64,000 bases of DNA from assembly GCF_039655775.1 (NCBI RefSeq), contig NZ_JBBYXJ010000002.1, positions 1,426,001 through 1,490,000 of the forward strand, read 5' to 3'. The notes beneath the pieces are model-generated. The model had not been told where the DNA came from and searched no databases. It was given only the letters and a program-made list of their open reading frames with translations. A program made the position numbers and the translations under genes. The first letter of the stretch is position 1, and every line of letters begins with the position of its first letter. The stretch comes from Iodidimonas sp. SYSU 1G8. GTDB taxonomy: Bacteria > Pseudomonadota > Alphaproteobacteria > SMXS01. Of this stretch, positions 1 through 64,000 are shown piece by piece.

Positions 1-1
1 G

Positions 2-1384
2 GTTGCGGATACTGTCGATGGCGTGCTCACGGCAGGCGGCAAGGCTTATGAAATCAGCGCCGAACGCGGCGATTTCCAAGTCCCGCCTCTGGCCGCGTCG
101 GGCGGCACCAACAGCACCGCGGGCGGTCCGTCGGATGCTTCGCCGCTTCCCGTGTGGCAGGCGGTATTGTTCGCTTTCGCAGGCGGTATCCTGCTCAACC
201 TGATGCCCTGCGTGTTCCCAGTGCTCTCACTCAAGGCCCTCGCGGTCGTCAAGGCGTCAGGCCTGTCACTGCGCGAGAAGCGGATGGAAGGCCTGCTGTA
301 CACGGCCGGCGTCATGGTCAGTTTTCTCGCGCTGGCAGGTGCGTTGCTCGCGTTTCGGGCTGGCGGAGCGGCCGTGGGCTGGGGCTTTCAGCTCCAGTCG
401 CCCGAAGTGGTGGCGGTGCTGGCCGTCATCCTGTTCGCGGTCGGCCTGTCGCTCGCTGGCTATTTCGAACTGGCCGGCAGCTTCACCGGCCTGGGACAGG
501 GGCTGGTCGATCGCGGCGGGGCGCTGGGCGCGTTCTCCACGGGCGTGCTGGCGACCATCGTCGCGACCCCGTGTACGGCGCCGTTCATGGCGTCGGCGCT
601 GGGCGCCGCGTTGCTGTTGCCACCTCTGTCCTCGCTGCTGATCTTCGCCGCGCTCGGTTTCGGTCTCGCCTTTCCCATGCTGCTGATCAGCGAGGTGCCG
701 GCCATCGGGAGGCTGTTGCCGAGACCTGGCCCCTGGATGGACAAGTTCCGCCAGTTTCTGGCCTTTCCTGTCTTCGCGACGGTCCTGTGGCTGGCGACCG
801 TGCTGGGACAGCAGGCAGGCGTCCACGCGGTCGCGGCGCTGCTGGCCATCTTCCTGCTGCTGACCTTCGCCATCTGGCTCTGGCGCATCGGCCGCGGCGC
901 GCACGGAATTGGCCGGGCGCTGGGTCATGGGCTCGCCGTGGCGGCGCTCATCGCCTGTGGCTGGCTGGTCTGGTTCGCCGGCAATCAGTCAGCGCCCGCC
1001 TCGGCGGTTGGCGGCGAAGCGCTGGCGGCCGAGCGGTTCGATCCGGCCAAGCTGGCTGAGTACCGCAATGCCGGCGAGCCGGTCTTCGTCAACTTCACGG
1101 CCGCCTGGTGCATCACCTGCCTGGCCAATGAACGGGTTGCGCTGTCGACGGAGGCGGTCGCCAATCGCTTTCGCGAGGACAAGGTTCGCTACATGAAGGG
1201 CGACTGGACCCTGCGCGATCCGGAAATCACCAAGACGCTCGCTGCCTATGGGCGCAGCGGCGTGCCGCTCTATCTCTATTTTGCGCCGGGTAGCGCGGAT
1301 GCGATCGTGCTGCCTCAGCTGCTGACGCCCGACATCGTCCTCAGGGAGATGAATCGGGCCGAGGGGAACCTTGTATCCGGATAG
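2..1384 (+). CDS. DsbD/ScsB-family thiol:disulfide interchange protein (5' truncated by window)
   Basis: The frame is open to the left edge, so the N-terminal periplasmic domain lies mostly outside the window. What remains is a membrane core of about eight helices starting with LLNLMPCVFPVLSLKAL, whose Cys matches the redox-active Cys of the DsbD transmembrane domain; a partner Cys is in IVATPCTAPFMA. A C-terminal thioredoxin-like domain follows, with the motif AWCITC (CxxC, near 1109-1120). Family knowledge: DsbD and ScsB pass electrons from cytoplasmic thioredoxin through the inner membrane to periplasmic substrates. The secreted redoxin 9 bases downstream is a plausible electron acceptor and probably shares the operon. 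DsbD versus ScsB cannot be settled without the missing N-terminus. Confidence 0.9.
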   Translation, partial: VADTVDGVLTAGGKAYEISAERGDFQVPPLAASGGTNSTAGGPSDASPLPVWQAVLFAFAGGILLNLMPCVFPVLSLKALAVVKASGLSLREKRMEGLLYTAGVMVSFLALAGALLAFRAGGAAVGWGFQLQSPEVVAVLAVILFAVGLSLAGYFELAGSFTGLGQGLVDRGGALGAFSTGVLATIVATPCTAPFMASALGAALLLPPLSSLLIFAALGFGLAFPMLLISEVPAIGRLLPRPGPWMDKFRQFLAFPVFATVLWLATVLGQQAGVHAVAALLAIFLLLTFAIWLWRIGRGAHGIGRALGHGLAVAALIACGWLVWFAGNQSAPASAVGGEALAAERFDPAKLAEYRNAGEPVFVNFTAAWCITCLANERVALSTEAVANRFREDKVRYMKGDWTLRDPEITKTLAAYGRSGVPLYLYFAPGSADAIVLPQLLTPDIVLREMNRAEGNLVSG

Positions 1385-1393
1385 GAGGATTTC

Positions 1394-2008
1394 ATGAAGC
1401 CATCGCGTCTTTCGACACTGGTGATCGGCATTTTTGCCCTTGGCGCCGTGTCCTCGGCCCAGGCGGTCCCGGAAATCGGCCAGCCAGCGCCGGCCTTCAC
1501 GGGCAAGGCCATGGACGGATCGTCTGTCGGCTTGGCCGATTACGCAGGCAAGACCGTCGTTCTCGAATGGACCAACCATGAATGCCCGTTCGTGAAGAAG
1601 CATTATGACAGCGGCAACATGCAGTCCCTGCAGAAGGACGTCACCGGTAAGGACGCTGTCTGGCTCACCGTAATCTCTTCCGCGCCGGGCAAGCAGGGCC
1701 ATGTGAGCGCAGAGAAGGCAAAAGAGCTGACCACGTCGCGCAACGCGGCCCCATCCCATGTCCTTCTCGACGAGGACGGCACGATCGGCCAGGCCTATGG
1801 CGCGACCGCCACGCCGCAGATGGTGGTGATCACCCCGAAGCAAACGGTTGCCTACATGGGCGCCATCGACAGCATCCCGTCCGCCAAGGCCTCGGATATT
1901 CCCAAAGCCGAGAACTACGTGAAGGCGGCGTTCGACGCCGTATCGGCGGGGACGCCGGTCGCCACGGCCGAAACCAAGGCGTACGGCTGTTCGGTGAAGT
2001 ACCAGTAA
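1394..2008 (+). CDS. secreted thioredoxin/redoxin-family protein
   Basis: 204 residues with a clear signal peptide (residues 1-24, cleavage after AQA) followed by a redoxin/AhpC-TSA-like domain that starts PEIGQPAPAF. The active-site region reads NHECPFVKKHY, with Cys64 in the position of the peroxidatic or TlpA-type Cys but without a CxxC. A second Cys lies at position 199 near the C-terminus and could resolve a disulfide. An AGGAGG-like site lies just upstream. The gene follows the DsbD/ScsB gene by 9 bases, so it is probably its periplasmic client. The true substrate is unknown. Confidence 0.85.
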   Translation: MKPSRLSTLVIGIFALGAVSSAQAVPEIGQPAPAFTGKAMDGSSVGLADYAGKTVVLEWTNHECPFVKKHYDSGNMQSLQKDVTGKDAVWLTVISSAPGKQGHVSAEKAKELTTSRNAAPSHVLLDEDGTIGQAYGATATPQMVVITPKQTVAYMGAIDSIPSAKASDIPKAENYVKAAFDAVSAGTPVATAETKAYGCSVKYQ

Positions 2009-2069
2009 GGGCCGTGGCAAGCAGCTTTCCGGGCGTTCAGGGTAATTTTCGGACCTACCGGGAAACCGC

Positions 2070-2098
2070 TTGCAAGGGTCGGGTTTCCTTGGCATAAC
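2070..2098 (+). promoter_or_regulatory. candidate promoter for tRNA-Thr
   Basis: TTGCAA (2070-2075) and CATAAC (2093-2098) are separated by 17 bases and end 10 bases before the mature tRNA. Both are two or fewer changes from sigma-70 consensus. Position and spacing support it; no experiment does. Confidence 0.4.
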
Positions 2099-2108
2099 CC
2101 GCCCCGCT

Positions 2109-2183
<75 letters not shown>

Positions 2184-2258
2184 TTTCCCTCCTTTTATAC
2201 GTCCGTCCCAGCCATGCGGGCGTCATGCGACTCGCCGCCAGTGGTCCTTGTTGATCGT

Positions 2259-2795
2259 TCAGTTCAGCAGATGGGCCTGCCGCGCCTTGTCTTTCTCGGC
2301 CGGATCTTCAGTCAGCGTACCCAGGCTCAGATCCCATTCGCCCGCTTTGGCGGCATTGCGGATCAGACGTGTCAGCGAATGCAGCAGGGTGTCGTCGAGG
2401 GCGAGGGTGACGGGTTTTCCCTCCGTGGACACGAGTGCGAGTTGATTGCTTTCGCCCGCGGCTTTGCGTCTGACGGCACCCTTGGTGATCAGCACAGGGT
2501 CGGGGCCGAGCGGCTGGGTCACTACCTTGTCGCTGTCATAGGCCGCACCGAAGCGCGCCTTGGCGAGGGCCTGTTCGTGCTGGAAACGCACCACGCTGGT
2601 GCGCGCGTCGGGCGTGGGTTGCGCGGCGGCTTCGGGAGTGGATTCGGCCAGCCGTACAAGATTTGGCCAGAGCAACCTGACGAATCGCCGGGTCAGCCAC
2701 AGCTTGACCTCGGTACCGTCCCGCGCGATGACCGACAGCAGCAGGCGGTCTTCGGGCGCGATGTACTGGACGCGCATCTGGTGAATGGTCGACAT
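2259..2795 (-). CDS. conserved hypothetical protein
   Basis: About 178 residues starting MSTIHQMRVQYI; I prefer this ATG to the longer upstream frame because a GAAAGGA-like site precedes it and the upstream residues look non-coding. The protein is soluble, with no signal peptide or membrane segment. The middle (LWLTRRFVRLLWPNLVRL) is helical and the end is charged. I do not recognise a domain. It is divergent from the TonB-dependent receptor gene and convergent with tRNA-Thr. Coding potential looks good because the frame is long and GC-rich at third positions. Confidence 0.65.
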   Translation of the reverse strand: MSTIHQMRVQYIAPEDRLLLSVIARDGTEVKLWLTRRFVRLLWPNLVRLAESTPEAAAQPTPDARTSVVRFQHEQALAKARFGAAYDSDKVVTQPLGPDPVLITKGAVRRKAAGESNQLALVSTEGKPVTLALDDTLLHSLTRLIRNAAKAGEWDLSLGTLTEDPAEKDKARQAHLLN

Positions 2796-2972
2796 GGCGC
2801 GGTAGCGATCCTTTCGGGCGACGGTTGCATCAGACGCATGGGACATTTTCATCCCGTGGTCGCGGGTCACCTCATTTCCTGCCGCAGGATATGCTAAAGC
2901 GGCGGTCAACCGAAGCAGCGTCATTCACGCTGGTCGCCAAGAAGCAGTCGGGGCGGAGGGGACGTACCGGAC

Positions 2973-5426
2973 ATGACCTGTAGGTCAGTAGTTTCAGCCA
3001 TATGGCCCGTCGCGCTCATGGCCGCGCTGTGGTCGGAGACCGCCGTCGCCGATCCGGCCGCATCGCGTGCGCTGATCGAGGAGGTGATCTCGACCGCGCG
3101 TCAGCGGCAGGAGCCGTTGCAGCAGGTGCCCGTCGCCGCGACAGCATTCAATACCGAGATGCTCGAGCGCTATGCGCTCGATGATTTGCAGCAGGTGGCG
3201 CAGAAAACGCCCAACCTGATCGCCACCTATGGCGGCACCGGTGGCGCGGCCGCGCTCTTCTTGCGCGGCATTGGCACCAATGCGGATAGTACCGGCTTCG
3301 AATCCGCCATCGGCATCGTCATTGACGGGGTGCACCATTCGCGGGGGCGATATATCCAGCAGGGTTTTTTCGACCTGGAGCAGGTGGAGATCCTGAAGGG
3401 TCCGCAGGCGCTTTATTTCGGCAAGAACAATTCCGCCGGCCTCATCGTGCTGCGGACCAAAAGTCCCGGCACCGAGTTCGAGGCGCATGCCCGCGCCGGA
3501 TATGAGGTCGAGGCAAGGGAGGTGATGGCGGAGGCCGGCATGTCCGTGCCGGTGAGCGACAAGGTCGCCTTTCGTGTCGCCGCCAAATGGTCGGACATGC
3601 GTGGCTGGGCGCGCAATCTCTCGCAGCCGATCGCGGCCAACCTGCCTTTCTGGGACGCTATCCCCGGGGCGTCGCGCCAGCATGCGCCCAACAAGGACGA
3701 ACTTCTCGGCCGCTTTACCCTGCGCCTGACGCCCGGCGACCGGCTGGAGGCGATCCTCAAGGTCAGCGGCGCCCGCAACAGGGATTCCGGTCAGGCGTCG
3801 ACCACGCAACTGTCCGACTGCAACGGGCCCGGCGGCCGACCGCAACGCATTCACGGCTTCGTACCCTCACCTTGGGACGATTGCGTCCTGAACGGCAAGG
3901 TGAGCCACAGCGGTCTTTCGCCGGCCCTCTTCGTCGGCGAGCCGGAAATCTTCGGTGACGGCAGAACCTTCACGGACTACCACGCGCTGACGACGTCGCT
4001 GGAGACGACTTACCGATTCGACGCCGCCACATTGACCTCGGTGACCGCATACCAGCGCTACGGCGTCCGCGGGCTGGAGAACTACACCTTCTCGGACGAT
4101 GGTCAACTCGCGGCCTTCGATGAAACCCGATACGACGCCTTCAGCGAGGAGCTGCGGCTGGTCACGGATTTCGACGGTCCGGTGAACGTTCTTCTCGGGG
4201 CGCTCTATGCCCGGTCGGACCTCTATTATCGCGGGGCGATCCGGCTGGGGCCGTATCAGCTCTTCGGCATGCGCTTCGATCCCGTCACCGGGCGTCAGTT
4301 CACCTTCGACAAGCATTCGAACACGGTCGGCGAGACGTGGTCGGCCTATGCCGAGGCCCAGTGGGACATCACGCCTGTGATCGAATTGGCGGGCGGTGCG
4401 CGGTACACGCGCGAGGTGAAGACCTTCGAGATGATTCCCGACTTCATCCACCCGCTCGCCCTCGACGTCAATGGGGGCAGCCTGTCCGGCCAGTCCTATG
4501 CGGGTCGGTTCACGGACGACAACGTTTCGCCGCAGGTGACGCTGACCTGGCGCCCTCTGCCGGCGGCGACTTTCTACGTCGCCTACAAGACCGGCTTCAA
4601 GTCCGGCGGGTTCGACAGTTCCTATCTCCTCGGCACCGGGGTGACCGTGGACGATCTCACCTTCGGCAGCGAAAAGGCGAAGGGTTTCGAGGCGGGCGCC
4701 AAGACCACACTGTTGGATGGCGCGCTGCGTCTGGATGGCGTGGTCTATTCCTATGTCTTCGACGATCTGCAGGTGCAGCAGTTCAGTCCCCAGACGGCGC
4801 AGTTCAACGTGACCAATGCGGGCCGGGCCCGCACGCGCGGCATCGAGGCCGAGTTCGCCTGGGCAGCCTGGAGCGGAGCCAATCTGTTCGGCTCGATCGG
4901 CTACAACGACGCGACCTATCGCGAGTTCATCGCCGGTTGTTACTCAGGCCAGTCCATCGAGGCGGGTTGCGATGTTTTCCTGGGCGGTCCGGGAGACGCG
5001 CAGGCGGACGCGCAGGATCTGGCCGGCCGGCGGCTGGCGCGAGCACCGCGATGGGTCCTGGCGCTCGGGGCAAGCCATACTGTCTCGCTGTCCGAAAGGC
5101 TTGGCGCGACCCTTACCCTCGATGGACGCTATACGGGCGGATATTCGGCGAATGTCCTCGCCGTTCCAGAAGCGGCCCGTCCGTCATCATTCCTGCTGGA
5201 TGCCACCATGCAGCTTTTCCATGCGGACGAGACGTGGGAAGTGGCGCTGATCGGCCGTAACCTGACCAATGCCAAAATTGCCTATGTCGCGGGCGAACGG
5301 CCACGGACCGGTGGTGCGTATGGTTACGACGCGGACAGTCCGTTGCTGGGAAACCGTTCCGATACATTCGCGCGGCTGGAGCGGGGCCGCCAATTATGGG
5401 TGCGCATGACCTGGCGGTTTCACTAG
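2973..5426 (+). CDS. TonB-dependent receptor
   Basis: 817 residues with a signal peptide (about 1-26, AVADPAA), a plug domain (about 35-165, with LFLRGIGTNAD and VEILKGPQALYFGKN) and a 22-strand barrel ending WVRMTWRFH, the aromatic C-terminus needed for outer-membrane assembly. The plug style matches the large sphingomonad/caulobacter receptor group that imports glycans, siderophores or other organic substrates, but the substrate cannot be read from sequence. No STN signalling domain is present, so it should not control its own sigma factor. A GGAGGGGA site precedes the ATG. It stands alone between divergent and convergent neighbours. Confidence 0.92.
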   Translation: MTCRSVVSAIWPVALMAALWSETAVADPAASRALIEEVISTARQRQEPLQQVPVAATAFNTEMLERYALDDLQQVAQKTPNLIATYGGTGGAAALFLRGIGTNADSTGFESAIGIVIDGVHHSRGRYIQQGFFDLEQVEILKGPQALYFGKNNSAGLIVLRTKSPGTEFEAHARAGYEVEAREVMAEAGMSVPVSDKVAFRVAAKWSDMRGWARNLSQPIAANLPFWDAIPGASRQHAPNKDELLGRFTLRLTPGDRLEAILKVSGARNRDSGQASTTQLSDCNGPGGRPQRIHGFVPSPWDDCVLNGKVSHSGLSPALFVGEPEIFGDGRTFTDYHALTTSLETTYRFDAATLTSVTAYQRYGVRGLENYTFSDDGQLAAFDETRYDAFSEELRLVTDFDGPVNVLLGALYARSDLYYRGAIRLGPYQLFGMRFDPVTGRQFTFDKHSNTVGETWSAYAEAQWDITPVIELAGGARYTREVKTFEMIPDFIHPLALDVNGGSLSGQSYAGRFTDDNVSPQVTLTWRPLPAATFYVAYKTGFKSGGFDSSYLLGTGVTVDDLTFGSEKAKGFEAGAKTTLLDGALRLDGVVYSYVFDDLQVQQFSPQTAQFNVTNAGRARTRGIEAEFAWAAWSGANLFGSIGYNDATYREFIAGCYSGQSIEAGCDVFLGGPGDAQADAQDLAGRRLARAPRWVLALGASHTVSLSERLGATLTLDGRYTGGYSANVLAVPEAARPSSFLLDATMQLFHADETWEVALIGRNLTNAKIAYVAGERPRTGGAYGYDADSPLLGNRSDTFARLERGRQLWVRMTWRFH

Positions 5427-5429
5427 ATT

Positions 5430-6254
5430 TCAGTAGCCGCCGGACACGGTCGCCGTGCCGATATCGGTATTGTAGCGGCAGCTGAAAGCCTTCAGCTTCC
5501 GTTTCTCGCCATCGCTGCGATGCAGCGACGTGCCGATCCCGCTGAGGTAGATGTACGGGACTGTGCCGTATCGTCCCGCATCGTAATAGGGCGATGTCCA
5601 TGGCGATGAGCGGCTTCCCCATGACACCGTGCCGTCCGCCTGGCGTTGCAATTCCTCGGTGCATACGCCGAAGGCGCGGCTCAATGCGCGATCGAGCGCC
5701 GCGGGTTCATGATGGGCCGCGAGCGTCCGTAGTCTTCCGGTGTCCTCCACGCCATAGATTCCATTTGCCCCGGGCGCATGGGTGACCTGAAAGCGCACAT
5801 CCCTGAATTCCCAGAGTTCGTCTTCCAGAAACTGCCCGTCGTCGACCTTGGGCGCGCCGAACCATTCCCGAAGCTTCTCTCTCGCGCGGGTCATGGCGGT
5901 TTCGGAGAAACGCGCGTCGGCCGCGATGAGAACGCCCTCGTGGAACTGATAGGAAACCTCGATCGGCGCTTCCGGAAAGTCCGTGCCTTCGGTCGATCCG
6001 TCGCAGATGATGACGTCAAGGCCCACATAGCGCCCATCGGTCTCGAAAAACACGCTGGATGTCTCGCTGGCGCAGTCCAGGGAACTGTCTCGGCCGGCGC
6101 CCAGAGAGAGCCCCAGATTGGTGACCTGCCGGGGACTTGTCATCTCATGGCGCATCGGCGGTGGCGGGCTCGATGCAATGGCGGCCGCGCCGAAAATCGC
6201 GACCAGAACCACGCCTGCGAACGAAATGAGGAAACCGCGACCAGGGCGCTTCAA
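5430..6254 (-). CDS. hypothetical protein with N-terminal membrane anchor
   Basis: 274 residues from a TTG start whose TTGA overlaps the TGA stop of the upstream LysR gene, which supports both the start and translational coupling. Residues 1-30 form one hydrophobic segment (FLISFAGVVLVAIFGAAAIA), either an uncleaved anchor or a signal peptide. The rest is probably periplasmic, with several Cys (DCASE, IICDG, GVCTE, FSCRY) that could form disulfides. No family is recognised. It ends 4 bases from the convergent TonB receptor gene. Confidence 0.6.
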   Translation of the reverse strand: MKRPGRGFLISFAGVVLVAIFGAAAIASSPPPPMRHEMTSPRQVTNLGLSLGAGRDSSLDCASETSSVFFETDGRYVGLDVIICDGSTEGTDFPEAPIEVSYQFHEGVLIAADARFSETAMTRAREKLREWFGAPKVDDGQFLEDELWEFRDVRFQVTHAPGANGIYGVEDTGRLRTLAAHHEPAALDRALSRAFGVCTEELQRQADGTVSWGSRSSPWTSPYYDAGRYGTVPYIYLSGIGTSLHRSDGEKRKLKAFSCRYNTDIGTATVSGGY

Positions 6255-7168
6255 GGAAGTGTTCCCGGCTCCGGCTCGCACGCCAGAATGGCGCTCTCGG
6301 CCCTGATCCGGCTTGCCATGAAGTCCATGAACGCCCGGACTCGGGCGCTGCGCCTCGTATCGCGGTGTGTAAGGATCCAAAGGCTTGTCCGCAGGTCCGG
6401 GATAACCGGAGTCAAACGCCGCAAGTCCTCGTCCAGTTCCGCCACGAAGCAGGGCAGGACGGCGATGCCGACCCCCGCGCGCGCGCCGGCAAGCAGCACT
6501 GTGAGGATATTGGAGCGCATGACCACATTCGCCGCTGGATGGTGGGTTCTCATCCAGCGGCCCATCGAGGTGCCGGCCAGACTTTCATCGAAAGCAAGCC
6601 ATCGGTGGTTCTCCAGATCCGCGACGTCCCCAGCGGCATCCAGGTAGGAAGGCGAGCCATACACAGCGCTCGCCACGTGGCCGAGCCTGCGCCCCACCAG
6701 CGCCTCCGGCGGGTGATCCGTTGGCCTGATCGCCACGTCCGCGTCGCGCTGCGTCAGGTTGACGACCCGCTCGGACACAGCCAGTTCGACGACGATGCCG
6801 GGATAGGCGTCGTGAAACGCGGCGATATGCGGCGCGAGGAAATATTCAGCCAGCGTATCGACGGTCGCGCATCTCACCGTACCGGTCAGGCCGACGTCGC
6901 GCCCGGCGATCCGCCGCTCGAGCGTCGTGACGCTCTCCTCGACCCGGGCGGCCACGTCGGCCATTTCTTCGCCCGCCGCCGTTGGAGTATAGCCCGTGGG
7001 TGTGCGTTCGAACAGATGGACCCCGAGGCGTTCCTCGACGATGTTGAGGCGGCGCAGTACGGTGGTGTGATTGATGTTCATGAGCCTGGAAGCGCCGGAA
7101 AGGCCTCCGCCTCGCAAGATGGAGAGAACCAGCCGCAAATCGTCCCACGAGGATTCCTGTGCGCTCAT
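6251..7168 (-). CDS. LysR-family transcriptional regulator
   Basis: 305 residues. An N-terminal winged helix-turn-helix (about 8-67) contains RGGGLSGASRLMNINHTTVLRRLNIVEERLGVHLFERT, given here only to mark its extent through the key turn SGASRLMNINHTTV. A LysR substrate-binding domain follows (about 92-295). The replacement of the usual Q..S..I core by NHTTVLRRL is typical of the LysR subgroup that starts WDDLR. It is divergent from an azoreductase gene across 103 bases, the classic arrangement for a LysR regulator controlling its neighbour. The inducer is unknown. Confidence 0.92.
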   Translation of the reverse strand: MSAQESSWDDLRLVLSILRGGGLSGASRLMNINHTTVLRRLNIVEERLGVHLFERTPTGYTPTAAGEEMADVAARVEESVTTLERRIAGRDVGLTGTVRCATVDTLAEYFLAPHIAAFHDAYPGIVVELAVSERVVNLTQRDADVAIRPTDHPPEALVGRRLGHVASAVYGSPSYLDAAGDVADLENHRWLAFDESLAGTSMGRWMRTHHPAANVVMRSNILTVLLAGARAGVGIAVLPCFVAELDEDLRRLTPVIPDLRTSLWILTHRDTRRSARVRAFMDFMASRIRAESAILACEPEPGTLP

Positions 7169-7271
7169 GCACAGGATATTTCACCAAATGCCCAGTTATG
7201 ACAAGAGCCGTGGCCGCATAGGCTGCATGTCAACGGCGGCTTCCGCCGATATTCATTCAGTGAGGGACATC

Positions 7272-7910
7272 ATGCGCACCGTTCTCGTCATCGACTCCAG
7301 CCCCAATTTGTCCACTTCCGTCAGCCGCGCCCTGACGCGCCGCTTTTCCGAGTCCTGGTCGCTGAGTCATCCGGGCGACAGGATCGTCCATAGGGATATC
7401 GGCGCCAGTCCGCCGCCGCATCTCGACAGCGACACCCTCGCGGCGTGGTCCACGCCGCCCGAGAAGCGCGATGCGGACGGCGTCCGCCGGGCGGCGCTGT
7501 CCGACGCGCTGATCGCCGAGCTGGTCGATGCGGATGTGGTGGTGATCGGCGCGCCGATGCACAATTTCTCGGTCTCATCGGGTCTCAAGACCTGGATCGA
7601 CCACGTCGCGCGCGCGGGCATGACCTTCAGGTACACCGAAGCGGGTCCCCAGGGTCTGATCGCCGACAAGCCGGTTTATCTGGTCAGCAGTCGCGGCGGC
7701 GCCTATGGCGTTGGTTCGGGCGGCGAGGCCGCCGACTTCCAGGAAACACAGCTTCTGCATGTGCTGCGTTTCCTGGGGCTGACGGATGTCACCGTGATCC
7801 GGGCGGAAAAGCTGGCCTTCGGTCCTGACGTTGCCCGGGCGAGCGTAGAGGCAGCGGAACGGCTGGTCGACGAGATCGTCGCCGACAGTGCCGCGTCGCG
7901 GGCCGCCTAG
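7272..7910 (+). CDS. FMN-dependent NADH-azoreductase (AzoR family)
   Basis: 212 residues from ATG 7272, with GAGGGA just upstream; the longer frame into the LysR gene is rejected. The flavodoxin-like fold begins MRTVLVIDSSPN. The family signature PMHNFSVSSGLKTWIDHV and the following MTFRYTEAGPQGL match AzoR closely. AzoR enzymes use NADH and FMN to reduce azo compounds and quinones in the cytoplasm and protect against thiol or quinone stress. It is divergent from the LysR gene, which is its likely regulator. Confidence 0.9.
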   Translation: MRTVLVIDSSPNLSTSVSRALTRRFSESWSLSHPGDRIVHRDIGASPPPHLDSDTLAAWSTPPEKRDADGVRRAALSDALIAELVDADVVVIGAPMHNFSVSSGLKTWIDHVARAGMTFRYTEAGPQGLIADKPVYLVSSRGGAYGVGSGGEAADFQETQLLHVLRFLGLTDVTVIRAEKLAFGPDVARASVEAAERLVDEIVADSAASRAA

Positions 7911-8380
7911 ATTCGGCTCGCGCGGCCCGGGTGCCCGGGCAGGGGATTGGTGGATGGCGGGTCGTCCTTCAGGTATTGGCCCACGCCCACCACCTCGCGC
8001 TCGGCGAACAGCCACTGACCGTCGATGCGGACGAGGCGGTCCTTCCATCGACCCCAGTAGTGCATGGGATCGTGACTGCCCGCATAGCGGTGAAAGGCAT
8101 AGACGTAGGATAGACCCGTCGCCGTATCGCCGCTCAGCGTCAGCTTGATGTTCGACAGATGGTGGCTGGTCGCGGTGAACGCGTCGAGAATGCCGGTCAG
8201 GCGCTGCGCGATGGCCTCTCGTCCGACGAACTTGCCCCAGTAATGGCCGATGCCATCCGGCGCGAAACAGGCGGCGGCGCCCTCCGGGTCATTCGCGTCG
8301 ATGCGTTCGGCGTAATGGACCATCAGCTTGCTGATGGCGTGGTGGTCGAGCATTTCCCGGATATCATCTTGCTGGCTCAT
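7907..8380 (-). CDS. nuclear transport factor 2 (SnoaL-like) family protein
   Basis: 157 residues from ATG 8380, with GGAGGA 7 bases upstream; the track's longer frame starts at a TTG inside that site. The small cone-shaped alpha+beta fold is suggested by the helix IREMLDHHAISKLMVHYAERIDANDPEGAAACFAPDG and the strands ending WLFAEREVVG. SnoaL-like proteins include dehydratases, isomerases and ring-hydroxylating dioxygenase beta-like subunits, so the function stays open. It is convergent with azoR, overlapping it by 4 bases. Confidence 0.8.
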   Translation of the reverse strand: MSQQDDIREMLDHHAISKLMVHYAERIDANDPEGAAACFAPDGIGHYWGKFVGREAIAQRLTGILDAFTATSHHLSNIKLTLSGDTATGLSYVYAFHRYAGSHDPMHYWGRWKDRLVRIDGQWLFAEREVVGVGQYLKDDPPSTNPLPGHPGRASRI

Positions 8381-8459
8381 GCATTTCCTCCCCAATGAGG
8401 AACGCAGCCTAGCAGCGGGAGAGATACCGCAACAACCGTTAGCGGCATTGTCCTGGCGA

Positions 8460-9098
8460 TCAGCGCAAGCCGGCGATGTCCAGTACCTTGGTCAGGTCGC
8501 GTTCGTCGATCCGATATTGCGCGGCTTCGGCGACCTTGGGCTTGGCGCAGAAGCCGATGCCAAAGCCGGCTGCCTGGATCATGGGCAGGTCGTTGGCGCC
8601 GTCGCCGATGGCGATGACCTGCTGGAGGCCGATGCCCATCTCGTCGGCGTACCGGCGCATGGTCTCGAGTTTCGCTTCCGCACCCAGAATCGGTTCGCCG
8701 ACCGTGCCGGTCAGTTTGCCGTCCGCCACGTTCAGCGTATTGGCGTGATGGGCGTCGAAGCCGGCCGCGTCGGCGATCCTGCCGGTGAAGAAGGTAAAGC
8801 CGCCGGAGACCAGCACGCATTTGATGCCCCGGGCGTGCAGCGCGTCGGTCATTTCGCGGGCGCCTTTGGTCAGCCGGATCCGGCTGTCATAGACGTCCTG
8901 CAGTGCGGCCTCGGGCAAACCCTTCAGCATGCCGACGCGCTCGCGCAACGCCGCCTCGAAATCAAGTTCTCCGCGCATCGCCCTTTCGGTGATGGCGGAG
9001 ACCTGATCCTTGAGACCGACGGCGTCGGCGAGTTCGTCAATGCATTCGTTTTCGATGATCGTGGAATCCATGTCCGCGATCAGGAGGCGAACGGTCAC
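8460..9098 (-). CDS. serB: phosphoserine phosphatase, catalytic part
   Basis: 212 residues of HAD-superfamily SerB. Motif I is DMDST (residues 9-13), motif II is VSGGF, and motif III/IV is GDGANDLPM. It hydrolyses phosphoserine to serine, the last step of serine synthesis in the cytoplasm. It is shorter than the usual alphaproteobacterial SerB of about 290 residues because the N-terminal regulatory-type domain is missing from this frame. That domain appears to be encoded by the gene immediately upstream, whose TAG stop shares one base with this GTG start. Confidence 0.93.
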   Translation of the reverse strand: MTVRLLIADMDSTIIENECIDELADAVGLKDQVSAITERAMRGELDFEAALRERVGMLKGLPEAALQDVYDSRIRLTKGAREMTDALHARGIKCVLVSGGFTFFTGRIADAAGFDAHHANTLNVADGKLTGTVGEPILGAEAKLETMRRYADEMGIGLQQVIAIGDGANDLPMIQAAGFGIGFCAKPKVAEAAQYRIDERDLTKVLDIAGLR

Positions 9099-9340
9099 TA
9101 GGCCTCCGGCTTGTTCTCGATCACGAGACCCGAGCCCTTGACCGCGCCATTGGCGAGTTCAATGGCCTTGTCGCCGTCGATGCCCTCATAGCGCAGCTCG
9201 GCCTGCACGTTCTTGGTGATCCAGCGGGGTTTCAGGCCGGATGCGCCCGCGCGCGTCAGGGCAGCCGATACCAGTTCCAGATGCACCGGCGTCAGACGCG
9301 CGATACCCTGGGTCGCCTGGAAGGTAAGTGTTCTAGCCAT
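9098..9340 (-). CDS. small protein resembling the detached N-terminal domain of SerB
   Basis: 80 residues starting MARTLTFQATQGIA. Alphaproteobacterial SerB proteins start with a domain of about 75 residues containing an LTP helix, an SGL turn, a W and a strand just before the HAD core. This protein has RLTPVHLELVSAAL, ASGLKPRWI and GSGLVIENK in the same order. Its stop and the serB GTG overlap as TAGTG, so translation is probably coupled. I infer a gene fission or a single-base frameshift of one ancestral serB; the similarity was judged by eye only. Confidence 0.6.
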   Translation of the reverse strand: MARTLTFQATQGIARLTPVHLELVSAALTRAGASGLKPRWITKNVQAELRYEGIDGDKAIELANGAVKGSGLVIENKPEA

Positions 9341-9439
9341 GAATTGATGTCCTCTCCTCGTAGAACCATGCCACCGAGCGATTCCCTGCTCTCGTCACAG
9401 TGGCTTGTCCCCGTTCAGAATTTGCCGAAGTATGGTGTC

Positions 9440-10396
9440 ATGACACCCGAGACGCGGCCTCAAGTTATTCTCATTGCCGGGCCAACCGCAAGTGGCAAAT
9501 CGGCGCTCGCGCTGGTCCTCGCGGACCGGCTCGGCGGCGAAATCGTCAATGCGGACAGCATGCAAATCTATCGCGAGTTGCCCTTGCTCAGCGCCGCCCC
9601 CACGGCCGCCGAGCAGGCGATGGTGCCGCATCATCTCTATGGTATCGCGGGGGTAGGCGAGGCCTTTTCCGTCGCGCGCTGGCAGGCCGAAGCGGCGCGG
9701 GTGCTGGGCGAGATTCGCGGCCGCGGCGCCGTTCCCATCGTGGTCGGCGGCACCGGGCTGTATTTCCGGGCGCTCCTGCGCGGCCTCTCCGAGGTGCCGG
9801 CGATCGACGAACAGGTCCGTCGTGCCGTTCGGGACATGGTCATGGCCGACGGCGCGGAAGCCGCGCATGCACGGCTCGCCGTCGAGGATCCGGTGATGGC
9901 CGCGCGGCTGAATCCAGCGGACGCGCAGCGCATTGCCCGGGCCCTCGAGGTCGTGCGCGGATCAGGCCGGTCTCTCGCGGTCTGGCAGGAAGCCCAGACG
10001 GACGGGCCGCTGGCGGCAACCGATCGCGCCGGTCTGGTGGCCAAGCTGGCGCTGCTGCCGCCGCGTGACTGGCTCTATGACCGCTGTGATCGCCGCTTCG
10101 ACCTGATGATGGCCGCCGGCGCGCTGGAAGAGGTCCGTGCGTTGCCGCCCGCCGATCCGGATCTCCCCGCGTTGAAAGCGCTGGGAATCCCGCAGTTGCG
10201 TGCGGCGCTCGCGGGCGAGGTGTCCCTCGAGAGGGCCGTCGCGCTCGCCAAGACGGCGACGCGTCAGTACGCGAAGCGCCAAATGACGTGGTTCAGGAAC
10301 CAGTGCGCTGACTGGTGCGTCACGGATGAGAAACAAACGGAAAGAATTATCGCCAATGACTTTCCGAAAATTATCACAATCGGCTTGACGAGGTAA
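9440..10396 (+). CDS. miaA: tRNA dimethylallyltransferase MiaA
   Basis: 318 residues from ATG 9440, the usual family length; an upstream ATG at 9368 would add a non-conserved tail. The P-loop GPTASGKS is at residues 14-21, followed by NADSMQIYRELP and GGTGLYFRALLRGL, all MiaA hallmarks. It transfers the dimethylallyl group to A37 of tRNAs reading U-starting codons. The C-terminal basic region TRQYAKRQMTWFRNQ binds tRNA. It is divergent from the serB pair and precedes the ilv operon by 137 bases. Confidence 0.95.
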   Translation: MTPETRPQVILIAGPTASGKSALALVLADRLGGEIVNADSMQIYRELPLLSAAPTAAEQAMVPHHLYGIAGVGEAFSVARWQAEAARVLGEIRGRGAVPIVVGGTGLYFRALLRGLSEVPAIDEQVRRAVRDMVMADGAEAAHARLAVEDPVMAARLNPADAQRIARALEVVRGSGRSLAVWQEAQTDGPLAATDRAGLVAKLALLPPRDWLYDRCDRRFDLMMAAGALEEVRALPPADPDLPALKALGIPQLRAALAGEVSLERAVALAKTATRQYAKRQMTWFRNQCADWCVTDEKQTERIIANDFPKIITIGLTR

Positions 10397-10533
10397 TAAA
10401 CCGTCAGTAGGGTGCGCGCCTTCCGTCCCTTCCGGGCGGGGGAAAGCGTTGCGCGGCCTTGTTCACGATGCTATTGGGCCGCGACGGACTGGGCCCGCCT
10501 TGCGCGGGCGTGCGGAATGGAAGAGGAACAGGC

Positions 10534-12300
10534 ATGCCGCCGGAAGCACTTGGCACCACGATGACCGGCGCGGATATGATCATCCGCGCGCTCAAGGAAC
10601 AGGGCGTCGACACCATCTTCGGGTATCCCGGCGGCGCCGTGCTGCCGATCTATGACGCGCTCTTCAAGCAGAATCACATCCGGCACATCCTGGTGCGGCA
10701 CGAACAGGGCGCGGTCCACGCGGCCGAAGGCTATGCCCGCTCGACCGGCAAGCCCGGCGTCGTGCTGGTCACGTCCGGTCCGGGCGCGACCAATGCGGTC
10801 ACCGGCCTGGTCGACGCGCTGATGGATTCGATCCCGGTCATCTGTCTGTGTGGCCAGGTGCCGACCCACCTGATCGGCAGCGATGCCTTCCAGGAAGCCG
10901 ACACGGTCGGCATCACGCGCCCGGCGACCAAGCACAATTATCTGGTCAAGCGCGTCGATGACATCGGCCCGGTGATCCACGAGGCGTTCTACGTCGCGAC
11001 CAATGGTCGTCCCGGTCCCGTCGTCGTCGACCTGCCGAAGGATATCCAGGTCGAGAGCGGCACCTATTCCGGCTCGCCCAAGACCAAGCACCGCAGCTAT
11101 CAGCCGCAAGTGAAGGGCGACCTCAAGGCCATCAAGGAGGCGGTTGCCCTGATCGCCTCGGCCAAGCGGCCCGTCTTCTATACCGGCGGCGGCGTCATCA
11201 ATTCCGGCCCGAACGCGTCGCAGCTGCTGCGCGAATTCGTGCGCATGACCGGCTTCCCGATTACCAGCACGCTGATGGGGCTGGGCTCGTACCCGGCCAG
11301 CGACAAACAGTGGCTGGGCATGCTCGGCATGCACGGCACCTACGAAGCCAATCTGGCCATGCATGATTGCGACGTCATGATCAATATCGGCGCCCGCTTC
11401 GACGACCGGATCACCGGCCGGCTGAATGCGTTCTCGCCCCATTCGAAGAAGATCCACGTCGATATCGACCGCTCCAGCATCAACAAGAACGTCCATGTGG
11501 ACATCGCCATCGTCGGTGATGCCGGTCACGTTCTCGAAGACATGATCAAGGTGTGGAAGGCCGACGTGCACCGCGCCGACAAGGGAGCGCTGGATGCGTG
11601 GTGGTCGCAGATCGACGAATGGCGTGCGATCGATTGTTTGAAATACGAGCCGAGCCAGGACGTGATCATGCCGCAGTACGCGCTGCAGCGGCTGCACGCG
11701 CTGACCCAGCACCGCAAGCCATTCATCACCACCGAAGTGGGCCAGCACCAGATGTGGGCGGCTCAGTTCATCGGTTTCGACGAGCCGAACCATTGGATGA
11801 CGTCCGGCGGTCTCGGCACCATGGGCTACGGCCTGCCGGCGGCGGTTGGCGTGCAAATTGCTCATCCCGACGCACTGGTCATTGACGTGGCGGGCGAAGC
11901 GTCGACCATGATGAACATTCAGGAATTCAGCACGGCGGTTCAGCATAAGGCGCCGATCAAGGTGTTCATCCTCAACAATGAATACATGGGCATGGTGCGC
12001 CAGTGGCAGCAGATCAGCTACGAGGGCCGCTACTCCCATTCCTATTCGGACTCGCTGCCTGACTTCGTGAAGCTGGCGGAGGCGATGCACGGCGTTGGCC
12101 TGCGCGCCACCACGCCGGATGAGCTGGACGGTGTCATCGAGGAAATGATGGCGATCGACCGGCCCGTCATCGTCGATTGTCAGGTGGCGAAGCTGGAGAA
12201 CTGCTTCCCCATGGTGCCGTCGGGCGCCGCGCATAACGAGATCCTGCTGACTGCCAAGGACGCCGGTCTCGAGCGCAGCGACGATCTGGCGCTGGTCTAG
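10534..12300 (+). CDS. ilvB: acetolactate synthase, large (catalytic) subunit
   Basis: 588 residues from ATG 10534 (AGAGGAACAGGC upstream), in line with the family. The N-terminal TPP pyrimidine domain has GYPGGAVLPIYDAL and the catalytic Glu in RHEQGAVHAAEGYAR. The C-terminal TPP domain has AGEASTMMNIQEF, NNEYMGMVRQWQ and ends in NCFPMVPSGAAHNE. It condenses pyruvate or 2-oxobutyrate in branched-chain amino acid synthesis, using TPP, Mg and FAD. The metal motif reads GEA rather than GDG. The small subunit gene follows by 29 bases, then ilvC. Confidence 0.97.
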   Translation: MPPEALGTTMTGADMIIRALKEQGVDTIFGYPGGAVLPIYDALFKQNHIRHILVRHEQGAVHAAEGYARSTGKPGVVLVTSGPGATNAVTGLVDALMDSIPVICLCGQVPTHLIGSDAFQEADTVGITRPATKHNYLVKRVDDIGPVIHEAFYVATNGRPGPVVVDLPKDIQVESGTYSGSPKTKHRSYQPQVKGDLKAIKEAVALIASAKRPVFYTGGGVINSGPNASQLLREFVRMTGFPITSTLMGLGSYPASDKQWLGMLGMHGTYEANLAMHDCDVMINIGARFDDRITGRLNAFSPHSKKIHVDIDRSSINKNVHVDIAIVGDAGHVLEDMIKVWKADVHRADKGALDAWWSQIDEWRAIDCLKYEPSQDVIMPQYALQRLHALTQHRKPFITTEVGQHQMWAAQFIGFDEPNHWMTSGGLGTMGYGLPAAVGVQIAHPDALVIDVAGEASTMMNIQEFSTAVQHKAPIKVFILNNEYMGMVRQWQQISYEGRYSHSYSDSLPDFVKLAEAMHGVGLRATTPDELDGVIEEMMAIDRPVIVDCQVAKLENCFPMVPSGAAHNEILLTAKDAGLERSDDLALV

Positions 12301-12329
12301 AACAAGATACAAGAGAAGAGGCCCAAGCA

Positions 12330-12842
12330 ATGCGCCCGCAACTTCCGATCGAACGGCACACCATGGCCGTGCTCGTCGACAACGAGGCCGGTGTTCTCGC
12401 CCGTGTCATCGGCCTGTTCTCCGGCCGGGGCTACAATATCGAGAGCCTGACCGTGGCCGAGGTCAACCATGCCGAAGGCCTGTCGCGCATCACCGTGGTG
12501 ACGCGCGGCACGCCGCCGGTGATCGAGCAGATCAAGGCCCAGCTCGAGCGCCTGATCCCGGTCCACAAGGTGTCGGACCTGACCGTCGAGGGACCGTCCG
12601 TCGAACGCGAGCTGGCCCTGGTCAAGGTCGCGGCCACCGGCGACCACCGCGTGGAGAGCCTGCGGCTCGCCGACGCTTTCCGCGCCCGGGTGCTGGACAC
12701 GACGACGGACTCGTTCACCTTCGAGATCACCGGCAGTTCCGAGAAGATCGATGCGTTCGTCGACCTGATGAAGCCGCTGGGACTGGTCGATGTCTCCCGG
12801 ACCGGTGTCGTCGCCATCCGGCGCGGCGCCAGCGGCATGTAA
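12330..12842 (+). CDS. ilvN: acetolactate synthase, small (regulatory) subunit
   Basis: 170 residues with an N-terminal ACT domain (HTMAVLVDNEAGVLARVIGLFSGRGYNIESLTV, here quoted through its core GVLARVIGLFSGRGYNIES) and a C-terminal ALS_ss_C domain. It binds valine and feedback-inhibits the large subunit while raising its activity. It could equally be called ilvH; the symbol is by family. It lies 29 bases after ilvB and 89 bases before ilvC, so all three probably share one transcript. Confidence 0.96.
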   Translation: MRPQLPIERHTMAVLVDNEAGVLARVIGLFSGRGYNIESLTVAEVNHAEGLSRITVVTRGTPPVIEQIKAQLERLIPVHKVSDLTVEGPSVERELALVKVAATGDHRVESLRLADAFRARVLDTTTDSFTFEITGSSEKIDAFVDLMKPLGLVDVSRTGVVAIRRGASGM

Positions 12843-12880
12843 CCGACTCAAACCTTGCGCAAGCGGCCAAGCGGCGTTAA

Positions 12881-13951
<1,071 letters not shown>

Positions 13952-13991
13952 GCTTTCGCGGCGGGCTTCGGCCCGCGCGCCGATGGCACAC

Positions 13992-14026
13992 AAAACCCCG
14001 CTGGACCTGGTCCGGCGGGGTTTTTT
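13992..14026 (+). terminator. rho-independent terminator after ilvC
   Basis: AAAACCCCGC (13992-14001) pairs with GCGGGGTTTT (14015-14024), with a small inner GGA/TCC pairing, followed by a run of six T. It ends the ilvB-ilvN-ilvC transcript. Confidence 0.92.
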
Positions 14027-14101
14027 GCGTTCCCGGCCTCGTCCTCCCGGCGGGGGTGGGATATTGGTAGGATCGTCGATGCAGCGAAACCGGGGAAACG
14101 C

Positions 14102-15712
14102 ATGATGTCGCAGCGAGAGATCCAGACCGCCGCCGAACTGTTCGAACGGGCGGCGCGGCTTTGGCCGGACAATGACGCGGTGATTTTCACGGATCGCCGC
14201 TGTACCTACGCCGAGCTGCGACGTGCAGCGATGGTCAGGGCCCGCAGCTTGGCGGCGCTGGGCGTCGGTCGAGGCGATCACGTCGGCCTGCTCATGCCCA
14301 ACAGTCTCGACTTCGTCGAGATGGTCTACGCCGTCGCGCTGCTCGGAGCGGTGCTGGTGCCCCTGAACACGCGCTACAAGGCGCATGAGCTGCGCTATGT
14401 GGTCGAGAACGCCGACATTTCGGTGCTGGTCACGTCGGACGCCCTGAAACCGCATGTGGATTTCGCCGCGCTGCTGCGGGCGGCCTTGCCGGGGTTGGCG
14501 GGGAAGGACGATCCGCTGAACCTGCACCCCGACGAGGCGCCGCGATTGCGGTCCATCGTGCTGTTCGGGGCGGAGGCGCCGGAGGGTTTTATCGGCCGCG
14601 AGACCTTCGAGGGCGCGAGCCGGGACATCGCGCTGCCGGTGCCGGTCGATCCGGCGGAGACAGGCATCATCATGTACACGTCGGGCACGACGGCCAATCC
14701 GAAGGGCTGCATGGTGCCGCATCACGCGCTGGTCGGCAGCGCGGTGGATCTGTGGCGCTACCGGTATTCGCTGGGGCCGGACGACCGCATGTGGGATCCG
14801 CTGCCGGCGTTCCATATCTCGTTCCTGCTGCCGTGGATGTGCGTCGTGCACGGCGGCGGTGCCATGATTTCCCAGTTGCACTTCGACGCGGGCGAGGCGC
14901 TCCGGCTGATCGAGGAGGAACGGGCGACCTGGATCTGGCCCAGCTTCGAGGCGATCTGCGCCGACCTGATGAACCATCCGGATTTCGCGCGGCGCGATTT
15001 GACCGCGGTGCGGCGCATTACCGCCGTCGGCGGCAAGGGCCTGCTGACGCGTTTCCAGGCCGCGTTTCCCGGCGCGGTACAGACGGCGGCCTATGGTTTG
15101 TCGGAATCCTGCGGCATCGTCTGCGCGGGGATGCCGGAGGACAGTCTTGAGGATCGGCTGACCACCAACGGCAAGGCGCTGCCGGGTGTGGAACTGCGGA
15201 TCATCGACCGGGACACGGGCGAGGCGCTGGGGCCGAACCGGCAGGGTGAAATGCTGATCCGGTCGGATGCGATCTTCTCGGGCTATTACAAGGACCCGGT
15301 CAAGACCGCCGAGACCCTCAAGGAGGGCTGGCTGCACACCGGCGATCTCTGTTCGCTGGACGACGACGGGCGGGTCCGTTTCCATGGCCGGGTGAAGGAC
15401 ATGCTCAAGGTGGGCGGCGAGAACGTGGCCGCGGTGGAGATCGAGAGTTTTCTGGCGGGCCATCCGGGGGTGAAGCTGGCCCAGGTGATCGGCGTGCCCG
15501 ACGACCGTCTGGGCGAGGTGCCCGCCGCCTTCGTCGAGCTGGTGCCGGGCGCGGCGCTCGCGCCTTCCGAACTGGTCGCCTACTGCAGGGGACAGATCGC
15601 CAGCTACAAGATTCCCCGTTACGTCCAGCTCGTCGAACACTGGCCCATGTCCGCCACCAAGGTCAGCAAACGCGAACTCTCGGCCCTGCCGCTCGGCGAA
15701 CGGCTGATCTAA
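14102..15712 (+). CDS. acyl-CoA synthetase (AMP-dependent ligase family)
   Basis: 536 residues of the ANL superfamily. The ATP-binding motif is YTSGTTANPKGC. The central motif is YGLSESCGI. The A8 hinge region is GWLHTGDLCSLDDDGRVRFHGRVKDMLKVGGENVAAVEIE (only the core GRVKDMLKVGGEN is needed to recognise it), and the catalytic Lys is in SATKVSKREL near the C-terminus. It activates a carboxylic acid as acyl-AMP and then as the CoA thioester. The chain length is not evident; medium or long fatty acids or aromatic acids are possible. ATG 14105 is an equal start candidate. It stands alone between the ilv terminator and mreB. Confidence 0.9.
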   Translation: MMSQREIQTAAELFERAARLWPDNDAVIFTDRRCTYAELRRAAMVRARSLAALGVGRGDHVGLLMPNSLDFVEMVYAVALLGAVLVPLNTRYKAHELRYVVENADISVLVTSDALKPHVDFAALLRAALPGLAGKDDPLNLHPDEAPRLRSIVLFGAEAPEGFIGRETFEGASRDIALPVPVDPAETGIIMYTSGTTANPKGCMVPHHALVGSAVDLWRYRYSLGPDDRMWDPLPAFHISFLLPWMCVVHGGGAMISQLHFDAGEALRLIEEERATWIWPSFEAICADLMNHPDFARRDLTAVRRITAVGGKGLLTRFQAAFPGAVQTAAYGLSESCGIVCAGMPEDSLEDRLTTNGKALPGVELRIIDRDTGEALGPNRQGEMLIRSDAIFSGYYKDPVKTAETLKEGWLHTGDLCSLDDDGRVRFHGRVKDMLKVGGENVAAVEIESFLAGHPGVKLAQVIGVPDDRLGEVPAAFVELVPGAALAPSELVAYCRGQIASYKIPRYVQLVEHWPMSATKVSKRELSALPLGERLI

Positions 15713-17019
<1,307 letters not shown>

Positions 17020-17087
17020 GGAGCCTCGACGGCACGCTTTCTGCCCCGTCGCAGGCCAACTGAACGCTCAACTGGGAGACGCAGCCC

Positions 17088-18089
17088 GTGAGACGGTCCA
17101 TCGGCCGTGCGGTGCGCATCACGAATCCGGAGCGCGGTCTCGCGCATCGGGCCTCGTTCGCCATCTTCGTGGCGGCCTCCCTTGGTCTGCTCATCTTCAG
17201 CAAGGTCTATCCCACCCTCACGGAAGAGGTTCAGGGCGTTCTGGTCGACGTGGCCGCGCCCGTGGTCGACGTACTGGGCGAGCCGGTCACCGCCTTTCGT
17301 CATTTCGGCTCCCGGGTCGCGGATACGCTGGACGGCGCCGATCGGGTGGAAAGACTGCGCGCTGAGAACGAACGTCTGAAGCGCTGGCGGGACGTCGCCA
17401 TGCGCCTGGACGGCGAGAACGCCCAGTTGCGCTCGCTGCTCAAAGTCAGCGAGGAAGCGCGAATTCCGGCCGTGACCACCCGTGTCGTCAGCGATCCGGG
17501 GGGGCCTTTCGTTCGTGCCATCATCCTCGATGCGGGCGCCGGCAAGGGCATCGGCAAGTTCCAGCCGGTGACGGACCAGTCCGGCGTGGTCGGCCGCATC
17601 GTGACCGTCGGCCGCCAGTCGGCGCGGGCGCTGCTGCTGACCGACCTGAACAGCCGGGTGCCGGTCTTCATCCGCCGCACCGGCGACCGGGCCATCCTCG
17701 TTGGCGACAACAGCGATCGGCCCAAGCTGGCCTATCTGCCCATGGAGTCCTCGGCTCGAATCGGCGACGAGGTTCTGACGTCCGGAGATGGCGGCATCTT
17801 TCCGGCACGCATGCCGGTGGGCGTGGTCGATTTCGTAGATGGCGGCCTGGTCCGGGTCAAGTTGGCCGCCGATCTCTCGCGGCTGGATTTCGTCAACGTG
17901 CTGGCCTACGAGCCGGTGGAGAAGCCGGAGGAGAGTCCGGTCGCGGGTCCGCTGGAGCCGCCACCGGGCGGACCGTCGGTTGCCCGGGAGCAGCCGGCTG
18001 AACCGGCGGCGGTCCCGCCGCCCGTATCGCCTGCCGCGCCCGCCAGCAACGCGCCCGCCACGCCGCCGGTCGACGAGGGAGGCACCTGA
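17088..18089 (+). CDS. mreC: rod-shape-determining protein MreC
   Basis: 333 residues from a GTG start. One membrane helix (about 22-42, FAIFVAASLGLLIFS), then a coiled coil (about 85-115, RVERLRAENERLKRW), then the double beta-barrel periplasmic core (about 120-275). The final 55 residues are Pro/Ala-rich and probably disordered, an extension common in alphaproteobacteria. MreC links MreB filaments to the PBP2/RodA synthase. The stop overlaps mreD by one base. Confidence 0.95.
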   Translation: MRRSIGRAVRITNPERGLAHRASFAIFVAASLGLLIFSKVYPTLTEEVQGVLVDVAAPVVDVLGEPVTAFRHFGSRVADTLDGADRVERLRAENERLKRWRDVAMRLDGENAQLRSLLKVSEEARIPAVTTRVVSDPGGPFVRAIILDAGAGKGIGKFQPVTDQSGVVGRIVTVGRQSARALLLTDLNSRVPVFIRRTGDRAILVGDNSDRPKLAYLPMESSARIGDEVLTSGDGGIFPARMPVGVVDFVDGGLVRVKLAADLSRLDFVNVLAYEPVEKPEESPVAGPLEPPPGGPSVAREQPAEPAAVPPPVSPAAPASNAPATPPVDEGGT

Positions 18090-18601
18090 TGGCAACAGCG
18101 ATCTACCGCGCCGTCATCGCGGTTCGCCTTGCGGTGCCGTCCCTGCTGGGCATCATGCTGGCCGTGCTGTCGTTCGTGCCTTATGGCTCGCCCGAGCTCA
18201 GCATCATCATGCCGTCGCTGACATTGCCGCTGGTCTATTACTGGTCGCTCTACCGTCCCGAGGCGATGCCTGTCTACGCGGCGTTCGTCATCGGCCTGTG
18301 GCAGGACATTCTGATCGGCGGGCCGCTGGGACTGATGGCGCTGCTCCTGGTGGTGACACGCGGCGCCATCGAGAACCAGCGCCAGATACTGCTGACACAG
18401 CCCTTCGCGGTCGGCTGGCTCGGCTTCGCCATCATCTCGGCCGCGCTGACCGCGCTGGCATGGGGCCTTGCGGGATTGTGGTGGGACCACAGCTTCGCGC
18501 CGATGCCGTTCTTCGTGCACTGGGGCCTGGGTACGGCGGCCTATGTGCCGCTGGCCATCGGGTTCCGCAAGCTCGACCAGCTTTTGTACGAGCAGGTCTA
18601 G
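18089..18601 (+). CDS. mreD: rod-shape-determining protein MreD
   Basis: 170 residues, almost entirely membrane (about five helices), with LPLVYYWSLYRPEAMP and GLWQDILIGGPLGLMALLLV, the segment pattern of MreD. It is a core membrane part of the elongasome. It overlaps mreC by one base (TGATG) and mrdA starts 4 bases after its stop. Confidence 0.95.
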   Translation: MATAIYRAVIAVRLAVPSLLGIMLAVLSFVPYGSPELSIIMPSLTLPLVYYWSLYRPEAMPVYAAFVIGLWQDILIGGPLGLMALLLVVTRGAIENQRQILLTQPFAVGWLGFAIISAALTALAWGLAGLWWDHSFAPMPFFVHWGLGTAAYVPLAIGFRKLDQLLYEQV

Positions 18602-18605
18602 ACGC

Positions 18606-20483
18606 ATGGACATCAAGGGTGAACGTTACCGCAAGCTGACGCGCCGGGCGTTGATCCTGGGCGGCGCGCAATTGCTGGGAGTCGGCGCACTCGTCGGGCG
18701 CATGGTGCATTTGCAAATCCTCAAGGCCGACGAATACAAGATGCTGGCCGAGGAAAACCGGATCGACCTGCGGCTGATCAGTCCGCTGAGGGGACGCATC
18801 CTGGATCGACATGGCCACGAGATGGCCAACAACCAGTTGAATTACCGGGTCTCGGTGATCCCGGAACAGACCAATGATTTCAAGGACACGCTGGCCCGCC
18901 TGTCCGATGTGATCGCCATGCCGCCGGAGAAGGTCGAGGCGGTCATCCGTCAGGCCGCCCGCTCGCGGCGTTTTCTGCCGCTAACCGTGTCGGACAATCT
19001 GAGCTGGGAGGAGTTCGCGCGGGTCAACAGCATCGTGCCGGAGTTGCCCGGCGTGCAGCCCGACGCCGGCCGCAGCCGCTTCTACCCGTATCCGGCCGAG
19101 TTCGCTCTGCTGGTCGGCTATGTGGGGCAGGTGACCGATGAAGACCTGAAAAAACTGCCCAACGATCCCCTCTACATGCTGCCGGATTTCCGGATCGGCA
19201 AGCGCGGCCTCGAGGCCTATCACGAAAAGCGACTGCGCGGTGTCGCCGGCTTGCGACGGGTCGAGGTCAACGCACTGGGCCGGGAGGTCCGCGAACTTTC
19301 GCGAGAAGATGGAGTCGCTGGAAAGGATCTGGTCACCACCATCGACGCCGACATCCAGCGCTTCGCCATGCAACGCATGGGCGAGGAAAGCGCTGCTGCG
19401 GTGGTGATGAACATCCATTCCGGCGAGGTATTGGCGATGGCCTCGGCGCCTGGCTACGACCCTAACGATTTCAATTTCGGCATCAAGACGTCTACTTGGA
19501 AGGCGCTGCTGAAAGATCCACGCAAGCCGCTCCTTAACAAGGCGGTACAGGGCCAGTTCCCGCCGGGTTCGACCTTCAAGCCGGTCGTGGTGATGGCCGC
19601 GCTCGAGGCGGGTGCGATCGACGCCAATACCAAGGTGTTTTGCCCAGGCCATATGAATTTCGGCGGCCGCAAGTTCCATTGCTGGAAGAAGGGCGGCCAC
19701 GGCACAGTGGATATGATCAGCGCCGTCGAGCAGTCCTGTGACGTCTTTTTCTATGAAATCGCTCGCCGGATCGGCGTCGACACCATCGCCGACATGGCCA
19801 ACCGGTTCGGCCTCGGGCACCGGCACGGGATAGAGATCGACCATGAAGCCGCTGGTCTCGTGCCCACGCGCGCCTGGAAGGCCACCCGGCGCCGGGACAG
19901 GAAGTGGCACGATGGTGAAACCCTCAGTGTCTCAATCGGCCAAGGCTACATGCTGTCCACGCCGCTGCAGTTGGCGGTGATGACGTCGCGCATCGCCAAT
20001 GGCGGTTACGCGGTGACCCCGACGCTGGTCAAGGACAAGGCGAAATCCGGACCGGCCGCAGTCAATTTCCCATCGGTCGGCGTCGCGTCCGAGATCGTGA
20101 AGGCGGGACAGCATGGCATGATCGCCGTGGTCGAAGGCGGCCGCGGCACGGCACGTATTGCCCGCATCCGCGAATGGCCGCGGGGGCTGGCCGGCAAGAC
20201 CGGGACCTCGCAGGTGCGCGTCATCACGGCGGCCCAGCGCGCCGGCGGCGTGCCCAAGAACGAAAGCCGCCCGTGGGAGGAACGGGACCACGCCCTGTTC
20301 ATCGCCTATGGGCCCATCGAAAATCCGGCCTATGCCATCGCGCTTATCGTTGAGCATGGCGGCGGCGGATCTGCCGTGGCCGCACCCATTGCCCGCGACA
20401 TCATGCGCGAGGTTCTGCTGAAGGACCCGTGCGGCCTGACCGGCGGCCAGCCGGTGCTGGCGGAGTTGAAAAAGGATGCCTGA
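18606..20483 (+). CDS. mrdA: penicillin-binding protein 2 (elongasome transpeptidase)
   Basis: 625 residues from ATG 18606; the longer frame runs inside mreD and is rejected. It has an N-terminal membrane anchor (about 14-35), a pedestal/dimerisation domain, and a transpeptidase domain with SxxK as GSTFKPVV, the second motif SCD and the third KTGTSQ. It cross-links peptidoglycan during side-wall growth and pairs with RodA. It overlaps rodA by 8 bases. Confidence 0.97.
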   Translation: MDIKGERYRKLTRRALILGGAQLLGVGALVGRMVHLQILKADEYKMLAEENRIDLRLISPLRGRILDRHGHEMANNQLNYRVSVIPEQTNDFKDTLARLSDVIAMPPEKVEAVIRQAARSRRFLPLTVSDNLSWEEFARVNSIVPELPGVQPDAGRSRFYPYPAEFALLVGYVGQVTDEDLKKLPNDPLYMLPDFRIGKRGLEAYHEKRLRGVAGLRRVEVNALGREVRELSREDGVAGKDLVTTIDADIQRFAMQRMGEESAAAVVMNIHSGEVLAMASAPGYDPNDFNFGIKTSTWKALLKDPRKPLLNKAVQGQFPPGSTFKPVVVMAALEAGAIDANTKVFCPGHMNFGGRKFHCWKKGGHGTVDMISAVEQSCDVFFYEIARRIGVDTIADMANRFGLGHRHGIEIDHEAAGLVPTRAWKATRRRDRKWHDGETLSVSIGQGYMLSTPLQLAVMTSRIANGGYAVTPTLVKDKAKSGPAAVNFPSVGVASEIVKAGQHGMIAVVEGGRGTARIARIREWPRGLAGKTGTSQVRVITAAQRAGGVPKNESRPWEERDHALFIAYGPIENPAYAIALIVEHGGGGSAVAAPIARDIMREVLLKDPCGLTGGQPVLAELKKDA

Positions 20484-21627
20484 CAGCAAGTCCATCGCCG
20501 GCGCCATGCGCGCCATGGCCGGCAAGGCCATGGATCTGCATGGCAGCATGCTGATTGTCCTTCTGCTGATCGCGAGCATCGGATTCGCCATGCTGTATTC
20601 CGCCGCGTCCGGGGATTTCGCCAAGCTGGCGGGTCGGCAGATGGGCGTCTTCGCCATCGGCTTCACCTGCATGCTGGTCATGGCCCTGGTTCACATCAAG
20701 TGGTGGTGGCGGTTGGCCTATCCCATCTACTCGGTCGGCCTGCTGATGCTGCTGGCGGTGGAAATCATCGGCGACATTGGCGGCGGCGCGCAGCGCTGGC
20801 TCGATCTCGGCATCATTCGACTGCAACCGTCCGAGATCATGAAGATCGGTTTGGTGATGGCTCTGGCCCGCTATTACCACGGGCTGACCCTGGACGAGGT
20901 GAAGAACCTCAAATCCCTGATCAAGCCGGCGCTTTTGATCGGCATGCCCGCGGTGCTGGTGCTGCGTCAGCCCGATCTGGGTACGATGGTGCTGATAGCT
21001 GCCGGCGGCGTGACGATCCTGTTCGTGGCCGGCGTGCCGCGCAAGGTGTTCCTCGTCGGCGCGGTCCTGGCGGTCGTGGGTGCGGTCGGCGGATTCTACC
21101 AGTTGCACGAATACCAGCGTAACCGGGTATTCACCTTCCTTGATCCCGACAGCGACCCGCTTGGCACCGGCTATCATATCCAGCAGTCCAAGATCGCCCT
21201 CGGCTCCGGCGGTGTCAGCGGCAAGGGCTTCATGCAGGGTACCCAGTCGCATCTCAACTTCCTGCCGGAAAAGCATACTGATTTCGTGTTCACCACCTTG
21301 GCCGAGGAGTTCGGCTTCATCGGCGGCGTGACCCTGCTTATCCTCTACACGGTGCTGATCGGCTATGGGTTCCTCATCGCGCTGTCGGCGCGAAACCATT
21401 TCGCACGGTTGATGGCCATCGGCGTCACCACCACTTTCTTTCTCTACGTCTTCATCAACATCGCCATGGTGATGGGGCTGGTGCCCGTCGTAGGCGTGCC
21501 CCTGCCACTCGTCTCCTATGGCGGTTCGGCGATGATGACGCTGCTGGTGGGCATGGGACTCCTGATGAACGTCTACGTCCACCGCAACACCGTCTTGTCG
21601 CGCCAGGGCATGGTTCGCTCGGGATAG
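20476..21627 (+). CDS. rodA: RodA peptidoglycan glycosyltransferase (SEDS family)
   Basis: 383 residues with about ten membrane helices. SEDS signatures are visible: QRWLDLGIIRLQPSEIMKI (catalytic-loop region), RQPDLGTMVL, QSHLNFLPEKHTDFVFT, and the C-terminal GVPLPLVSYGGSAMM. It polymerises glycan strands from lipid II together with PBP2. The start overlaps the end of mrdA. It closes the rod-shape operon, 68 bases before tRNA-Lys. Confidence 0.97.
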   Translation: MPDSKSIAGAMRAMAGKAMDLHGSMLIVLLLIASIGFAMLYSAASGDFAKLAGRQMGVFAIGFTCMLVMALVHIKWWWRLAYPIYSVGLLMLLAVEIIGDIGGGAQRWLDLGIIRLQPSEIMKIGLVMALARYYHGLTLDEVKNLKSLIKPALLIGMPAVLVLRQPDLGTMVLIAAGGVTILFVAGVPRKVFLVGAVLAVVGAVGGFYQLHEYQRNRVFTFLDPDSDPLGTGYHIQQSKIALGSGGVSGKGFMQGTQSHLNFLPEKHTDFVFTTLAEEFGFIGGVTLLILYTVLIGYGFLIALSARNHFARLMAIGVTTTFFLYVFINIAMVMGLVPVVGVPLPLVSYGGSAMMTLLVGMGLLMNVYVHRNTVLSRQGMVRSG

Positions 21628-21649
21628 AAAAATTTATGACGTTTCCCAG

Positions 21650-21678
21650 TCGACAGGGCGGATTCATTTTTGTATAAG
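21650..21678 (+). promoter_or_regulatory. candidate promoter for tRNA-Lys
   Basis: TCGACA (21650-21655) and TATAAG (21673-21678) with a 17-base spacer lie 17 bases before the mature tRNA. Good spacing and a good -10 box support a sigma-70 promoter. Confidence 0.45.
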
Positions 21679-21695
21679 CCGCCTCCTTGGTGAGC

Positions 21696-21771
<76 letters not shown>

Positions 21772-21913
21772 AGCCAACCTTTTGCGGTTGAAGCGGAAAC
21801 CACAATCCGCCACGTCTCTGTCCGTAGGATTTCGTAGCTTTAGCGGGGCCGATTGCATGTCGGCGCACCCGTGCGCACAAGCCCTCAGCGCGGCGCTTGA
21901 AGGCTGCTCAGAG

Positions 21914-22471
21914 TCAGCGTTCGCGCCGATAGTGCATGGCGACCACGCCGCTGTGGAACGCCGTCGGCGAGACCAGCTCGAGCCGGCGCGTAGCGGGGAG
22001 CCCGCCCTTGTAGAGGGTGGGTCCGTGGCCGGCGATCCTGGGATGGACGAGGAAACGATATTCGTCGATCAGATCCAGGCGGTCCAACTCGGCTGCGAGT
22101 TTGCCGCTACCGAGGAGCACGCCTTTCGGGGTCGCGTCCTTGAGCCTCTGCACACCGGTTCGCAGGTCGCCGGCGATGTGATGGCTGTTGGCCCAGGGGA
22201 AGTCGGTTCGCGTCGACGACACCACGTATTTCGGTTTGGCGTCCAGCTTGACCGCCCACTCGCGCAACGCTGGCGGCGCCTCTACGTCGCCGCGAGCGAC
22301 GGCGGGCCAGTGGCTCTCCATCATCTCGTAGGTGATCCGGCCCCACAGCATCGCGCCGCATTCGTTCATGAGGTCCGTGAAGAACGCATGCGTTTCGTCG
22401 TCTACGACTCCCTGCTCATGGTCGATGCAGCCGTCGAGAGTGACGTTTATGGTGAATGTCAGTAGTCCCAT
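21914..22471 (-). CDS. dihydrofolate reductase family protein (RibD C-terminal-like)
   Basis: 185 residues of the RibD_C/YyaP group: it begins LLTFTINVTLDGCIDH, has LWGRITYEMMESHWP and VLLGSGKLAAELDRLDLIDEYRFLVHPRIAGHGPTLYKG (the core GSGKLAAEL and LIDEY is typical). These proteins are NAD(P)H-dependent reductases of unknown substrate, not true DHFR. It has no operon partner and runs opposite to the tRNA. Confidence 0.85.
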   Translation of the reverse strand: MGLLTFTINVTLDGCIDHEQGVVDDETHAFFTDLMNECGAMLWGRITYEMMESHWPAVARGDVEAPPALREWAVKLDAKPKYVVSSTRTDFPWANSHHIAGDLRTGVQRLKDATPKGVLLGSGKLAAELDRLDLIDEYRFLVHPRIAGHGPTLYKGGLPATRRLELVSPTAFHSGVVAMHYRRER

Positions 22472-22570
22472 GCGGCGAGACTAAGCCATCGGCTCAGGAA
22501 GACCGAGGGTAATCGCGTGGGTTCCCGTTCCGACTCCGCGAGGGATCGATCATGTTGCGGTGGTCAGGTG

Positions 22571-22595
22571 GGAACCATGTTGGCGTCGCCTCATT
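22571..22595 (+). promoter_or_regulatory. weak EcfG-like promoter
   Basis: GGAAC (22571-22575), 16 bases, then CATT (22592-22595); one change from the EcfG consensus GGAAC-N16-CGTT. It lies 61 bases before the start of a small hydrophilic protein gene. The single mismatch makes it the weakest of the four such sites listed. Confidence 0.3.
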
Positions 22596-22655
22596 GTCCA
22601 TCCAGAGGCCTTTCGAGGTCGGATGTCGGCAAGGCGCTCCAGCCAAGGATCACAC

Positions 22656-22940
22656 ATGACGAGTACCTCCAAAAAAAACCAAGACGACGCGGACAAAGCG
22701 ACAAGAAGTGACGTCGACGAACCTGGCAGCCAGGCCAGTCGCGGGCGAAGCGAGTATGGCCAGGTTGGCGGAACTCGTGAGACGGCCACGGATGAGGGAG
22801 GGTACAGTCGGGATGGTCGTCAAGCAGGCTTTGGAGAGGAAAAGCCTGCGGCAAAGGTCGCTAGACATTCGGAAAAGCCTCGCGCCGGACAGCAACGCTC
22901 CGGCGCGGGAGACGCGTCGAAAATTGCCGGAAAAGGCTGA
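22656..22940 (+). CDS. small hydrophilic, probably disordered protein
   Basis: 94 residues from ATG 22656, with AAGGAT 6 bases upstream. Nearly every residue is polar or charged (Lys, Asp, Arg, Ser, Gly), with no hydrophobic core, signal peptide or membrane helix. The segment EYGQVGGTRETATDEGGYS resembles QYGQVGSVREEPRDRGGYS in the Gly/Tyr-rich protein at 39773, a sign of a shared short domain. Stress-induced hydrophilic proteins look like this. A weak EcfG-like promoter lies upstream. Function unknown. Confidence 0.6.
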   Translation: MTSTSKKNQDDADKATRSDVDEPGSQASRGRSEYGQVGGTRETATDEGGYSRDGRQAGFGEEKPAAKVARHSEKPRAGQQRSGAGDASKIAGKG

Positions 22941-22981
22941 TGGTGCTTGCCGTAAAAGACGACCCTCGATAACCGGCGTCT

Positions 22982-24229
22982 TCAATTGGATGTTGCATGC
23001 CGTTGGCGGCGCATCAGCCTCGCCGCCCGCTTGCGCGTCCAGATGATAACGCCGGTCACGGTCAGCAATGTGACGGCCATCCCGATGAGGCTGACCGCGA
23101 TCTTGTAAGGCAGTCCCCATACCGCGCCGTAGTGCAACGCCTCAAGCCAGGCATTGAGCGCCATGCCCGCTTTGTCGCGGCGCGGTAGAACAATCTTGAG
23201 CGGCTCCCCGGTCAGGGCGCTGAAGATGACCAGGGAATCGCCGTATGTGTCCGAGACGCTGGCATCGCTGGTGAAGCGGTACAGATAGACCCCGAACTGC
23301 GGGTACTGGATGATCGCCGCCGGCCCGCTTTCGTCGATCACCGCGCCGGCCGCCTTTGTCGCCCGCTCGGCGATAAGCCTGCCGTTCGTCGCGGCGGCGC
23401 GGAAATCGTCGCCCGGTCCGCCGTGCCCGCTTCGTGGCGGTTCGATGCCAGCGGCGATGGGCTGGTAGCCGAATGTGGCCATGACCGGGTCATAGGCCTG
23501 AGGCAGGTTGAACGCCACGCCGGACCAGGCGAAGACCAGCAGCAGGGGCCATGCCCAGAGACCAGACGAGCGGTGCAGGTCCATATCGCGTTTGTAGGGT
23601 CCGCCGCGCCAGCGGATGCCCCATGACGTCCGCCACTGGGCGAACCATCCCTTGCCGCCTGTTCTTTGCTTGAAAGGCGACCGTGGCGGCAGGGTCAGGG
23701 CGAAGCCGACGAAGCAATCCAGTGTCCAGATCAGCGCCGCGATGCCGAACGCTAGCCTGCCCGCCTCGCCGAGGGCGAGAGTGAAATGCACCTTGTTGAC
23801 GAAAGGCATGATGTTGATCGCGCCCTGGCCGATGTCGCCCCAAAGCCTGCGGCCGGTCTCGGTCCCATCGTAGGGATTGACGAAGACCTCATCCCAGTCT
23901 TCGGCATAGGGTCCCAGGGTCTGGTCCGCCGGATCGAAGCGCTGCATGCCGAACCGGACGCTGGCGTGAGGATCGATATGAAGCGGCACCTCGGTGATCA
24001 CCGCGCCGGGATATCGGGCAAGCAGCCGGTCCCGCAGCGCGAAGCCATCGAGAGGCGGCGCGCCGGTGCCGGGCGGCGTCACCCTGAACACGGCGGGCGC
24101 CGTCAGCGGCTCCAGTTCGTGCATGAAGGCGAGGAATGCGCCGGTGATGCCCGCGACTGCCAGGAACAGGGCGATGCTCAGCCCTGACCAGCGATGCAGC
24201 ACGACCCAGACCTGACGGCCAAGCGCCAT
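22982..24229 (-). CDS. PepSY-associated membrane protein (iron-uptake reductase type)
   Basis: 415 residues with four main membrane helices: residues about 12-37 (LSIALFLAVAGITGAFLAFM), two central ones near DCFVGFALTLPP and LWAWPLLLVFAWSGVAF, and one near the C-terminus (AVSLIGMAVTLLTVTGVIIW), ending in a basic tail. The HRWSGL start and the periplasmic PepSY-like segments are typical. Family members are usually next to siderophore receptors and are thought to help reduce or release iron. It follows the receptor gene on the same strand by 15 bases, so the two are probably co-transcribed. Confidence 0.88.
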   Translation of the reverse strand: MALGRQVWVVLHRWSGLSIALFLAVAGITGAFLAFMHELEPLTAPAVFRVTPPGTGAPPLDGFALRDRLLARYPGAVITEVPLHIDPHASVRFGMQRFDPADQTLGPYAEDWDEVFVNPYDGTETGRRLWGDIGQGAINIMPFVNKVHFTLALGEAGRLAFGIAALIWTLDCFVGFALTLPPRSPFKQRTGGKGWFAQWRTSWGIRWRGGPYKRDMDLHRSSGLWAWPLLLVFAWSGVAFNLPQAYDPVMATFGYQPIAAGIEPPRSGHGGPGDDFRAAATNGRLIAERATKAAGAVIDESGPAAIIQYPQFGVYLYRFTSDASVSDTYGDSLVIFSALTGEPLKIVLPRRDKAGMALNAWLEALHYGAVWGLPYKIAVSLIGMAVTLLTVTGVIIWTRKRAARLMRRQRHATSN

Positions 24230-24244
24230 GGCTTTCGGACGCCG

Positions 24245-26575
24245 TCAGAAACGCGATCTGACGGAGAGCTTCCAGGTGCGCGGCGCGCCGGGCCACACCT
24301 CGAACTCGCTATAGGCGTAGTCGTAATAGCGCTGGTTCGCGAGGTTCTCGATGGTGACGCCCAGCGCGATGGTGTCGGTCAGGGCGTAGTCGATGCTCGC
24401 GTCGATCCGCCAGTAGCTGGGAAGCTGGAAGCTGTTCGCCAACTCGCCCGCGCGCTTGCCGGTGTAGGTGGCCGAACCCGCGATGGAAAGGCCGGACAGC
24501 GCGCCCTGCTGGATGCTGTACGAGCCGTGCAACACAAGCGAGTGCTTGGGCACGTTGCGGATGCGCAGGCCTTCCAGGCTCGTGTCGGTATCGCGGGTCG
24601 TCCTGGCGGCTGTATAGGCATAGCCCGCATAGAGGTGCAGGCCGTCGACCGGCCGGATGTCGGCGGTCAGTTCGACACCCTTGGCCACCTGCTCGCCGAT
24701 CGAGATCTGGAAGCCAGGATTGTCGCGGTCGGCGACGACGACATTGCCGCGTTCCAGGTGAAAGACCGATGCGCCCAGCGTCGCCCGGCCATCGGCGACC
24801 TGTGCCTTCACGCCGGCCTCGTACTGCGTGCCGGTTTCGGGGGGAAGCGCGGTGCCGTCTGCCGCGACGCCATATGTGGGCAGGAACGACGTCGTCCGGC
24901 TGGCGAACAAGGCGATGCCTTCCGCCGGGGTGTAGAGAAGGCCCAGCTGGCTCGTCCAGGCTGAGTCCGACTGCTCGTCGACGCTGCCCACTGGATCACC
25001 CGGTCGGGTCAGGCGAGACGTTTGCCGGAAGTCCGACCAGCGCACGCCGCCGATGACTTTCAGCTGGTCGGTCAGGCTGATGCGGTCCTGGATGAACACG
25101 CCCGCCGCGCGGCTTCTGTCGGTGATGGTCTGCGCGTAGCTCGGCACTTCGGTCATGTCGGGCGGCGCGCTGGTGGCATAGACCGGCGCATACAGATCCA
25201 GGCTGGGCAGGAAGAATACCCGGCGCGGCGTGGCGCGGTCGCGCCAGGTATAGTCACCGCCGACGACCAGCGAATGCTCGATCCCGCCAGTGGAGAACTC
25301 GATGGCGAGATCGTTATGAACGGTCCAGTTGTCGCCCTTGCCGCCGCCCTGGAGCATGAGCCGGGTCAGCGACCGGTTTTCCTCCTCCCAGCCGAAGATG
25401 CCCAGGATGTTCGATTCATCGCGGGACTCGTGGGTCCAGTCCACCGCCGCGCGCCAGCTCACGCTGTCCGAGAAGCGGTGTTCGATGCGCAGCGAGACGT
25501 TGCCGTTCTCGCGGATCGAGGGCGCCAAGGTCGGGTCGGTCAGGCTGAGCGAGCGGGGCAGGGGGCCATTCGGGTTCGGCAGGACCGTTCCGGCGGCGGG
25601 AACGCCGTTATAGAAGCCCTCCAGCCGGTTGCGGGAATAGAAGCCCTCGATGGTGATGGTCGTCGCCTCGCCGATGTCGAAGGCGAGAACGGGCGCGATG
25701 AACAGGTGCTTGCGATGCCAGAAATCGACGAACGATCCCGCGTCGTCATACGCGCCGGTCAACCGGACCCGGACGTTCCCGTCAGCTGCCAGCGGCCCCG
25801 TGAGGTCGAAGGTGCCACGGAAATCTTCAAACCGGCCATAAGAGACGGTGGCCGCGCCTCCGAAGTCGCGCTCAGGCTGTTTGGTGACGATGTTCACGAC
25901 GGCGCCCGGTTGAAGCTGACCGTAGAGAACGGATGCCGGGCCCTTGAGTACCTCGACCCGTTCGATGCCGACCGTGTCACGCGCCTGCTGGATCGGGTTG
26001 GCGTAAAGGCCGTTCAGTGTCTGATTGACCTCGAAGCCGCGCATCAGGAAGGTGTCGCCAAAGGCATCCAGCGGCGAGCCGTCGCGCTGGGCGCCGGGCA
26101 CGAAACGCAAGACCTCGCCCACCGTCTCGCTGCCCGTCCTCTCGATCAGGCTGGCGTTCAGCACCTCGACGGTCTGCGGCACCTCGAAGGTCGTGTCCGT
26201 GAACGCCCTGCCGAACACGAGGACCTGCTCCAGCGGTGAGGCTGCGGGCTGGATTCTGGCATCGTCGCTGGTCAGGACGAAGCCCGATTTGCCGTCGTCG
26301 ATGGCTCGCAGTCCCGTGCCGCGCAGCAGTTCGGCGAGGGCCGCCGGCGCCGTGAACGTCCCTTTCACCGGATCGCTCTGCTTGCCCCGCGTCAGCGATG
26401 CGTCGGCGACCACGATGACGCCCGTCTCCTGCGTGAACCGCGCGAGCGCGCGCCCCAGCGGCGCCGCCGGCAGATCGAAGGCGCGTATGGCGTCGGCCTG
26501 CGCGATGGCGGGCGCAACGGTCGCGGTCATGCAGGCAAGCACGGCGCCTGTCAGGCACATGAAGCGGTTGGTCAC
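24245..26575 (-). CDS. TonB-dependent siderophore receptor with STN signalling domain
   Basis: 776 residues: signal peptide (1-26, AIAQA), a secretin/TonB short N-terminal domain (about 30-105, FDLPAAPLGRALARFTQETGV), a plug (about 125-245, FLMRGFEVNQTLNGLY, RVEVLKGPASVLYGQLQPGAVVN) and a barrel ending RTWKLSVRSRF. The STN domain marks a transducer receptor like FpvA or FecA, which signals through FecR to an ECF sigma factor. Those two genes lie directly upstream. It probably imports a ferric siderophore. Confidence 0.93.
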   Translation of the reverse strand: MTNRFMCLTGAVLACMTATVAPAIAQADAIRAFDLPAAPLGRALARFTQETGVIVVADASLTRGKQSDPVKGTFTAPAALAELLRGTGLRAIDDGKSGFVLTSDDARIQPAASPLEQVLVFGRAFTDTTFEVPQTVEVLNASLIERTGSETVGEVLRFVPGAQRDGSPLDAFGDTFLMRGFEVNQTLNGLYANPIQQARDTVGIERVEVLKGPASVLYGQLQPGAVVNIVTKQPERDFGGAATVSYGRFEDFRGTFDLTGPLAADGNVRVRLTGAYDDAGSFVDFWHRKHLFIAPVLAFDIGEATTITIEGFYSRNRLEGFYNGVPAAGTVLPNPNGPLPRSLSLTDPTLAPSIRENGNVSLRIEHRFSDSVSWRAAVDWTHESRDESNILGIFGWEEENRSLTRLMLQGGGKGDNWTVHNDLAIEFSTGGIEHSLVVGGDYTWRDRATPRRVFFLPSLDLYAPVYATSAPPDMTEVPSYAQTITDRSRAAGVFIQDRISLTDQLKVIGGVRWSDFRQTSRLTRPGDPVGSVDEQSDSAWTSQLGLLYTPAEGIALFASRTTSFLPTYGVAADGTALPPETGTQYEAGVKAQVADGRATLGASVFHLERGNVVVADRDNPGFQISIGEQVAKGVELTADIRPVDGLHLYAGYAYTAARTTRDTDTSLEGLRIRNVPKHSLVLHGSYSIQQGALSGLSIAGSATYTGKRAGELANSFQLPSYWRIDASIDYALTDTIALGVTIENLANQRYYDYAYSEFEVWPGAPRTWKLSVRSRF

Positions 26576-26656
26576 GGGATTTCCCCCTGTTGGTCGTTTC
26601 TATTGACCTACGGACGGATCAGCCGGGGGAAGGGACAGAGCCGAGGTGAAAAAAAT

Positions 26657-27616
26657 CTAACGGCGCCTCACTGTGAGGAGGCCGCCCTGTTCCTCGACGA
26701 TGACGGGCAGCGCCGCGCTGATGCTGGCCAGCGCCCGGTCGGCGTCGGTCAGCGGGACGGTGCCGGTCACGGACAGCCCCGCTATATCTGACGCAGTGAA
26801 CCGTATGGTGCCGAGGCGGTAACGGTTGAGTTCGCCGAGCACGACGGACAGCGGTGTGTCGTCAGCGATCAGCAGACCATCGGCCCACGACGACGCGGCG
26901 GTCGGATCGACATCGTCTAGACGGTGCACGCCCTCCGCGTCGAGGCGTACGGATTCGCCGGGCGCGAGCGCGACGCAGTGCCTGACGCCCTGCGCGCTAC
27001 ACGCCTCGACTCGGCTCTCGATGACCGTAACCACCGAAGCGCGGCTGTCCGTGCGCACGCTGAACCGTGTGCCCAGCGCCCGGGCTGTCCCATGCGGCGT
27101 CCAGACGGTCAGGGATCGCGCCAGGTGCGGGCGGACGTCGACCATGATGCCTCCCTGCCACAACGACACGGACCGTCCGTCGTCGTCCACGTCGGCGGCG
27201 CTGTCCGTGTCGAGCGTGATGCGGTCACCGCTTGCGAGACTGGCGCTTCGGAGTTCGCCGATATCGGTGCGCTCGTCGGCGAGCCGCGAGCGTACCGTGG
27301 GACTGTTCACGGCAATCTCGCTCAGCAACACGGCACATGCGGCGAACGCCAGCACCAGGGCGCTAACGCCCCGCGGCCGCCGGATGAGAGCGGTTTCCAA
27401 CGCCGACCTCGTGACGTCATCCTGACGGGCGGCACGATTGGCGATAGCCTGCATGCGCTCGAATGCGATGCGGTGCGCTGGATCGGCGGCCAGCCAGGCC
27501 TCGAAGGCAGCCTTCCTCGCCTCGCCGCAGTCTTCTTCGGCCAGTTCGACGTGCCAGGCAGCCGCCTGTTCTATGGCGGCGCGGCCCGGCGCGATGGTCT
27601 CAGTCGGGGCAGCCAT
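26657..27616 (-). CDS. FecR-family anti-sigma/signal transducer
   Basis: 319 residues from ATG 27616, which overlaps the end of the sigma gene by 17 bases. A cytoplasmic N-terminal FecR domain (AAAWHVELAEEDCGEARKAAFEAWLAADPAHRIAFERM, recognisable by WLAADPAHRIAFERM) is followed by one membrane helix (about 87-103) and a periplasmic FecR core (about 115-225), then a C-terminal STN-binding part. It keeps the sigma factor under control and activates it when the receptor binds ligand. Confidence 0.92.
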   Translation of the reverse strand: MAAPTETIAPGRAAIEQAAAWHVELAEEDCGEARKAAFEAWLAADPAHRIAFERMQAIANRAARQDDVTRSALETALIRRPRGVSALVLAFAACAVLLSEIAVNSPTVRSRLADERTDIGELRSASLASGDRITLDTDSAADVDDDGRSVSLWQGGIMVDVRPHLARSLTVWTPHGTARALGTRFSVRTDSRASVVTVIESRVEACSAQGVRHCVALAPGESVRLDAEGVHRLDDVDPTAASSWADGLLIADDTPLSVVLGELNRYRLGTIRFTASDIAGLSVTGTVPLTDADRALASISAALPVIVEEQGGLLTVRRR

Positions 27617-28112
27617 GGGCGACGATGTAGCAATGCGCGAACGCGCGCGCGACATATTGTTTTACCCGGCTGACGGACACGCCCAGTTCTGCTGCGATCT
27701 CGCCATAGGTCAGGCCATCCACGCGGCTCAGGAGGAAGGCGCGGCGCGCGCGCTCGGGCAACTCCCCAAGCAGTTGAACCAGGATCGTCAGCTCCTGAAC
27801 CGCTTCGGCAATCCGTTCGGGCGTGGGCGGCGCGGCATGTCCCATGTGGAGCGCGAACGCCTCGAGAAACGATCGTTCGGACTTTCGCCGCCGCACGTCA
27901 TCGATCAGCAGCCGGCGCGCGACGGTGGCGAGATAGCGGCGAGGATGCGCCTGCAGACTGAGGCCCGGGTGCTCCGCCAACCGGCAGAAGGTCTCCTGCG
28001 CCAGATCGCTCGCGCGTGTCCGGCACCGGGCGCGCGTCGACAGCCAGCCAACCAGCCAGCTGCTATGGGCGCGATAGAGTGCATCGAGGGACGGATCGGC
28101 GAGGCTCGTCAT
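27600..28112 (-). CDS. ECF RNA polymerase sigma factor, FecI type
   Basis: 170 residues from ATG 28112. Region 2 is LYRAHSSWLVGWLSTR...ASDLAQETFCRL; region 4 is LPERARRAFLLSRVDGLTYGEIAAELGVSVSRVKQYVARA (core LTYGEIAAELGVSVSRVKQY). It should direct transcription of the downstream receptor in response to the FecR signal. It overlaps fecR, so the two are translated together. No Fur box was recognised upstream, though one would be expected. Confidence 0.93.
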   Translation of the reverse strand: MTSLADPSLDALYRAHSSWLVGWLSTRARCRTRASDLAQETFCRLAEHPGLSLQAHPRRYLATVARRLLIDDVRRRKSERSFLEAFALHMGHAAPPTPERIAEAVQELTILVQLLGELPERARRAFLLSRVDGLTYGEIAAELGVSVSRVKQYVARAFAHCYIVAHGCPD

Positions 28113-28210
28113 CGCGAGACGATAGCATTTCTGCAAATAGCTCGCAATAGCATCACGGGCGATCAGAGAGTGGCCGACCACATCCCCGCCAGAGTCGTTC
28201 CGGCGCTGGT

Positions 28211-28453
28211 CTAGGCGGCTCTCGCCAGCCGCTCCGGTTCGCCGTCCCGTTTCACCTGGCGGCGATATCGCAGCCATACCGCTCGCGCCGATTCGATGGC
28301 TCCCGGCCATGCGCCGCAGGACAGCAGATAGTCTCTCAACTCACTCCAGCAGGCCACGTCGGGCATCGCCGGGTCCTGCTTCGCGTGATCGAGGAAATCG
28401 TCGTCCGGGCTTGCGCCGCGCCGACGTCCTCTGATGTATGCCTTGAATGTCAT
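28211..28453 (-). CDS. YozE-like (SAM-like fold) small protein
   Basis: 80 residues from ATG 28453, with GGAGGTAGCC directly upstream. The pattern FKAYIRGRR..DDDFLDHAKQDPAMP..CWSELRDYLLSCGAW..AIESARAVWLRYRR resembles the helical YozE SAM-like fold, in which D(H/F)A, FP and YL positions recur. The function of that family is unknown. It lies 98 bases upstream of the sigma gene on the same strand and could share its transcript. Confidence 0.6.
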   Translation of the reverse strand: MTFKAYIRGRRRGASPDDDFLDHAKQDPAMPDVACWSELRDYLLSCGAWPGAIESARAVWLRYRRQVKRDGEPERLARAA

Positions 28454-28680
28454 GGCTACCTCCATGACCCCGTTATAGTCTGGCGCCGTGTCAGTCCGGT
28501 TGCACAACCGAGAATTATCAGTGTCGCACAACCAAACGGCGAGTCGCGGGAGCAAGGCTGGCGTCCGGATCAGCCGCTCGCTGTACCCTGACGATCAAGA
28601 TGGCAAGACAGGGCCTGCGCCGGACGGAGTTCGAATAGGAGATTCCGAAGGCCGAGGCCGAGATACTGACGCAACCGTGA

Positions 28681-28710
28681 TTGTCATTTCCCCCACGGAT
28701 TGCATACAAT
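28681..28710 (+). promoter_or_regulatory. sigma-70 promoter of candidate sRNA
   Basis: TTGTCA (28681-28686) and TACAAT (28705-28710), one change each from consensus, with an 18-base spacer. Such an A/T-rich pair stands out in this GC-rich genome. Confidence 0.7.
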
Positions 28711-28715
28711 CTTAA

Positions 28716-28830
28716 CCGGGCGCTCATCACGCTCGCCGGGCGTGTCCTTGGAGCGCGTTGTCCTTGGGCATGCTGTCCTTTGCGTTTACCCGACTTTCCG
28801 GCCTCGCGGCGTTCCGCGGGGCCTTTTTTT
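28716..28830 (+). ncRNA. candidate small RNA with three UGUCCUU repeats
   Basis: The RNA would start about 6 bases after the -10 box and be about 115 nt long. Its middle carries TGTCCTTGG (28743-28751), TGTCCTTGG (28759-28767) and TGTCCTTTG (28774-28782), spaced 15-16 bases. These are complementary to AAGGACA, a ribosome-binding-site-like sequence, so the RNA could block translation of several mRNAs. It ends in a near-perfect terminator. No start codon with a ribosome site and a plausible small protein was seen in it. Confidence 0.6.
28800..28830 (+). terminator. rho-independent terminator of candidate sRNA
   Basis: GGCCTCGCGG (28800-28809), loop CGTT, CCGCGGGGCC (28814-28823), then seven T. 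There are ten base pairs, one of them G-T. There is no plus-strand protein gene nearby to end. Confidence 0.9.
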
Positions 28831-28850
28831 GCGAACGATCGTGTCGTCAA

Positions 28851-28888
28851 GAAAATGGCTGGCCGAGCGCATCGCCCGACCAGCCATT
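28851..28888 (-). terminator. terminator of the outer-membrane protein gene
   Basis: On the minus strand, AATGGCTGG and CCAGCCATT pair (9 bp, 28854-28862 with 28880-28888), with a partial inner stem and a TTTTC tail. It lies 22 bases after the omp stop. Confidence 0.75.
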
Positions 28889-28909
28889 CTTTCCGTTCCG
28901 GCGGAAACC

Positions 28910-29494
28910 TTAGAACTGGTACCCGATACCGGCGATCACGTTGTGCCGCTTGAAGCCGCCCTGATAGTCGGAATAGTGGTACTCGATCTTGCCGTACAGG
29001 CCGCTCGCGAAGTTGAGCTGATAGCCCGCGCCCACGCGCCAGCCGTCGCCCCAGTCGCCGACCGACGTGGTGGTGACGCCGTTGTCGTAGGTCGCCTTGA
29101 TCTTGGCGCGGGTATAGGCACCCAGCACGTACAGCTTGGCATTGTCCTGGGTGAAGCCGAGACGCACGACGCCGCTCAGGTCGAGGCCGGTCTTGGCACA
29201 GGTCCGGTCACCGACGATGAAAATGCTGTTGACGCAGGCCTTGGTCGAGCTGTCATCGATGTTGCCTTCGACACCCATGAAGAAATTGTTCGACAGAGCA
29301 AAGTCGTACCCGAGACCGACGCCATAGGCGACGCCGCTCTTGCCACCCAACTGCGGAACGCTGACCCGGTCCCAGCCGCCATGCGCCTCGATGCGGAAGC
29401 CGTCAGTGCGCGCCGCGCCTGCGTCCTGGGCCAGCGACGGCGTCGCGGCAACCGCGACGGTGACGACCGCCAACCCCATGATAGATTTGCGCAT
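28910..29494 (-). CDS. outer-membrane beta-barrel protein
   Basis: 194 residues with a signal peptide (1-22, SLAQD) and alternating strand pattern, ending in aromatic FKRHNVIAGIGYQF, the barrel-assembly signal. Eight strands are expected (OmpA/OprH or Omp25-like size). One Cys pair (ACVNS, RTCAK) may form a loop disulfide. A CCGGAGGAATTTCGA-type site precedes the ATG. Likely a small porin-like surface protein of unknown role. Confidence 0.85.
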   Translation of the reverse strand: MRKSIMGLAVVTVAVAATPSLAQDAGAARTDGFRIEAHGGWDRVSVPQLGGKSGVAYGVGLGYDFALSNNFFMGVEGNIDDSSTKACVNSIFIVGDRTCAKTGLDLSGVVRLGFTQDNAKLYVLGAYTRAKIKATYDNGVTTTSVGDWGDGWRVGAGYQLNFASGLYGKIEYHYSDYQGGFKRHNVIAGIGYQF

Positions 29495-29560
29495 TTCGAA
29501 ATTCCTCCGGTGTTTTTTGTTTTTGTAAGGGCGCGCACCATAAGGCCGGCCTTTGGGAGG

Positions 29561-30310
29561 TCAACTGTCAGTAATCGCGGGAGAAATCCGGTTGGACTGC
29601 TCGGAATCGCCGGTGACCGGCGCTTTCCAGTCGCGCTTGTAGATCCAGGTGGAGCGCGCCGACATGCCGAAGAAGGGGATGAAATCGGCGACGGCGCCGA
29701 CCGGAACGACCTTGTCCGTCCGGTTGTCCAGCATGTACCACGGAGCGGTTTCCGTCAGCCTGACCACCAGCACGGCATGGTGCCCGCCGCCTTCGATCTC
29801 GCCCACGACGATCCGGCGGTTCTTCCATGGCCAGCCCGCTTCGCGCAGGGCCAGGAATTTGGCGATGACGTAATCCTCGCAGTCGCCGCCGTCGCTGATG
29901 AATTCCAGAGGGGTTTCCCACTCGTCGGACAGCTGCGCGCGAGACGGGCTGCCGGTGTAGGTCACGGTATTGAAATGGGCGTTCAGCGCGGCGAGCATCT
30001 CCAGGGATCGGGGCGCCGCCGCCAAGGATTTTCCCTTGGCCCAGAAGTCGATGGCATCGAGAGGAAAGCCGGAAAAATCGGACCGCGTCTGGGCGTCATG
30101 GCGCGCCATGGCACCCTGCCAGCTCGGCGTCACACGATCCATTTCCATGCGTACCGCGGCATCGGAGAAGTCGGGCGGCTTCCTGTCGATGGGGACGGTG
30201 AAGAAAATGGCGGCGGACATGGTGACCGACAGGCCTGCCGACCGGAACCAACGGACGATCCTGTGCACGGCGTCGTCGGGATAGACGGGTCGCGGTCTCA
30301 ACTGCGCCAT
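29561..30310 (-). CDS. BTLCP transglutaminase-like cysteine protease
   Basis: 249 residues. An N-terminal hydrophobic stretch (LSVTMSAAIFFTVPI) sends it to the periplasm. The catalytic Cys is in ISDGGDCEDYVIAKFLAL, the His in GGGHHAVLVV, and the Asp in WYMLDNRTDKVVPV; together they form the transglutaminase-like triad of the bacterial LapG/DUF920 group. LapG relatives cut large adhesins and are often controlled by c-di-GMP, but no LapD partner is seen nearby. It is divergent from the 81-residue gene. Confidence 0.88.
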   Translation of the reverse strand: MAQLRPRPVYPDDAVHRIVRWFRSAGLSVTMSAAIFFTVPIDRKPPDFSDAAVRMEMDRVTPSWQGAMARHDAQTRSDFSGFPLDAIDFWAKGKSLAAAPRSLEMLAALNAHFNTVTYTGSPSRAQLSDEWETPLEFISDGGDCEDYVIAKFLALREAGWPWKNRRIVVGEIEGGGHHAVLVVRLTETAPWYMLDNRTDKVVPVGAVADFIPFFGMSARSTWIYKRDWKAPVTGDSEQSNRISPAITDS

Positions 30311-30468
30311 TATTGTCCTTCCGCCCGAAGATATCAGTGCCCAATACCCCTTTCTACACCCCCAAGGCCGCCAAAACCCAGTGTTCGGTGGTTCCCAGGT
30401 ACCAGAAGCTGACCGAAATGGGCACCGACCCGATTCATCTCATGAACGAGAGGGCTTACTCAGGAGAC

Positions 30469-30714
30469 ATGAGCGCACTTATCGAATTTAGCTATCGCGG
30501 CTATCGGATCTCGTGCCATCGCCTGCACGCTTGGTGGTGTGTGGTAGCGGACGAGGCCTCCGGTGAGTTGCTGCCCAGCATCATCAGCGCTCATCCCAGC
30601 GAGGCTGAAACCACTGTTTCCGCCCGCGCGAAGGCGGCGGTCGATGTGCATTGCCTGCTCAATGGCGGGCAGGGAGATCCATCCCCAGGTCGGGCGGCCA
30701 AGGAAACAGCATAG
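30469..30714 (+). CDS. small hypothetical protein
   Basis: 81 residues from ATG 30469, with CAGGAGAC immediately upstream; the longer frame starting at 30313 lacks such a site. The protein begins SALIEFSYRGYRISCHRLHAWWCVVAD, a strand-rich pattern with paired Trp, then a helix. No domain is recognised. It is divergent from the BTLCP gene and ends at a hairpin shared with the next gene on the other strand. Confidence 0.55.
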   Translation: MSALIEFSYRGYRISCHRLHAWWCVVADEASGELLPSIISAHPSEAETTVSARAKAAVDVHCLLNGGQGDPSPGRAAKETA

Positions 30715-30743
30715 AAAAGTCCCGCCGGCTGGAGCCGGCGGGA
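30714..30743 (-). terminator. terminator of the small basic protein gene
   Basis: TCCCGCCGGCT and AGCCGGCGGGA (30720-30730, 30733-30743) form a perfect 11-bp inverted repeat; on the minus strand it is followed by CTTTTC. Confidence 0.7.
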
Positions 30744-30809
30744 AGTCAAGAGGGTGTTGCTATCTGACCGACTGCAACAGTTTTTCTACGGGCATCGAGG
30801 GAGACCGGT

Positions 30810-30977
30810 TCAGTCTTCCGGCGCTGGCGTCGGAGCGGGCTCGGTTTGCTGATCTTGCTCCTGCTCGCCAGTCTCCGACCGGTCGCCTTCGCGCTTTTTC
30901 AGTTTTTCCTTCTTCTTCATTTCCTTGGCGCGCGTCCGCTCGGAGCGTTGCTGGCCGTAATTGGGTCTTGCCGCCAT
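30810..30977 (-). CDS. small basic Lys/Arg-rich protein
   Basis: 55 residues from ATG 30977: MAARPNYGQQRSERTRAKE, then a Lys-rich helix (MKKKEKLKKREGD) and an acidic/Pro tail. Proteins starting xxPNYxxQKRxRExxKKxK with an E/P-rich tail are common and conserved in proteobacteria; their function is unknown. The basic helix could bind nucleic acid. It is shorter than most ORF cut-offs but has the family pattern and its own terminator. Confidence 0.7.
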   Translation of the reverse strand: MAARPNYGQQRSERTRAKEMKKKEKLKKREGDRSETGEQEQDQQTEPAPTPAPED

Positions 30978-31084
30978 TGTGTGACTCCTCAATGCGCTGC
31001 ATGCGCGTCGGCCGCGTCCGCGACCTGTTTGATCAGAAGACTGTCATAGCAGGTGCAGGGCGCCGGCGCTCGCTGATTGATCGG

Positions 31085-32485
31085 TCAGCGGCGCACGCTG
31101 GCGGGGGGAATGTCGTCGTCGGTGAGTCTGGCATAGTTCCAGTTGCCCCTGGCGTACCAGAGCAGCGTGATGCCGGCGATGATCACGTTGCTCGCCGGAT
31201 AGGCCCACCAGATGCCGGTCGCGCCCAGCGCCGTATGCTTTGACAGCAGATAGGCGAGCGGGAACATCAGCACCCATTGGGAGATCAGCGCCAGGATCAT
31301 CGTCGCCACCATGTTGCCCGTCGCCCGGAACACACCGATCAGGCAGAGCTGCAACCCCATGAAGCCCCAGGCAAGGCACTGGATCCGGACGAAGGACGTT
31401 CCGGCCTCGATCACGCCGGGATCGCCTGGGATGAAGGTGGCCACGATCATCGGCGCCAGAAAATAGGCGCCGATCCCCAGGACGGTCAGCGCTCCGAAAC
31501 CCACCGCCGCGCCGACGCGGGCGATGTGAGAGGCGCGCGCGGGATTGCGCGCGCCGATGTTCTGGCCCACCAGCACGGAAATCGCCATGGACAGGCCCAT
31601 GGCCGGTATCAGCACCACCTGGAAGATGGTGGTGCCGACGCCATACGCGGCGATGGTCTGGGTCCCGAAGCTGGCGACCAGAAAGGACAGCACCGTGACG
31701 CCCAGTGCCCGGGCCGACATCTCGATGGACGCTGGAAATCCGAGCAGGAACGCCCGCTTCATATAGGCTGGATCGGGCCGGAAATCGGCCCATGAGACGT
31801 GAATGCCGTGCCGGCCGCGGAACAGCACGACCAAGGCGAGGGCCGCCGCGAGCGCCTGCGTGACGAGCGTGGAGATGGCCGCGCCAGTCACGCCCCACGC
31901 GGGAAATGGTCCCCAGCCAAAGATCAATAGAGGGCAAAGGGCAAAGTTCAGGACGACGGTGCCGAGCACGATCAGCATGGGCAGCACGGCCTCGCCAACG
32001 CCGCGCATCACCGCCTGGAACACGGCGAAGCTGAAGCCGAACACAAGGCCAATGAACGCGATCCGCATGAAGCTGAGAGCGCCGGGATAGACCTCGGCGG
32101 TCACGCCCATCAGGCGCAGGATGCCAGGCGCCAGCATATAGCCGGCGAGGCCCAGACACAGGGAAACGAGCGCGATCATCAGCAGGGTCTGGGCCGCGAC
32201 CCGGTTGACCATGGGCTGGTTGCGCGCGCCCACGTACTGGGCGATCAAGGTCGATCCGGCGATGGAGAAACCAGCGCCCAGGGCGAACATCAGGAAGGTG
32301 AAGGGAAAGGTCACCGCTACCGCCGCCACCGCCGCGCCGCCCAGCCGGCCCACCCAGAAGGCGTCGATCAACTGGTAGGCGACCTGAAGGGCGTTGCCCA
32401 TGACGATCGGCGCCGCCAGGACCAGCAGCGACCGCAGGATGGGTCCTTCGAAAGCCGAGGCTCTCCCGGCCGCGGGCTGTATCAT
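31085..32485 (-). CDS. MATE-family efflux transporter
   Basis: 466 residues, twelve membrane helices in two pseudo-symmetric halves. MATE features: LAAPIVMGNALQVAYQLIDAFWVGRLGG near the N-terminus and QYVGARNQPMVNRVAAQTL; the second half has GLSMAISVLVGQNIGARNP. It exports drugs or organic cations in exchange for Na+ or H+. Its ATG overlaps the stop of the upstream NCS2-fusion gene (ATGA), so the two are translationally coupled. Confidence 0.94.
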   Translation of the reverse strand: MIQPAAGRASAFEGPILRSLLVLAAPIVMGNALQVAYQLIDAFWVGRLGGAAVAAVAVTFPFTFLMFALGAGFSIAGSTLIAQYVGARNQPMVNRVAAQTLLMIALVSLCLGLAGYMLAPGILRLMGVTAEVYPGALSFMRIAFIGLVFGFSFAVFQAVMRGVGEAVLPMLIVLGTVVLNFALCPLLIFGWGPFPAWGVTGAAISTLVTQALAAALALVVLFRGRHGIHVSWADFRPDPAYMKRAFLLGFPASIEMSARALGVTVLSFLVASFGTQTIAAYGVGTTIFQVVLIPAMGLSMAISVLVGQNIGARNPARASHIARVGAAVGFGALTVLGIGAYFLAPMIVATFIPGDPGVIEAGTSFVRIQCLAWGFMGLQLCLIGVFRATGNMVATMILALISQWVLMFPLAYLLSKHTALGATGIWWAYPASNVIIAGITLLWYARGNWNYARLTDDDIPPASVRR

Positions 32486-34248
32486 GTGTCTCCCGGGGTG
32501 CCTTGCGGATGGCTGAGCGCACTGTCCATTCGGATCAGCAGATAATCCGTGGTCTGGAACTGCACATGCTTTACGTCCTTGGCCAGGCCCCGGATCAGAC
32601 GCAGGGACAACTGGTCATCGATATCGTCGTCGAAATTGGCCGGCGGCATGTCGGCGATCACCTGCTCGATATTGTCCGCCAGCCGCCCGGCCACGAACTC
32701 CAGTTCCGCTTCGCCATCGATATGGCGCATGACGAGCCGCAGTTTCTGTTCGGGCTGCCTGTCGCGCGTCCGCTCCGCCTGCTCGAGGAAGAACAGCAGC
32801 GCTTCCTCGACGACCAGCATCAGCCGGTTCTCGGCCTGCTGGTCCCACCCCAGACGGGCCGCGAAGCGTTTCACCGTCTGGCGGATCGGCCCGAGCGATT
32901 CCGGTTTCAACGGCACGTCGAGCCGGTCGCGGCTGCGGTGGCGCAGCGAGAGCATCGCCGTCAGCAGCATGGCGGTGAGGCCGCCGGCGGTCGTCGCGTT
33001 GCCCAGGAACACCTGCATCCACTGGGGCAGCAACTCGTTATAGAACCGGCCTTCCTGGAAACCGACGCCGACCCAGAACGACAGGCAGACGACGAGGCCG
33101 ATCTCGTAGCCCATGCCTTCCTCGTTCAGCAACCGGATGCCATGACCGAACAACAGGACCAGCAGCAGCAGGATGTACGCGCCGGCGACCGGGCTGGGAA
33201 TAGCGTTCAGCAGGGCGGCGATCTTGGGCGAGAACGCGAGCAGGATCAGAAGCGCGCCGCCCCACAGGCCCACGCGCCGCGCCGCCACACCCGTCAGTTC
33301 GGTGACCGCCACGCTGGTTGAATAGACCGTGTTGGGAACCGTGCCCGCGAGGCCGGAGACCATGTTGCCCATGCCATCGGCGTAGATCGCACCTTGGACG
33401 ACGCGGAAGTCGATCGGCCGCTGCTTACGGTGCGCGATACGCTGGACGGCGACCGCATCGCCATAGGTCTCGATGGCGCCGACCAGCGTGACCAGGGTAA
33501 AGGCGGGAATCAGCGCCCAAAACGAGGCGTTGAAGGAGAGATCGAAGCCTGGCCACGCCCATTCCGGCAGGCCGATCCAGGCGGCCGACCAGACCGGGGA
33601 CAGGTCCATCAGGCCGATGGACAGCGCCACGATGCAGCCTGTCAGCACGCCGATCAGCGGCGCCCAGAGACGGAACACGCCCCGGTCGAACAGTGAGATC
33701 AGCACGATCGGCACGAGAGTGGACGCTATGACCCAAGGAACCAGCGAGGTGCTTTCATATCCGGCAGGCAAGGTGCGCATCTGCCGCCACACGATGGGCG
33801 CGACGCTGACAGCGATCAGCATCACCACGATGCCACCGACAGCCGGGGTCAGGATGCGGCGCAGCGCGCCCAGATTGGCGGCGAAGGCGAACTGGGCGAA
33901 CGACGAGATGACGATCAGGGTCATCATCATGGCCAGCCCGCCATCCGTGATCGCCTGGACGCACAGGGCGATATAGGCGGAATTGGAGCCCATGAAGAGC
34001 ACGTAGCCCGATCCGAACCGGCCGATCGGCTTGGCTTGCAGCAGGGTGATCAGCCCGGATACCGCGAGGGCGAAGCACAGCATCCAGGCCGTGTCGGCGG
34101 GGCTCAGACCGGCCGAGCGGGCGACGACGATGGGCGACAGCACGATGGCCGTCAGGATGAGGGCGACGATCTGTCCGCCCATGGCGATGGACAGGAGATG
34201 GGAGGGTTTGTCGTCCGGCTCGTAGCGGACCATGGTGTTGGCGCTCAT
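32482..34248 (-). CDS. NCS2 xanthine/uracil-type permease fused to an ATPase-like domain
   Basis: 588 residues. Residues about 20-440 form the NCS2 transporter, with SGYVLFMGSNSAYIA, the TM8-10 core region LVTLVGAIETYGDAVAVQR and GTVPNTVYSTSVAVTELTGVAARRVG (core NTVYSTSVAVTELTGVAARR). Residues about 455-575 resemble an RsbW/GHKL ATPase: LGWDQQAENRLMLVVEEALLFFLEQ sits where the N-box would be but lacks its Asn, and LSLRLIRGLAKDV matches the lid/G2 helix. Fusion of a permease to a kinase-like fold is unusual. It is co-translated with the MATE gene. Confidence 0.85.
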   Translation of the reverse strand: MSANTMVRYEPDDKPSHLLSIAMGGQIVALILTAIVLSPIVVARSAGLSPADTAWMLCFALAVSGLITLLQAKPIGRFGSGYVLFMGSNSAYIALCVQAITDGGLAMMMTLIVISSFAQFAFAANLGALRRILTPAVGGIVVMLIAVSVAPIVWRQMRTLPAGYESTSLVPWVIASTLVPIVLISLFDRGVFRLWAPLIGVLTGCIVALSIGLMDLSPVWSAAWIGLPEWAWPGFDLSFNASFWALIPAFTLVTLVGAIETYGDAVAVQRIAHRKQRPIDFRVVQGAIYADGMGNMVSGLAGTVPNTVYSTSVAVTELTGVAARRVGLWGGALLILLAFSPKIAALLNAIPSPVAGAYILLLLVLLFGHGIRLLNEEGMGYEIGLVVCLSFWVGVGFQEGRFYNELLPQWMQVFLGNATTAGGLTAMLLTAMLSLRHRSRDRLDVPLKPESLGPIRQTVKRFAARLGWDQQAENRLMLVVEEALLFFLEQAERTRDRQPEQKLRLVMRHIDGEAELEFVAGRLADNIEQVIADMPPANFDDDIDDQLSLRLIRGLAKDVKHVQFQTTDYLLIRMDSALSHPQGTPGDT

Positions 34249-34384
34249 GTCGTGATCCCGTGAAAAAATGACTTACGCACGCGGAGATCGGCTCCGCGCG
34301 CGTCCTTCCATCAGGGCACGCCGCGGCAGCGCGCCGATCCGGAAAGCGCGATGGTTATTCCTCGTCTTGCACTGATCGGACCCG

Positions 34385-35458
34385 CTAGGCCGCCCGGCGC
34401 CAGCCTCGCACCTCCGGAAGCACCTTTTCCGCGAACAGACGCATGCTGCGTTCCGCATTCTCGGTGCTCATGCCGCCATAGCTGACCTGGACCGTCAGAT
34501 CGAAATCGCCGATCGCCTTCTGACGCTTCTCCAGCTTGTCGAGGATCTGCTGCGGCGTGCCCCAGGTGTTGATGTCGACGAAGCCGTTGGCGGCGTCGGC
34601 GAGGCCGGTGTCGCGCAGGATTTCCGCGTTGGTGGCGTAGTCGCCATAGCCTTTCATGTTCTTGAAGTGATCGCCGGCCATGTCGTAGTGCTCCATGACC
34701 GTCAGGTAGTAATTGGCCATGTGCTCGCGCGCCAGTTCCTCGGCCCGCTCGCCGCTCTCGTCGCAGCACATGAAATCGACGCAGACCGGCGGCGGCGCGG
34801 CCTTGCCGTGCTCGGAGCGAAACAGGTCGCGATAGCCCTGGATGTGTCCGGCCATCTGCTCCCAGGGTTTCTGAGCGAAGCTCATCATCTGCGCGCCCAG
34901 CCGCGCCACGACCGGCACGGAGTCCGACGACATGGCAACGGCGTAGAACCGGTCCTTGAAGCTGGCGTAGGGACGGGGGCGCACTTCAGTGCGCTTGTAC
35001 GGGTAGTATTTACCGTTGCCCTCGACGATGCCGGTCTCGAGCCCGCGCATGATCAGTTCGGCGGCCTCGTCGAAGCGGTCGCGGGCTTCGTTCATGTCGA
35101 CGCCGAACAGTTCGTACTCTCGCTTCGCGAGGCCCCGGCCGATGCCGAACAGGGCGCGGCCCTGGCACATGTGATCGAGCAGGATCATCTTTTCGACGAC
35201 GCGCAGCGGGTTGTTCCACGGCAGGATCACCGCGCCGGTGATCAGCTTGATCCGCTTTGTGCGGCCGGCCATGTAGGCCAGGAACTGCATGTTGTCGGGC
35301 GACATGGCATAGTTGAAGAAGTGATGCTCCACGCCTCCCAGCGTGTCGAAGCCCAGCGGCTCGGCCAGATCGGCCAGATGGAAATCGCGCGCATAGGCTT
35401 CCGCGTCGGTCGACCCGTCCCGGAAATTCTGGAAAACCATCAACAAACCGACCTGCAT
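34385..35458 (-). CDS. LLM-class flavin-dependent oxidoreductase
   Basis: 357 residues from ATG 35458; the longer frame overlaps the divergent gene. It is a luciferase-like TIM barrel: LADLAEPLGFDTLGGVEHHFFNY near the N-terminus, LITGAVILPWNNPLRVVEKMILLDHMCQGRALFGIGRGL (core NPLRVVEKMILLDHM). Such enzymes use FMNH2 or F420 to oxidise hydrocarbon or sulfur compounds. It is divergent from a second LLM gene across 75 bases; the two may share a substrate or regulator. Confidence 0.9.
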   Translation of the reverse strand: MQVGLLMVFQNFRDGSTDAEAYARDFHLADLAEPLGFDTLGGVEHHFFNYAMSPDNMQFLAYMAGRTKRIKLITGAVILPWNNPLRVVEKMILLDHMCQGRALFGIGRGLAKREYELFGVDMNEARDRFDEAAELIMRGLETGIVEGNGKYYPYKRTEVRPRPYASFKDRFYAVAMSSDSVPVVARLGAQMMSFAQKPWEQMAGHIQGYRDLFRSEHGKAAPPPVCVDFMCCDESGERAEELAREHMANYYLTVMEHYDMAGDHFKNMKGYGDYATNAEILRDTGLADAANGFVDINTWGTPQQILDKLEKRQKAIGDFDLTVQVSYGGMSTENAERSMRLFAEKVLPEVRGWRRAA

Positions 35459-35533
35459 GATTCTTCTCCCCGTGTTCGTTCCCCGCGATATGATCCACCT
35501 GTCAGGTATGGATGTCCAGCGGAGGGGAACGCG

Positions 35534-36544
35534 ATGGGACGGTCGGTGAACTTCGGGCTGTGGTACGACTTTCGCAATCCCGCGCCCTGGTCGATGCCCG
35601 CCGAGCGCTTCCACGCCCAGGCGCTCGACCAGATCGCCGCCGCCGAGGGTCTGGGCTTCGACAGCGTCTGGCTGACCGAGCACCATTTCACCGACGACGG
35701 CTACACGCCGTCGCCGCTGGTGATCGCCGCCGCCATCGGCGCGCGCACCACGCGCATGCGCATCGGCACCAATCTAATGATCCTGCCGCTGCAGGATCCG
35801 CTGCGCATCGCCGAGGACGCGGCGACCGTCTCGCTGCTGACCGGCGGACGCTTCGACCTCGGCGTGGGCGGCGGTTACCGCCAGTTGGAATTCGACCAGT
35901 TCGGCCGTGACCTGCGGCACCGGCCCAGCCTGATGGAGGAAGCGGTTGCTATTATCCGCGCGGCGTGGAGCGGCGAGCCGGTGGACTTTCACGGCAAGCG
36001 CTTCGACGTCGCGGGCCTGCGGGTGACGCCGGTGCCCGAGCATCCGCCGCGTCTGCTCCTCGGCGGGCTCAGCGCGCCGGCCATGGCGCGGGCCGCCGCC
36101 ATCGGCGATGGCTTCCTCTCGACCGGCGGGATCGGGCACGACGTCTATACGGATGCCTTGCGCGCGCAGGGCAAGCGGCCGGAGGATGGCGCGATCTATG
36201 CGGGGCACTGGGGCATCATCAGCGACGATCCGGAGCGCGAGGCGGCCAGGGTAGGCCCGCATGTGCTCTATCAGGCGAACACCTATATCCGATGGGGCGC
36301 GTTCGGCCCGCCCGAGACCACCCCGGAATTTCTGGATGCGCCCGCCGCCATCGCCGGCGGGCTCTATGAATTGTGGGATGTGGAAACGGCGGTCCGCGAG
36401 CTTGGCGCGCTGCTCAAGGCCTGGCCGCAGATCAAGGACATCCATTTCTGGGCCAAGTTCCCCGGTGAACGCTTCGAGGACGGCTGGAAGCGGATCGAGT
36501 TGCTGGCGAACCGGGTGTTGCCGGCTCTCAGGGCAACCCTCTGA
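35534..36544 (+). CDS. LLM-class flavin-dependent oxidoreductase
   Basis: 336 residues from ATG 35534, preceded by GGAGGGGAACGCG; the track's longer frame runs through the divergent gene. The barrel has IAAAEGLGFDSVWLTEHHFTDDGY, IGTNLMILPLQDPLRIAEDAA and FDLGVGGGYRQLEFDQFG, typical of the luciferase family. It pairs with the divergent LLM gene. Its stop directly abuts the stop of the convergent diguanylate cyclase gene (TGA|TCA). Confidence 0.92.
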   Translation: MGRSVNFGLWYDFRNPAPWSMPAERFHAQALDQIAAAEGLGFDSVWLTEHHFTDDGYTPSPLVIAAAIGARTTRMRIGTNLMILPLQDPLRIAEDAATVSLLTGGRFDLGVGGGYRQLEFDQFGRDLRHRPSLMEEAVAIIRAAWSGEPVDFHGKRFDVAGLRVTPVPEHPPRLLLGGLSAPAMARAAAIGDGFLSTGGIGHDVYTDALRAQGKRPEDGAIYAGHWGIISDDPEREAARVGPHVLYQANTYIRWGAFGPPETTPEFLDAPAAIAGGLYELWDVETAVRELGALLKAWPQIKDIHFWAKFPGERFEDGWKRIELLANRVLPALRATL

Positions 36545-37708
36545 TCAGGCGCGCGCCGAGACGACGACCTGGTCGCGGCCATTGGCCTTGGCCGCGTACA
36601 GCGCCTTGTCGGCGCGATTGACCAGCGCATCCCAATCCACATTCTCGGAAGGATAGGCCTCGGCCAGTCCAATGCTGATGCTGAGGGCGCGCTCGAATTC
36701 CCCGGGCAGGATCATGGTGGCGACGGCGCGCAAAAGCCGCTCGCTCAGCGCCTGGGCGTCGGCGACCGACGTATCGGGACAGACGACGCAGAACTCTTCG
36801 CCGCCATGGCGGCCGAGTGTGTCAGTCCCGCGGCATGTACCAGCCAGCGCTTCGGCGATCAACACCAGGGCGCGGTCGCCGGCTTCGTGACCAAGCGTAT
36901 CGTTGACCGACTTGAAATGATCGATGTCGATCAGCAGCAGGGTCACGGGGGTTCCGCGCGACGCGCATGCCGCGAGCGCCTTCTTTCCTGCCTCGGTCAG
37001 CGCCCGCCGGTTATACAGCCTGGTGAGTTCGTCATGATTGGCGAGGTAATCCTTCTCGTCGATGGTCCGTTCGAAATACATCAGCAACATGCCCACCGAA
37101 CTCAGCAGCCCGCCCGCCATGGGCAACAGGTACAGCATGGCGACATTCAGCGTGCTGTCGGTCAGTGGCGTCATCTGCCGCCCGGTGGCCAGCAGGATGC
37201 TCGCCCTGATGATGACCGGAGCCAGCGTGATCGCATAGGCAAAGACCACGAGACGCCGGGCGATGGTCATCGGTTTGCCGTCGCCGCGCACGATTTCGAA
37301 CATGATCAGGCTGACCGCCACCGTGACGGCCACAGCAAAGCTGATGATACGCCAGACGGCTTGATCGCTGGCCATGAACAGGGCCGCGACGAAGAGGGCG
37401 TGGCCCCACGCCAGCGCCCAGCCGGACAGTTTCGGCTCACGGTCGAAGAAAACGCGGGTGCCCTGCCACATCCAGATCAGGCCCGCGACGATGGCGCTGG
37501 TGCCAAGCCAGATCGCCGCCAGGCTCAAGCCGGTCGCGATGAAGGGAAAGGGAAGGATGACGCCGATCGCCACCAGGGCGCTGGCGATGGACCAATAGCG
37601 GGTGCAGGGGTCACGGCGGGCGGCGAGGTACAGCCCGAACATGAACAGCGCGACGGCGGCTTGAGTGAGCGCAAAGGCCACGCTGCCCGTCAGTGCCTGA
37701 AATTCCAC
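36545..37708 (-). CDS. membrane diguanylate cyclase (GGDEF)
   Basis: 387 residues. Seven or so membrane helices fill residues about 10-215, with MFGLYLAARRDPCTRYWSIASALVAIG. A GGDEF domain follows (about 230-385), with the active-site loop RHGGEEFCVVCPD (GGEEF, a functional variant) and DIDHFKSVNDTLGHEAGDRALV. The RxxD inhibitory site is not obvious before the loop. It makes c-di-GMP, so it may influence surface-attachment genes such as the locus at 49-53 kb. Confidence 0.93.
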   Translation of the reverse strand: MEFQALTGSVAFALTQAAVALFMFGLYLAARRDPCTRYWSIASALVAIGVILPFPFIATGLSLAAIWLGTSAIVAGLIWMWQGTRVFFDREPKLSGWALAWGHALFVAALFMASDQAVWRIISFAVAVTVAVSLIMFEIVRGDGKPMTIARRLVVFAYAITLAPVIIRASILLATGRQMTPLTDSTLNVAMLYLLPMAGGLLSSVGMLLMYFERTIDEKDYLANHDELTRLYNRRALTEAGKKALAACASRGTPVTLLLIDIDHFKSVNDTLGHEAGDRALVLIAEALAGTCRGTDTLGRHGGEEFCVVCPDTSVADAQALSERLLRAVATMILPGEFERALSISIGLAEAYPSENVDWDALVNRADKALYAAKANGRDQVVVSARA

Positions 37709-37818
37709 CTTGTCCCCTCCGCCTCGTGCAGAGCATACAGGCCGCCACCAATGCGCTCAACGATCATCCCTGACGGCCCCGTAAGGATGAGGCTCTTCAC
37801 GCCCGGCGGGGAATGCTT

Positions 37819-38940
37819 ATGATCCGCGCGCCTGTGGCGGAGTTTGCGATGAAGCAATGGTTGCTCGCCCTTATACCCCATCAGCCGCCGGCCTCGTTCG
37901 CCGAGCGGGCGCGTGCCGCTGTCGGGGCATTGTTCGGCCTTGCGCTCGCTTCGGTGGTGACTCTGCTTGTCGCCGGTCGGACGGACGGCATGGCGCTCCT
38001 GATCGCGCCCATGGGCGCCTCGGCGGTCCTGCTTTTCGCCGTACCGGCCAGCCCGCTGGCACAGCCCTGGTCCATGTTGGGGGGCAATGCGGTGTCGGCG
38101 ATCATGGGGGTCAGCTGCGCGCTGCTGATCGCCGACCCCCTGTGGGCGGCGCCGGCCGCCGTCGCGGCCGCCATCGCGGCCATGTCGCTCCTGCGCTGCA
38201 TGCATCCACCGGGCGGAGCGGTCGCGCTGACGGCGGTGATCGGCGGTCCGGGCATCCTGGCGGCCGGCTATGGGTTCGTCCTGAACCCGGTCCTGCTCAA
38301 TTCCGCCCTGCTGCTCGGGGCCGCGCTGGCCTACAACAACCTGACCCGCCGGCCGTATCCTCACGTGACGCCGGTACCGGCCGCGCACCGGACCGGCGAT
38401 CCGCCGGCCCAGGACAGGGTCGGCTACACGCCGGCGGATATCGACGAGGCCCTGAAACACTTCGGACAGCTGCTCGACGTCGATCGGGATGATCTGGACG
38501 CCCTGTTTCGGGAGGTGGAGGCGCAGGCGCACCGGCGTCTGCACGGCGAGATTGCCTGTTCAGCGATCATGTCGCGCGACGTGGTGACGGTCTCGCCCGA
38601 CAGCACCACCGCCCTGGCGCTGGCGCTGCTCCGGGCGCATGCCCTGAACGTCCTGCCCGTTGTGGATGCCGAAGGCCGGCTCGTCGGGCGTATCGGCTAC
38701 GCCGAACTGGCGGAGTCCACGGGCGATGTCCTGCACGCCATGAGCCACCACATCGAACGGACGGCGCCGGAGACGGCGATCGACCGTCTGCTGCCCCTGC
38801 TGTCGCGCGGCCATGTCCACGAGGTCATGATCGAGGATGGCACCGGACGGCTTGTCGGCGTGGTCACGCAGACCGATCTCCTCGCCGCGCTTTATCGCTC
38901 CCATGTGGTCGAGGCCGTCGCGGGCAGCACGCGGCGCTGA
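37819..38940 (+). CDS. HPP-family membrane protein with CBS pair
   Basis: About 373 residues; ATG 37819 has GGGGA 6 bases upstream (37813 is two codons earlier). The N-terminal half (about 15-170) has four or five membrane helices and the name-giving motif RCMHPPGGAVALTAV. The C-terminal half (about 240-370) has two CBS domains (CSAIMSRDVVTVSPDSTTAL, LLSRGHVHEVMIEDGTG), which usually sense adenylates. HPP proteins have been linked to nitrite transport in plants and cyanobacteria; here the role is unknown. Confidence 0.88.
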   Translation: MIRAPVAEFAMKQWLLALIPHQPPASFAERARAAVGALFGLALASVVTLLVAGRTDGMALLIAPMGASAVLLFAVPASPLAQPWSMLGGNAVSAIMGVSCALLIADPLWAAPAAVAAAIAAMSLLRCMHPPGGAVALTAVIGGPGILAAGYGFVLNPVLLNSALLLGAALAYNNLTRRPYPHVTPVPAAHRTGDPPAQDRVGYTPADIDEALKHFGQLLDVDRDDLDALFREVEAQAHRRLHGEIACSAIMSRDVVTVSPDSTTALALALLRAHALNVLPVVDAEGRLVGRIGYAELAESTGDVLHAMSHHIERTAPETAIDRLLPLLSRGHVHEVMIEDGTGRLVGVVTQTDLLAALYRSHVVEAVAGSTRR

Positions 38941-38983
38941 CGCTGGACATTGAATTCGGTCGGGATCGGTGCGAATTGTAGGC

Positions 38984-39688
38984 ATGATCAATATCATGGC
39001 CAAACTGCGCCGGATCCTGCCCGGTGAACTCGGTGAACTTTCGGTGCTGGCCGGCATCTCGCTCGTCGCTGGTTCCCTGCTGGGCGTGATGCTGCTGACG
39101 GACGAGGTGCTGGAAGGTGAAACTCACGCCTTCGACCGTGCTGTGCTGCTCGCCTTGCGTGAACCGGACAACGTGGCCCTCCCCATCGGCCCGGACTGGC
39201 TCGCCAGCGTGGTGCGGGATCTCACCAGCCTGGGCAGTACCGCGGTTCTGAGCCTGATCGTCGCGGCAGCGGCGCTTTACCTGCTGCTGGACGGAAAGCG
39301 CCTGTCGGCTGCCCTTGTGTTGGTCTCGACCCTCGGCGGGTGGGCGATGGGCAATGGCCTGAAGCTTCTCATGGGGCGCGAGCGGCCCGACGTGGTGCCC
39401 CATCTCATGCATGAGATCACCTTGAGCTATCCGAGCGGCCATGCGCTCATGTCCGCCGTGATCTATTTGACCTTGGGCGCCTTGCTGGCCCGCGCCGAAC
39501 GGCGGCCGGCCTTCAAGGTCTACCTGTTCGGCGTAGCCGTATTCGTGGCCTTCATCGTCGGGCTGACGCGCCTTTATCTCGGCGTGCATTGGCCTACCGA
39601 CGTGCTCGCGGGATGGGGGTTGGGCGCTGCCTGGGCCATGGGCTGTTTGTTGGTCGCCGGGTGGTTGGAGCGCCGCTGGCGGCGCTGA
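38984..39688 (+). CDS. PAP2-family membrane phosphatase
   Basis: 234 residues from ATG 38984 (a GTG at 38969 would add 5). About six helices. The three PAP2 signatures are KLLMGRERP, YPSGHALMSA and the final RLYLGVHWPTDVLAGW, giving the conserved Arg and two catalytic His. Substrates could be undecaprenyl pyrophosphate or phosphatidic acid. It follows the HPP-CBS gene by 43 bases on the same strand. Confidence 0.92.
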   Translation: MINIMAKLRRILPGELGELSVLAGISLVAGSLLGVMLLTDEVLEGETHAFDRAVLLALREPDNVALPIGPDWLASVVRDLTSLGSTAVLSLIVAAAALYLLLDGKRLSAALVLVSTLGGWAMGNGLKLLMGRERPDVVPHLMHEITLSYPSGHALMSAVIYLTLGALLARAERRPAFKVYLFGVAVFVAFIVGLTRLYLGVHWPTDVLAGWGLGAAWAMGCLLVAGWLERRWRR

Positions 39689-39695
39689 GTTTTCC

Positions 39696-39720
39696 GGAAC
39701 AAATCGAACCTGGGTTGGTT
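39696..39720 (+). promoter_or_regulatory. EcfG-type (general stress) promoter
   Basis: GGAAC (39696-39700), 16 bases, GGTT (39717-39720); one change from GGAAC-N16-CGTT. It lies 52 bases before the start of the disordered repeat protein. Confidence 0.5.
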
Positions 39721-39772
39721 GGAAGCAATGACGGGGTCGTTGATTTTCGATCAACCAGGAAAGGAAGACTCA

Positions 39773-40609
39773 ATGGTTGGGTATCGCGAACATCTGGAAC
39801 GGCGCGAGCGGGAGCGTTCGGAAAGCGGACGGCGTCCGTGGGAAGGCTATCGCGGCAGCGACGACAAGCAGGTCGAGGACTACGGCAGTGCCGGTGGGCA
39901 ATACAGCACGCCGAACGGTCCCGACCAAAATCCCTACAATGACGAGGAAGAGGACCGTCGTCGCTTTTCGCGCGACCAGGGCGAGCAATACAGCCGCAGC
40001 TGGGAAGAGGAACGGGCACCGCGATACCGTGGCGACCGCGACTATGATCAGCGCCAGCAATGGTCCGACCGGGGGCAGGGCGCCGGTGGCTACACGGCGG
40101 GTGGCCAGTATGGCCAAGTCGGCTCGGTGCGCGAGGAACCCCGAGACCGGGGCGGTTACAGCAAGGCCAGTCATTACAACGAAGGCGGCAATCGTCGGGG
40201 CTATGGACAGGGCGGGTTCCAGCAGAGCCGCTATGGCCAGGAGATGGACCAGAGCGGCGGCTATGGCGCTGGTGGCTATGCCGGATACGGCAGTCCCGCG
40301 CAGGACCAGGCCTCGGGCCAGCAGCATGATCCGGAATATGCCCAGTGGCGTCGGGATCAGGGCCGCAAATATGATGATGACTACAAGTCCTGGCGCGAAG
40401 CGCAGCTGAAAAGCCACGACGATGATTACGAGAACTGGCGCAAGGAGCGGCACGAGCAGTTCGGCCAGTCATTCAACGAATGGCGTCAGAAGCGTGAGAC
40501 CACCGAAGCCGGGGGACAGTCCAGGGACGAGCCGTCTGGGCAATCCTCCGCCAAGCAAAGTCCACCCTCGGGGTCGCCTGTCCTGCGCGCGGAAAAGTCG
40601 CAGGGCTGA
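39773..40609 (+). CDS. disordered Gly/Tyr/Arg-rich repeat protein
   Basis: 278 residues from ATG 39773, with AAGGAAGACTCA upstream. The first two thirds are low-complexity, rich in Gly, Tyr, Gln, Arg and Asp, and carry QYGQVGSVREEPRDRGGYS, which is close to a segment in the 22656 protein. The C-terminal part has 3.5 copies of a 15-residue unit: YAQWRRDQGRKYDDD, YKSWREAQLKSHDDD, YENWRKERHEQFGQS, FNEWRQKR. There is no signal peptide. An EcfG-like promoter and a strong terminator frame it. Probably a stress-induced intrinsically disordered protein; the exact role is unknown. Confidence 0.75.
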   Translation: MVGYREHLERRERERSESGRRPWEGYRGSDDKQVEDYGSAGGQYSTPNGPDQNPYNDEEEDRRRFSRDQGEQYSRSWEEERAPRYRGDRDYDQRQQWSDRGQGAGGYTAGGQYGQVGSVREEPRDRGGYSKASHYNEGGNRRGYGQGGFQQSRYGQEMDQSGGYGAGGYAGYGSPAQDQASGQQHDPEYAQWRRDQGRKYDDDYKSWREAQLKSHDDDYENWRKERHEQFGQSFNEWRQKRETTEAGGQSRDEPSGQSSAKQSPPSGSPVLRAEKSQG

Positions 40610-40625
40610 TCCATCCGCGATCCGT

Positions 40626-40654
40626 AAAGGCCGTCCCGTCGGGGCGGCCTTTTT
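40626..40654 (+). terminator. rho-independent terminator of the disordered protein gene
   Basis: AAAGGCCGTCCC (40626-40637), loop GTC, GGGGCGGCCTTT (40641-40652), then T residues to 40654. Twelve pairs with one G-T. Confidence 0.9.
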
Positions 40655-40696
40655 GCGTTGGGCGAGGAGATGGCGGCTGGATTATAGTGCCGCTTC

Positions 40697-41893
40697 ATGG
40701 AGATGGCTGCGTCACCACGATCCGAACCACTCCCCCGCACGGGTCTCATTCTCGCGGGCGGCGGCGCGCGCGGCGCGTATCAAGTGGGCGTGCTGAAGGC
40801 TATCGCCGAGCTGTTTCCGGGCGTCGCCAATCCGTTCCCGGTGATCTGCGGCGTTTCGGTCGGCTCGATCAACGCCGCCTTCGTGGCCAGCCAGGCCCAT
40901 GATTTTCCCAGCGCCATCGAGCGCCTGGAACAATTGTGGCTGGCGCTGCGAAGCGACAAGGTATTCCGCACCGATGTCGCGACCGTGACGACGACGGCGA
41001 TGCATTGGCTGCTGACCCTGACGGTGGGCGGCATCGGTGGCGGGAACCCCATGGCGCTGCTGCACAACACGCCACTTTACCATCTGCTGGTCCGGGACAT
41101 CGACTTCGCGGGCATCGAACGCCGCCTCGACGAGGGCGCCCTGGATGCGCTCGCGATCACGGCGTCGAGCTATGCCAATGGTCGGGCGATGACCTTCTTT
41201 CAGGCGGCGGACGGTCTGCCGGACTGGCGCCGCGCCCGGCGCGACGGCGTGCATTGTCGTGTCGGCGCCGACCATCTGATGGCCTCGGCGGCGCTGCCGA
41301 TCATCTTTCCGCCCTGGAAGGTGGACGGCGATTACTATGGCGATGGCTCGCTGCGCCTTACCGCGCCGCTCAGCCCGGCGATCCATCTGGGCGCCGAGCG
41401 GATTCTGGTTGTCGGCACGCGCGACCGGCTGGTGGAAACGGCGCAGGGAGGCGAGCGACACCAGCGTCCGCCAACGCTCGGCGATATCGCGGGCCATCTC
41501 CTCGATCTGCTTTTCAACGACAATCTGAACGAGGATGTGGAGCGGCTACGCCGGATCAACCGAACCCTGTCGCTGGTGCCCGGCGACAAGGCGCGGGACA
41601 GCATGCTGCGCAATATCGAGGTCCTCATCGTCCAGCCGTCGAAGAATATCGGCGAGATCGCGCGCAAGCACGTCCGCGAGATTCCGTGGACCATCCGCGG
41701 CCTGTTGCGCGGCGCCGGCGCTTGGGGCTCGGGCTGGCGGGTGCCCAGTTATCTGCTGTTCGAGCCCGGCTTCTGTGGCGAACTCATCGAACTGGGCTAT
41801 ACCGACGCCATGACGCGGCGTGACGAGATCGCCGCGTTCCTCGCCGGAGAGGCGCCCGTTCAGTCGGCCGACACGGACGCCAGCCCGGTGTAA
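40697..41893 (+). CDS. patatin-like phospholipase
   Basis: 398 residues. The oxyanion motif GGGARGAYQVG is at about 21-31. The nucleophile elbow is GVSVGS, and the catalytic Asp is in YYGDGS (DG[SA]). A DUF3336-free, compact patatin of this kind usually acts as a cytoplasmic or membrane-associated lipid hydrolase. The 3' end overlaps the convergent SelO gene by 34 bases. Confidence 0.92.
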   Translation: MEMAASPRSEPLPRTGLILAGGGARGAYQVGVLKAIAELFPGVANPFPVICGVSVGSINAAFVASQAHDFPSAIERLEQLWLALRSDKVFRTDVATVTTTAMHWLLTLTVGGIGGGNPMALLHNTPLYHLLVRDIDFAGIERRLDEGALDALAITASSYANGRAMTFFQAADGLPDWRRARRDGVHCRVGADHLMASAALPIIFPPWKVDGDYYGDGSLRLTAPLSPAIHLGAERILVVGTRDRLVETAQGGERHQRPPTLGDIAGHLLDLLFNDNLNEDVERLRRINRTLSLVPGDKARDSMLRNIEVLIVQPSKNIGEIARKHVREIPWTIRGLLRGAGAWGSGWRVPSYLLFEPGFCGELIELGYTDAMTRRDEIAAFLAGEAPVQSADTDASPV

Positions 41894-43296
41894 CAGTCCC
41901 CGGCCAGCCGGATCTCCTCGATCTTCTCGTGCAGCCCCGACCAGTCGTCCCGGTTGGCGATATCCGCCCACAGTGCCTCGACTTCCTCGATGAGCAACGT
42001 CGACGGCGCGCCGCGCTGCAAATAGGCGTGCGATAGCGCCCGGTCGGCCCCAGGCGCTGGCCGGGCGGCACGCAGCCGCTCCACAATGGGCACCCACTCC
42101 GGGGCGCCATACACGTCCCGATGCGGGCTGGCGGCGACGCGGTTCGCCCGCGCGCCGCCGACGAGATCGAAAAACGCCCGTTCATAAGGCACGCCGGTTT
42201 TGTGCAGGGCGTCGTAGAAGCCCTGCACCAGTTCACGGTCGGCGTCTTCCCCCGAAGGCGCGAGTGCCAGCTTGGCATGGGTACGCAGCGCCAGTCGGCT
42301 CCAGAAGCGGGTCTGAAACTGGTTGAGGCCGTCGACCAGGGCGGTCTGGCTGGACAGGTCGAGGAGGCACCCGGCCAGGCGCTCACAGTTCCAGAAAAGG
42401 GCGCCGGCCTGCCTGCCGAAGGCGTACAGGCCGCTGTGATCAAAGTATGCGGCGGTGAAATTCGGGTCCAGCGTGGGCAGAAAGCGCCACGGGCCATAGT
42501 CGAAGCTTTCGCCGGTGATGGTGGTGTTGTCGGTATTGAGGACGCCGTGCACGAAACCGGCGACCCACCAGTCCGCCGCCATGTCGGCGATGGCGCCGAC
42601 GGCCAGGGCGAAGAACGCGGCGACCGGATCGGCCGCTTCTCGCGCCTGGGGCCAATACTGCTCGATGCAGTAGTCGACGAGCCGTTTGAGATCGTCCTGC
42701 TTGTCCAAGGCGGAGAGGCGCTGGAACGTGCCGATCCGCACATGGCCGTGGCTGAGGCGCACCATCACGCTGGAGCGGGTTGGCGAGGGTTCGTCGCCGC
42801 GCACCAGAGCTTCCCCCGTTTCGATCAGGCTGAACGTCTTCGAGGTGTAGACGCCCTGGGCCTCGAGCATTTCGGTCGCCAGGATTTCCCGGACGCCGCC
42901 CTTCAGCGTCAGGCGTCCGTCGGCGGTGCGCGACCAGGGTGTCTTGCCTGATCCCTTGGTGCCGAGATCGAGCAGGCGACCATCCTTCGCATCGCGCATC
43001 TGAGCGAACAGAAAACCGCGCCCGTCGCCAAGGTCCGGATTGTAGCTGCGGAACTGATGACCGTGATAACGCAGCGCCAGTGGGCGGGGAAAATTGCCGG
43101 GCAGCGGCTCGAACCGGCCAAAATGGCTGATCCATTCCGCGTCGCTCAAGGTCTCCAGCCCGACCCGGGCCGCCCAGCGGTCGTTGCGGAACCTGAGGAT
43201 CGTCTGCGGAAAGTCCGCCGGGGCGACGGGGTCAAAGAATTCGGCGCCCAGGCGGTCGTGGCGCGGATCGGGCAGGTAGCTTGTCGAAACGGGCAC
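41860..43296 (-). CDS. selO: SelO family protein adenylyltransferase (YdiU)
   Basis: 478 residues, the usual length. SelO pseudokinase hallmarks are LALRYHGHQFRSYNPDLGDGRG, DLGTKGSGKTPWSR, EMLEAQGVYTSKTFSLIETGE, and VHGVLNTDNTTITGESFDYGPWRF (core HGVLNTDNTTITGESFDYG). SelO transfers AMP to proteins and is linked to redox stress. A C-terminal Cys (GDCYTG), near the site of the selenocysteine of eukaryotic SelO, may be the reported regulatory Cys. It is divergent from the acyltransferase-like gene. Confidence 0.95.
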   Translation of the reverse strand: MPVSTSYLPDPRHDRLGAEFFDPVAPADFPQTILRFRNDRWAARVGLETLSDAEWISHFGRFEPLPGNFPRPLALRYHGHQFRSYNPDLGDGRGFLFAQMRDAKDGRLLDLGTKGSGKTPWSRTADGRLTLKGGVREILATEMLEAQGVYTSKTFSLIETGEALVRGDEPSPTRSSVMVRLSHGHVRIGTFQRLSALDKQDDLKRLVDYCIEQYWPQAREAADPVAAFFALAVGAIADMAADWWVAGFVHGVLNTDNTTITGESFDYGPWRFLPTLDPNFTAAYFDHSGLYAFGRQAGALFWNCERLAGCLLDLSSQTALVDGLNQFQTRFWSRLALRTHAKLALAPSGEDADRELVQGFYDALHKTGVPYERAFFDLVGGARANRVAASPHRDVYGAPEWVPIVERLRAARPAPGADRALSHAYLQRGAPSTLLIEEVEALWADIANRDDWSGLHEKIEEIRLAGDCYTGLASVSAD

Positions 43297-43442
43297 CGGT
43301 CATTCCTTCTCTTGGTCTGTCTGTGTGCGGGATGAGGGGTGGCGAGTCAACGCCTGCCAGGGTCCAAGTCTGCGCGCCCCAATGACTTGCGCTTTTGTCC
43401 GCGCGCGCGGTGCCGTATGATGGAGGTCGGCTGGGGGCTGAC

Positions 43443-44186
43443 ATGCGACTGAAGAAGATGTTCCGTTTGGTGGCGGAGGGCTTGCGGCGCGGCCTGACGG
43501 GCGAGCGCGTCAGCATCGCCATGTCCGGCGACGCGGTGGCGCGGTCCGTGTTCGAAGAGTGGTCCGCGCCGCATCCGCGCTTCCGTTTTATCGCCAAGAA
43601 GCAGTGGGGTCCCGCGCTGATCTCGCTGGCGGCGGAGGGCGAGACCTATCTGAAGGGCAGCCGGTACGCGGATGCCCGCCGTAAGGCGCGACGGGCCGAG
43701 AAGGCCGGTTTTGTCGTTCGCTCGTGTGTTGCGGCTCATCACCGCGCTGAAATCCTCGCCATTCATCAGTCCGCGCCCAAGCGTCAGGGCAAGGCGGTAT
43801 GGGATGACTTCGTATCCGAAGCCGACGTATCGGCCTATTGCGACAAGCCGTTCATGTGTACCGGCGTGTTCGACGCCGCCGGCCGGCTGCATGGTTATGT
43901 GCAGTGGGCCGAAGCGGGTGACATCATCGTCTTCTGCCGGTTGATGGGGCATCATGACAGCCTGAAGCTGGGGATCATGTATCTGCTGCTGACCACGCTG
44001 ATCAAGGATGCAGTGGCCGACGCGCGGCTGCCTGGCCGCCCGCGCTGGCTGCAATACGCGATTTACTGGGATGGCACCGATGGTTTGCGCCAGTTCAAGC
44101 GGGAACTGGGCTTTCGTCCATACCGGGTGAAATGGCGCTGGCGTCCGCAAGCGGACCAGACACCGTTACTAAAGATGGCAGCCTGA
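43443..44186 (+). CDS. GNAT/FemAB-like acyltransferase candidate
   Basis: 247 residues from ATG 43443. The segment YLKGSRYADARRKARRAEKAGFVVRSC resembles the basic helix and first strand of BioF2/FemAB-like GNAT proteins (quoted core ARRKARRAEKAGFVVR). It continues with GVFDAAGRLHGYVQW and ends in a second-half strand GLRQFKRELGFRPYRVKW, typical of an acetyltransferase C-terminus. No signal peptide. Substrate unknown; family call by eye only. Confidence 0.5.
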   Translation: MRLKKMFRLVAEGLRRGLTGERVSIAMSGDAVARSVFEEWSAPHPRFRFIAKKQWGPALISLAAEGETYLKGSRYADARRKARRAEKAGFVVRSCVAAHHRAEILAIHQSAPKRQGKAVWDDFVSEADVSAYCDKPFMCTGVFDAAGRLHGYVQWAEAGDIIVFCRLMGHHDSLKLGIMYLLLTTLIKDAVADARLPGRPRWLQYAIYWDGTDGLRQFKRELGFRPYRVKWRWRPQADQTPLLKMAA

Positions 44187-44278
44187 CCATAAAAACTTCA
44201 CGAAACCGTCGCTCGCGCCCCGGAGCATTAGGCCTATATCCAAATCCACGGCGCAACTCGGTGGACTGGAGGTCGCTC

Positions 44279-44611
44279 ATGACTACGCTGTATCATCTCA
44301 CGTCCCGCAGCAACCTTCGCAGCATTCTGGCTGAAGGCTTCCGCGACAGCGGCTACAGGTCGCGCGCGGGCCATGCCGGAGTACGCTTTTGCGACCGTCG
44401 CGGCGCGCTTTCCATGACCGGCGCGTTGGCCGCCGTCGAGGTTGAGGTGCTGTTGTCCGACGAGGAACTTTCCGCTTTCGAGTGGGTTGACGGAACATCG
44501 GGACAGCGTGAGTTCGTCATTCCGGCGAAGCGGGTCAACGATCATTGCCTTCTCCACGTGATCAGCGAGGCCGAGGCGCGCGCTCTGGCACTTTCCTCGG
44601 CCCTACGCTGA
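44279..44611 (+). CDS. small protein with an ADP-ribosyltransferase-like N-terminus
   Basis: 110 residues from ATG 44279, with CTGGAGG upstream. It starts TTLYHLTSRSNLRSILAEGFRDS; the LYHxT...L..IL..GF pattern recurs in tRNA 2'-phosphotransferase/ART-like folds. It then has GVRFCDR, EVEVLLSDEEL, and REFVIPAKRVN. No toxin-antitoxin partner was recognised next to it. Function is unproven; a stand-alone ART-like domain or a DUF are both possible. Confidence 0.5.
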   Translation: MTTLYHLTSRSNLRSILAEGFRDSGYRSRAGHAGVRFCDRRGALSMTGALAAVEVEVLLSDEELSAFEWVDGTSGQREFVIPAKRVNDHCLLHVISEAEARALALSSALR

Positions 44612-44617
44612 ACCCGT

Positions 44618-44821
44618 CTAGTGAAGCGGCGGAACCTGTGCGCCGTCCGCGGCCGACGTCGGTGAGATGCCTTCCTGCGGCGCGGTGCCGGTGATCGGGG
44701 CCGTGCGCTTGGAGGGTGCGGTCTGGGGAGCAGCGTCGGCGTTGTTGCTGGATTTACTGCGGGCAACAAGTCCGGCGGCGAGGGTAGCGCCGGCCAGCGC
44801 GGTGAGCAGTCCGATCTTCAT
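44618..44821 (-). CDS. small secreted or anchored protein
   Basis: 67 residues from ATG 44821, with AAAGGA 8 bases upstream. A hydrophobic N-terminus (IGLLTALAGATLAAGLV) is followed by a Pro/Ala/Thr-rich, likely disordered tail. No lipobox Cys. An EcfG-like promoter and an inverted repeat precede it, suggesting stress induction. Confidence 0.55.
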   Translation of the reverse strand: MKIGLLTALAGATLAAGLVARSKSSNNADAAPQTAPSKRTAPITGTAPQEGISPTSAADGAQVPPLH

Positions 44822-44837
44822 GTCATGGGTCCTTTCT

Positions 44838-44880
44838 AACTAACGGGATATGGCATGAACCATGCCGCTTACCGTTAGTT
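44838..44880. repeat. nested inverted repeat in promoter
   Basis: Outer arms AACTAACGG (44838-44846) and CCGTTAGTT (44872-44880), inner arms GGCATG (44852-44857) and CATGCC (44861-44866) with loop AAC. The repeat overlaps the EcfG-type -10 box and likely start site, so it could be an operator or a 5' leader hairpin. Confidence 0.7.
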
Positions 44881-44882
44881 CC
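44858..44882 (-). promoter_or_regulatory. EcfG-type promoter
   Basis: On the minus strand GGAAC (44882-44878), 16 bases, GGTT (44861-44858), one change from consensus. It lies 37 bases before the start of the small secreted protein gene, inside a dyad. Confidence 0.5.
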
Positions 44883-44896
44883 GCTGCCGCCTGATT

Positions 44897-45533
44897 TTAC
44901 TCGGCGGCCACCGGCCAGGCCTGGTGATGATGCTCGGGCCGCAAGTGAAGCACGATAGGATGGTGGTCCGATGCGCCGCGCGCCAGCGTCGTCGCGGAAA
45001 CGCAGCGTATGCTTCTGGCAAGGCACCGGTCGAGACGGAGCGGAATCATCCGTCCGCACATGTGGGTGCGCTCGCGGGGGCCGATGTCACGGAAGCCGGG
45101 AAGTATCGTAGGCCCGACCGCATTATAGTCGCCGATGATGGCGGCGGGTCCGGTCAGCGAGGTGCACAGTCGATGCAGCTGCCAGCGGTTGAGCCACTGG
45201 CCATGAGACAGATGCACGTTGGCGAAGGTGATTTCCCCAACATGAAGAATCTGGGCAATGCGCGGCGGCAGGCGCCCGGGCATGCGTGATACCGGCAGGG
45301 TGAATGTTTCGCCCGGGGTGACCTCGTGAGGGCTCCATGCGGCCAACCCGTAGATCCGGCGATCCATAGGCTCGTGAAACAGTGTACCCCCGGCGAGATC
45401 GGGAAGCCGGATCACCTGAGACGTTGCCTCCTGCATCAGAACCAGATCGGGCTTTTCCTGTTGGATCAGTTCCGCCACATCCTTTACGGCGGCGCCTGTA
45501 CGGCGCAGGAGATTCCAGCTGATGATTTTCAAC
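44897..45533 (-). CDS. endonuclease/exonuclease/phosphatase (EEP) family protein
   Basis: 211 residues from a TTG at 45533 (AAGGAT upstream); the long frame covering the neighbouring gene is a shadow. EEP motifs: KIISWNL, PDLVLMQEATSQ, NVHLSHGQW, IIGDYNAVG and the final GASDHHPIVLHL (SDHxP). These give the metal-dependent hydrolase fold that cuts phosphodiesters in DNA, RNA or lipid head groups. It lies directly downstream of the cardiolipin synthase gene on the same strand, as often seen in such pairs. Confidence 0.88.
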
Positions 45534-45615
45534 GTGACGATCCTTGGTCGCGAGTATTCAAGCGGGATAAGCCCCAAATGGGAACGTAAGTTCCCCGACG
45601 CAAGGAGATAGTCGG

Positions 45616-47079
45616 TTAAAGATAGGGCAGCAGCAGACGGGCCGCGGCGTCGCGGAACTGCCGCAGCGGCGGTCGACCGGAGATTTCCTCGAGCGTCAGC
45701 GGACGCGACTTCGCAATCTTGCGGTCGATCAGCGCGTCCATGGTGCTGGTGATGTCCTCGCCGTAACATTCCAGATTGAACTCGAAGTTGAGCCGCAGGC
45801 TGCGGACGTCCCAGTTGGCGCTGCCGAGCAGGCACCACTGGCTGTCGACCGTGACGAGCTTCGAGTGGTCGAACGGCGCGGGCGTAAGGAAGCAGGCGAC
45901 GCCGCGCTGTAGAAAATTGGCAAGATGCGCCCGCATCGCCCAGTCCAGCAGGATATGATCCGACGCCTCGGGCAGGATCAGCTCGACGCGGACGCCGCGC
46001 AGTGCGGCGAGCACGATGGCCGATGACAGTTCGCTGTCCGGCAGGAAATAAGGTGACACGATCCTGAGGCGCTGCTTGGCCTCGCACGCGGCGACACCCA
46101 TGACGGCCTCGAGCTTGCCCAGGTCTTCGTCCGGGCCGGAACTGATGCCGCGCGCCGGCATATCGCCCGCCGCCTTGAGCGCCGGCCACCATGCCGGTCC
46201 GTCCAGCGTCTCGCCCCGTGTGAAATGCCAGTCCTCGGCGAAGGTCAGCATGAGTTGGCCGACGACGGGGCCGCGTACCCGGAAGTGCACATCCTCCACC
46301 TGGCGCGGCCGATGCAGGACGCGGGTGTTCTCGGCGCCCAGATTCAGGCCACCGGTGAAGCCCAGTTCGCCGTCGACGACCAGGATTTTCTTGTGGCTGC
46401 GCATGTTCAGGAACGGCATCCGCCACGGCAGGACATGATGCATGAAACGGGCGACCGGGATTCCGGCGGCGCGCAAGCGGCGGACCGCGGGTGACCAGAT
46501 GTAGCCGCTGCCGATGCCGTCGACGATGACCCTGACATCGACGCCGCGCTTGTGCGCCTCTGCCAGTGCCTCGATGAAAGACTCGCCCACCCGATCCGCT
46601 CGGAAGATATACGAGGCGACCGCGATGGTGGAGTGCGCGGCGCGGATGGCACCCAGCATGATCGGGTAGGCGGCGTCGCCATTGCCCAGCATGTCGATCT
46701 GGTTTCCCAGCGAGAGCGGGCGCTCTGTTACCCGCGCCGCCACGGCGGCGATGGTGGCGATCTGTTCGCTGAGACGTTCGCCAATCAGGTCCCTGTCGGC
46801 CGCCCCGGGATCCACCTCCGCCGACTCGCTGCTCGCGGCCCGCGCGCCGCGGCTGGTTTGCCCGGGCCGATCAGGCAGGGCGAGCCGCATGGCGCGGCGG
46901 GTGACCCGATTGATGCCAAAGGCGTAGTAGAGGAACGGGCCGAGCAGGGGAGACAGCCACGCAATGCCGATCCAGCCGATGGCCGCGCGCACGTTGCGCT
47001 TGCTCAGCAGGGCATGCCCCGTCACCAGCAGCGCGGCGATGATATGAGCGGCGATGAGAAACAGCTTCATGAACGCCAT
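45616..47079 (-). CDS. cls: cardiolipin synthase-like phospholipase D family protein
   Basis: 487 residues from ATG 47079. Two N-terminal membrane helices (IIAALLVTGHALL, GWIGIAWLSPLLGPFLYY) precede two PLD domains with HxKxxxxD motifs: SHKKILVVDG (first) and DHSKLVTVDSQWCLLGSANWD (second). It joins two phosphatidylglycerols into cardiolipin or uses similar substrates at the membrane. It is divergent from the PhyH gene. Confidence 0.9.
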   Translation of the reverse strand: MAFMKLFLIAAHIIAALLVTGHALLSKRNVRAAIGWIGIAWLSPLLGPFLYYAFGINRVTRRAMRLALPDRPGQTSRGARAASSESAEVDPGAADRDLIGERLSEQIATIAAVAARVTERPLSLGNQIDMLGNGDAAYPIMLGAIRAAHSTIAVASYIFRADRVGESFIEALAEAHKRGVDVRVIVDGIGSGYIWSPAVRRLRAAGIPVARFMHHVLPWRMPFLNMRSHKKILVVDGELGFTGGLNLGAENTRVLHRPRQVEDVHFRVRGPVVGQLMLTFAEDWHFTRGETLDGPAWWPALKAAGDMPARGISSGPDEDLGKLEAVMGVAACEAKQRLRIVSPYFLPDSELSSAIVLAALRGVRVELILPEASDHILLDWAMRAHLANFLQRGVACFLTPAPFDHSKLVTVDSQWCLLGSANWDVRSLRLNFEFNLECYGEDITSTMDALIDRKIAKSRPLTLEEISGRPPLRQFRDAAARLLLPYL

Positions 47080-47200
47080 GGTAATTCCATACCAGGGATT
47101 GGCGACATGAATAACGTTGCTGAATGGCCTTCGGTTCGAGGCACCCATTGACCGCGCATGTCGGCTCGGCCAGCATGAACGGGTAAACGGGGAGGTTTGC

Positions 47201-48103
47201 ATGGGCGAAGTCGCTGCGAGAGAGTACACCGATCCTGTCGTCGCCGCGTCCACAGGGACTGATTGGCGCGGCCTGATCACGCCGGAGGTCCGGGAACAGT
47301 ACCGGCGCGACGGGGTGATTTTCCTCCGACAGGCGCTTCATCCTGAATGGCTGTTGCTGATCGAGCTGGGGTTGCAGCGGATCCTGTCCAATAGCGCGCA
47401 GACCAAGCACAAATTCTTCCAGGGTGAATCGGGCGAGTTCATCGAAACCGTCCGCAATTTCGAGCACAGTTTCGAGCTGCAGCGACTGATGTATGATTCC
47501 CCCATCGCCGACATGATGTCCGTGTTGTTGGGCTCCGAGCGCATCTGGCTCTATTCGGACGAATTCTTCCTCAAGGAAGGTCTGGGCAAGCGCACGCCCT
47601 GGCACCAGGACATGCCGTACTGGCCACTGGAAGGCGAGCAGATCGCCTCCATGTGGATCAGCCTCGATCCGCTGCCCAGGGAACAGTGTCTGGAGATGAT
47701 TCCCGGTTCGCACCGGACGACCCGATATGACGGCTTCAGCCCGCGCGACGTCTCGGTCGATCCGACGCTGCCATATTATGGCGAGGACTTGCCCCCTCTG
47801 CCGAATATCGAGGCGGAACGGGACAAGTGGAACATAACGGCCTTCGACATCGAGCCGGGCGACGTGATCCTGCTCCACCCCGGTGTCCTTCATGGCGGCG
47901 GATGGACGCCCGAGGGCGGTCGGCGGCGCACGATCACCATCCGGTGCTATGGCGAGGATGTGGTCTACGCCAAACGGCCGGCCTCACGGCCGACCGTACC
48001 CCTGACGCCGGGGCTGTCGCTGCAACTCAAGCCGGGAGAGCCGCTGCGTTCCGCCTGGTATCCGCAGCTCAGACCGTTGCCGGCGCATCAGATCGCCCGC
48101 TGA
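47201..48103 (+). CDS. phytanoyl-CoA dioxygenase family protein
   Basis: 300 residues from ATG 47201, with GGGAGG upstream. The 2OG-Fe(II) PhyH fold has the metal HxD in TPWHQDMPYW, the distal His in LLHPGVLHGGG and the 2OG-binding Arg in RRRTITIRCYG. Members hydroxylate diverse small molecules. It is divergent from cls, and no pathway partner is evident. Confidence 0.9.
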   Translation: MGEVAAREYTDPVVAASTGTDWRGLITPEVREQYRRDGVIFLRQALHPEWLLLIELGLQRILSNSAQTKHKFFQGESGEFIETVRNFEHSFELQRLMYDSPIADMMSVLLGSERIWLYSDEFFLKEGLGKRTPWHQDMPYWPLEGEQIASMWISLDPLPREQCLEMIPGSHRTTRYDGFSPRDVSVDPTLPYYGEDLPPLPNIEAERDKWNITAFDIEPGDVILLHPGVLHGGGWTPEGGRRRTITIRCYGEDVVYAKRPASRPTVPLTPGLSLQLKPGEPLRSAWYPQLRPLPAHQIAR

Positions 48104-48124
48104 TCTCAGCGGGGGTTCGCAGGT

Positions 48125-48310
48125 TCAGTCGAAAGCATCGCGGCGGCGCGGCGTCATGACGCGTTCGACGTCTTCGCCGACGGCGTGCGCGACAGGCAGC
48201 ACCAGCTTGAACAGAAGTCCGACCGCGCCCAGGAAGACGAACAGCAGGCCGATCGGGGACGAGAGCGCGATCAGGATGAAGCCGCAGAGAATGAGAAAGA
48301 CAGGGGTCAT
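48125..48310 (-). CDS. small membrane protein
   Basis: 61 residues. Two hydrophobic stretches (VFLILCGFILIALSSPIG and LLFVFLGAVGLLFKLVLPV) form a hairpin; the short charged tail (VERVMTPRRRDAFD) should be cytoplasmic. No family recognised. Located just before the Sel1-repeat gene, on the same strand. Confidence 0.55.
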   Translation of the reverse strand: MTPVFLILCGFILIALSSPIGLLFVFLGAVGLLFKLVLPVAHAVGEDVERVMTPRRRDAFD

Positions 48311-48404
48311 GTTCGGTCTCGTTTGAAGGGCACCACGGGTGCGTGTTCTGGTTGCTCAACGCGGCGCCGAGACGTCAGTTCCGGTGGCTGGACCGTGGCG
48401 GTCT

Positions 48405-49379
48405 CTATTGGGTCTTGACCTGCTGCCATTGGCGTTTCGTCAGCCATTGCTTCGACAGTTCCCCGGCGTCGATGACAGCGGCGTTGCCGATTGTCGGCGT
48501 CAGGCGCTTGACGGTTTCACGCGCCTGGCTGGCCAGCGGCCGGTCCGCGCCGACGGCGGCGATCAGCAGCCACTTCATGCCTTCGCGCGGGTCGGCGGCG
48601 ATGAATTTTCCCGTCACCAGATGCAGCCCGTATTCGTACTGGGCCCGCTGATTGCCGGCCTCCGCCGCCTGCGAGAACAGGGCCTGCGCCTTTGTGGGGT
48701 CCGCCGGGACGCCTTCACCGGCGGCGTAGGCGGCGGCGAGGTTGTACTGGGCGCCGGGCAACCCGGCGTCCGCGGCTTTCGTCAGCAGCGCCAGGCCTTT
48801 CCCGGCATCCTGTTGCACGCCGTCGCCGCGCAGGTACATCAGTCCCAGATTGGTTTGCGCGACCCCTGATCCCTTGTCCGCCGCCTTCTGAAACCATGTC
48901 GCCGCGGCCTGCCTGTCGCGCGACAACCCATTGCCGTCATACAGTGCCCGGGCCAGCGCGATCTGCGACTGGATGTGACCGGCTTGCGCCCCCCTCGTAA
49001 AAAGGGCGGCGGCGCGGACCGGGTCCGCCGGCATATTCCAGCCCTTGAGCTGCAGCGTTCCCAGAAGAAATATTGCTTCCCGATGGCCCCGACCGGCGGC
49101 CGACGACAGCAGCCGAATGACAGATGCCGGCTCCTGCTTTCCCAGTTTGCCGGTAAGACCCAGCACCGCGAGCGTGTACTGGGCGTCCGGATCCTGCTCC
49201 TTCGCGCGTTGCACCAGCAGATCGATCGCGGGCGCGGATGGGGGCCCACCGGAAGCCGCTGCAGCCGTTTCATCCGCTTGGGCGGGCGCGATGACGGCTT
49301 CCGGTGGCAGGACCGCCAATAGGCTGGCGGTCAAAAGAAGGGCGAGGGTGCGGGTCGGGGAAAATGCTGAGGTCGGCAT
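48405..49379 (-). CDS. secreted Sel1-repeat (TPR-like) protein
   Basis: 324 residues with a signal peptide (1-35, cleavage near AQADE) and about six Sel1-like repeats from residue 50, for example AQYTLAVLGLTG, AIFLLGTLQLKGW, AQTNLGLMYLRGDGVQQD, AQYNLAAAYAAGEGVPAD. Sel1 repeats bind proteins and help assemble envelope complexes. It follows the 165-residue secreted protein by 12 bases and closes the CsgG/HfaB operon, so it may assist assembly or export of its products. Confidence 0.88.
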   Translation of the reverse strand: MPTSAFSPTRTLALLLTASLLAVLPPEAVIAPAQADETAAAASGGPPSAPAIDLLVQRAKEQDPDAQYTLAVLGLTGKLGKQEPASVIRLLSSAAGRGHREAIFLLGTLQLKGWNMPADPVRAAALFTRGAQAGHIQSQIALARALYDGNGLSRDRQAAATWFQKAADKGSGVAQTNLGLMYLRGDGVQQDAGKGLALLTKAADAGLPGAQYNLAAAYAAGEGVPADPTKAQALFSQAAEAGNQRAQYEYGLHLVTGKFIAADPREGMKWLLIAAVGADRPLASQARETVKRLTPTIGNAAVIDAGELSKQWLTKRQWQQVKTQ

Positions 49380-49391
49380 GAGGGCCTCCGA

Positions 49392-49889
49392 TCAGAAGTT
49401 GTCGCTGGCTGCTGGCTGTTGATTTTCGGCGCCGAACCAGCTGCCTCTCGTGAAGGCGGCGCTCGGCGCCTGCTCGGTCTTCGAGGCGGTCGCGGAATTG
49501 ACGCTTCGACCCTTGCCGGTCACGGCGACATTGTCGCTGCCGTTGGACGTTTCGTTGCCGGCGGTGCTCGATTCCGAACCCTGGGTGCCGCTGTTGCTCT
49601 GTTCCGCATTCTGCGTCACCGAGCCGGTCGCGCCATCGCCCAGGTTCTGGACGACCTCGGTGTAGTTGCCGATGGAGGTCGAGCTGGAATTGTAGTTGGT
49701 GACATACTGGGTCAGTGCGCCCATGCCGCCGCTGCCGCCGCTCATCTGGCGCTGAAACTGGAATTGTGCGGAGAGGCTGGCAGAACGGGCCGAGTCCCAG
49801 GGTGTCTTGCCGATCTGCTGCGCGCTCGCCGGAGCGACGCCGGTGATGACGGCGACAGCCATGACGCAGATGGGAAAAGAAGCCTTCAT
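49392..49889 (-). CDS. secreted low-complexity protein of the CsgG/HfaB locus
   Basis: 165 residues with a signal peptide (1-23, ASAQQ). The mature part is rich in Ser, Asn, Gln, Gly and Thr, with TSIGNYTEVVQNLGDGATGSVTQ, EQSNSGTQGSESS and NGSDNVAVTG. This resembles the composition of curlin and HfaA-type amyloid or anchor subunits. No enzyme motif. Position next to CsgG/HfaB suggests export as an extracellular structural subunit; this is inference. Confidence 0.65.
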   Translation of the reverse strand: MKASFPICVMAVAVITGVAPASAQQIGKTPWDSARSASLSAQFQFQRQMSGGSGGMGALTQYVTNYNSSSTSIGNYTEVVQNLGDGATGSVTQNAEQSNSGTQGSESSTAGNETSNGSDNVAVTGKGRSVNSATASKTEQAPSAAFTRGSWFGAENQQPAASDNF

Positions 49890-49925
49890 CGGAAATCATC
49901 CTGTGCAAGAGGCTGTGGGGGGAGC

Positions 49926-49956
49926 CGCCGGGGAAGAGAGGGGGTCTTCCCCGGCG
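49926..49956 (-). promoter_or_regulatory. perfect 12-bp intra-operon hairpin
   Basis: CGCCGGGGAAGA (49926-49937) and TCTTCCCCGGCG (49945-49956) pair perfectly around a 7-base loop. No T-run follows, so it is more likely an mRNA stability or attenuation element between the two structural genes than a full terminator. Confidence 0.6.
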
Positions 49957-49982
49957 AAACCCGTTGGCTCGTCGTCGAGGCG

Positions 49983-51011
49983 TTACTCGCCGCCGCCCGT
50001 GTCGCCGCCCGGGTTGACCGAGGGAACATTGACGCTGATCGACTTGTTGTTGCCCACCGCGGTCGCAACCGAGTTCACCAGCGGGCGGTCGAGCGCGCCC
50101 ATGTTGGTGTAGTTGTAGACGTTGATGTCGTAGACGTCCGACTTGGCGCTGACGTCGGCGATTGCGATCTGCTTCACGTCCGCGATGGCAAGCCGATCGT
50201 CGCCGGTGGCTTCGATATCGACGGTCAGGTTGTTGCCAACGGCGGTGGCCGAGCTGTCGACCGACGCGTTCAGGATGTCATAGACTTCCGACGTCGCCTT
50301 CACCTTGGCCGGCTCGACACTGCCGAGAGAACCCAGGCTCAGACCGTCCGAGGCGCTGTTTTCTCCGCCCAGCGTGATATCGCCAACGGCCCACTGCTCT
50401 TCATGAAGCTGGAGAGCCGTGTCGCCGCTGATGCTGGTGTTGTTGGCGACCGCGGTCGCGGCGCTGATCACTTCCGGCAGTTCGGTCAGGGCGTCCAGCG
50501 GTTCGGATTCGCCGGGCTCCATCTCGACGGTGATGCTGCCCAGATCGATCGTGGTGGAAACGCTGCCATTGACGCCATCGGCGGGAATGTCGGTCTCGTT
50601 GACATTGCCGTTTTCGATGGTGCCGGTGACCACGTCGCCGGTCGCGGTGCCGCCGGGGAGGAAATCGCCGCCGAGGCCATATTGAGCGTCGACGTCGATC
50701 GAACCCAGATCGACTTCCATCGGGCCGCCTTCACCGGGGCCAGAAGGTTGGTGGTTGTAGATGCCGCTCACGGTGGAATTCGCGGTCACGTCACCGATCG
50801 AAATCTGGAGATCTTCGAGCATGACCATGCCCGTGGGTTCCAGGGTGAAGTTGATGACGCCGGTTTTGGTGATCGTCTCGTTGATCTGGGCGTCCCAGCG
50901 CCAGTTGACGTCGTCGAACGCCTTGGCGGGCAGAGCGCCCATGGTCGCGAAACCCAGCACGGCGGCGGATACGCCGGCCAGAAGCCCTGCCTTATTGATG
51001 TTGATCGACAT
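49983..51011 (-). CDS. secreted repeat protein of the CsgG/HfaB locus (candidate surface fibre or anchor subunit)
   Basis: 342 residues from ATG 51011, two bases after the CsgG/HfaB stop. Signal peptide 1-30 (PAKA). The mature part is acidic, beta-rich, with three copies of the motif ATAVxNNxxIxV: AATAVANNTSISGD, SATAVGNNLTVDIE, VATAVGNNKSISVN. Such spaced Gly-Asn-Asn repeats suggest a stacked beta-helix or amyloid-like fold. I believe HfaA/HfaD holdfast anchor proteins contain similar motifs, but I could not check. Probably the main exported subunit of this locus. Confidence 0.65.
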   Translation of the reverse strand: MSININKAGLLAGVSAAVLGFATMGALPAKAFDDVNWRWDAQINETITKTGVINFTLEPTGMVMLEDLQISIGDVTANSTVSGIYNHQPSGPGEGGPMEVDLGSIDVDAQYGLGGDFLPGGTATGDVVTGTIENGNVNETDIPADGVNGSVSTTIDLGSITVEMEPGESEPLDALTELPEVISAATAVANNTSISGDTALQLHEEQWAVGDITLGGENSASDGLSLGSLGSVEPAKVKATSEVYDILNASVDSSATAVGNNLTVDIEATGDDRLAIADVKQIAIADVSAKSDVYDINVYNYTNMGALDRPLVNSVATAVGNNKSISVNVPSVNPGGDTGGGE

Positions 51012-51013
51012 GA

Positions 51014-51847
51014 TCAGAGTCCCTTTCTTTTTTCGAGGTAAGTGTTCATGAAATCGGTCCGCTCCAGCGCGCACTCCGGCGACGCGGGAAGACCGAGATA
51101 TTCCGTCATGAATTGGTACACGGACATTTCCACGACGGACCGTACGCCGAGTTGCAGCGGTTCGTTCTTGATACGACCCGCGTCGAACTCGACGAGTTGA
51201 GAGCCGAAGAAACGGAAAACGTTTGCTTCGATCTCAAATCCATAAATCTGTTTCTGAAGAGAACTGACGTAAATGACGTCGAAGGTCTGCGCGTTTATCA
51301 TGCGCAGATCGAGTCCGACATTGATGATGACTGTCCGCCCCTTGGCGCCGGCGCCCTGAATGAACAGTCCCGCCCCTTCGCTCAAGATGTTGTAGTTGAG
51401 CTCGGTGAGTGCGCCGAGGACCACGAAGTCACTGGCCCGGACCGGACCGACCGGCTGGCTTGCCTGCTGCGTGATCATCTTGGTTTCGGTCATCTTGTTT
51501 TCGGCCAGCGGAATCCGCAGATCGAAGCGTTCGACCATCCGTGTCTTGCCGGACTTGTAGAAGGCGCTCATCACCATCTCGCTGATGCCCTGGCTGGCGA
51601 CGGAGCTTTCGCCCAGGCCTTCGCGCTGTCCGGTCTTGTCGGCGACCTCGCCGACCGAAATCACCGGCAGTCTGTTACCCGGCTGGCTCGCCAGCGCGGC
51701 GAGGCAGCGCGTGTACGGCGTGTCGTTGTTGGTGACGGGGAAACTGAGGGTCGGCTCAACACCTTTGCTGCCGTAGATCTGGGTTGCGCCACAACCGGCC
51801 AGCGTCGCGCCGAGCAAGGTTGTGATGACTAGTCTTGCGATAAACAT
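51014..51847 (-). CDS. CsgG/HfaB-family outer-membrane secretion lipoprotein
   Basis: 277 residues from ATG 51847, with GGGAGGGCC directly upstream. Lipobox LLGATLAGC places the lipid anchor at Cys19. The CsgG/HfaB domain covers most of the rest: AQRGEGLGESSVASQGISEMVMSAFYK-like region (core GISEMVMSAFYKSG) and DVIYVSSLQKQIYGFE. CsgG forms a nonameric pore that exports curli; HfaB does so for the Caulobacter holdfast anchor. First gene of the operon, after a long AT-rich upstream region. Confidence 0.85.
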   Translation of the reverse strand: MFIARLVITTLLGATLAGCGATQIYGSKGVEPTLSFPVTNNDTPYTRCLAALASQPGNRLPVISVGEVADKTGQREGLGESSVASQGISEMVMSAFYKSGKTRMVERFDLRIPLAENKMTETKMITQQASQPVGPVRASDFVVLGALTELNYNILSEGAGLFIQGAGAKGRTVIINVGLDLRMINAQTFDVIYVSSLQKQIYGFEIEANVFRFFGSQLVEFDAGRIKNEPLQLGVRSVVEMSVYQFMTEYLGLPASPECALERTDFMNTYLEKRKGL

Positions 51848-52349
51848 AGGCCCTCCCGTTTGACAAAGTGCCAAACGCCTAACAGTGATTGTGAATTCAG
51901 GATCCGTTGGCTCAAGACCCATTCTGGGTAGCTGGAAGATCGCTTCGTAAACTCGATTTAGGCAAGATAGAGGCAAATAAAGGCGGATAGTAAGGGCTGC
52001 ATTGTGGGTATTACATTTGATATTTATTGAGATGATATTTTCCCTAAAGGGTAAAAATGGATATTTTTTGGATTTTATGATCCGCTAGGCGGCAAAATTA
52101 TCGCCGCCGCGCCCGCATTGGAAAAGCCGCGCCGCAAATTCCACACGGATTGTGATGTTTCATGATTCAGGAAGCCGTTTCGGCGGTGGTTGGAGCTTTT
52201 CCAGACTCCGGCGGCGGCAAGACCGCTCTAGTCCTCGTCCGGGCTAAGAAGCGGAAATTACGAGGTAGACGGCTTGCATGTCTTCAAAGCGGGCTCCAGG
52301 TGAGGCAATTAGCATTTCGGTGCACGGCACCGTCACTGGAGGTATGAAG
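51848..52349. promoter_or_regulatory. long AT-rich divergent regulatory region
   Basis: 502 bases between the CsgG/HfaB gene and the divergent secreted-protein gene. The part 52000-52090 is strikingly AT-rich for this genome. It holds the dyad ATTTTCCCT/AGGGTAAAAAT (52036-52057, one inserted base) and ATATTTTTTGGATTTTATG. Long, AT-rich divergent regions are also found between csgD and csgB in enterobacteria. Exact promoters are not assigned. Confidence 0.55.
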
Positions 52350-52760
52350 ATGTTGAGGTTAGGGCTGGTTTTGGGCTTTGCGGTCTTTGCGCCGGTTTCC
52401 AGCGGCTTCGCCGGAGAACCTATCGCGGATGTCACGTCCATCGACGCACCCGAAGGGGTGCGACCGCAGCCTGTTCGTCCCACCGTGGGTATCAGGCCGC
52501 CCCAGTCAGGCGTGCCTGGGCAACTCGATTCCTCGGCTCCGCCGGCAAGCGTGCCTGCGGAGGGGCCGCGTCCAGGCGACGAGACGGCGATCCCTATCGA
52601 AAAAGTGGCGGCCTCCAGGGACGATGCCCCCGATGATCGTCAATCGAGCAGCGCTCCCGTCGATGGCTGGACCGGATTATTGAACGGGGATGATGCCGAA
52701 GCGGCGGAAGGGGCGAAACCGGAGGACCATCAGGATGACTGGACGGCGGAGTTTCGCTAG
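52350..52760 (+). CDS. secreted Pro-rich hypothetical protein
   Basis: 136 residues from ATG 52350, with GGAGG 7 bases upstream (an earlier ATG at 52344 lies inside that spacing). Signal peptide 1-21 (GFAGE). The mature part is Pro/Asp/Ala-rich and likely disordered, with short acidic runs. No family. It diverges from the CsgG/HfaB operon across the AT-rich region and ends 7 bases before the convergent LuxR gene; it may belong to the same system. Confidence 0.6.
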   Translation: MLRLGLVLGFAVFAPVSSGFAGEPIADVTSIDAPEGVRPQPVRPTVGIRPPQSGVPGQLDSSAPPASVPAEGPRPGDETAIPIEKVAASRDDAPDDRQSSSAPVDGWTGLLNGDDAEAAEGAKPEDHQDDWTAEFR

Positions 52761-52767
52761 CGGATCC

Positions 52768-53436
52768 TCAGGAGGCGCATGAGCTGTCGTGGCCATAGCC
52801 ATGATTGAGGGCCCAGATCGCCGCTTCGGTGCGATTTCTCGCACGGATCTTCTTGAACACGGTCTTGATGTGAACCTTAACGGTTCCCTCGGCGATATTC
52901 AGCCGCTTGGCGATGATCTTGTTGGGATAACCGTGGGCAAGGCAATTGAGGATGCACTGCTCGCGCGCCGACAAATCCGGGGGAAGATCGTTCGCCGGCT
53001 CGGCCATCCGCAATGACCGACCCGATACCAGGACATCGACGAGGTCGCTGGGCAACACTTTCTCGCCGGTGATGACGAGCATCAGCGACTGCTTGAGCGC
53101 ATCAGGCGTGATATCGCGCAGCAGATAACCGTTGGCCCCGGCCTTCATGGCGGCCTTGAGCTGCTGCAGTGACATCTGGTCCGACAGCACCACGACTGGG
53201 GTCTCGGTGGAACTGCAGAGATGCGTCAACTGCTGTTCCTCCTCGCTGGCTTGTTCGAGTTGCGTGGTGAGCGCGACCAGGATGAGGGAAGGCTGCTGCT
53301 CGGCCGTCAGGTCTTCGGTCTGACTGATGTCCGGCGCTTCAAGCGTCACGGTGAAAACAGAATCGCGAAGCAGCATTTTGAGCCCTTCGCGAAAGAGTTT
53401 GCTTCGGTCGACAAGCCATATGGCATGTTGCCCCAT
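52768..53436 (-). CDS. LuxR/NarL-type regulator with atypical receiver (CsgD-like)
   Basis: 222 residues. N-terminal receiver-like domain (about 4-125) with IWLVDRSKLFREGLKMLL and GANGYLLRDITPDAL; a C-terminal LuxR helix-turn-helix (about 155-210) with LSAREQCILNCLAHGYPNKIIAKRLNIAEGTVKVHIKTVFKKI (core KIIAKRLNIAEGTVKVH). Where receivers carry the phosphorylated Asp, this one reads SLILVALTTQ. That matches CsgD, the curli regulator, whose receiver is also incomplete. It is close to the CsgG/HfaB genes and is their likely regulator. Confidence 0.85.
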   Translation of the reverse strand: MGQHAIWLVDRSKLFREGLKMLLRDSVFTVTLEAPDISQTEDLTAEQQPSLILVALTTQLEQASEEEQQLTHLCSSTETPVVVLSDQMSLQQLKAAMKAGANGYLLRDITPDALKQSLMLVITGEKVLPSDLVDVLVSGRSLRMAEPANDLPPDLSAREQCILNCLAHGYPNKIIAKRLNIAEGTVKVHIKTVFKKIRARNRTEAAIWALNHGYGHDSSCAS

Positions 53437-53896
53437 TCGTCCCCTCTTGGATCGAATTCACATTAAACTTTAAGCAGTTGCTCAGGCGATAATCCCGCCT
53501 GTCCAACGCTCTGGAACTAACCCAAGGTGCCCATCACATCCTTGTGATGCCGGAGAAGTTTGGTTCGATTGTGTCAGAATAATGGTTTGAATGCGCTCCT
53601 TGTTGCGAAAATCGTGGGCGCGAGACTTTCTGCCTCCTGAAGAGAAGAACTAATCTAGATCAGTCTTTGATATGTTCTATATTGAATCGGTATCATGATA
53701 CAGACAGTGTGCTGCGAGAAAATGTCTTCAGCGGTGCTGCTGGAATGAAATCCATCAATACTGCCTACAATCTTGCATTCAGTGAGAGACTTTGCCCTTT
53801 ATCGGCAGGCTGTGTGACGCGGGATTTCGTCCTGCGGCTGTAGCGGCGGTCCCGCGCTCAGGGCCCAAGCAAGCCGAAAATTTTTTGATGGGCCCA
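53437..53896. other. intergenic region upstream of the LuxR gene
   Basis: 460 bases with no plausible gene. It includes a perfect 12-bp palindrome GTATCATGATAC (53690-53701) and AT-rich sequence, and probably the luxR promoter. An sRNA promoter follows at 53897. Confidence 0.5.
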
Positions 53897-53921
53897 GGAA
53901 CTCAGCCGGAAAGATCGCGTT
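53897..53921 (+). promoter_or_regulatory. exact EcfG-type (general stress) promoter
   Basis: GGAAC (53897-53901), 16 bases, CGTT (53918-53921), an exact match to GGAAC-N16-CGTT. The start site would be near 53927. Confidence 0.75.
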
Positions 53922-53926
53922 TCAAC

Positions 53927-54041
53927 AATATCCCTCCCCCGGGGATACCGCTTCTGCGGTGACTTCCTAGACTTCCGACCTCCGCCACATGCGGGGACGG
54001 CAGGGCGCCCGGATCCCCCCTCCCGGGCGCCCTCATTTTTT
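53927..54041 (+). ncRNA. candidate stress-induced small RNA (GsrN-like)
   Basis: About 115 nt between an exact EcfG promoter and a perfect terminator. The 5' hairpin TATCCC/GGGATA (53929-53934 with 53942-53947) exposes the C-rich loop TCCCCCG. A second hairpin is ACCGC-TTCT-GCGGT. A single-stranded stretch carries CTTCC, CTTCC and CCTCC (53963-53983), all complementary to Shine-Dalgarno-type sequence. A third stem CTCCGC/GCGGGG precedes the terminator. Caulobacter GsrN, an EcfG-controlled sRNA, is also described as having an exposed C-rich 5' loop. Homology is a hypothesis. Confidence 0.7.
54003..54041 (+). terminator. rho-independent terminator of the sRNA
   Basis: GGGCGCCCGG (54003-54012) and CCGGGCGCCC (54023-54032) pair perfectly around a C-rich loop, with a T-run at 54036-54041. 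Confidence 0.92.
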
Positions 54042-54335
54042 CTCGCGTTCCGTTGCGTCGTACTGCAAGGCGGTGGCCATTCGCCAGCCGGCCTGATCGG
54101 TCAGAAACGCGAAATCATTCCCCAGCTCCACCGTTTTCCAGAACCTGCAGGCTCTCGGCGCGGCGCTCCCGGTTGGGCGGATCACAACGTCGAATGCATG
54201 GCCATCCCGATCCGTCCAGGCAAACCCGCCGCGCTGACCGTCTGGACCCGACTCCGACCATGGCTCGATCCCGCCGGTCAGGTCGCGCAGGCGGTATACG
54301 ACATCAAGCATCATTTCCGACCGCATCGCATGCAT
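54033..54335 (-). CDS. small hypothetical protein
   Basis: 100 residues from ATG 54335, with GAGGGA about 8 bases upstream. Strand-rich middle (GGFAWTDRDGHAFDVVIRP, FAFLTDQAGWRMATALQY). No family recognised. Its stop lies inside the terminator of the opposite-strand sRNA. Coding is plausible but unproven. Confidence 0.45.
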   Translation of the reverse strand: MHAMRSEMMLDVVYRLRDLTGGIEPWSESGPDGQRGGFAWTDRDGHAFDVVIRPTGSAAPRACRFWKTVELGNDFAFLTDQAGWRMATALQYDATEREKK

Positions 54336-54512
54336 TCTCGATTCCCTCACGCTGCGTGAGCCCCATCCTTTGTCGGACTATGGCTCTTGGGCAAGAAAGA
54401 ATAACTTTTAGTGATGTGGTTTGACCGGTGAAGATTGAGGGCGATATAGTATGTTCATGAAATGTTCCTATAGGCGGCGTGCTTTGGACCGGTGGCAAAA
54501 TCCCTCTTCGAA

Positions 54513-54842
54513 CTACCCCTCCATTAACTGGATCCGGCGATAAAGCGCCAGGGGAAGCCCTGATACGTCGCCGAAGTAGAGGTAGTCGGCGGTTGCGCCG
54601 GTAAGCTGGCGAATGCGGCCGAGAGTCTCCGGATGGGGATAGCTTTCGCCCCGCTCGTACTTGCCGTAAGCGCCTTCCGCCACGCCCAGGGCCTCGGCGA
54701 ACGCACGCCGCGTCGCATATGAACTCGCCTCTCGAACGGATTGGAGGCGCCGGGAAAAGTCAGCGAGATGGGGCGAAAGGAGTTTGGGCATTGCCAACCT
54801 GAGCGTAAGCGACGGAGACATATGGCGGAATTCGTTCGCCAT
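54513..54842 (-). CDS. XRE-family regulator (phage repressor-like)
   Basis: 109 residues with a helix-turn-helix: FSRRLQSVREASSYATRRAFAEALGVAEGAYGKYERGESYPHPETLGRIRQ (core RRAFAEALGVAEGAYGKYERGES). The start is uncertain; ATGs at 54842, 54821 and 54791 are possible, and the last has AGG upstream. It is divergent from the phage-type genes that follow, the usual arrangement of a prophage repressor. Confidence 0.7.
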   Translation of the reverse strand: MANEFRHMSPSLTLRLAMPKLLSPHLADFSRRLQSVREASSYATRRAFAEALGVAEGAYGKYERGESYPHPETLGRIRQLTGATADYLYFGDVSGLPLALYRRIQLMEG

Positions 54843-54935
54843 TGGAAATATAACCAAAAGTAATATTACTGGATAGCGGCGTGAAGTGACGACGCCATCG
54901 TCCTGGCCGCCCCGTGCATCACGAAAGGACCGAAC

Positions 54936-55322
54936 ATGCCCATGATGGCCGTTCCGCCGGAGTCCCGTGAAGTTCTTCTTCACCGGGAGGCGGTTGATCT
55001 GCTGACCTTCCTGGAGCGTCAGGAACGACTCACCTTTCTCCATCCCGCGGATGGTCAGGCGCTGGCAGGAAGTCCGCGTGAGCGGGACGCCGCCATCTCG
55101 CGCTTCCGCCGTCTCGGTATGCGGGGCGGCGTTCCCGACCTGATTGTCGCCGCGCCCGGCGGCATGACCGGCTGGGTCGAGCTCAAAACGGGTGGCGGAT
55201 GCCTCTCGGCGGCGCAGGCGGGCTGGCGCGAGAGCCTTCGTGGGCTCGGCCACAATCACAAGGTGGTGCGTGACATGGACGGTCTGGTCGCCATGCTGCG
55301 CGGCCTGGGCATCATGGCCTGA
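54936..55322 (+). CDS. VRR-NUC domain nuclease (phage type)
   Basis: 128 residues, with AAAGGACCGAAC upstream. VRR-NUC catalytic pattern: GGVPDLIVAAPGG, WVELKTGGG, LSAAQAGWRESLRGLGH, HKVVRDMDGLVAML. These provide the PD...(E/D)xK metal site. Compact VRR-NUC proteins act as Holliday junction or phage DNA nucleases. Confidence 0.85.
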   Translation: MPMMAVPPESREVLLHREAVDLLTFLERQERLTFLHPADGQALAGSPRERDAAISRFRRLGMRGGVPDLIVAAPGGMTGWVELKTGGGCLSAAQAGWRESLRGLGHNHKVVRDMDGLVAMLRGLGIMA

Positions 55323-55330
55323 GCGCGCCC

Positions 55331-55741
55331 ATGACGGCGAAACGAAACATGAGCCCGGAATACCGCCGCTATCTGGCGGGAAAGCTGATGCAGATGGCCG
55401 GTTCGGGCCGCACGCAGGGACAAGCCGGCCGCGCGCTCGGCATCGCGCCGCGCGTGACGGGACAGATCTGCCGCGAGAACGGCATCGAGTTCCTCGCCAT
55501 CGGCCTGCGCCGCCGCACCGAAACCGGCCCGCCGGTTCTGGTGCCCGAGTTGCAGGAGGCCGTCGATGAGTTACGGCGGCATCACGCGCCCGTCTGCGCC
55601 GAAAACACCATTCGCCGGCCCCACATGATCCCGCGCCCTTACACGGCGCGAACACTCTTTCGTGTAGGCGAGCGATGGGGCGTGACGGCGGAGGAGGTGT
55701 TGGCGCTCGCACGTGAACGCCGATCGAGCCGCGCATCCTGA
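55331..55741 (+). CDS. phage-type hypothetical protein with HTH-like segment
   Basis: 136 residues. A helical N-terminus (LAGKLMQMAGSGRTQGQAGRALGIAPRVTGQICRENGIEF; core GRTQGQAGRALGIAPRVTGQ) resembles a DNA-binding helix-turn-helix. The rest is basic. It lies 8 bases after the nuclease gene and is likely co-transcribed. No closer assignment. Confidence 0.5.
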   Translation: MTAKRNMSPEYRRYLAGKLMQMAGSGRTQGQAGRALGIAPRVTGQICRENGIEFLAIGLRRRTETGPPVLVPELQEAVDELRRHHAPVCAENTIRRPHMIPRPYTARTLFRVGERWGVTAEEVLALARERRSSRAS

Positions 55742-55761
55742 CCCTGACGGAGTAGAATAGA

Positions 55762-56304
55762 ATGGCAAGACGCGGCAGGCCGCGAAATCCCCAGGCCAAA
55801 CGGCGACAGACCACGCTGGCGGGCCGGGCGCCGGACCGCGATCACGGCACGCTGCAGCAGCAGATGCGACGTGCCGAAATGGTCGGCGCGCGATTGGTCC
55901 TGATCGAGAACGGTCGTGTTCTCGCGGACCGGGACGCGGACCTCTCCTACTCGCGGCTCGCGATTCTACTCGCGGGCGGTGCGATCACGCGCCGCCAGTT
56001 CGAGGCGGGCGAGAAGTACCAGCACCTGGCATGGACCGCCCATGGCCGTCCCTTCGTGCGCGGATTGGACATCGCGAGGCCGCGCGACGGTGCGCGGTCG
56101 ATGGCGGAACCCGACATGCTCGATGGCGACGACCGTCGCCGCACCGTGGCGCGGCGACTGCTGGCGAAGGTGGACGACTATGTGAAGGCGCTCGACAGAG
56201 AGGCCGCGGACTCGGTGAAGCGCGCCTGCCAGTTCGACCGGGACGCCGATGTCGCCTCGCTCCGGCTGGGTCTGACGGCGCTGGCGGCCTGGTGGGGTCT
56301 GTAG
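55762..56304 (+). CDS. phage-type hypothetical protein
   Basis: 180 residues, very basic N-terminus (ARRGRPRNPQAKRRQTTLAGR), then helices with ITRRQFEAGEKYQHL and a long helical C-terminus ending LAAWWGL. ITxxQxxAGxxxxxL occurs in phage DUF1376/hypothetical packaging-region proteins. Function unknown. Third gene of the remnant. Confidence 0.5.
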   Translation: MARRGRPRNPQAKRRQTTLAGRAPDRDHGTLQQQMRRAEMVGARLVLIENGRVLADRDADLSYSRLAILLAGGAITRRQFEAGEKYQHLAWTAHGRPFVRGLDIARPRDGARSMAEPDMLDGDDRRRTVARRLLAKVDDYVKALDREAADSVKRACQFDRDADVASLRLGLTALAAWWGL

Positions 56305-56418
56305 CGCCGTTCGTCTTCCAATCCCCTTGCCCGTGCCGCGTCCGCCGTCCTACCCTGCGCGCCGGATAGACCGGACGGTAACGTCCGGCTGGACTCAGGA
56401 TTTGTAAAGGGGATCGAG

Positions 56419-57396
56419 ATGCGGGCATGGCGGGCCGAGACGTTCGGCGAGGCGATTGATGTTCTGAAGCTGGTCGATGCACCGGTGCCGGAGCCGAAGG
56501 GCAATCAGATTCAGGTGAAGGTGACCGCCGCTGGCGTGGGTCTGCCGGATGTGCTGATGATCCGCGGCAACTACCCGGCCGTCGCCGCGCCGCCGGTGAC
56601 CCCTGGCCAGGAAGTGGTCGGCGTGGTGACCGCCGCCGGTCCAGAGGCGGATGTGAAGATCGGTCAGAAGGTCATGACCTCGACCCAGTTCGCCAGCGGC
56701 GCGGGCGGCTTCGCCGAATACTGCCTCGCCTCGACCAATTCGGCGATGACCATCCCGAAGAACATGAGCGACGAGGAAGCCGCCGGTTTCTTCGTGCCCT
56801 ATCACACCGGCTATGTCGGCCTGGTGCAGCGCGGCCAGATCAAGGCGGGCGAGACGCTGCTGGTTCTGGGCGGCGCCGGCTCGTCCGGCTCGGCGGCGAT
56901 CATGCTGGGCAAGGCCATGGGCGCGACCGTCATCGCGACGGCGAGCAGCGCCGACAAGGCCGAGTTCTGCCGCAAGCTCGGCGCGGATCACGTGATCAAC
57001 TACAGCGAACAGCCGATTCACAAGGCCGTGCGGGAACTCACCGGTGGCGCTGGCGCCCAGATCGTCTACGACCCGGTTGGCGGCAGCGCCTACGAGGCAG
57101 CGACCAAGTGCATTGCCCAGCATGGCCGCATCGTGTTCATCGGCTATGGCAGCGGGACGTGGCCCAAGGTCGATCCGCTGCATGTCGTGCTGAAGTCCTA
57201 CACGCTGATCGGCGCCTTCGCCGGCGCCCGGACGACGGAAGAAACCCGCGCCCACCACGCGCATCTGGTCGAGCTTGCCGAGGCCGGCAAGATCGGCGTG
57301 CCCGTGGACAAGGTATTCGATTTCGATCATGTGCCGCAGGCCATCGACCGCCTTGCCAGGGGCGAGATGCTCGGCAAGGTCGTGGTCAAGCTGTAA
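56419..57396 (+). CDS. NADPH:quinone oxidoreductase (MDR family)
   Basis: 325 residues of the medium-chain reductase superfamily without catalytic zinc. An N-terminal GroES-like domain (VTAAGVGLPDVLMIRGNYP, PGQEVVGVVTAAGP) precedes a Rossmann domain with VLGGAGSSGSAAIMLGKAMGATVIATASS (core LGGAGSSGSAAIMLGKAMGA). It reduces quinones or enones with NADPH. It precedes the Rieske oxygenase by 16 bases and may be co-transcribed. Confidence 0.92.
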   Translation: MRAWRAETFGEAIDVLKLVDAPVPEPKGNQIQVKVTAAGVGLPDVLMIRGNYPAVAAPPVTPGQEVVGVVTAAGPEADVKIGQKVMTSTQFASGAGGFAEYCLASTNSAMTIPKNMSDEEAAGFFVPYHTGYVGLVQRGQIKAGETLLVLGGAGSSGSAAIMLGKAMGATVIATASSADKAEFCRKLGADHVINYSEQPIHKAVRELTGGAGAQIVYDPVGGSAYEAATKCIAQHGRIVFIGYGSGTWPKVDPLHVVLKSYTLIGAFAGARTTEETRAHHAHLVELAEAGKIGVPVDKVFDFDHVPQAIDRLARGEMLGKVVVKL

Positions 57397-57412
57397 CGGG
57401 GGGAAGAGCGGG

Positions 57413-58588
57413 ATGGACCGGTTCGAGGACTATAACCAGATCGCTGACCGGCTCGCCGATCACGCGCGGGACGGCACCACCGATTCCGCGCCGGACATCC
57501 TGCGCATTCCGGCCTCGTACTATCTCGATCCCGAGCTCTGGAAGATCGAGGTCGAGCGGATTTTCAAGCGGGTGCCGCTGCTGCTCGCCTTCACGGGCGA
57601 GCTGCGTCAGCCTGGCCGGTACAAGGCGATGAAGGCGGCCGGCGTGCCGGTGGTGATGATCCGTGGCCGCGACGGCGTGGTGAGGGCCTTCCTGAACGCG
57701 TGCCGTCATCGCGGCGCGCGGGTCATGGAGGAGGGGACTGGCAAGTGCGTGCGGATGGTCTGCCCGTATCACGCCTGGGCCTATGACGAACGCGGCGCGC
57801 TGGTGAAGGTGGCCGATCCGGAGAAGTTCGGCGATTTCGACACGGCGGGCGAAGGCCTGACCGAGCTGCCCTGCGCCGAAGTGGCCGGCCTGATCTTCGT
57901 CAGCCTGACGCCGGGCGCCGCAATGGACATCGACGCGTGGCTGGGCGGCTTCCGCGAGGAACTGGAGAAGCTGGAGATGGCGGACTGGGAAGTCTGCGCC
58001 ACCCAATCTCTGGAGACGGCCAACTGGAAGCTGGCTCATGACGGTTATGTGGACGGCTATCACATCGCCTCGCTCCATCCCAAGACCATCGCGGCGTTCT
58101 CCCAGTCCAATGTGCTGACCTATGATGCCTTCGGCCCGCATCAGCGGATCGGCTTCGCGCATCACAACATCCTGCCGGTAACCGAAAAGCCGCCGGCGGA
58201 GCGGACGCTGAATGACGGCCTTACCGTGATCCGCACCATCTTCCCGCATGTCTCGCTGGCGGTGCGCCATGGCGAGGGCGGCGTGGTGTCCCAGCTGTTT
58301 CCCGGCCCGACCCACGATACGTCCTACACGATCCAGGCCTTCCTGGCGCCCAAGGTGCCGGAAACCGAGGAAGAGAAGGCCATGTTCGGCATGCGCACCA
58401 AGATGCTCTACGAGGTGGTGCGGGACGAGGACTACAAGACCGTGGACGGCGTGCAGGAAGGCCTGGCCTCGGGCGCGATCCCGGATGTGATTTTCGGCCG
58501 CAACGAGATCGGCAACCAGCGGCTGCACAAGTGGATCGCCTATTACTGCCAGGAAACGCCCGACCCATCGGCGAGGCCCGATCTCTAG
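57413..58588 (+). CDS. Rieske aromatic-ring-hydroxylating oxygenase, alpha subunit
   Basis: 391 residues from ATG 57413. The Rieske centre is CRHRGARV...CVRMVCPYHAW (CxH...CxxH). The mononuclear iron site is DGYVDGYHIASLHP. Enzymes of this family hydroxylate or demethylate aromatic acids, betaines and related substrates, needing a separate reductase. No ferredoxin or beta subunit gene is adjacent, so it may be an alpha-only (homotrimer) enzyme. Confidence 0.92.
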   Translation: MDRFEDYNQIADRLADHARDGTTDSAPDILRIPASYYLDPELWKIEVERIFKRVPLLLAFTGELRQPGRYKAMKAAGVPVVMIRGRDGVVRAFLNACRHRGARVMEEGTGKCVRMVCPYHAWAYDERGALVKVADPEKFGDFDTAGEGLTELPCAEVAGLIFVSLTPGAAMDIDAWLGGFREELEKLEMADWEVCATQSLETANWKLAHDGYVDGYHIASLHPKTIAAFSQSNVLTYDAFGPHQRIGFAHHNILPVTEKPPAERTLNDGLTVIRTIFPHVSLAVRHGEGGVVSQLFPGPTHDTSYTIQAFLAPKVPETEEEKAMFGMRTKMLYEVVRDEDYKTVDGVQEGLASGAIPDVIFGRNEIGNQRLHKWIAYYCQETPDPSARPDL

Positions 58589-58655
58589 GCGCAAGCAACG
58601 GGATGATGTCCGGTCTTGGCGGCGGTAGACTGGCGGCTTCAGCATTGGAGCGCCC

Positions 58656-59369
58656 ATGACATCCTCTCTCGCCCATCGGATTGAGGCCATCGACTGGCAG
58701 GCAATTGCCACCGACCTGGACGGGCAGGGCTGGGCGCTGGTGCCCGGCTTGCTGTCGGTCTTGGAGTGCACCGGGCTCATCGGTCTTTATGACCGCGAGG
58801 ATGGGTTCCGCAAGCAGGTGGTCATGGAGCGCCACGGCTATGGGCGCGGCGACTACAAGTACTTGTCCTATCCGCTTCCCGGGCCGGTCGCGGCGCTTCG
58901 CGAAAACCTCTATCCGCCGCTGGCGCGCATCGCCAATGGCTGGAATGGCGCGCTGGGGGTCGACGTGCGGTTTCCGGACGTCCATGCCGACTTCCTGCGC
59001 CGGTGCCATGAGGCGGGCCAGCGGCGACCGACACCGCTCCTGCTGCGATATGGCGCGGGCGACTACAATCATCTCCATCAGGACCTTTACGGCGAACAGG
59101 TGTTCCCGCTGCAGGCGGCGTTCCTGCTGTCCTCGCCCCAGGACGATTTCACCGGCGGGGAATTCGTGCTGACCGAACAGCGGGCGCGCATGCAGTCACG
59201 CGTCGAGGTCGTGCCGTTGCGGCAGGGAGACGGAGTGATCTTTCCGGTCAACCAGCGTCCCGTCAGAGGCGTGCGCGGCATCTCCCGCGCGGTCATGCGT
59301 CACGGCGTCAGCCGGTTGCGCTCGGGCGCGCGGTTCACGCTGGGTGTCATCTTCCATGACGCCGCCTGA
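58656..59369 (+). CDS. 2-oxoglutarate Fe(II) oxygenase
   Basis: 237 residues. The double-stranded beta-helix has the metal HxD in NHLHQDLYGE, the distal His in RHGVSRL and an Arg near the end for 2OG. GGEFVLTEQRAR is typical of the prolyl-hydroxylase-like 2OG-FeII_Oxy group. It follows the Rieske gene by 67 bases on the same strand. Substrate unknown. Confidence 0.88.
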   Translation: MTSSLAHRIEAIDWQAIATDLDGQGWALVPGLLSVLECTGLIGLYDREDGFRKQVVMERHGYGRGDYKYLSYPLPGPVAALRENLYPPLARIANGWNGALGVDVRFPDVHADFLRRCHEAGQRRPTPLLLRYGAGDYNHLHQDLYGEQVFPLQAAFLLSSPQDDFTGGEFVLTEQRARMQSRVEVVPLRQGDGVIFPVNQRPVRGVRGISRAVMRHGVSRLRSGARFTLGVIFHDAA

Positions 59370-59372
59370 CGT

Positions 59373-59921
59373 TCAGTTGAGCAGGCCGCCCAGCTTCTGG
59401 TTAAGGTCGGCGACCGCGTCGCGCATGCTGTCCAGGTGCGGGTGGATGCGCAGCGCTTCCTCGAAGGCGATCAGAGCGCCGGCTTCATCACCCCGGCGCA
59501 GGCAGATCTGTCCATAGCCGGACAGCGCCCCGAAATGGCGCGGCTCGAGCCGCAACGTCTGGACGATGTCGGCGACGCTGTCTTCGTCACGGTCCATCAG
59601 GAAAAGAACGGTGGCCCGCTTGTTCCAGCCTTCCGCCCACATGGGAAAAGTGGCCACGACACGGTCTAGCTCGCGTTCCGCCACTTCATAGGATCCGGCG
59701 CGCATCATACGCAGCGCCCGCGCCATGCCGTCGGCGGCGTTCGGGTGAGGATGCGACGTCCATACGCTCCAGATCATGGATTCGGTTTCGTCGACGGGAC
59801 GGGGCGGATGCGGGGCCGCCAATTCAGCAAACAGCGAGTCCAGCATGCGGGGCACGCCGCCAGCCGGTTTGCGATCCGGCGCTGTGACGATCAGGTCGAT
59901 GACCTGGCGGTAGACATCCAT
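59373..59921 (-). CDS. tetratricopeptide repeat protein
   Basis: 182 residues, all helical, with TPR units from about residue 75: AEGWNKRATVLFLMDRDEDSVADI, GALSGYGQICLRRGDEAGALIAFEEALRIHPHL (core YGQICLRRGDEAGALIAFEEA). No signal peptide. It is convergent with the 2OG oxygenase gene, ending 3 bases away. Confidence 0.88.
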   Translation of the reverse strand: MDVYRQVIDLIVTAPDRKPAGGVPRMLDSLFAELAAPHPPRPVDETESMIWSVWTSHPHPNAADGMARALRMMRAGSYEVAERELDRVVATFPMWAEGWNKRATVLFLMDRDEDSVADIVQTLRLEPRHFGALSGYGQICLRRGDEAGALIAFEEALRIHPHLDSMRDAVADLNQKLGGLLN

Positions 59922-60067
59922 GACTGCGCCTCCCTGCGCGTGACGCGTAGGCCGAACCTACGCCCGATCCGCGGCCGAGGGAAGAAGCCGCTTGCGGCGG
60001 CGCCGGAACAATTGCGTATTTATCGTTGAAATCGCATGGAAATCCGGCGAGGAGCTTGTGCTGTCAT

Positions 60068-60096
60068 GAAAACGGCGGCGCCATTGGCGCCGCCGT
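60068..60096 (-). terminator. rho-independent terminator of the fasciclin gene
   Basis: ACGGCGGCGCC (60072-60082) and GGCGCCGCCGT (60086-60096) form an 11-bp hairpin; on the minus strand TTTT follows. Confidence 0.85.
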
Positions 60097-60129
60097 CTCT
60101 TGCATGTCGTCTGGTCTCTGACCGACGGA

Positions 60130-60726
60130 TTACGGCATCAGCACCGTATCGATGACGTGAACGACGCCATTGGACTGGTCAACATCGGCGATGGTGATCT
60201 TGGCCTTGTTACCCTTGGTATCCTTGACCCACCAGCCGCCGTCCTTTTCCATCAAGGTGATCTTGCCGCCTTGAACGGTGGTGAACTCGGCCTTGCCGCC
60301 ATTGGCCTTGGCCGCTGCCGCGATACTGGCGGCGTCATGATCGCCAGCCACAACGTGGTAGGTCAGAATGCCGGTCAGCTTTTCCTTGTTCTCGGGCTTC
60401 ACCAGCGTGTCCACCGTGCCGGCGGGCAGCTTGGCGAAGGCGGCGTCGGTCGGCGCGAAGACCGTGAACGGGCCAGGACCCTGCAGCGTCTCGACCAGAC
60501 CGGCGGCCTTTACAGCCGCCACGAGAGTGGTGTGATCCTTCGAGGCGCTGGCGTTCTCGACAATGTTCTTTGACGGCGACATGGCGGCGCCGCCGACCAT
60601 CTTCGTCGCGGACGAGGCCTGCGCCGCGGGAGCGCCCATGCTTTCCGCGAGAACAGCGGTCGGCGCGGCGGTCAGGGCAACAGCGGCGGCCAGCATCAGG
60701 GCGCGATGAGTGGTGTGAATACGCAT
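60130..60726 (-). CDS. secreted fasciclin-domain protein
   Basis: 198 residues with a signal peptide (1-27, VLAES) and one FAS1 domain (about 50-195) with HTTLVAAVKAAGLVETLQGPGPFTVFAPTDAAFAKLP (core GPFTVFAPTDAAFAKL) and GVVHVIDTVLMP. FAS1 proteins mediate surface adhesion and are widespread. GAGACACTC precedes the ATG. It is its own transcription unit with a terminator. Confidence 0.93.
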   Translation of the reverse strand: MRIHTTHRALMLAAAVALTAAPTAVLAESMGAPAAQASSATKMVGGAAMSPSKNIVENASASKDHTTLVAAVKAAGLVETLQGPGPFTVFAPTDAAFAKLPAGTVDTLVKPENKEKLTGILTYHVVAGDHDAASIAAAAKANGGKAEFTTVQGGKITLMEKDGGWWVKDTKGNKAKITIADVDQSNGVVHVIDTVLMP

Positions 60727-60938
60727 GAGTGTCTCCTATAGACCTTCCAGTTCCTCCCTATAGAGGAATGTATAAGTTACGGGGGGTGAGCGATTATGGA
60801 TGACCGAGTGTCCCAATAATTTTCTAATATTAAAATATTTTGCTGAATTTTATATTTGTCGGAACTTTAGTCGATCATGGTGGTTTGTGTCTGTTGGCCA
60901 ATAAGATCCCCACTATACGGCGGGTATGCGCCGCAGGA

Positions 60939-62120
60939 TCACGCGGCCTGTCCCGCGCTCCACCCCGACGACCAGGCCCACTGGAAATTGTAGCCGCCCA
61001 GCCAGCCGGTTACGTCGACCACTTCCCCGATGAAGAACAGCCCCGGCACGTCGCGCGCCTGCATGGTTCGAGAGTCCAGATTCTGCGTATCGACGCCACC
61101 GGCCGTGACCTCAGCGGTCCGATACCCTTCCGTGCCCGCCGGGACGATACGCCAGTCATTGACCGCGGCCTCGATGGTGCGCAGCCGCTTGTCCGACAGA
61201 TCGCCCATGGTGCCGGTGATGGCCTGACGTTCCACAACCGCTTGCGCCAGGCGCTTGGGCAGCAGCGTAGACAGGGCGGTTTGCGGCGCCTGCCGTCCAT
61301 TGTCGGCCCTGGCTTGCCGCAGGGTGGCGTAGACATCTGTCTGGGGCAGCATCGATACGGCGATTTCCTCGCCGCCGCGCCAGAACGAGGAAATCTGCAG
61401 GATTGCAGGCCCGCTCAGGCCGCGGTGGGTGAACAGGATCGCTTCCTGGAAACGGGTCTTGCCGCAGCGTACCGCCGCGCCATCGACGGAAACGCCTGCC
61501 AGAGGCTTCAGGCTTTCCAGCATTTCCGGCGTGAATGTCAGCGGGACGAGCGCGGGGCGGGGCTGGACGATCCGCAGGCCGAACTGGCGGGCGATATCGT
61601 AGCCGAAGCCCGTCGCGCCCATCTTGGGAATGGACAGACCGCCGCAGGCGACCACCAGTGATTGCGCTCGCCATTGGCCCACGGGGCCGGTCAGGATGAA
61701 TTCCGCGTCGCGGCGTTCGACCGTGTCGATTTTTGTACCCAGGCGAAGCACGGCGCCGTGGCGCTTCATCTCGGTCACCAGCATGTCGACGATCTGGGTC
61801 GCCGAACCGTCGCAGAAAAGTTGCCCCAGCGTCTTCTCGTGCCAGGCGATGCCGTGACGCTCGACCATGGCGATGAAGTCGCGCTGTGTATAGCGCTTGA
61901 GCGCCGAGATGCAGAAGCGGGGATTCTCCGACAGATAATTGGCCGGCCCCGCGCCCAGATTGGTGAAGTTGCATCGGCCGCCGCCGGAAATGCGAATCTT
62001 CTCGCCCGGCGCGAAGCCGTGTTCGATGACCAGGACCGAACGACCCCGCCGCGCCGCCTCGATCGCGCACATCATGCCGGCGGCGCCGGCGCCGATCACC
62101 ACTACGTCGAAAGAGTCCAA
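60939..62120 (-). CDS. BaiN/HI0933-family FAD-dependent oxidoreductase
   Basis: 393 residues. The FAD-binding motif VIGAGAAGMMCAIEAARRG lies near the N-terminus; KIRISGGGRCNFTNL is the family mark, and PGLFFIGEVVDVTGWLGGYNFQWAWSSG (core GLFFIGEVVDVTGWLGGYNF) closes the C-terminus. These flavoproteins are linked to bile-acid or other reductions; the substrate here is unknown. Confidence 0.92.
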   Translation of the reverse strand: MDSFDVVVIGAGAAGMMCAIEAARRGRSVLVIEHGFAPGEKIRISGGGRCNFTNLGAGPANYLSENPRFCISALKRYTQRDFIAMVERHGIAWHEKTLGQLFCDGSATQIVDMLVTEMKRHGAVLRLGTKIDTVERRDAEFILTGPVGQWRAQSLVVACGGLSIPKMGATGFGYDIARQFGLRIVQPRPALVPLTFTPEMLESLKPLAGVSVDGAAVRCGKTRFQEAILFTHRGLSGPAILQISSFWRGGEEIAVSMLPQTDVYATLRQARADNGRQAPQTALSTLLPKRLAQAVVERQAITGTMGDLSDKRLRTIEAAVNDWRIVPAGTEGYRTAEVTAGGVDTQNLDSRTMQARDVPGLFFIGEVVDVTGWLGGYNFQWAWSSGWSAGQAA

Positions 62121-62184
62121 GGCCGCCTGCGTCTCCGATTACCGCTGCGCGGTTCATAGCACGGCTTCACAAGCGGCGCGCGGC

Positions 62185-62472
62185 TCAACCCATATAGGGC
62201 CGCGCCGCGGCGATGGCCGGCCCGCAGGACGGGACAACTTCGGCCACCACGCTCTCGGCGCTGGTCATGCCGAACGCCACGCCCAGCGCGGTCGCGGCGC
62301 TCCAGCCCCACCGTTCCGACACGCGTTCCGACAGGGCGGCGGGCGCCTCACCGAGGCACGTGGTGACCTGAGCGATCACCTCGCGCGGGGCAGAGGCCAA
62401 GGTTTCGCTGAGTTCGGCCTGAAATGGCTCGAGGACGAAAATGCTCAGCATCGACATGAGGAATTCGTTCAC
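62185..62472 (-). CDS. small hypothetical protein co-translated with TerC
   Basis: 95 residues; the start overlaps the TerC stop as ATGA, which supports the gene. Helical, with a hydrophobic N-terminus (NEFLMSMLSIFVLEPF) and a central amphipathic helix containing one Cys (TTCLGEAPAAL), then a final stretch with SCGPAIAAARPYMG. No family recognised. Possibly functions with TerC. Confidence 0.6.
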   Translation of the reverse strand: MNEFLMSMLSIFVLEPFQAELSETLASAPREVIAQVTTCLGEAPAALSERVSERWGWSAATALGVAFGMTSAESVVAEVVPSCGPAIAAARPYMG

Positions 62473-63461
62473 GGGACGGCCTTTTCATGAGGGGGCGGCG
62501 CGTTACGCGTTTTCCAGAGACTGTACGCGACGCCCGAAGCGAGGATGGCGAGGGTGATGCCCAGCGACGCGGCCGCCGGGAATTTTTCCATGCCCAGCAG
62601 GTCCGCGACGAAGACCTTGCCGCCGATGAAGATCAGCAGGATGGCCAACGCGGTCTTCAGGTAGTGGAACCGGTCGACGATGGCCGCCAGGGCGAAATAC
62701 AGCGCGCGCAGTCCGAGGATGGCGAAGATGTTCGACGTGTACACGATGAAGGGATCGGTCGTGATCGCGAAGATCGCCGGGACGGAGTCGACCGCGAAGA
62801 TGACGTCGGCGATCTCGATCAACACCAGCGCGAGGAAGAGGGGCGTCGCGAACCAGACCGCCTTGCCGCTGACAGGGTGGGGCTTGCGCACGAAGAAGTG
62901 CTGGTCGTGCAGCTCGTCCGTCACATTGAAGCGGCGGCGGATGAACTTGAGCAGTGGGTTGTCGCCAATGGATCGGGGCTTGTCGTCGAACATCAGCATC
63001 TTGATGCCCGTCAGGATCAGGAATGCCGCGAACAGGTACAGCACCCACGAAAATTCCGAGACGATCGCTGCGCCGAAGCCGATCATGATGGCGCGCAGGA
63101 CGATGACGCCCAGAATGCCCCAGAAGAGCACGCGGTGCTGATAGAGGCGCGGAATGGCGAAATAGGTGAAGATCAGGGCGATGACAAAGACGTTATCCAT
63201 CGCCAGGGTCTTCTCGACCGCGAAACCGGTGAGATAATTCATCCCGGCTTCCGCGCCGAGATACCACCATACCCAGGCGCCAAACGTGATGCCAAGGCTG
63301 ATGTAGACGCCGGACATCAAGAGGCTTTCCCGCACGCCGATCTCCCGCTCCTTACGGTGCAGGATACCAAGATCAATCACGAGAAGGCTGATGACGATGC
63401 CGATGAACGACAACCACATCCACAGCGGCTTGCCGAGCCAGTCGGCAAACAGAAACTCCAT
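62469..63461 (-). CDS. terC: TerC-family integral membrane protein (Alx/YkoY type)
   Basis: 330 residues from ATG 63461. Eight or nine membrane helices with the TerC marks GAWVWWYLGAEAGMNYLTGFAVEKTLAMDNVFVIA (core EKTLAMDNVFVI) and EIADVIFAVDSVPAIFAITTDPFIVYTSNIFAILGLRALYF (core ADVIFAVDSVPAIFAIT). Family members are implicated in Mn2+ export, pH or tellurite response and often sit behind riboswitches. Here a structured element precedes it in the leader at 63509-63558. Confidence 0.93.
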   Translation of the reverse strand: MEFLFADWLGKPLWMWLSFIGIVISLLVIDLGILHRKEREIGVRESLLMSGVYISLGITFGAWVWWYLGAEAGMNYLTGFAVEKTLAMDNVFVIALIFTYFAIPRLYQHRVLFWGILGVIVLRAIMIGFGAAIVSEFSWVLYLFAAFLILTGIKMLMFDDKPRSIGDNPLLKFIRRRFNVTDELHDQHFFVRKPHPVSGKAVWFATPLFLALVLIEIADVIFAVDSVPAIFAITTDPFIVYTSNIFAILGLRALYFALAAIVDRFHYLKTALAILLIFIGGKVFVADLLGMEKFPAAASLGITLAILASGVAYSLWKTRNAPPPHEKAVP

Positions 63462-63508
63462 GTCCAAAATGGGCACTCCCTCTGCTGTCGGCTTGCGATA
63501 TCGAAGAA

Positions 63509-63558
63509 GGTCCGACATCGCGGGAGCGCCGACAAATCCCGCCAGAGGGGCCCGGACC
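63509..63558 (-). ncRNA. structured leader element, copy A (likely terC RNA motif)
   Basis: Reading the minus strand: P1 is GGTCCG/CGGACC, one strand of the internal loop is GGCCCCTCTG, P2 is GCGGG/CCCGC, and the other loop strand is GATGT. It lies in the terC leader. Copy B on the other strand has the same loop strands. The P2 fifth pair is G-C here and C-G in copy B, a compensating change. The name is from memory of a described terC motif; the ligand is unknown. Confidence 0.65.
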
Positions 63559-63665
63559 ACGGGTTGAGCGCGAATTGGGGATGCGAGCGGCCGTCGTCAA
63601 GGGCGTGCGGTAGATTTTTTTCGCACCTTGAATTTGTCTCCGGAATCGCCACTTGAACGGCACTG

Positions 63666-63706
63666 GGTCCGGGCCCCTCTGGCGGCGGTTGCCGCGATGT
63701 CGGACT
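63666..63706 (+). ncRNA. structured leader element, copy B (likely terC RNA motif)
   Basis: Plus strand: GGTCCG, then GGCCCCTCTG, GCGGC/GCCGC around GGTT, GATGT, and CGGACT. It is copy A with a shorter P2 loop and a compensating pair, in the leader of the DUF4112 gene. Confidence 0.65.
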
Positions 63707-63753
63707 CTTCCACCTGACGGGCGCTTGTGGCGTCTGAATTCTGGGAGTTTCCC

Positions 63754-64000
63754 ATGGCTTATGCCGGATCGACGACTTTCGAAAACTATCAGCCCGCTGA
63801 CGAGACTCACGCCGCGGCACGCGTTCGCCTCGACGCCATTGCGCGATTCTTCGACAGCGCCTTCACCCTACCCGGAACCAACATTCGTTTTGGCGCGGAT
63901 GCCCTGCTGAACCTGTTCCCGGGTGCCGGCACGTTGCTGTCCAGCGGCGTGTCGGCCTATCTGGTCTGGGAGGCCCGGCGCCTCGGGGCGCCCAAGATTC
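63754..64000 (+). CDS. DUF4112 membrane protein (3' truncated by window)
   Basis: The first 82 residues are present. From about residue 25 the pattern LDAIARFF..FTLPGTNIRFGADALLNLFPGAGTLLSSGVSAYLVWEARRLGAP is that of DUF4112 (core IPGT-like LPGTNIRFGADALLNLFPGAG). The family has one or two helices and unknown function. ATG 63754 has TGGGAG upstream. It is divergent from terC and its leader carries copy B. Confidence 0.8.
   Translation, partial: MAYAGSTTFENYQPADETHAAARVRLDAIARFFDSAFTLPGTNIRFGADALLNLFPGAGTLLSSGVSAYLVWEARRLGAPKI

Follow-up and report, generated by a model that had tools for sequence, protein, structure and literature searches.

A predicted small RNA (sRNA) of approximately 113–115 nt, very probably driven by an EcfG-type sigma factor, is encoded on the + strand at positions 53927–54041 of the window, the 64,000-nt stretch of Iodidimonas sp. 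SYSU 1G8 DNA analyzed here. Its start is placed at 53927–53929 on the basis of the promoter, and its end falls within the T-run at 54036–54041. The best explanation for the locus as a whole, with a probability of about 0.7, is a trans-acting sRNA of the general stress response (GSR) that would be EcfG-driven and act by anti-Shine-Dalgarno (anti-SD) pairing. We infer its transcription, EcfG dependence, Hfq binding, targets and direction of regulation from the sequence, its conservation, structure prediction, the encoded stress system and the shared promoter motif. Judged from the sequence, the locus is more than a chance occurrence, and for this conservation is decisive, beyond the promoter string and the fold.

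Promoter, fold and conservation of the predicted sRNA

An exact GGAAC-N16-CGTT sequence, as proposed in an earlier sequence-only reading of this DNA, is present at positions 53897–53921 (+ strand), and consists of GGAAC as the −35 element (53897–53901), a 16-nt spacer (53902–53917) and CGTT as the −10 element (53918–53921). By itself, this string is weak evidence: it occurs twice in the window versus 0.48 times expected (two or more in 8 of 100 shuffles), and 61 exact sites are found genome-wide versus 37 for the reversed pattern. The other exact site in the window (48358–48382, − strand) is located 47 nt upstream of a short hydrophobic ORF. In an alignment of five genus members, GGAAC is kept in register in four (G001 carries GGTAT in its place) and NGTT in all five, the spacer is 16 nt in each, and the distance to the first hairpin is constant. 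Mean pairwise identity is 0.84 for the −35 element and 0.82 for the NGTT/−10 element, 0.39 for the spacer and 0.28 for the leader, and in 20-nt bins it steps up from 0.42 to 0.89 at position 53930. Because the boxes are kept while spacer and leader have diverged, and identity rises at the predicted start, the pattern is that of a genuine promoter with its start site. CGTT is separated from the first stem by 7 bases, one more than the sequence-only reading had counted.

Downstream of the start, mean pairwise identity in the same alignment is 0.86 for hairpins 1 and 2, 0.68 for the linker, 0.52 for hairpin 3 and 0.92 for the terminator. Hairpin 1 (53930–53946, + strand) has the family consensus AUCCC-UCCCY-GGGAU, with a stem that is present in all five members without substitutions. 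The stem TATCCC (53929–53934)/GGGATA (53942–53947) with the C-rich loop TCCCCCG, described in the sequence-only reading, can be read directly from the sequence; in the computed fold, the stem is AUCCCU/GGGGAU and the loop CCCCC, a slight difference. The loop is predicted to be unpaired with a probability of approximately 0.9 in all five members, and thus provides the exposed C-rich 5′ loop that characterizes GsrN. Hairpin 2 (53947–53960, + strand; ACCGC-UUCU-GCGGU), also anticipated, retains its stem in all members and varies in the loop.

The linker that follows (53961–53974, + strand) is single-stranded, being mostly unpaired in the computed fold, and contains the invariant, anti-SD-like sequence GACUUCCU; in the five aligned members, GACTTCCT does not vary. 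The three CTTCC/CCTCC motifs noted earlier are all present (CTTCC at 53963–53967 and 53972–53976, CCTCC at 53979–53983), but invariance across the five members is limited to the first; the second is found in two (G000, the genome studied here, and G006), and the third sits within hairpin 3 (53975–54000, + strand), which is variable in length.

The transcript is predicted to end at an intrinsic terminator (54003–54041, + strand), identified from the sequence, the alignment and the structure test. Its perfect 10-bp stem, as claimed before, is formed by GGGCGCCCGG (54003–54012) and CCGGGCGCCC (54023–54032), enclosing the loop ATCCCCCCTC and followed by TCATTTTTT, with the T-run ending at 54041. 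A consensus scanner that allows loops of up to 8 nt missed this terminator, the loop of which is 10 nt. The loop, (A)AUCCCCCCUC, is nearly invariant in the five members and computed to be unpaired in all four for which it could be counted, the folded fragment of G006 ending inside the terminator. The RNA therefore has a conserved unpaired pyrimidine motif at each of three places: loop 1 (CUCCCC), the linker (GACUUCCU) and the terminator loop (AUCCCCCCUC). C-rich terminator loops recur within the genus on a different stem, with a small lipoprotein-like gene ending in one at its 3′ side (AAUCCCCCCUC at L037:2016-2142 and AUAUCCCCCC at approximately 1500–1600 of L128).

Folding of positions 53925–54041 yields −52.7 kcal/mol (z = −3.95), a value matched by none of 200 shuffled sequences. 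In a structure test on the five sequences, 98.6% of the cells are paired, versus 37–47% for slid versions of the structure. Compensatory changes are seen at two base pairs, which both belong to hairpin 3; 57 of 500 shuffles reach as many, and all 500 reach the number of pair types. Hairpins 1 and 2 give no covariation support, because they are invariant.

The absence of a protein gene between promoter and terminator was borne out: there is no + strand ORF of at least 60 aa, nor a reading frame conserved across the five homologues, and a coding transcript was therefore rejected. The nearest gene upstream (52768–53436) is on the − strand. On the other side, a small convergent ORF of 105 aa (54033–54350, − strand) stops at the terminator, and is a neighbor rather than a part of the sRNA. 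Neither Pfam nor NCBIfam matches it at E 0.001; its homologues, with 38–45% identity in tblastn, adjoin the sRNA in the loci of all five relatives, indicating a conserved neighborhood.

A BLASTn search of 60 genomes gave matches in six, the genome itself and five of its six congeners, and in none of the other 53. The homologues are full-length in four of the six congeners, and the five aligned members have promoter spacing, hairpins and terminator in common; the fifth congener (G003) has the 3′ part only. No homologue was found in the sixth (G004, a genome that is 78% complete) with BLASTn or a covariance model. This model (R1) was built from the five genus sequences, which score 135–157.5 bits by construction, and across the seven genus genomes it adds only the partial copy of G003 (60.3 bits). 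That copy (C2:109103-109227 of G003, locus L010) is without the promoter and 5′ hairpins, its conserved part starting after the linker; as it lies 147 nt from a contig end, the loss may reflect a rearrangement or an assembly break alike.

A class-wide covariance search with strict filters (385 genomes sampled) returned 31 genomes at E ≤ 0.01, four of which belong to the genus, and the best match outside the genus scored 34.4 bits. Ten outside matches were inspected; they have mainly the terminator in common and were not counted as homologues. Likewise, two weak matches in the genome itself (C2:870615 and C2:1162642) are terminators behind protein-coding frames. Scanning 84,980 species with a pattern of hairpin 2 and linker gave five matches, of which three are genus members (WGNW01000060.1, G006; CAMDTB010000080.1, G001; JALHLV010000003.1, G002) and two were judged by eye to be chance. 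Viral contigs gave no match, and neither did a plasmid collection searched with 8 kb around the site. Sequence comparison thus indicates that the sRNA is apparently genus-specific, although a strongly diverged homologue elsewhere may have been missed.

The general stress system and the putative EcfG regulon

The genome encodes PhyR on contig C2 (352.7 bits, cut-off 240), two NepR proteins (C2:592016 and C1:236235) and three sigma factors that we take to be EcfG-like (C2:598416-598988, near C1:176557 and near C2:1511682), an assignment based on neighborhood and model matches. One of them is encoded approximately 6 kb from nepR; their best models are of the PRK12547/PRK12546 type, with scores below the cut-offs of those models. 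GGAAC-N16-TGTT is found upstream of nepR and GGAAC-N16-CGTT upstream of the neighboring kinase gene. The sRNA thus combines an exact EcfG-type promoter with a genome that encodes PhyR, NepR and an EcfG-like sigma factor, as expected of a member of an EcfG regulon. It is not located near the GSR locus: the sRNA lies at C2:1479897, 888 kb from the nepR gene on the same contig, and no similar sRNA gene was seen at the genome's own phyR-nepR locus.

The 61 exact promoter sites were examined in two rounds, with 20 chosen by eye first and the remainder later. In thirty, an SD sequence and a start codon no more than 150 nt away open a frame of 60 aa or longer. This is an uncontrolled count, from which the sites in front of the CsbD and superoxide dismutase (SOD) genes fall out, as the stretches retrieved for some sites were short. 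From the first 20 sites, ten proteins were scanned, and nine have a Pfam match: CsbD, Fe/Mn-SOD, sigma-70 region 2, DUF2231, GST, glycine zipper, transglutaminase N-terminal, cNMP-binding and DinB-like. Two Ku-like proteins and one DUF1328-like protein were also recognized by eye downstream of such sites. General stress regulons of alphaproteobacteria typically include several of these protein types. The proposal that an EcfG-type promoter drives a non-coding RNA whose 5′ loop is C-rich is therefore well supported, as genus members keep the promoter, the stress system is encoded and stress genes share the motif.

Among the 61 sites, only that of the sRNA and one other lack a qualifying start codon and have a terminator downstream. 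The other (C2:1547620-1547644, on the same replicon) also has an exact GGAAC-N16-CGTT, followed by an intrinsic terminator approximately 133 nt downstream, and marks a second candidate EcfG-driven sRNA (G000:C2:1547620-1547789; L189:201-370, also in L193). It was found in two of the seven genus genomes, the second being G006, in which 84% identity over positions 66–173 of 176 is accompanied by an exact GGAAC-N16-CGTT upstream. Its own locus (L189) has no Rfam match. A convergent ORF beside this candidate resembles a serine beta-lactamase by eye.

Candidate targets and mode of action

Under the proposed mechanism, stress would cause PhyR to free an EcfG-type sigma factor from NepR, and RNA polymerase carrying this factor would start approximately 6–8 nt after CGTT, producing an RNA of about 113 nt with its 5′ end at hairpin 1. 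After termination at the intrinsic terminator, the RNA would serve as a trans-acting sRNA of the alphaproteobacterial general stress response, exposing its three unpaired pyrimidine-rich motifs. The U-tail would probably bind Hfq, and the C-rich motifs could pair with G-rich SD regions, mainly blocking the translation of mRNAs for uptake and catabolism. That the RNA acts by pairing through its C-rich, anti-SD motifs is likely.

Candidate targets were sought through the complement of loop 1, GGGGAGGG, which is found 2–12 nt upstream of an ATG at 20 positions in the genome, versus 2 for the reversed control. At 12 of the 20 sites, the frame that begins there is 100 aa or longer. Ten of the 12 genes were compared with Pfam, and encode two TonB-receptor plugs, an MFS transporter, two SnoaL-like proteins, an oxidoreductase N-terminal domain, an alpha/beta hydrolase, a cyclase and a DUF547 protein, with one lacking a match. 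The predicted pairing energies of loop 1 with the 12 candidates range from −18.4 to −23.0 kcal/mol.

In the six relatives, GGGGAGGG precedes an ATG at 120 sites, one of which is the complement of the sRNA itself in G001. Based on 20 of these, fetched because their spacers recur, the sequence is kept before the MFS gene in six of the seven genomes, before a SnoaL-like gene in at least four and before a TonB receptor gene in at least three. G003 and G004, in which the sRNA is not intact or not detected, still keep it before the MFS and SnoaL-like genes. Because these two genomes keep such sites, ribosome binding alone explains them, and for this reason repression of uptake and catabolism is something we infer rather than read from the sites.

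The model of repression is drawn from anti-SD sRNAs of the NfeR1/AbcR type (PMC10746234, PMC3927594) and from SisA (PMC12559287), as far as the excerpts of these sources go. That the sRNA would mainly repress transport and catabolism is a tentative proposal, somewhat less probable than not. Activation is the alternative, since by analogy sRNAs with a C-rich loop can also activate, as GsrN does on katG and PmaR on most of its targets.

Rather than binding mRNAs, the C-rich loops might titrate another G-rich sRNA or a protein, so that the RNA would be a sponge or decoy. A precedent is Caulobacter CrfA, which according to the excerpted source has recently been reinterpreted as a sponge for the alpha-R8 siblings, whose pyrimidine core it pairs with (PMC12559287), and the terminator loop is conserved beyond its apparent need for termination; yet the C-rich loops match G-rich translation starts, which are abundant, and we consider a sponge improbable.

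Comparison with known sRNAs

The sRNA resembles GsrN, which in the available parts of its description is an RNA of approximately 106 nt that depends on sigma-T/EcfG, raises KatG, is processed endonucleolytically to a stable 5′ isoform and pairs with the katG leader (PMC5869019). Both have an EcfG-type GGAAC…CGTT promoter, a length of about 100–115 nt, an exposed C-rich 5′ loop and an intrinsic terminator (PMC5869019, same parts). Unlike GsrN, which could be compared by description only, the sRNA is not linked to phyR-nepR, exposes three conserved pyrimidine motifs and has no obvious target in katG. In the 1.4 kb examined upstream of katG there is no GGAA[C/T]-type promoter, and no long G-run precedes its start, so that a GsrN-style katG target is not supported.

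A close similarity to GsrN, as put forward in the sequence-only reading, could thus not be established, given that no full-length homologue was found outside the genus, no Rfam family matches and there is no proximity to phyR-nepR. The same source, as excerpted, places GsrN homologues detected by BLASTn only in Caulobacteraceae, typically beside the GSR locus with C. crescentus as the exception, and could connect GsrN between families through position and promoter but not through sequence (PMC5869019). With promoter type, length, 5′ loop and 3′ terminator alike, and C. crescentus GsrN itself located away from the GSR locus, the sRNA might still be truly orthologous to GsrN, having diverged too far to be recognized by sequence and moved from the GSR locus; its 5′ loop would then serve to activate the mRNAs of catalase or other stress genes. 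This is however improbable, to much the same degree as a sponge: the class-wide search of 385 sampled genomes under strict filters gave no full-length similarity outside the genus, no GsrN-like gene was recognized at the genome's own GSR locus, the katG leader is without a long G-run, and the GACUUCCU linker and the terminator loop are absent from the GsrN description as excerpted (PMC5869019).

Less probable still is that there is no independent sRNA and the locus is a leader, read-through product or terminator of neighboring genes with an incidental promoter-like string; in its favor, the motif alone is frequent, a convergent ORF ends at the terminator and combinations of an EcfG promoter with a C-rich stretch are not enriched across the class (387 genomes, with 21 matches versus 18 for the reversed control), but the nearest upstream gene is on the opposite strand, the promoter is in register in four of the five members and no conserved ORF lies inside.

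At the sRNA, neither the window nor the loci of five genus members match any Rfam family at gathering score, and the same is true of loci L189, L037 and L046. The sub-threshold matches, to 6C (RF01066; 26.8 bits, gathering score 47), CC3664 (RF01530; 21.7 bits, 60), alpha-r14/NfeR1 (RF02344; 21.2 bits, 58.8) and CcsR1 (RF02791; 17.9 bits, 65.3), were discounted as similarity in composition or in the terminator; those to 6C, CC3664 and CcsR1 are weak and arise partly from the C-rich terminator. Elsewhere in the window, two terC RNA elements (RF03067) are located on opposite strands approximately 100 bases apart (63503–63563, −; 63661–63712, +).

In its architecture, the sRNA is like alpha-r14/NfeR1 in having several conserved C/U-rich unpaired motifs complementary to the SD sequence; its motifs are not identical to CCUCCUCCC of the NfeR1 anti-SD loops, and NfeR1 is, in the portion of the source available, under the control of LsrB and NtrC (PMC10746234). 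With PmaR of Agrobacterium tumefaciens it has in common an accessible C-rich loop as the pairing region, but PmaR, as excerpted, consists of one long stem with a large loop, and acts as an activator on most targets, at a distance from the ribosome-binding site (PMC6234868). Alpha-R8/SisA of Caulobacter likewise has a pyrimidine-rich pairing core and represses mRNAs of TonB-dependent receptors and transporters, as guessed here, whereas its core UUUCCUCCCU is single-stranded and its architecture and gene neighborhood, in the excerpted account, are different (PMC12559287). ReC64 of Rhizobium etli is, like the sRNA, a small non-coding RNA and is directly controlled by EcfG (EcfG1-dependent); compared by description only, it differs in being 88 nt long and located downstream of phyR-tcrY in the GSR locus, according to the parts of the report at hand (PMC3892343).

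By analogy, the sRNA would work like GsrN or like an anti-SD sRNA, yet we file it as neither. Within the literature surveyed, as excerpted, GsrN (PMC5869019) and ReC64 (PMC3892343) are the EcfG-dependent sRNAs with direct evidence. The most far-reaching reading, a genus-specific family of EcfG-driven, multi-motif anti-SD sRNAs that is independent of GsrN and forms a repressor arm silencing the TonB-receptor, transporter and catabolic mRNAs that share GGGGAGGG, alongside a second EcfG-driven sRNA, is rather unlikely in all its parts together. A lineage-specific RNA with the layout of GsrN would suggest that a C-rich-loop RNA under a stress sigma factor evolved repeatedly. This would give an activating sigma factor a repressor arm, comparable to that of E. 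coli RpoE with MicA and RybB, as outlined in the excerpted source (PMC8103513).
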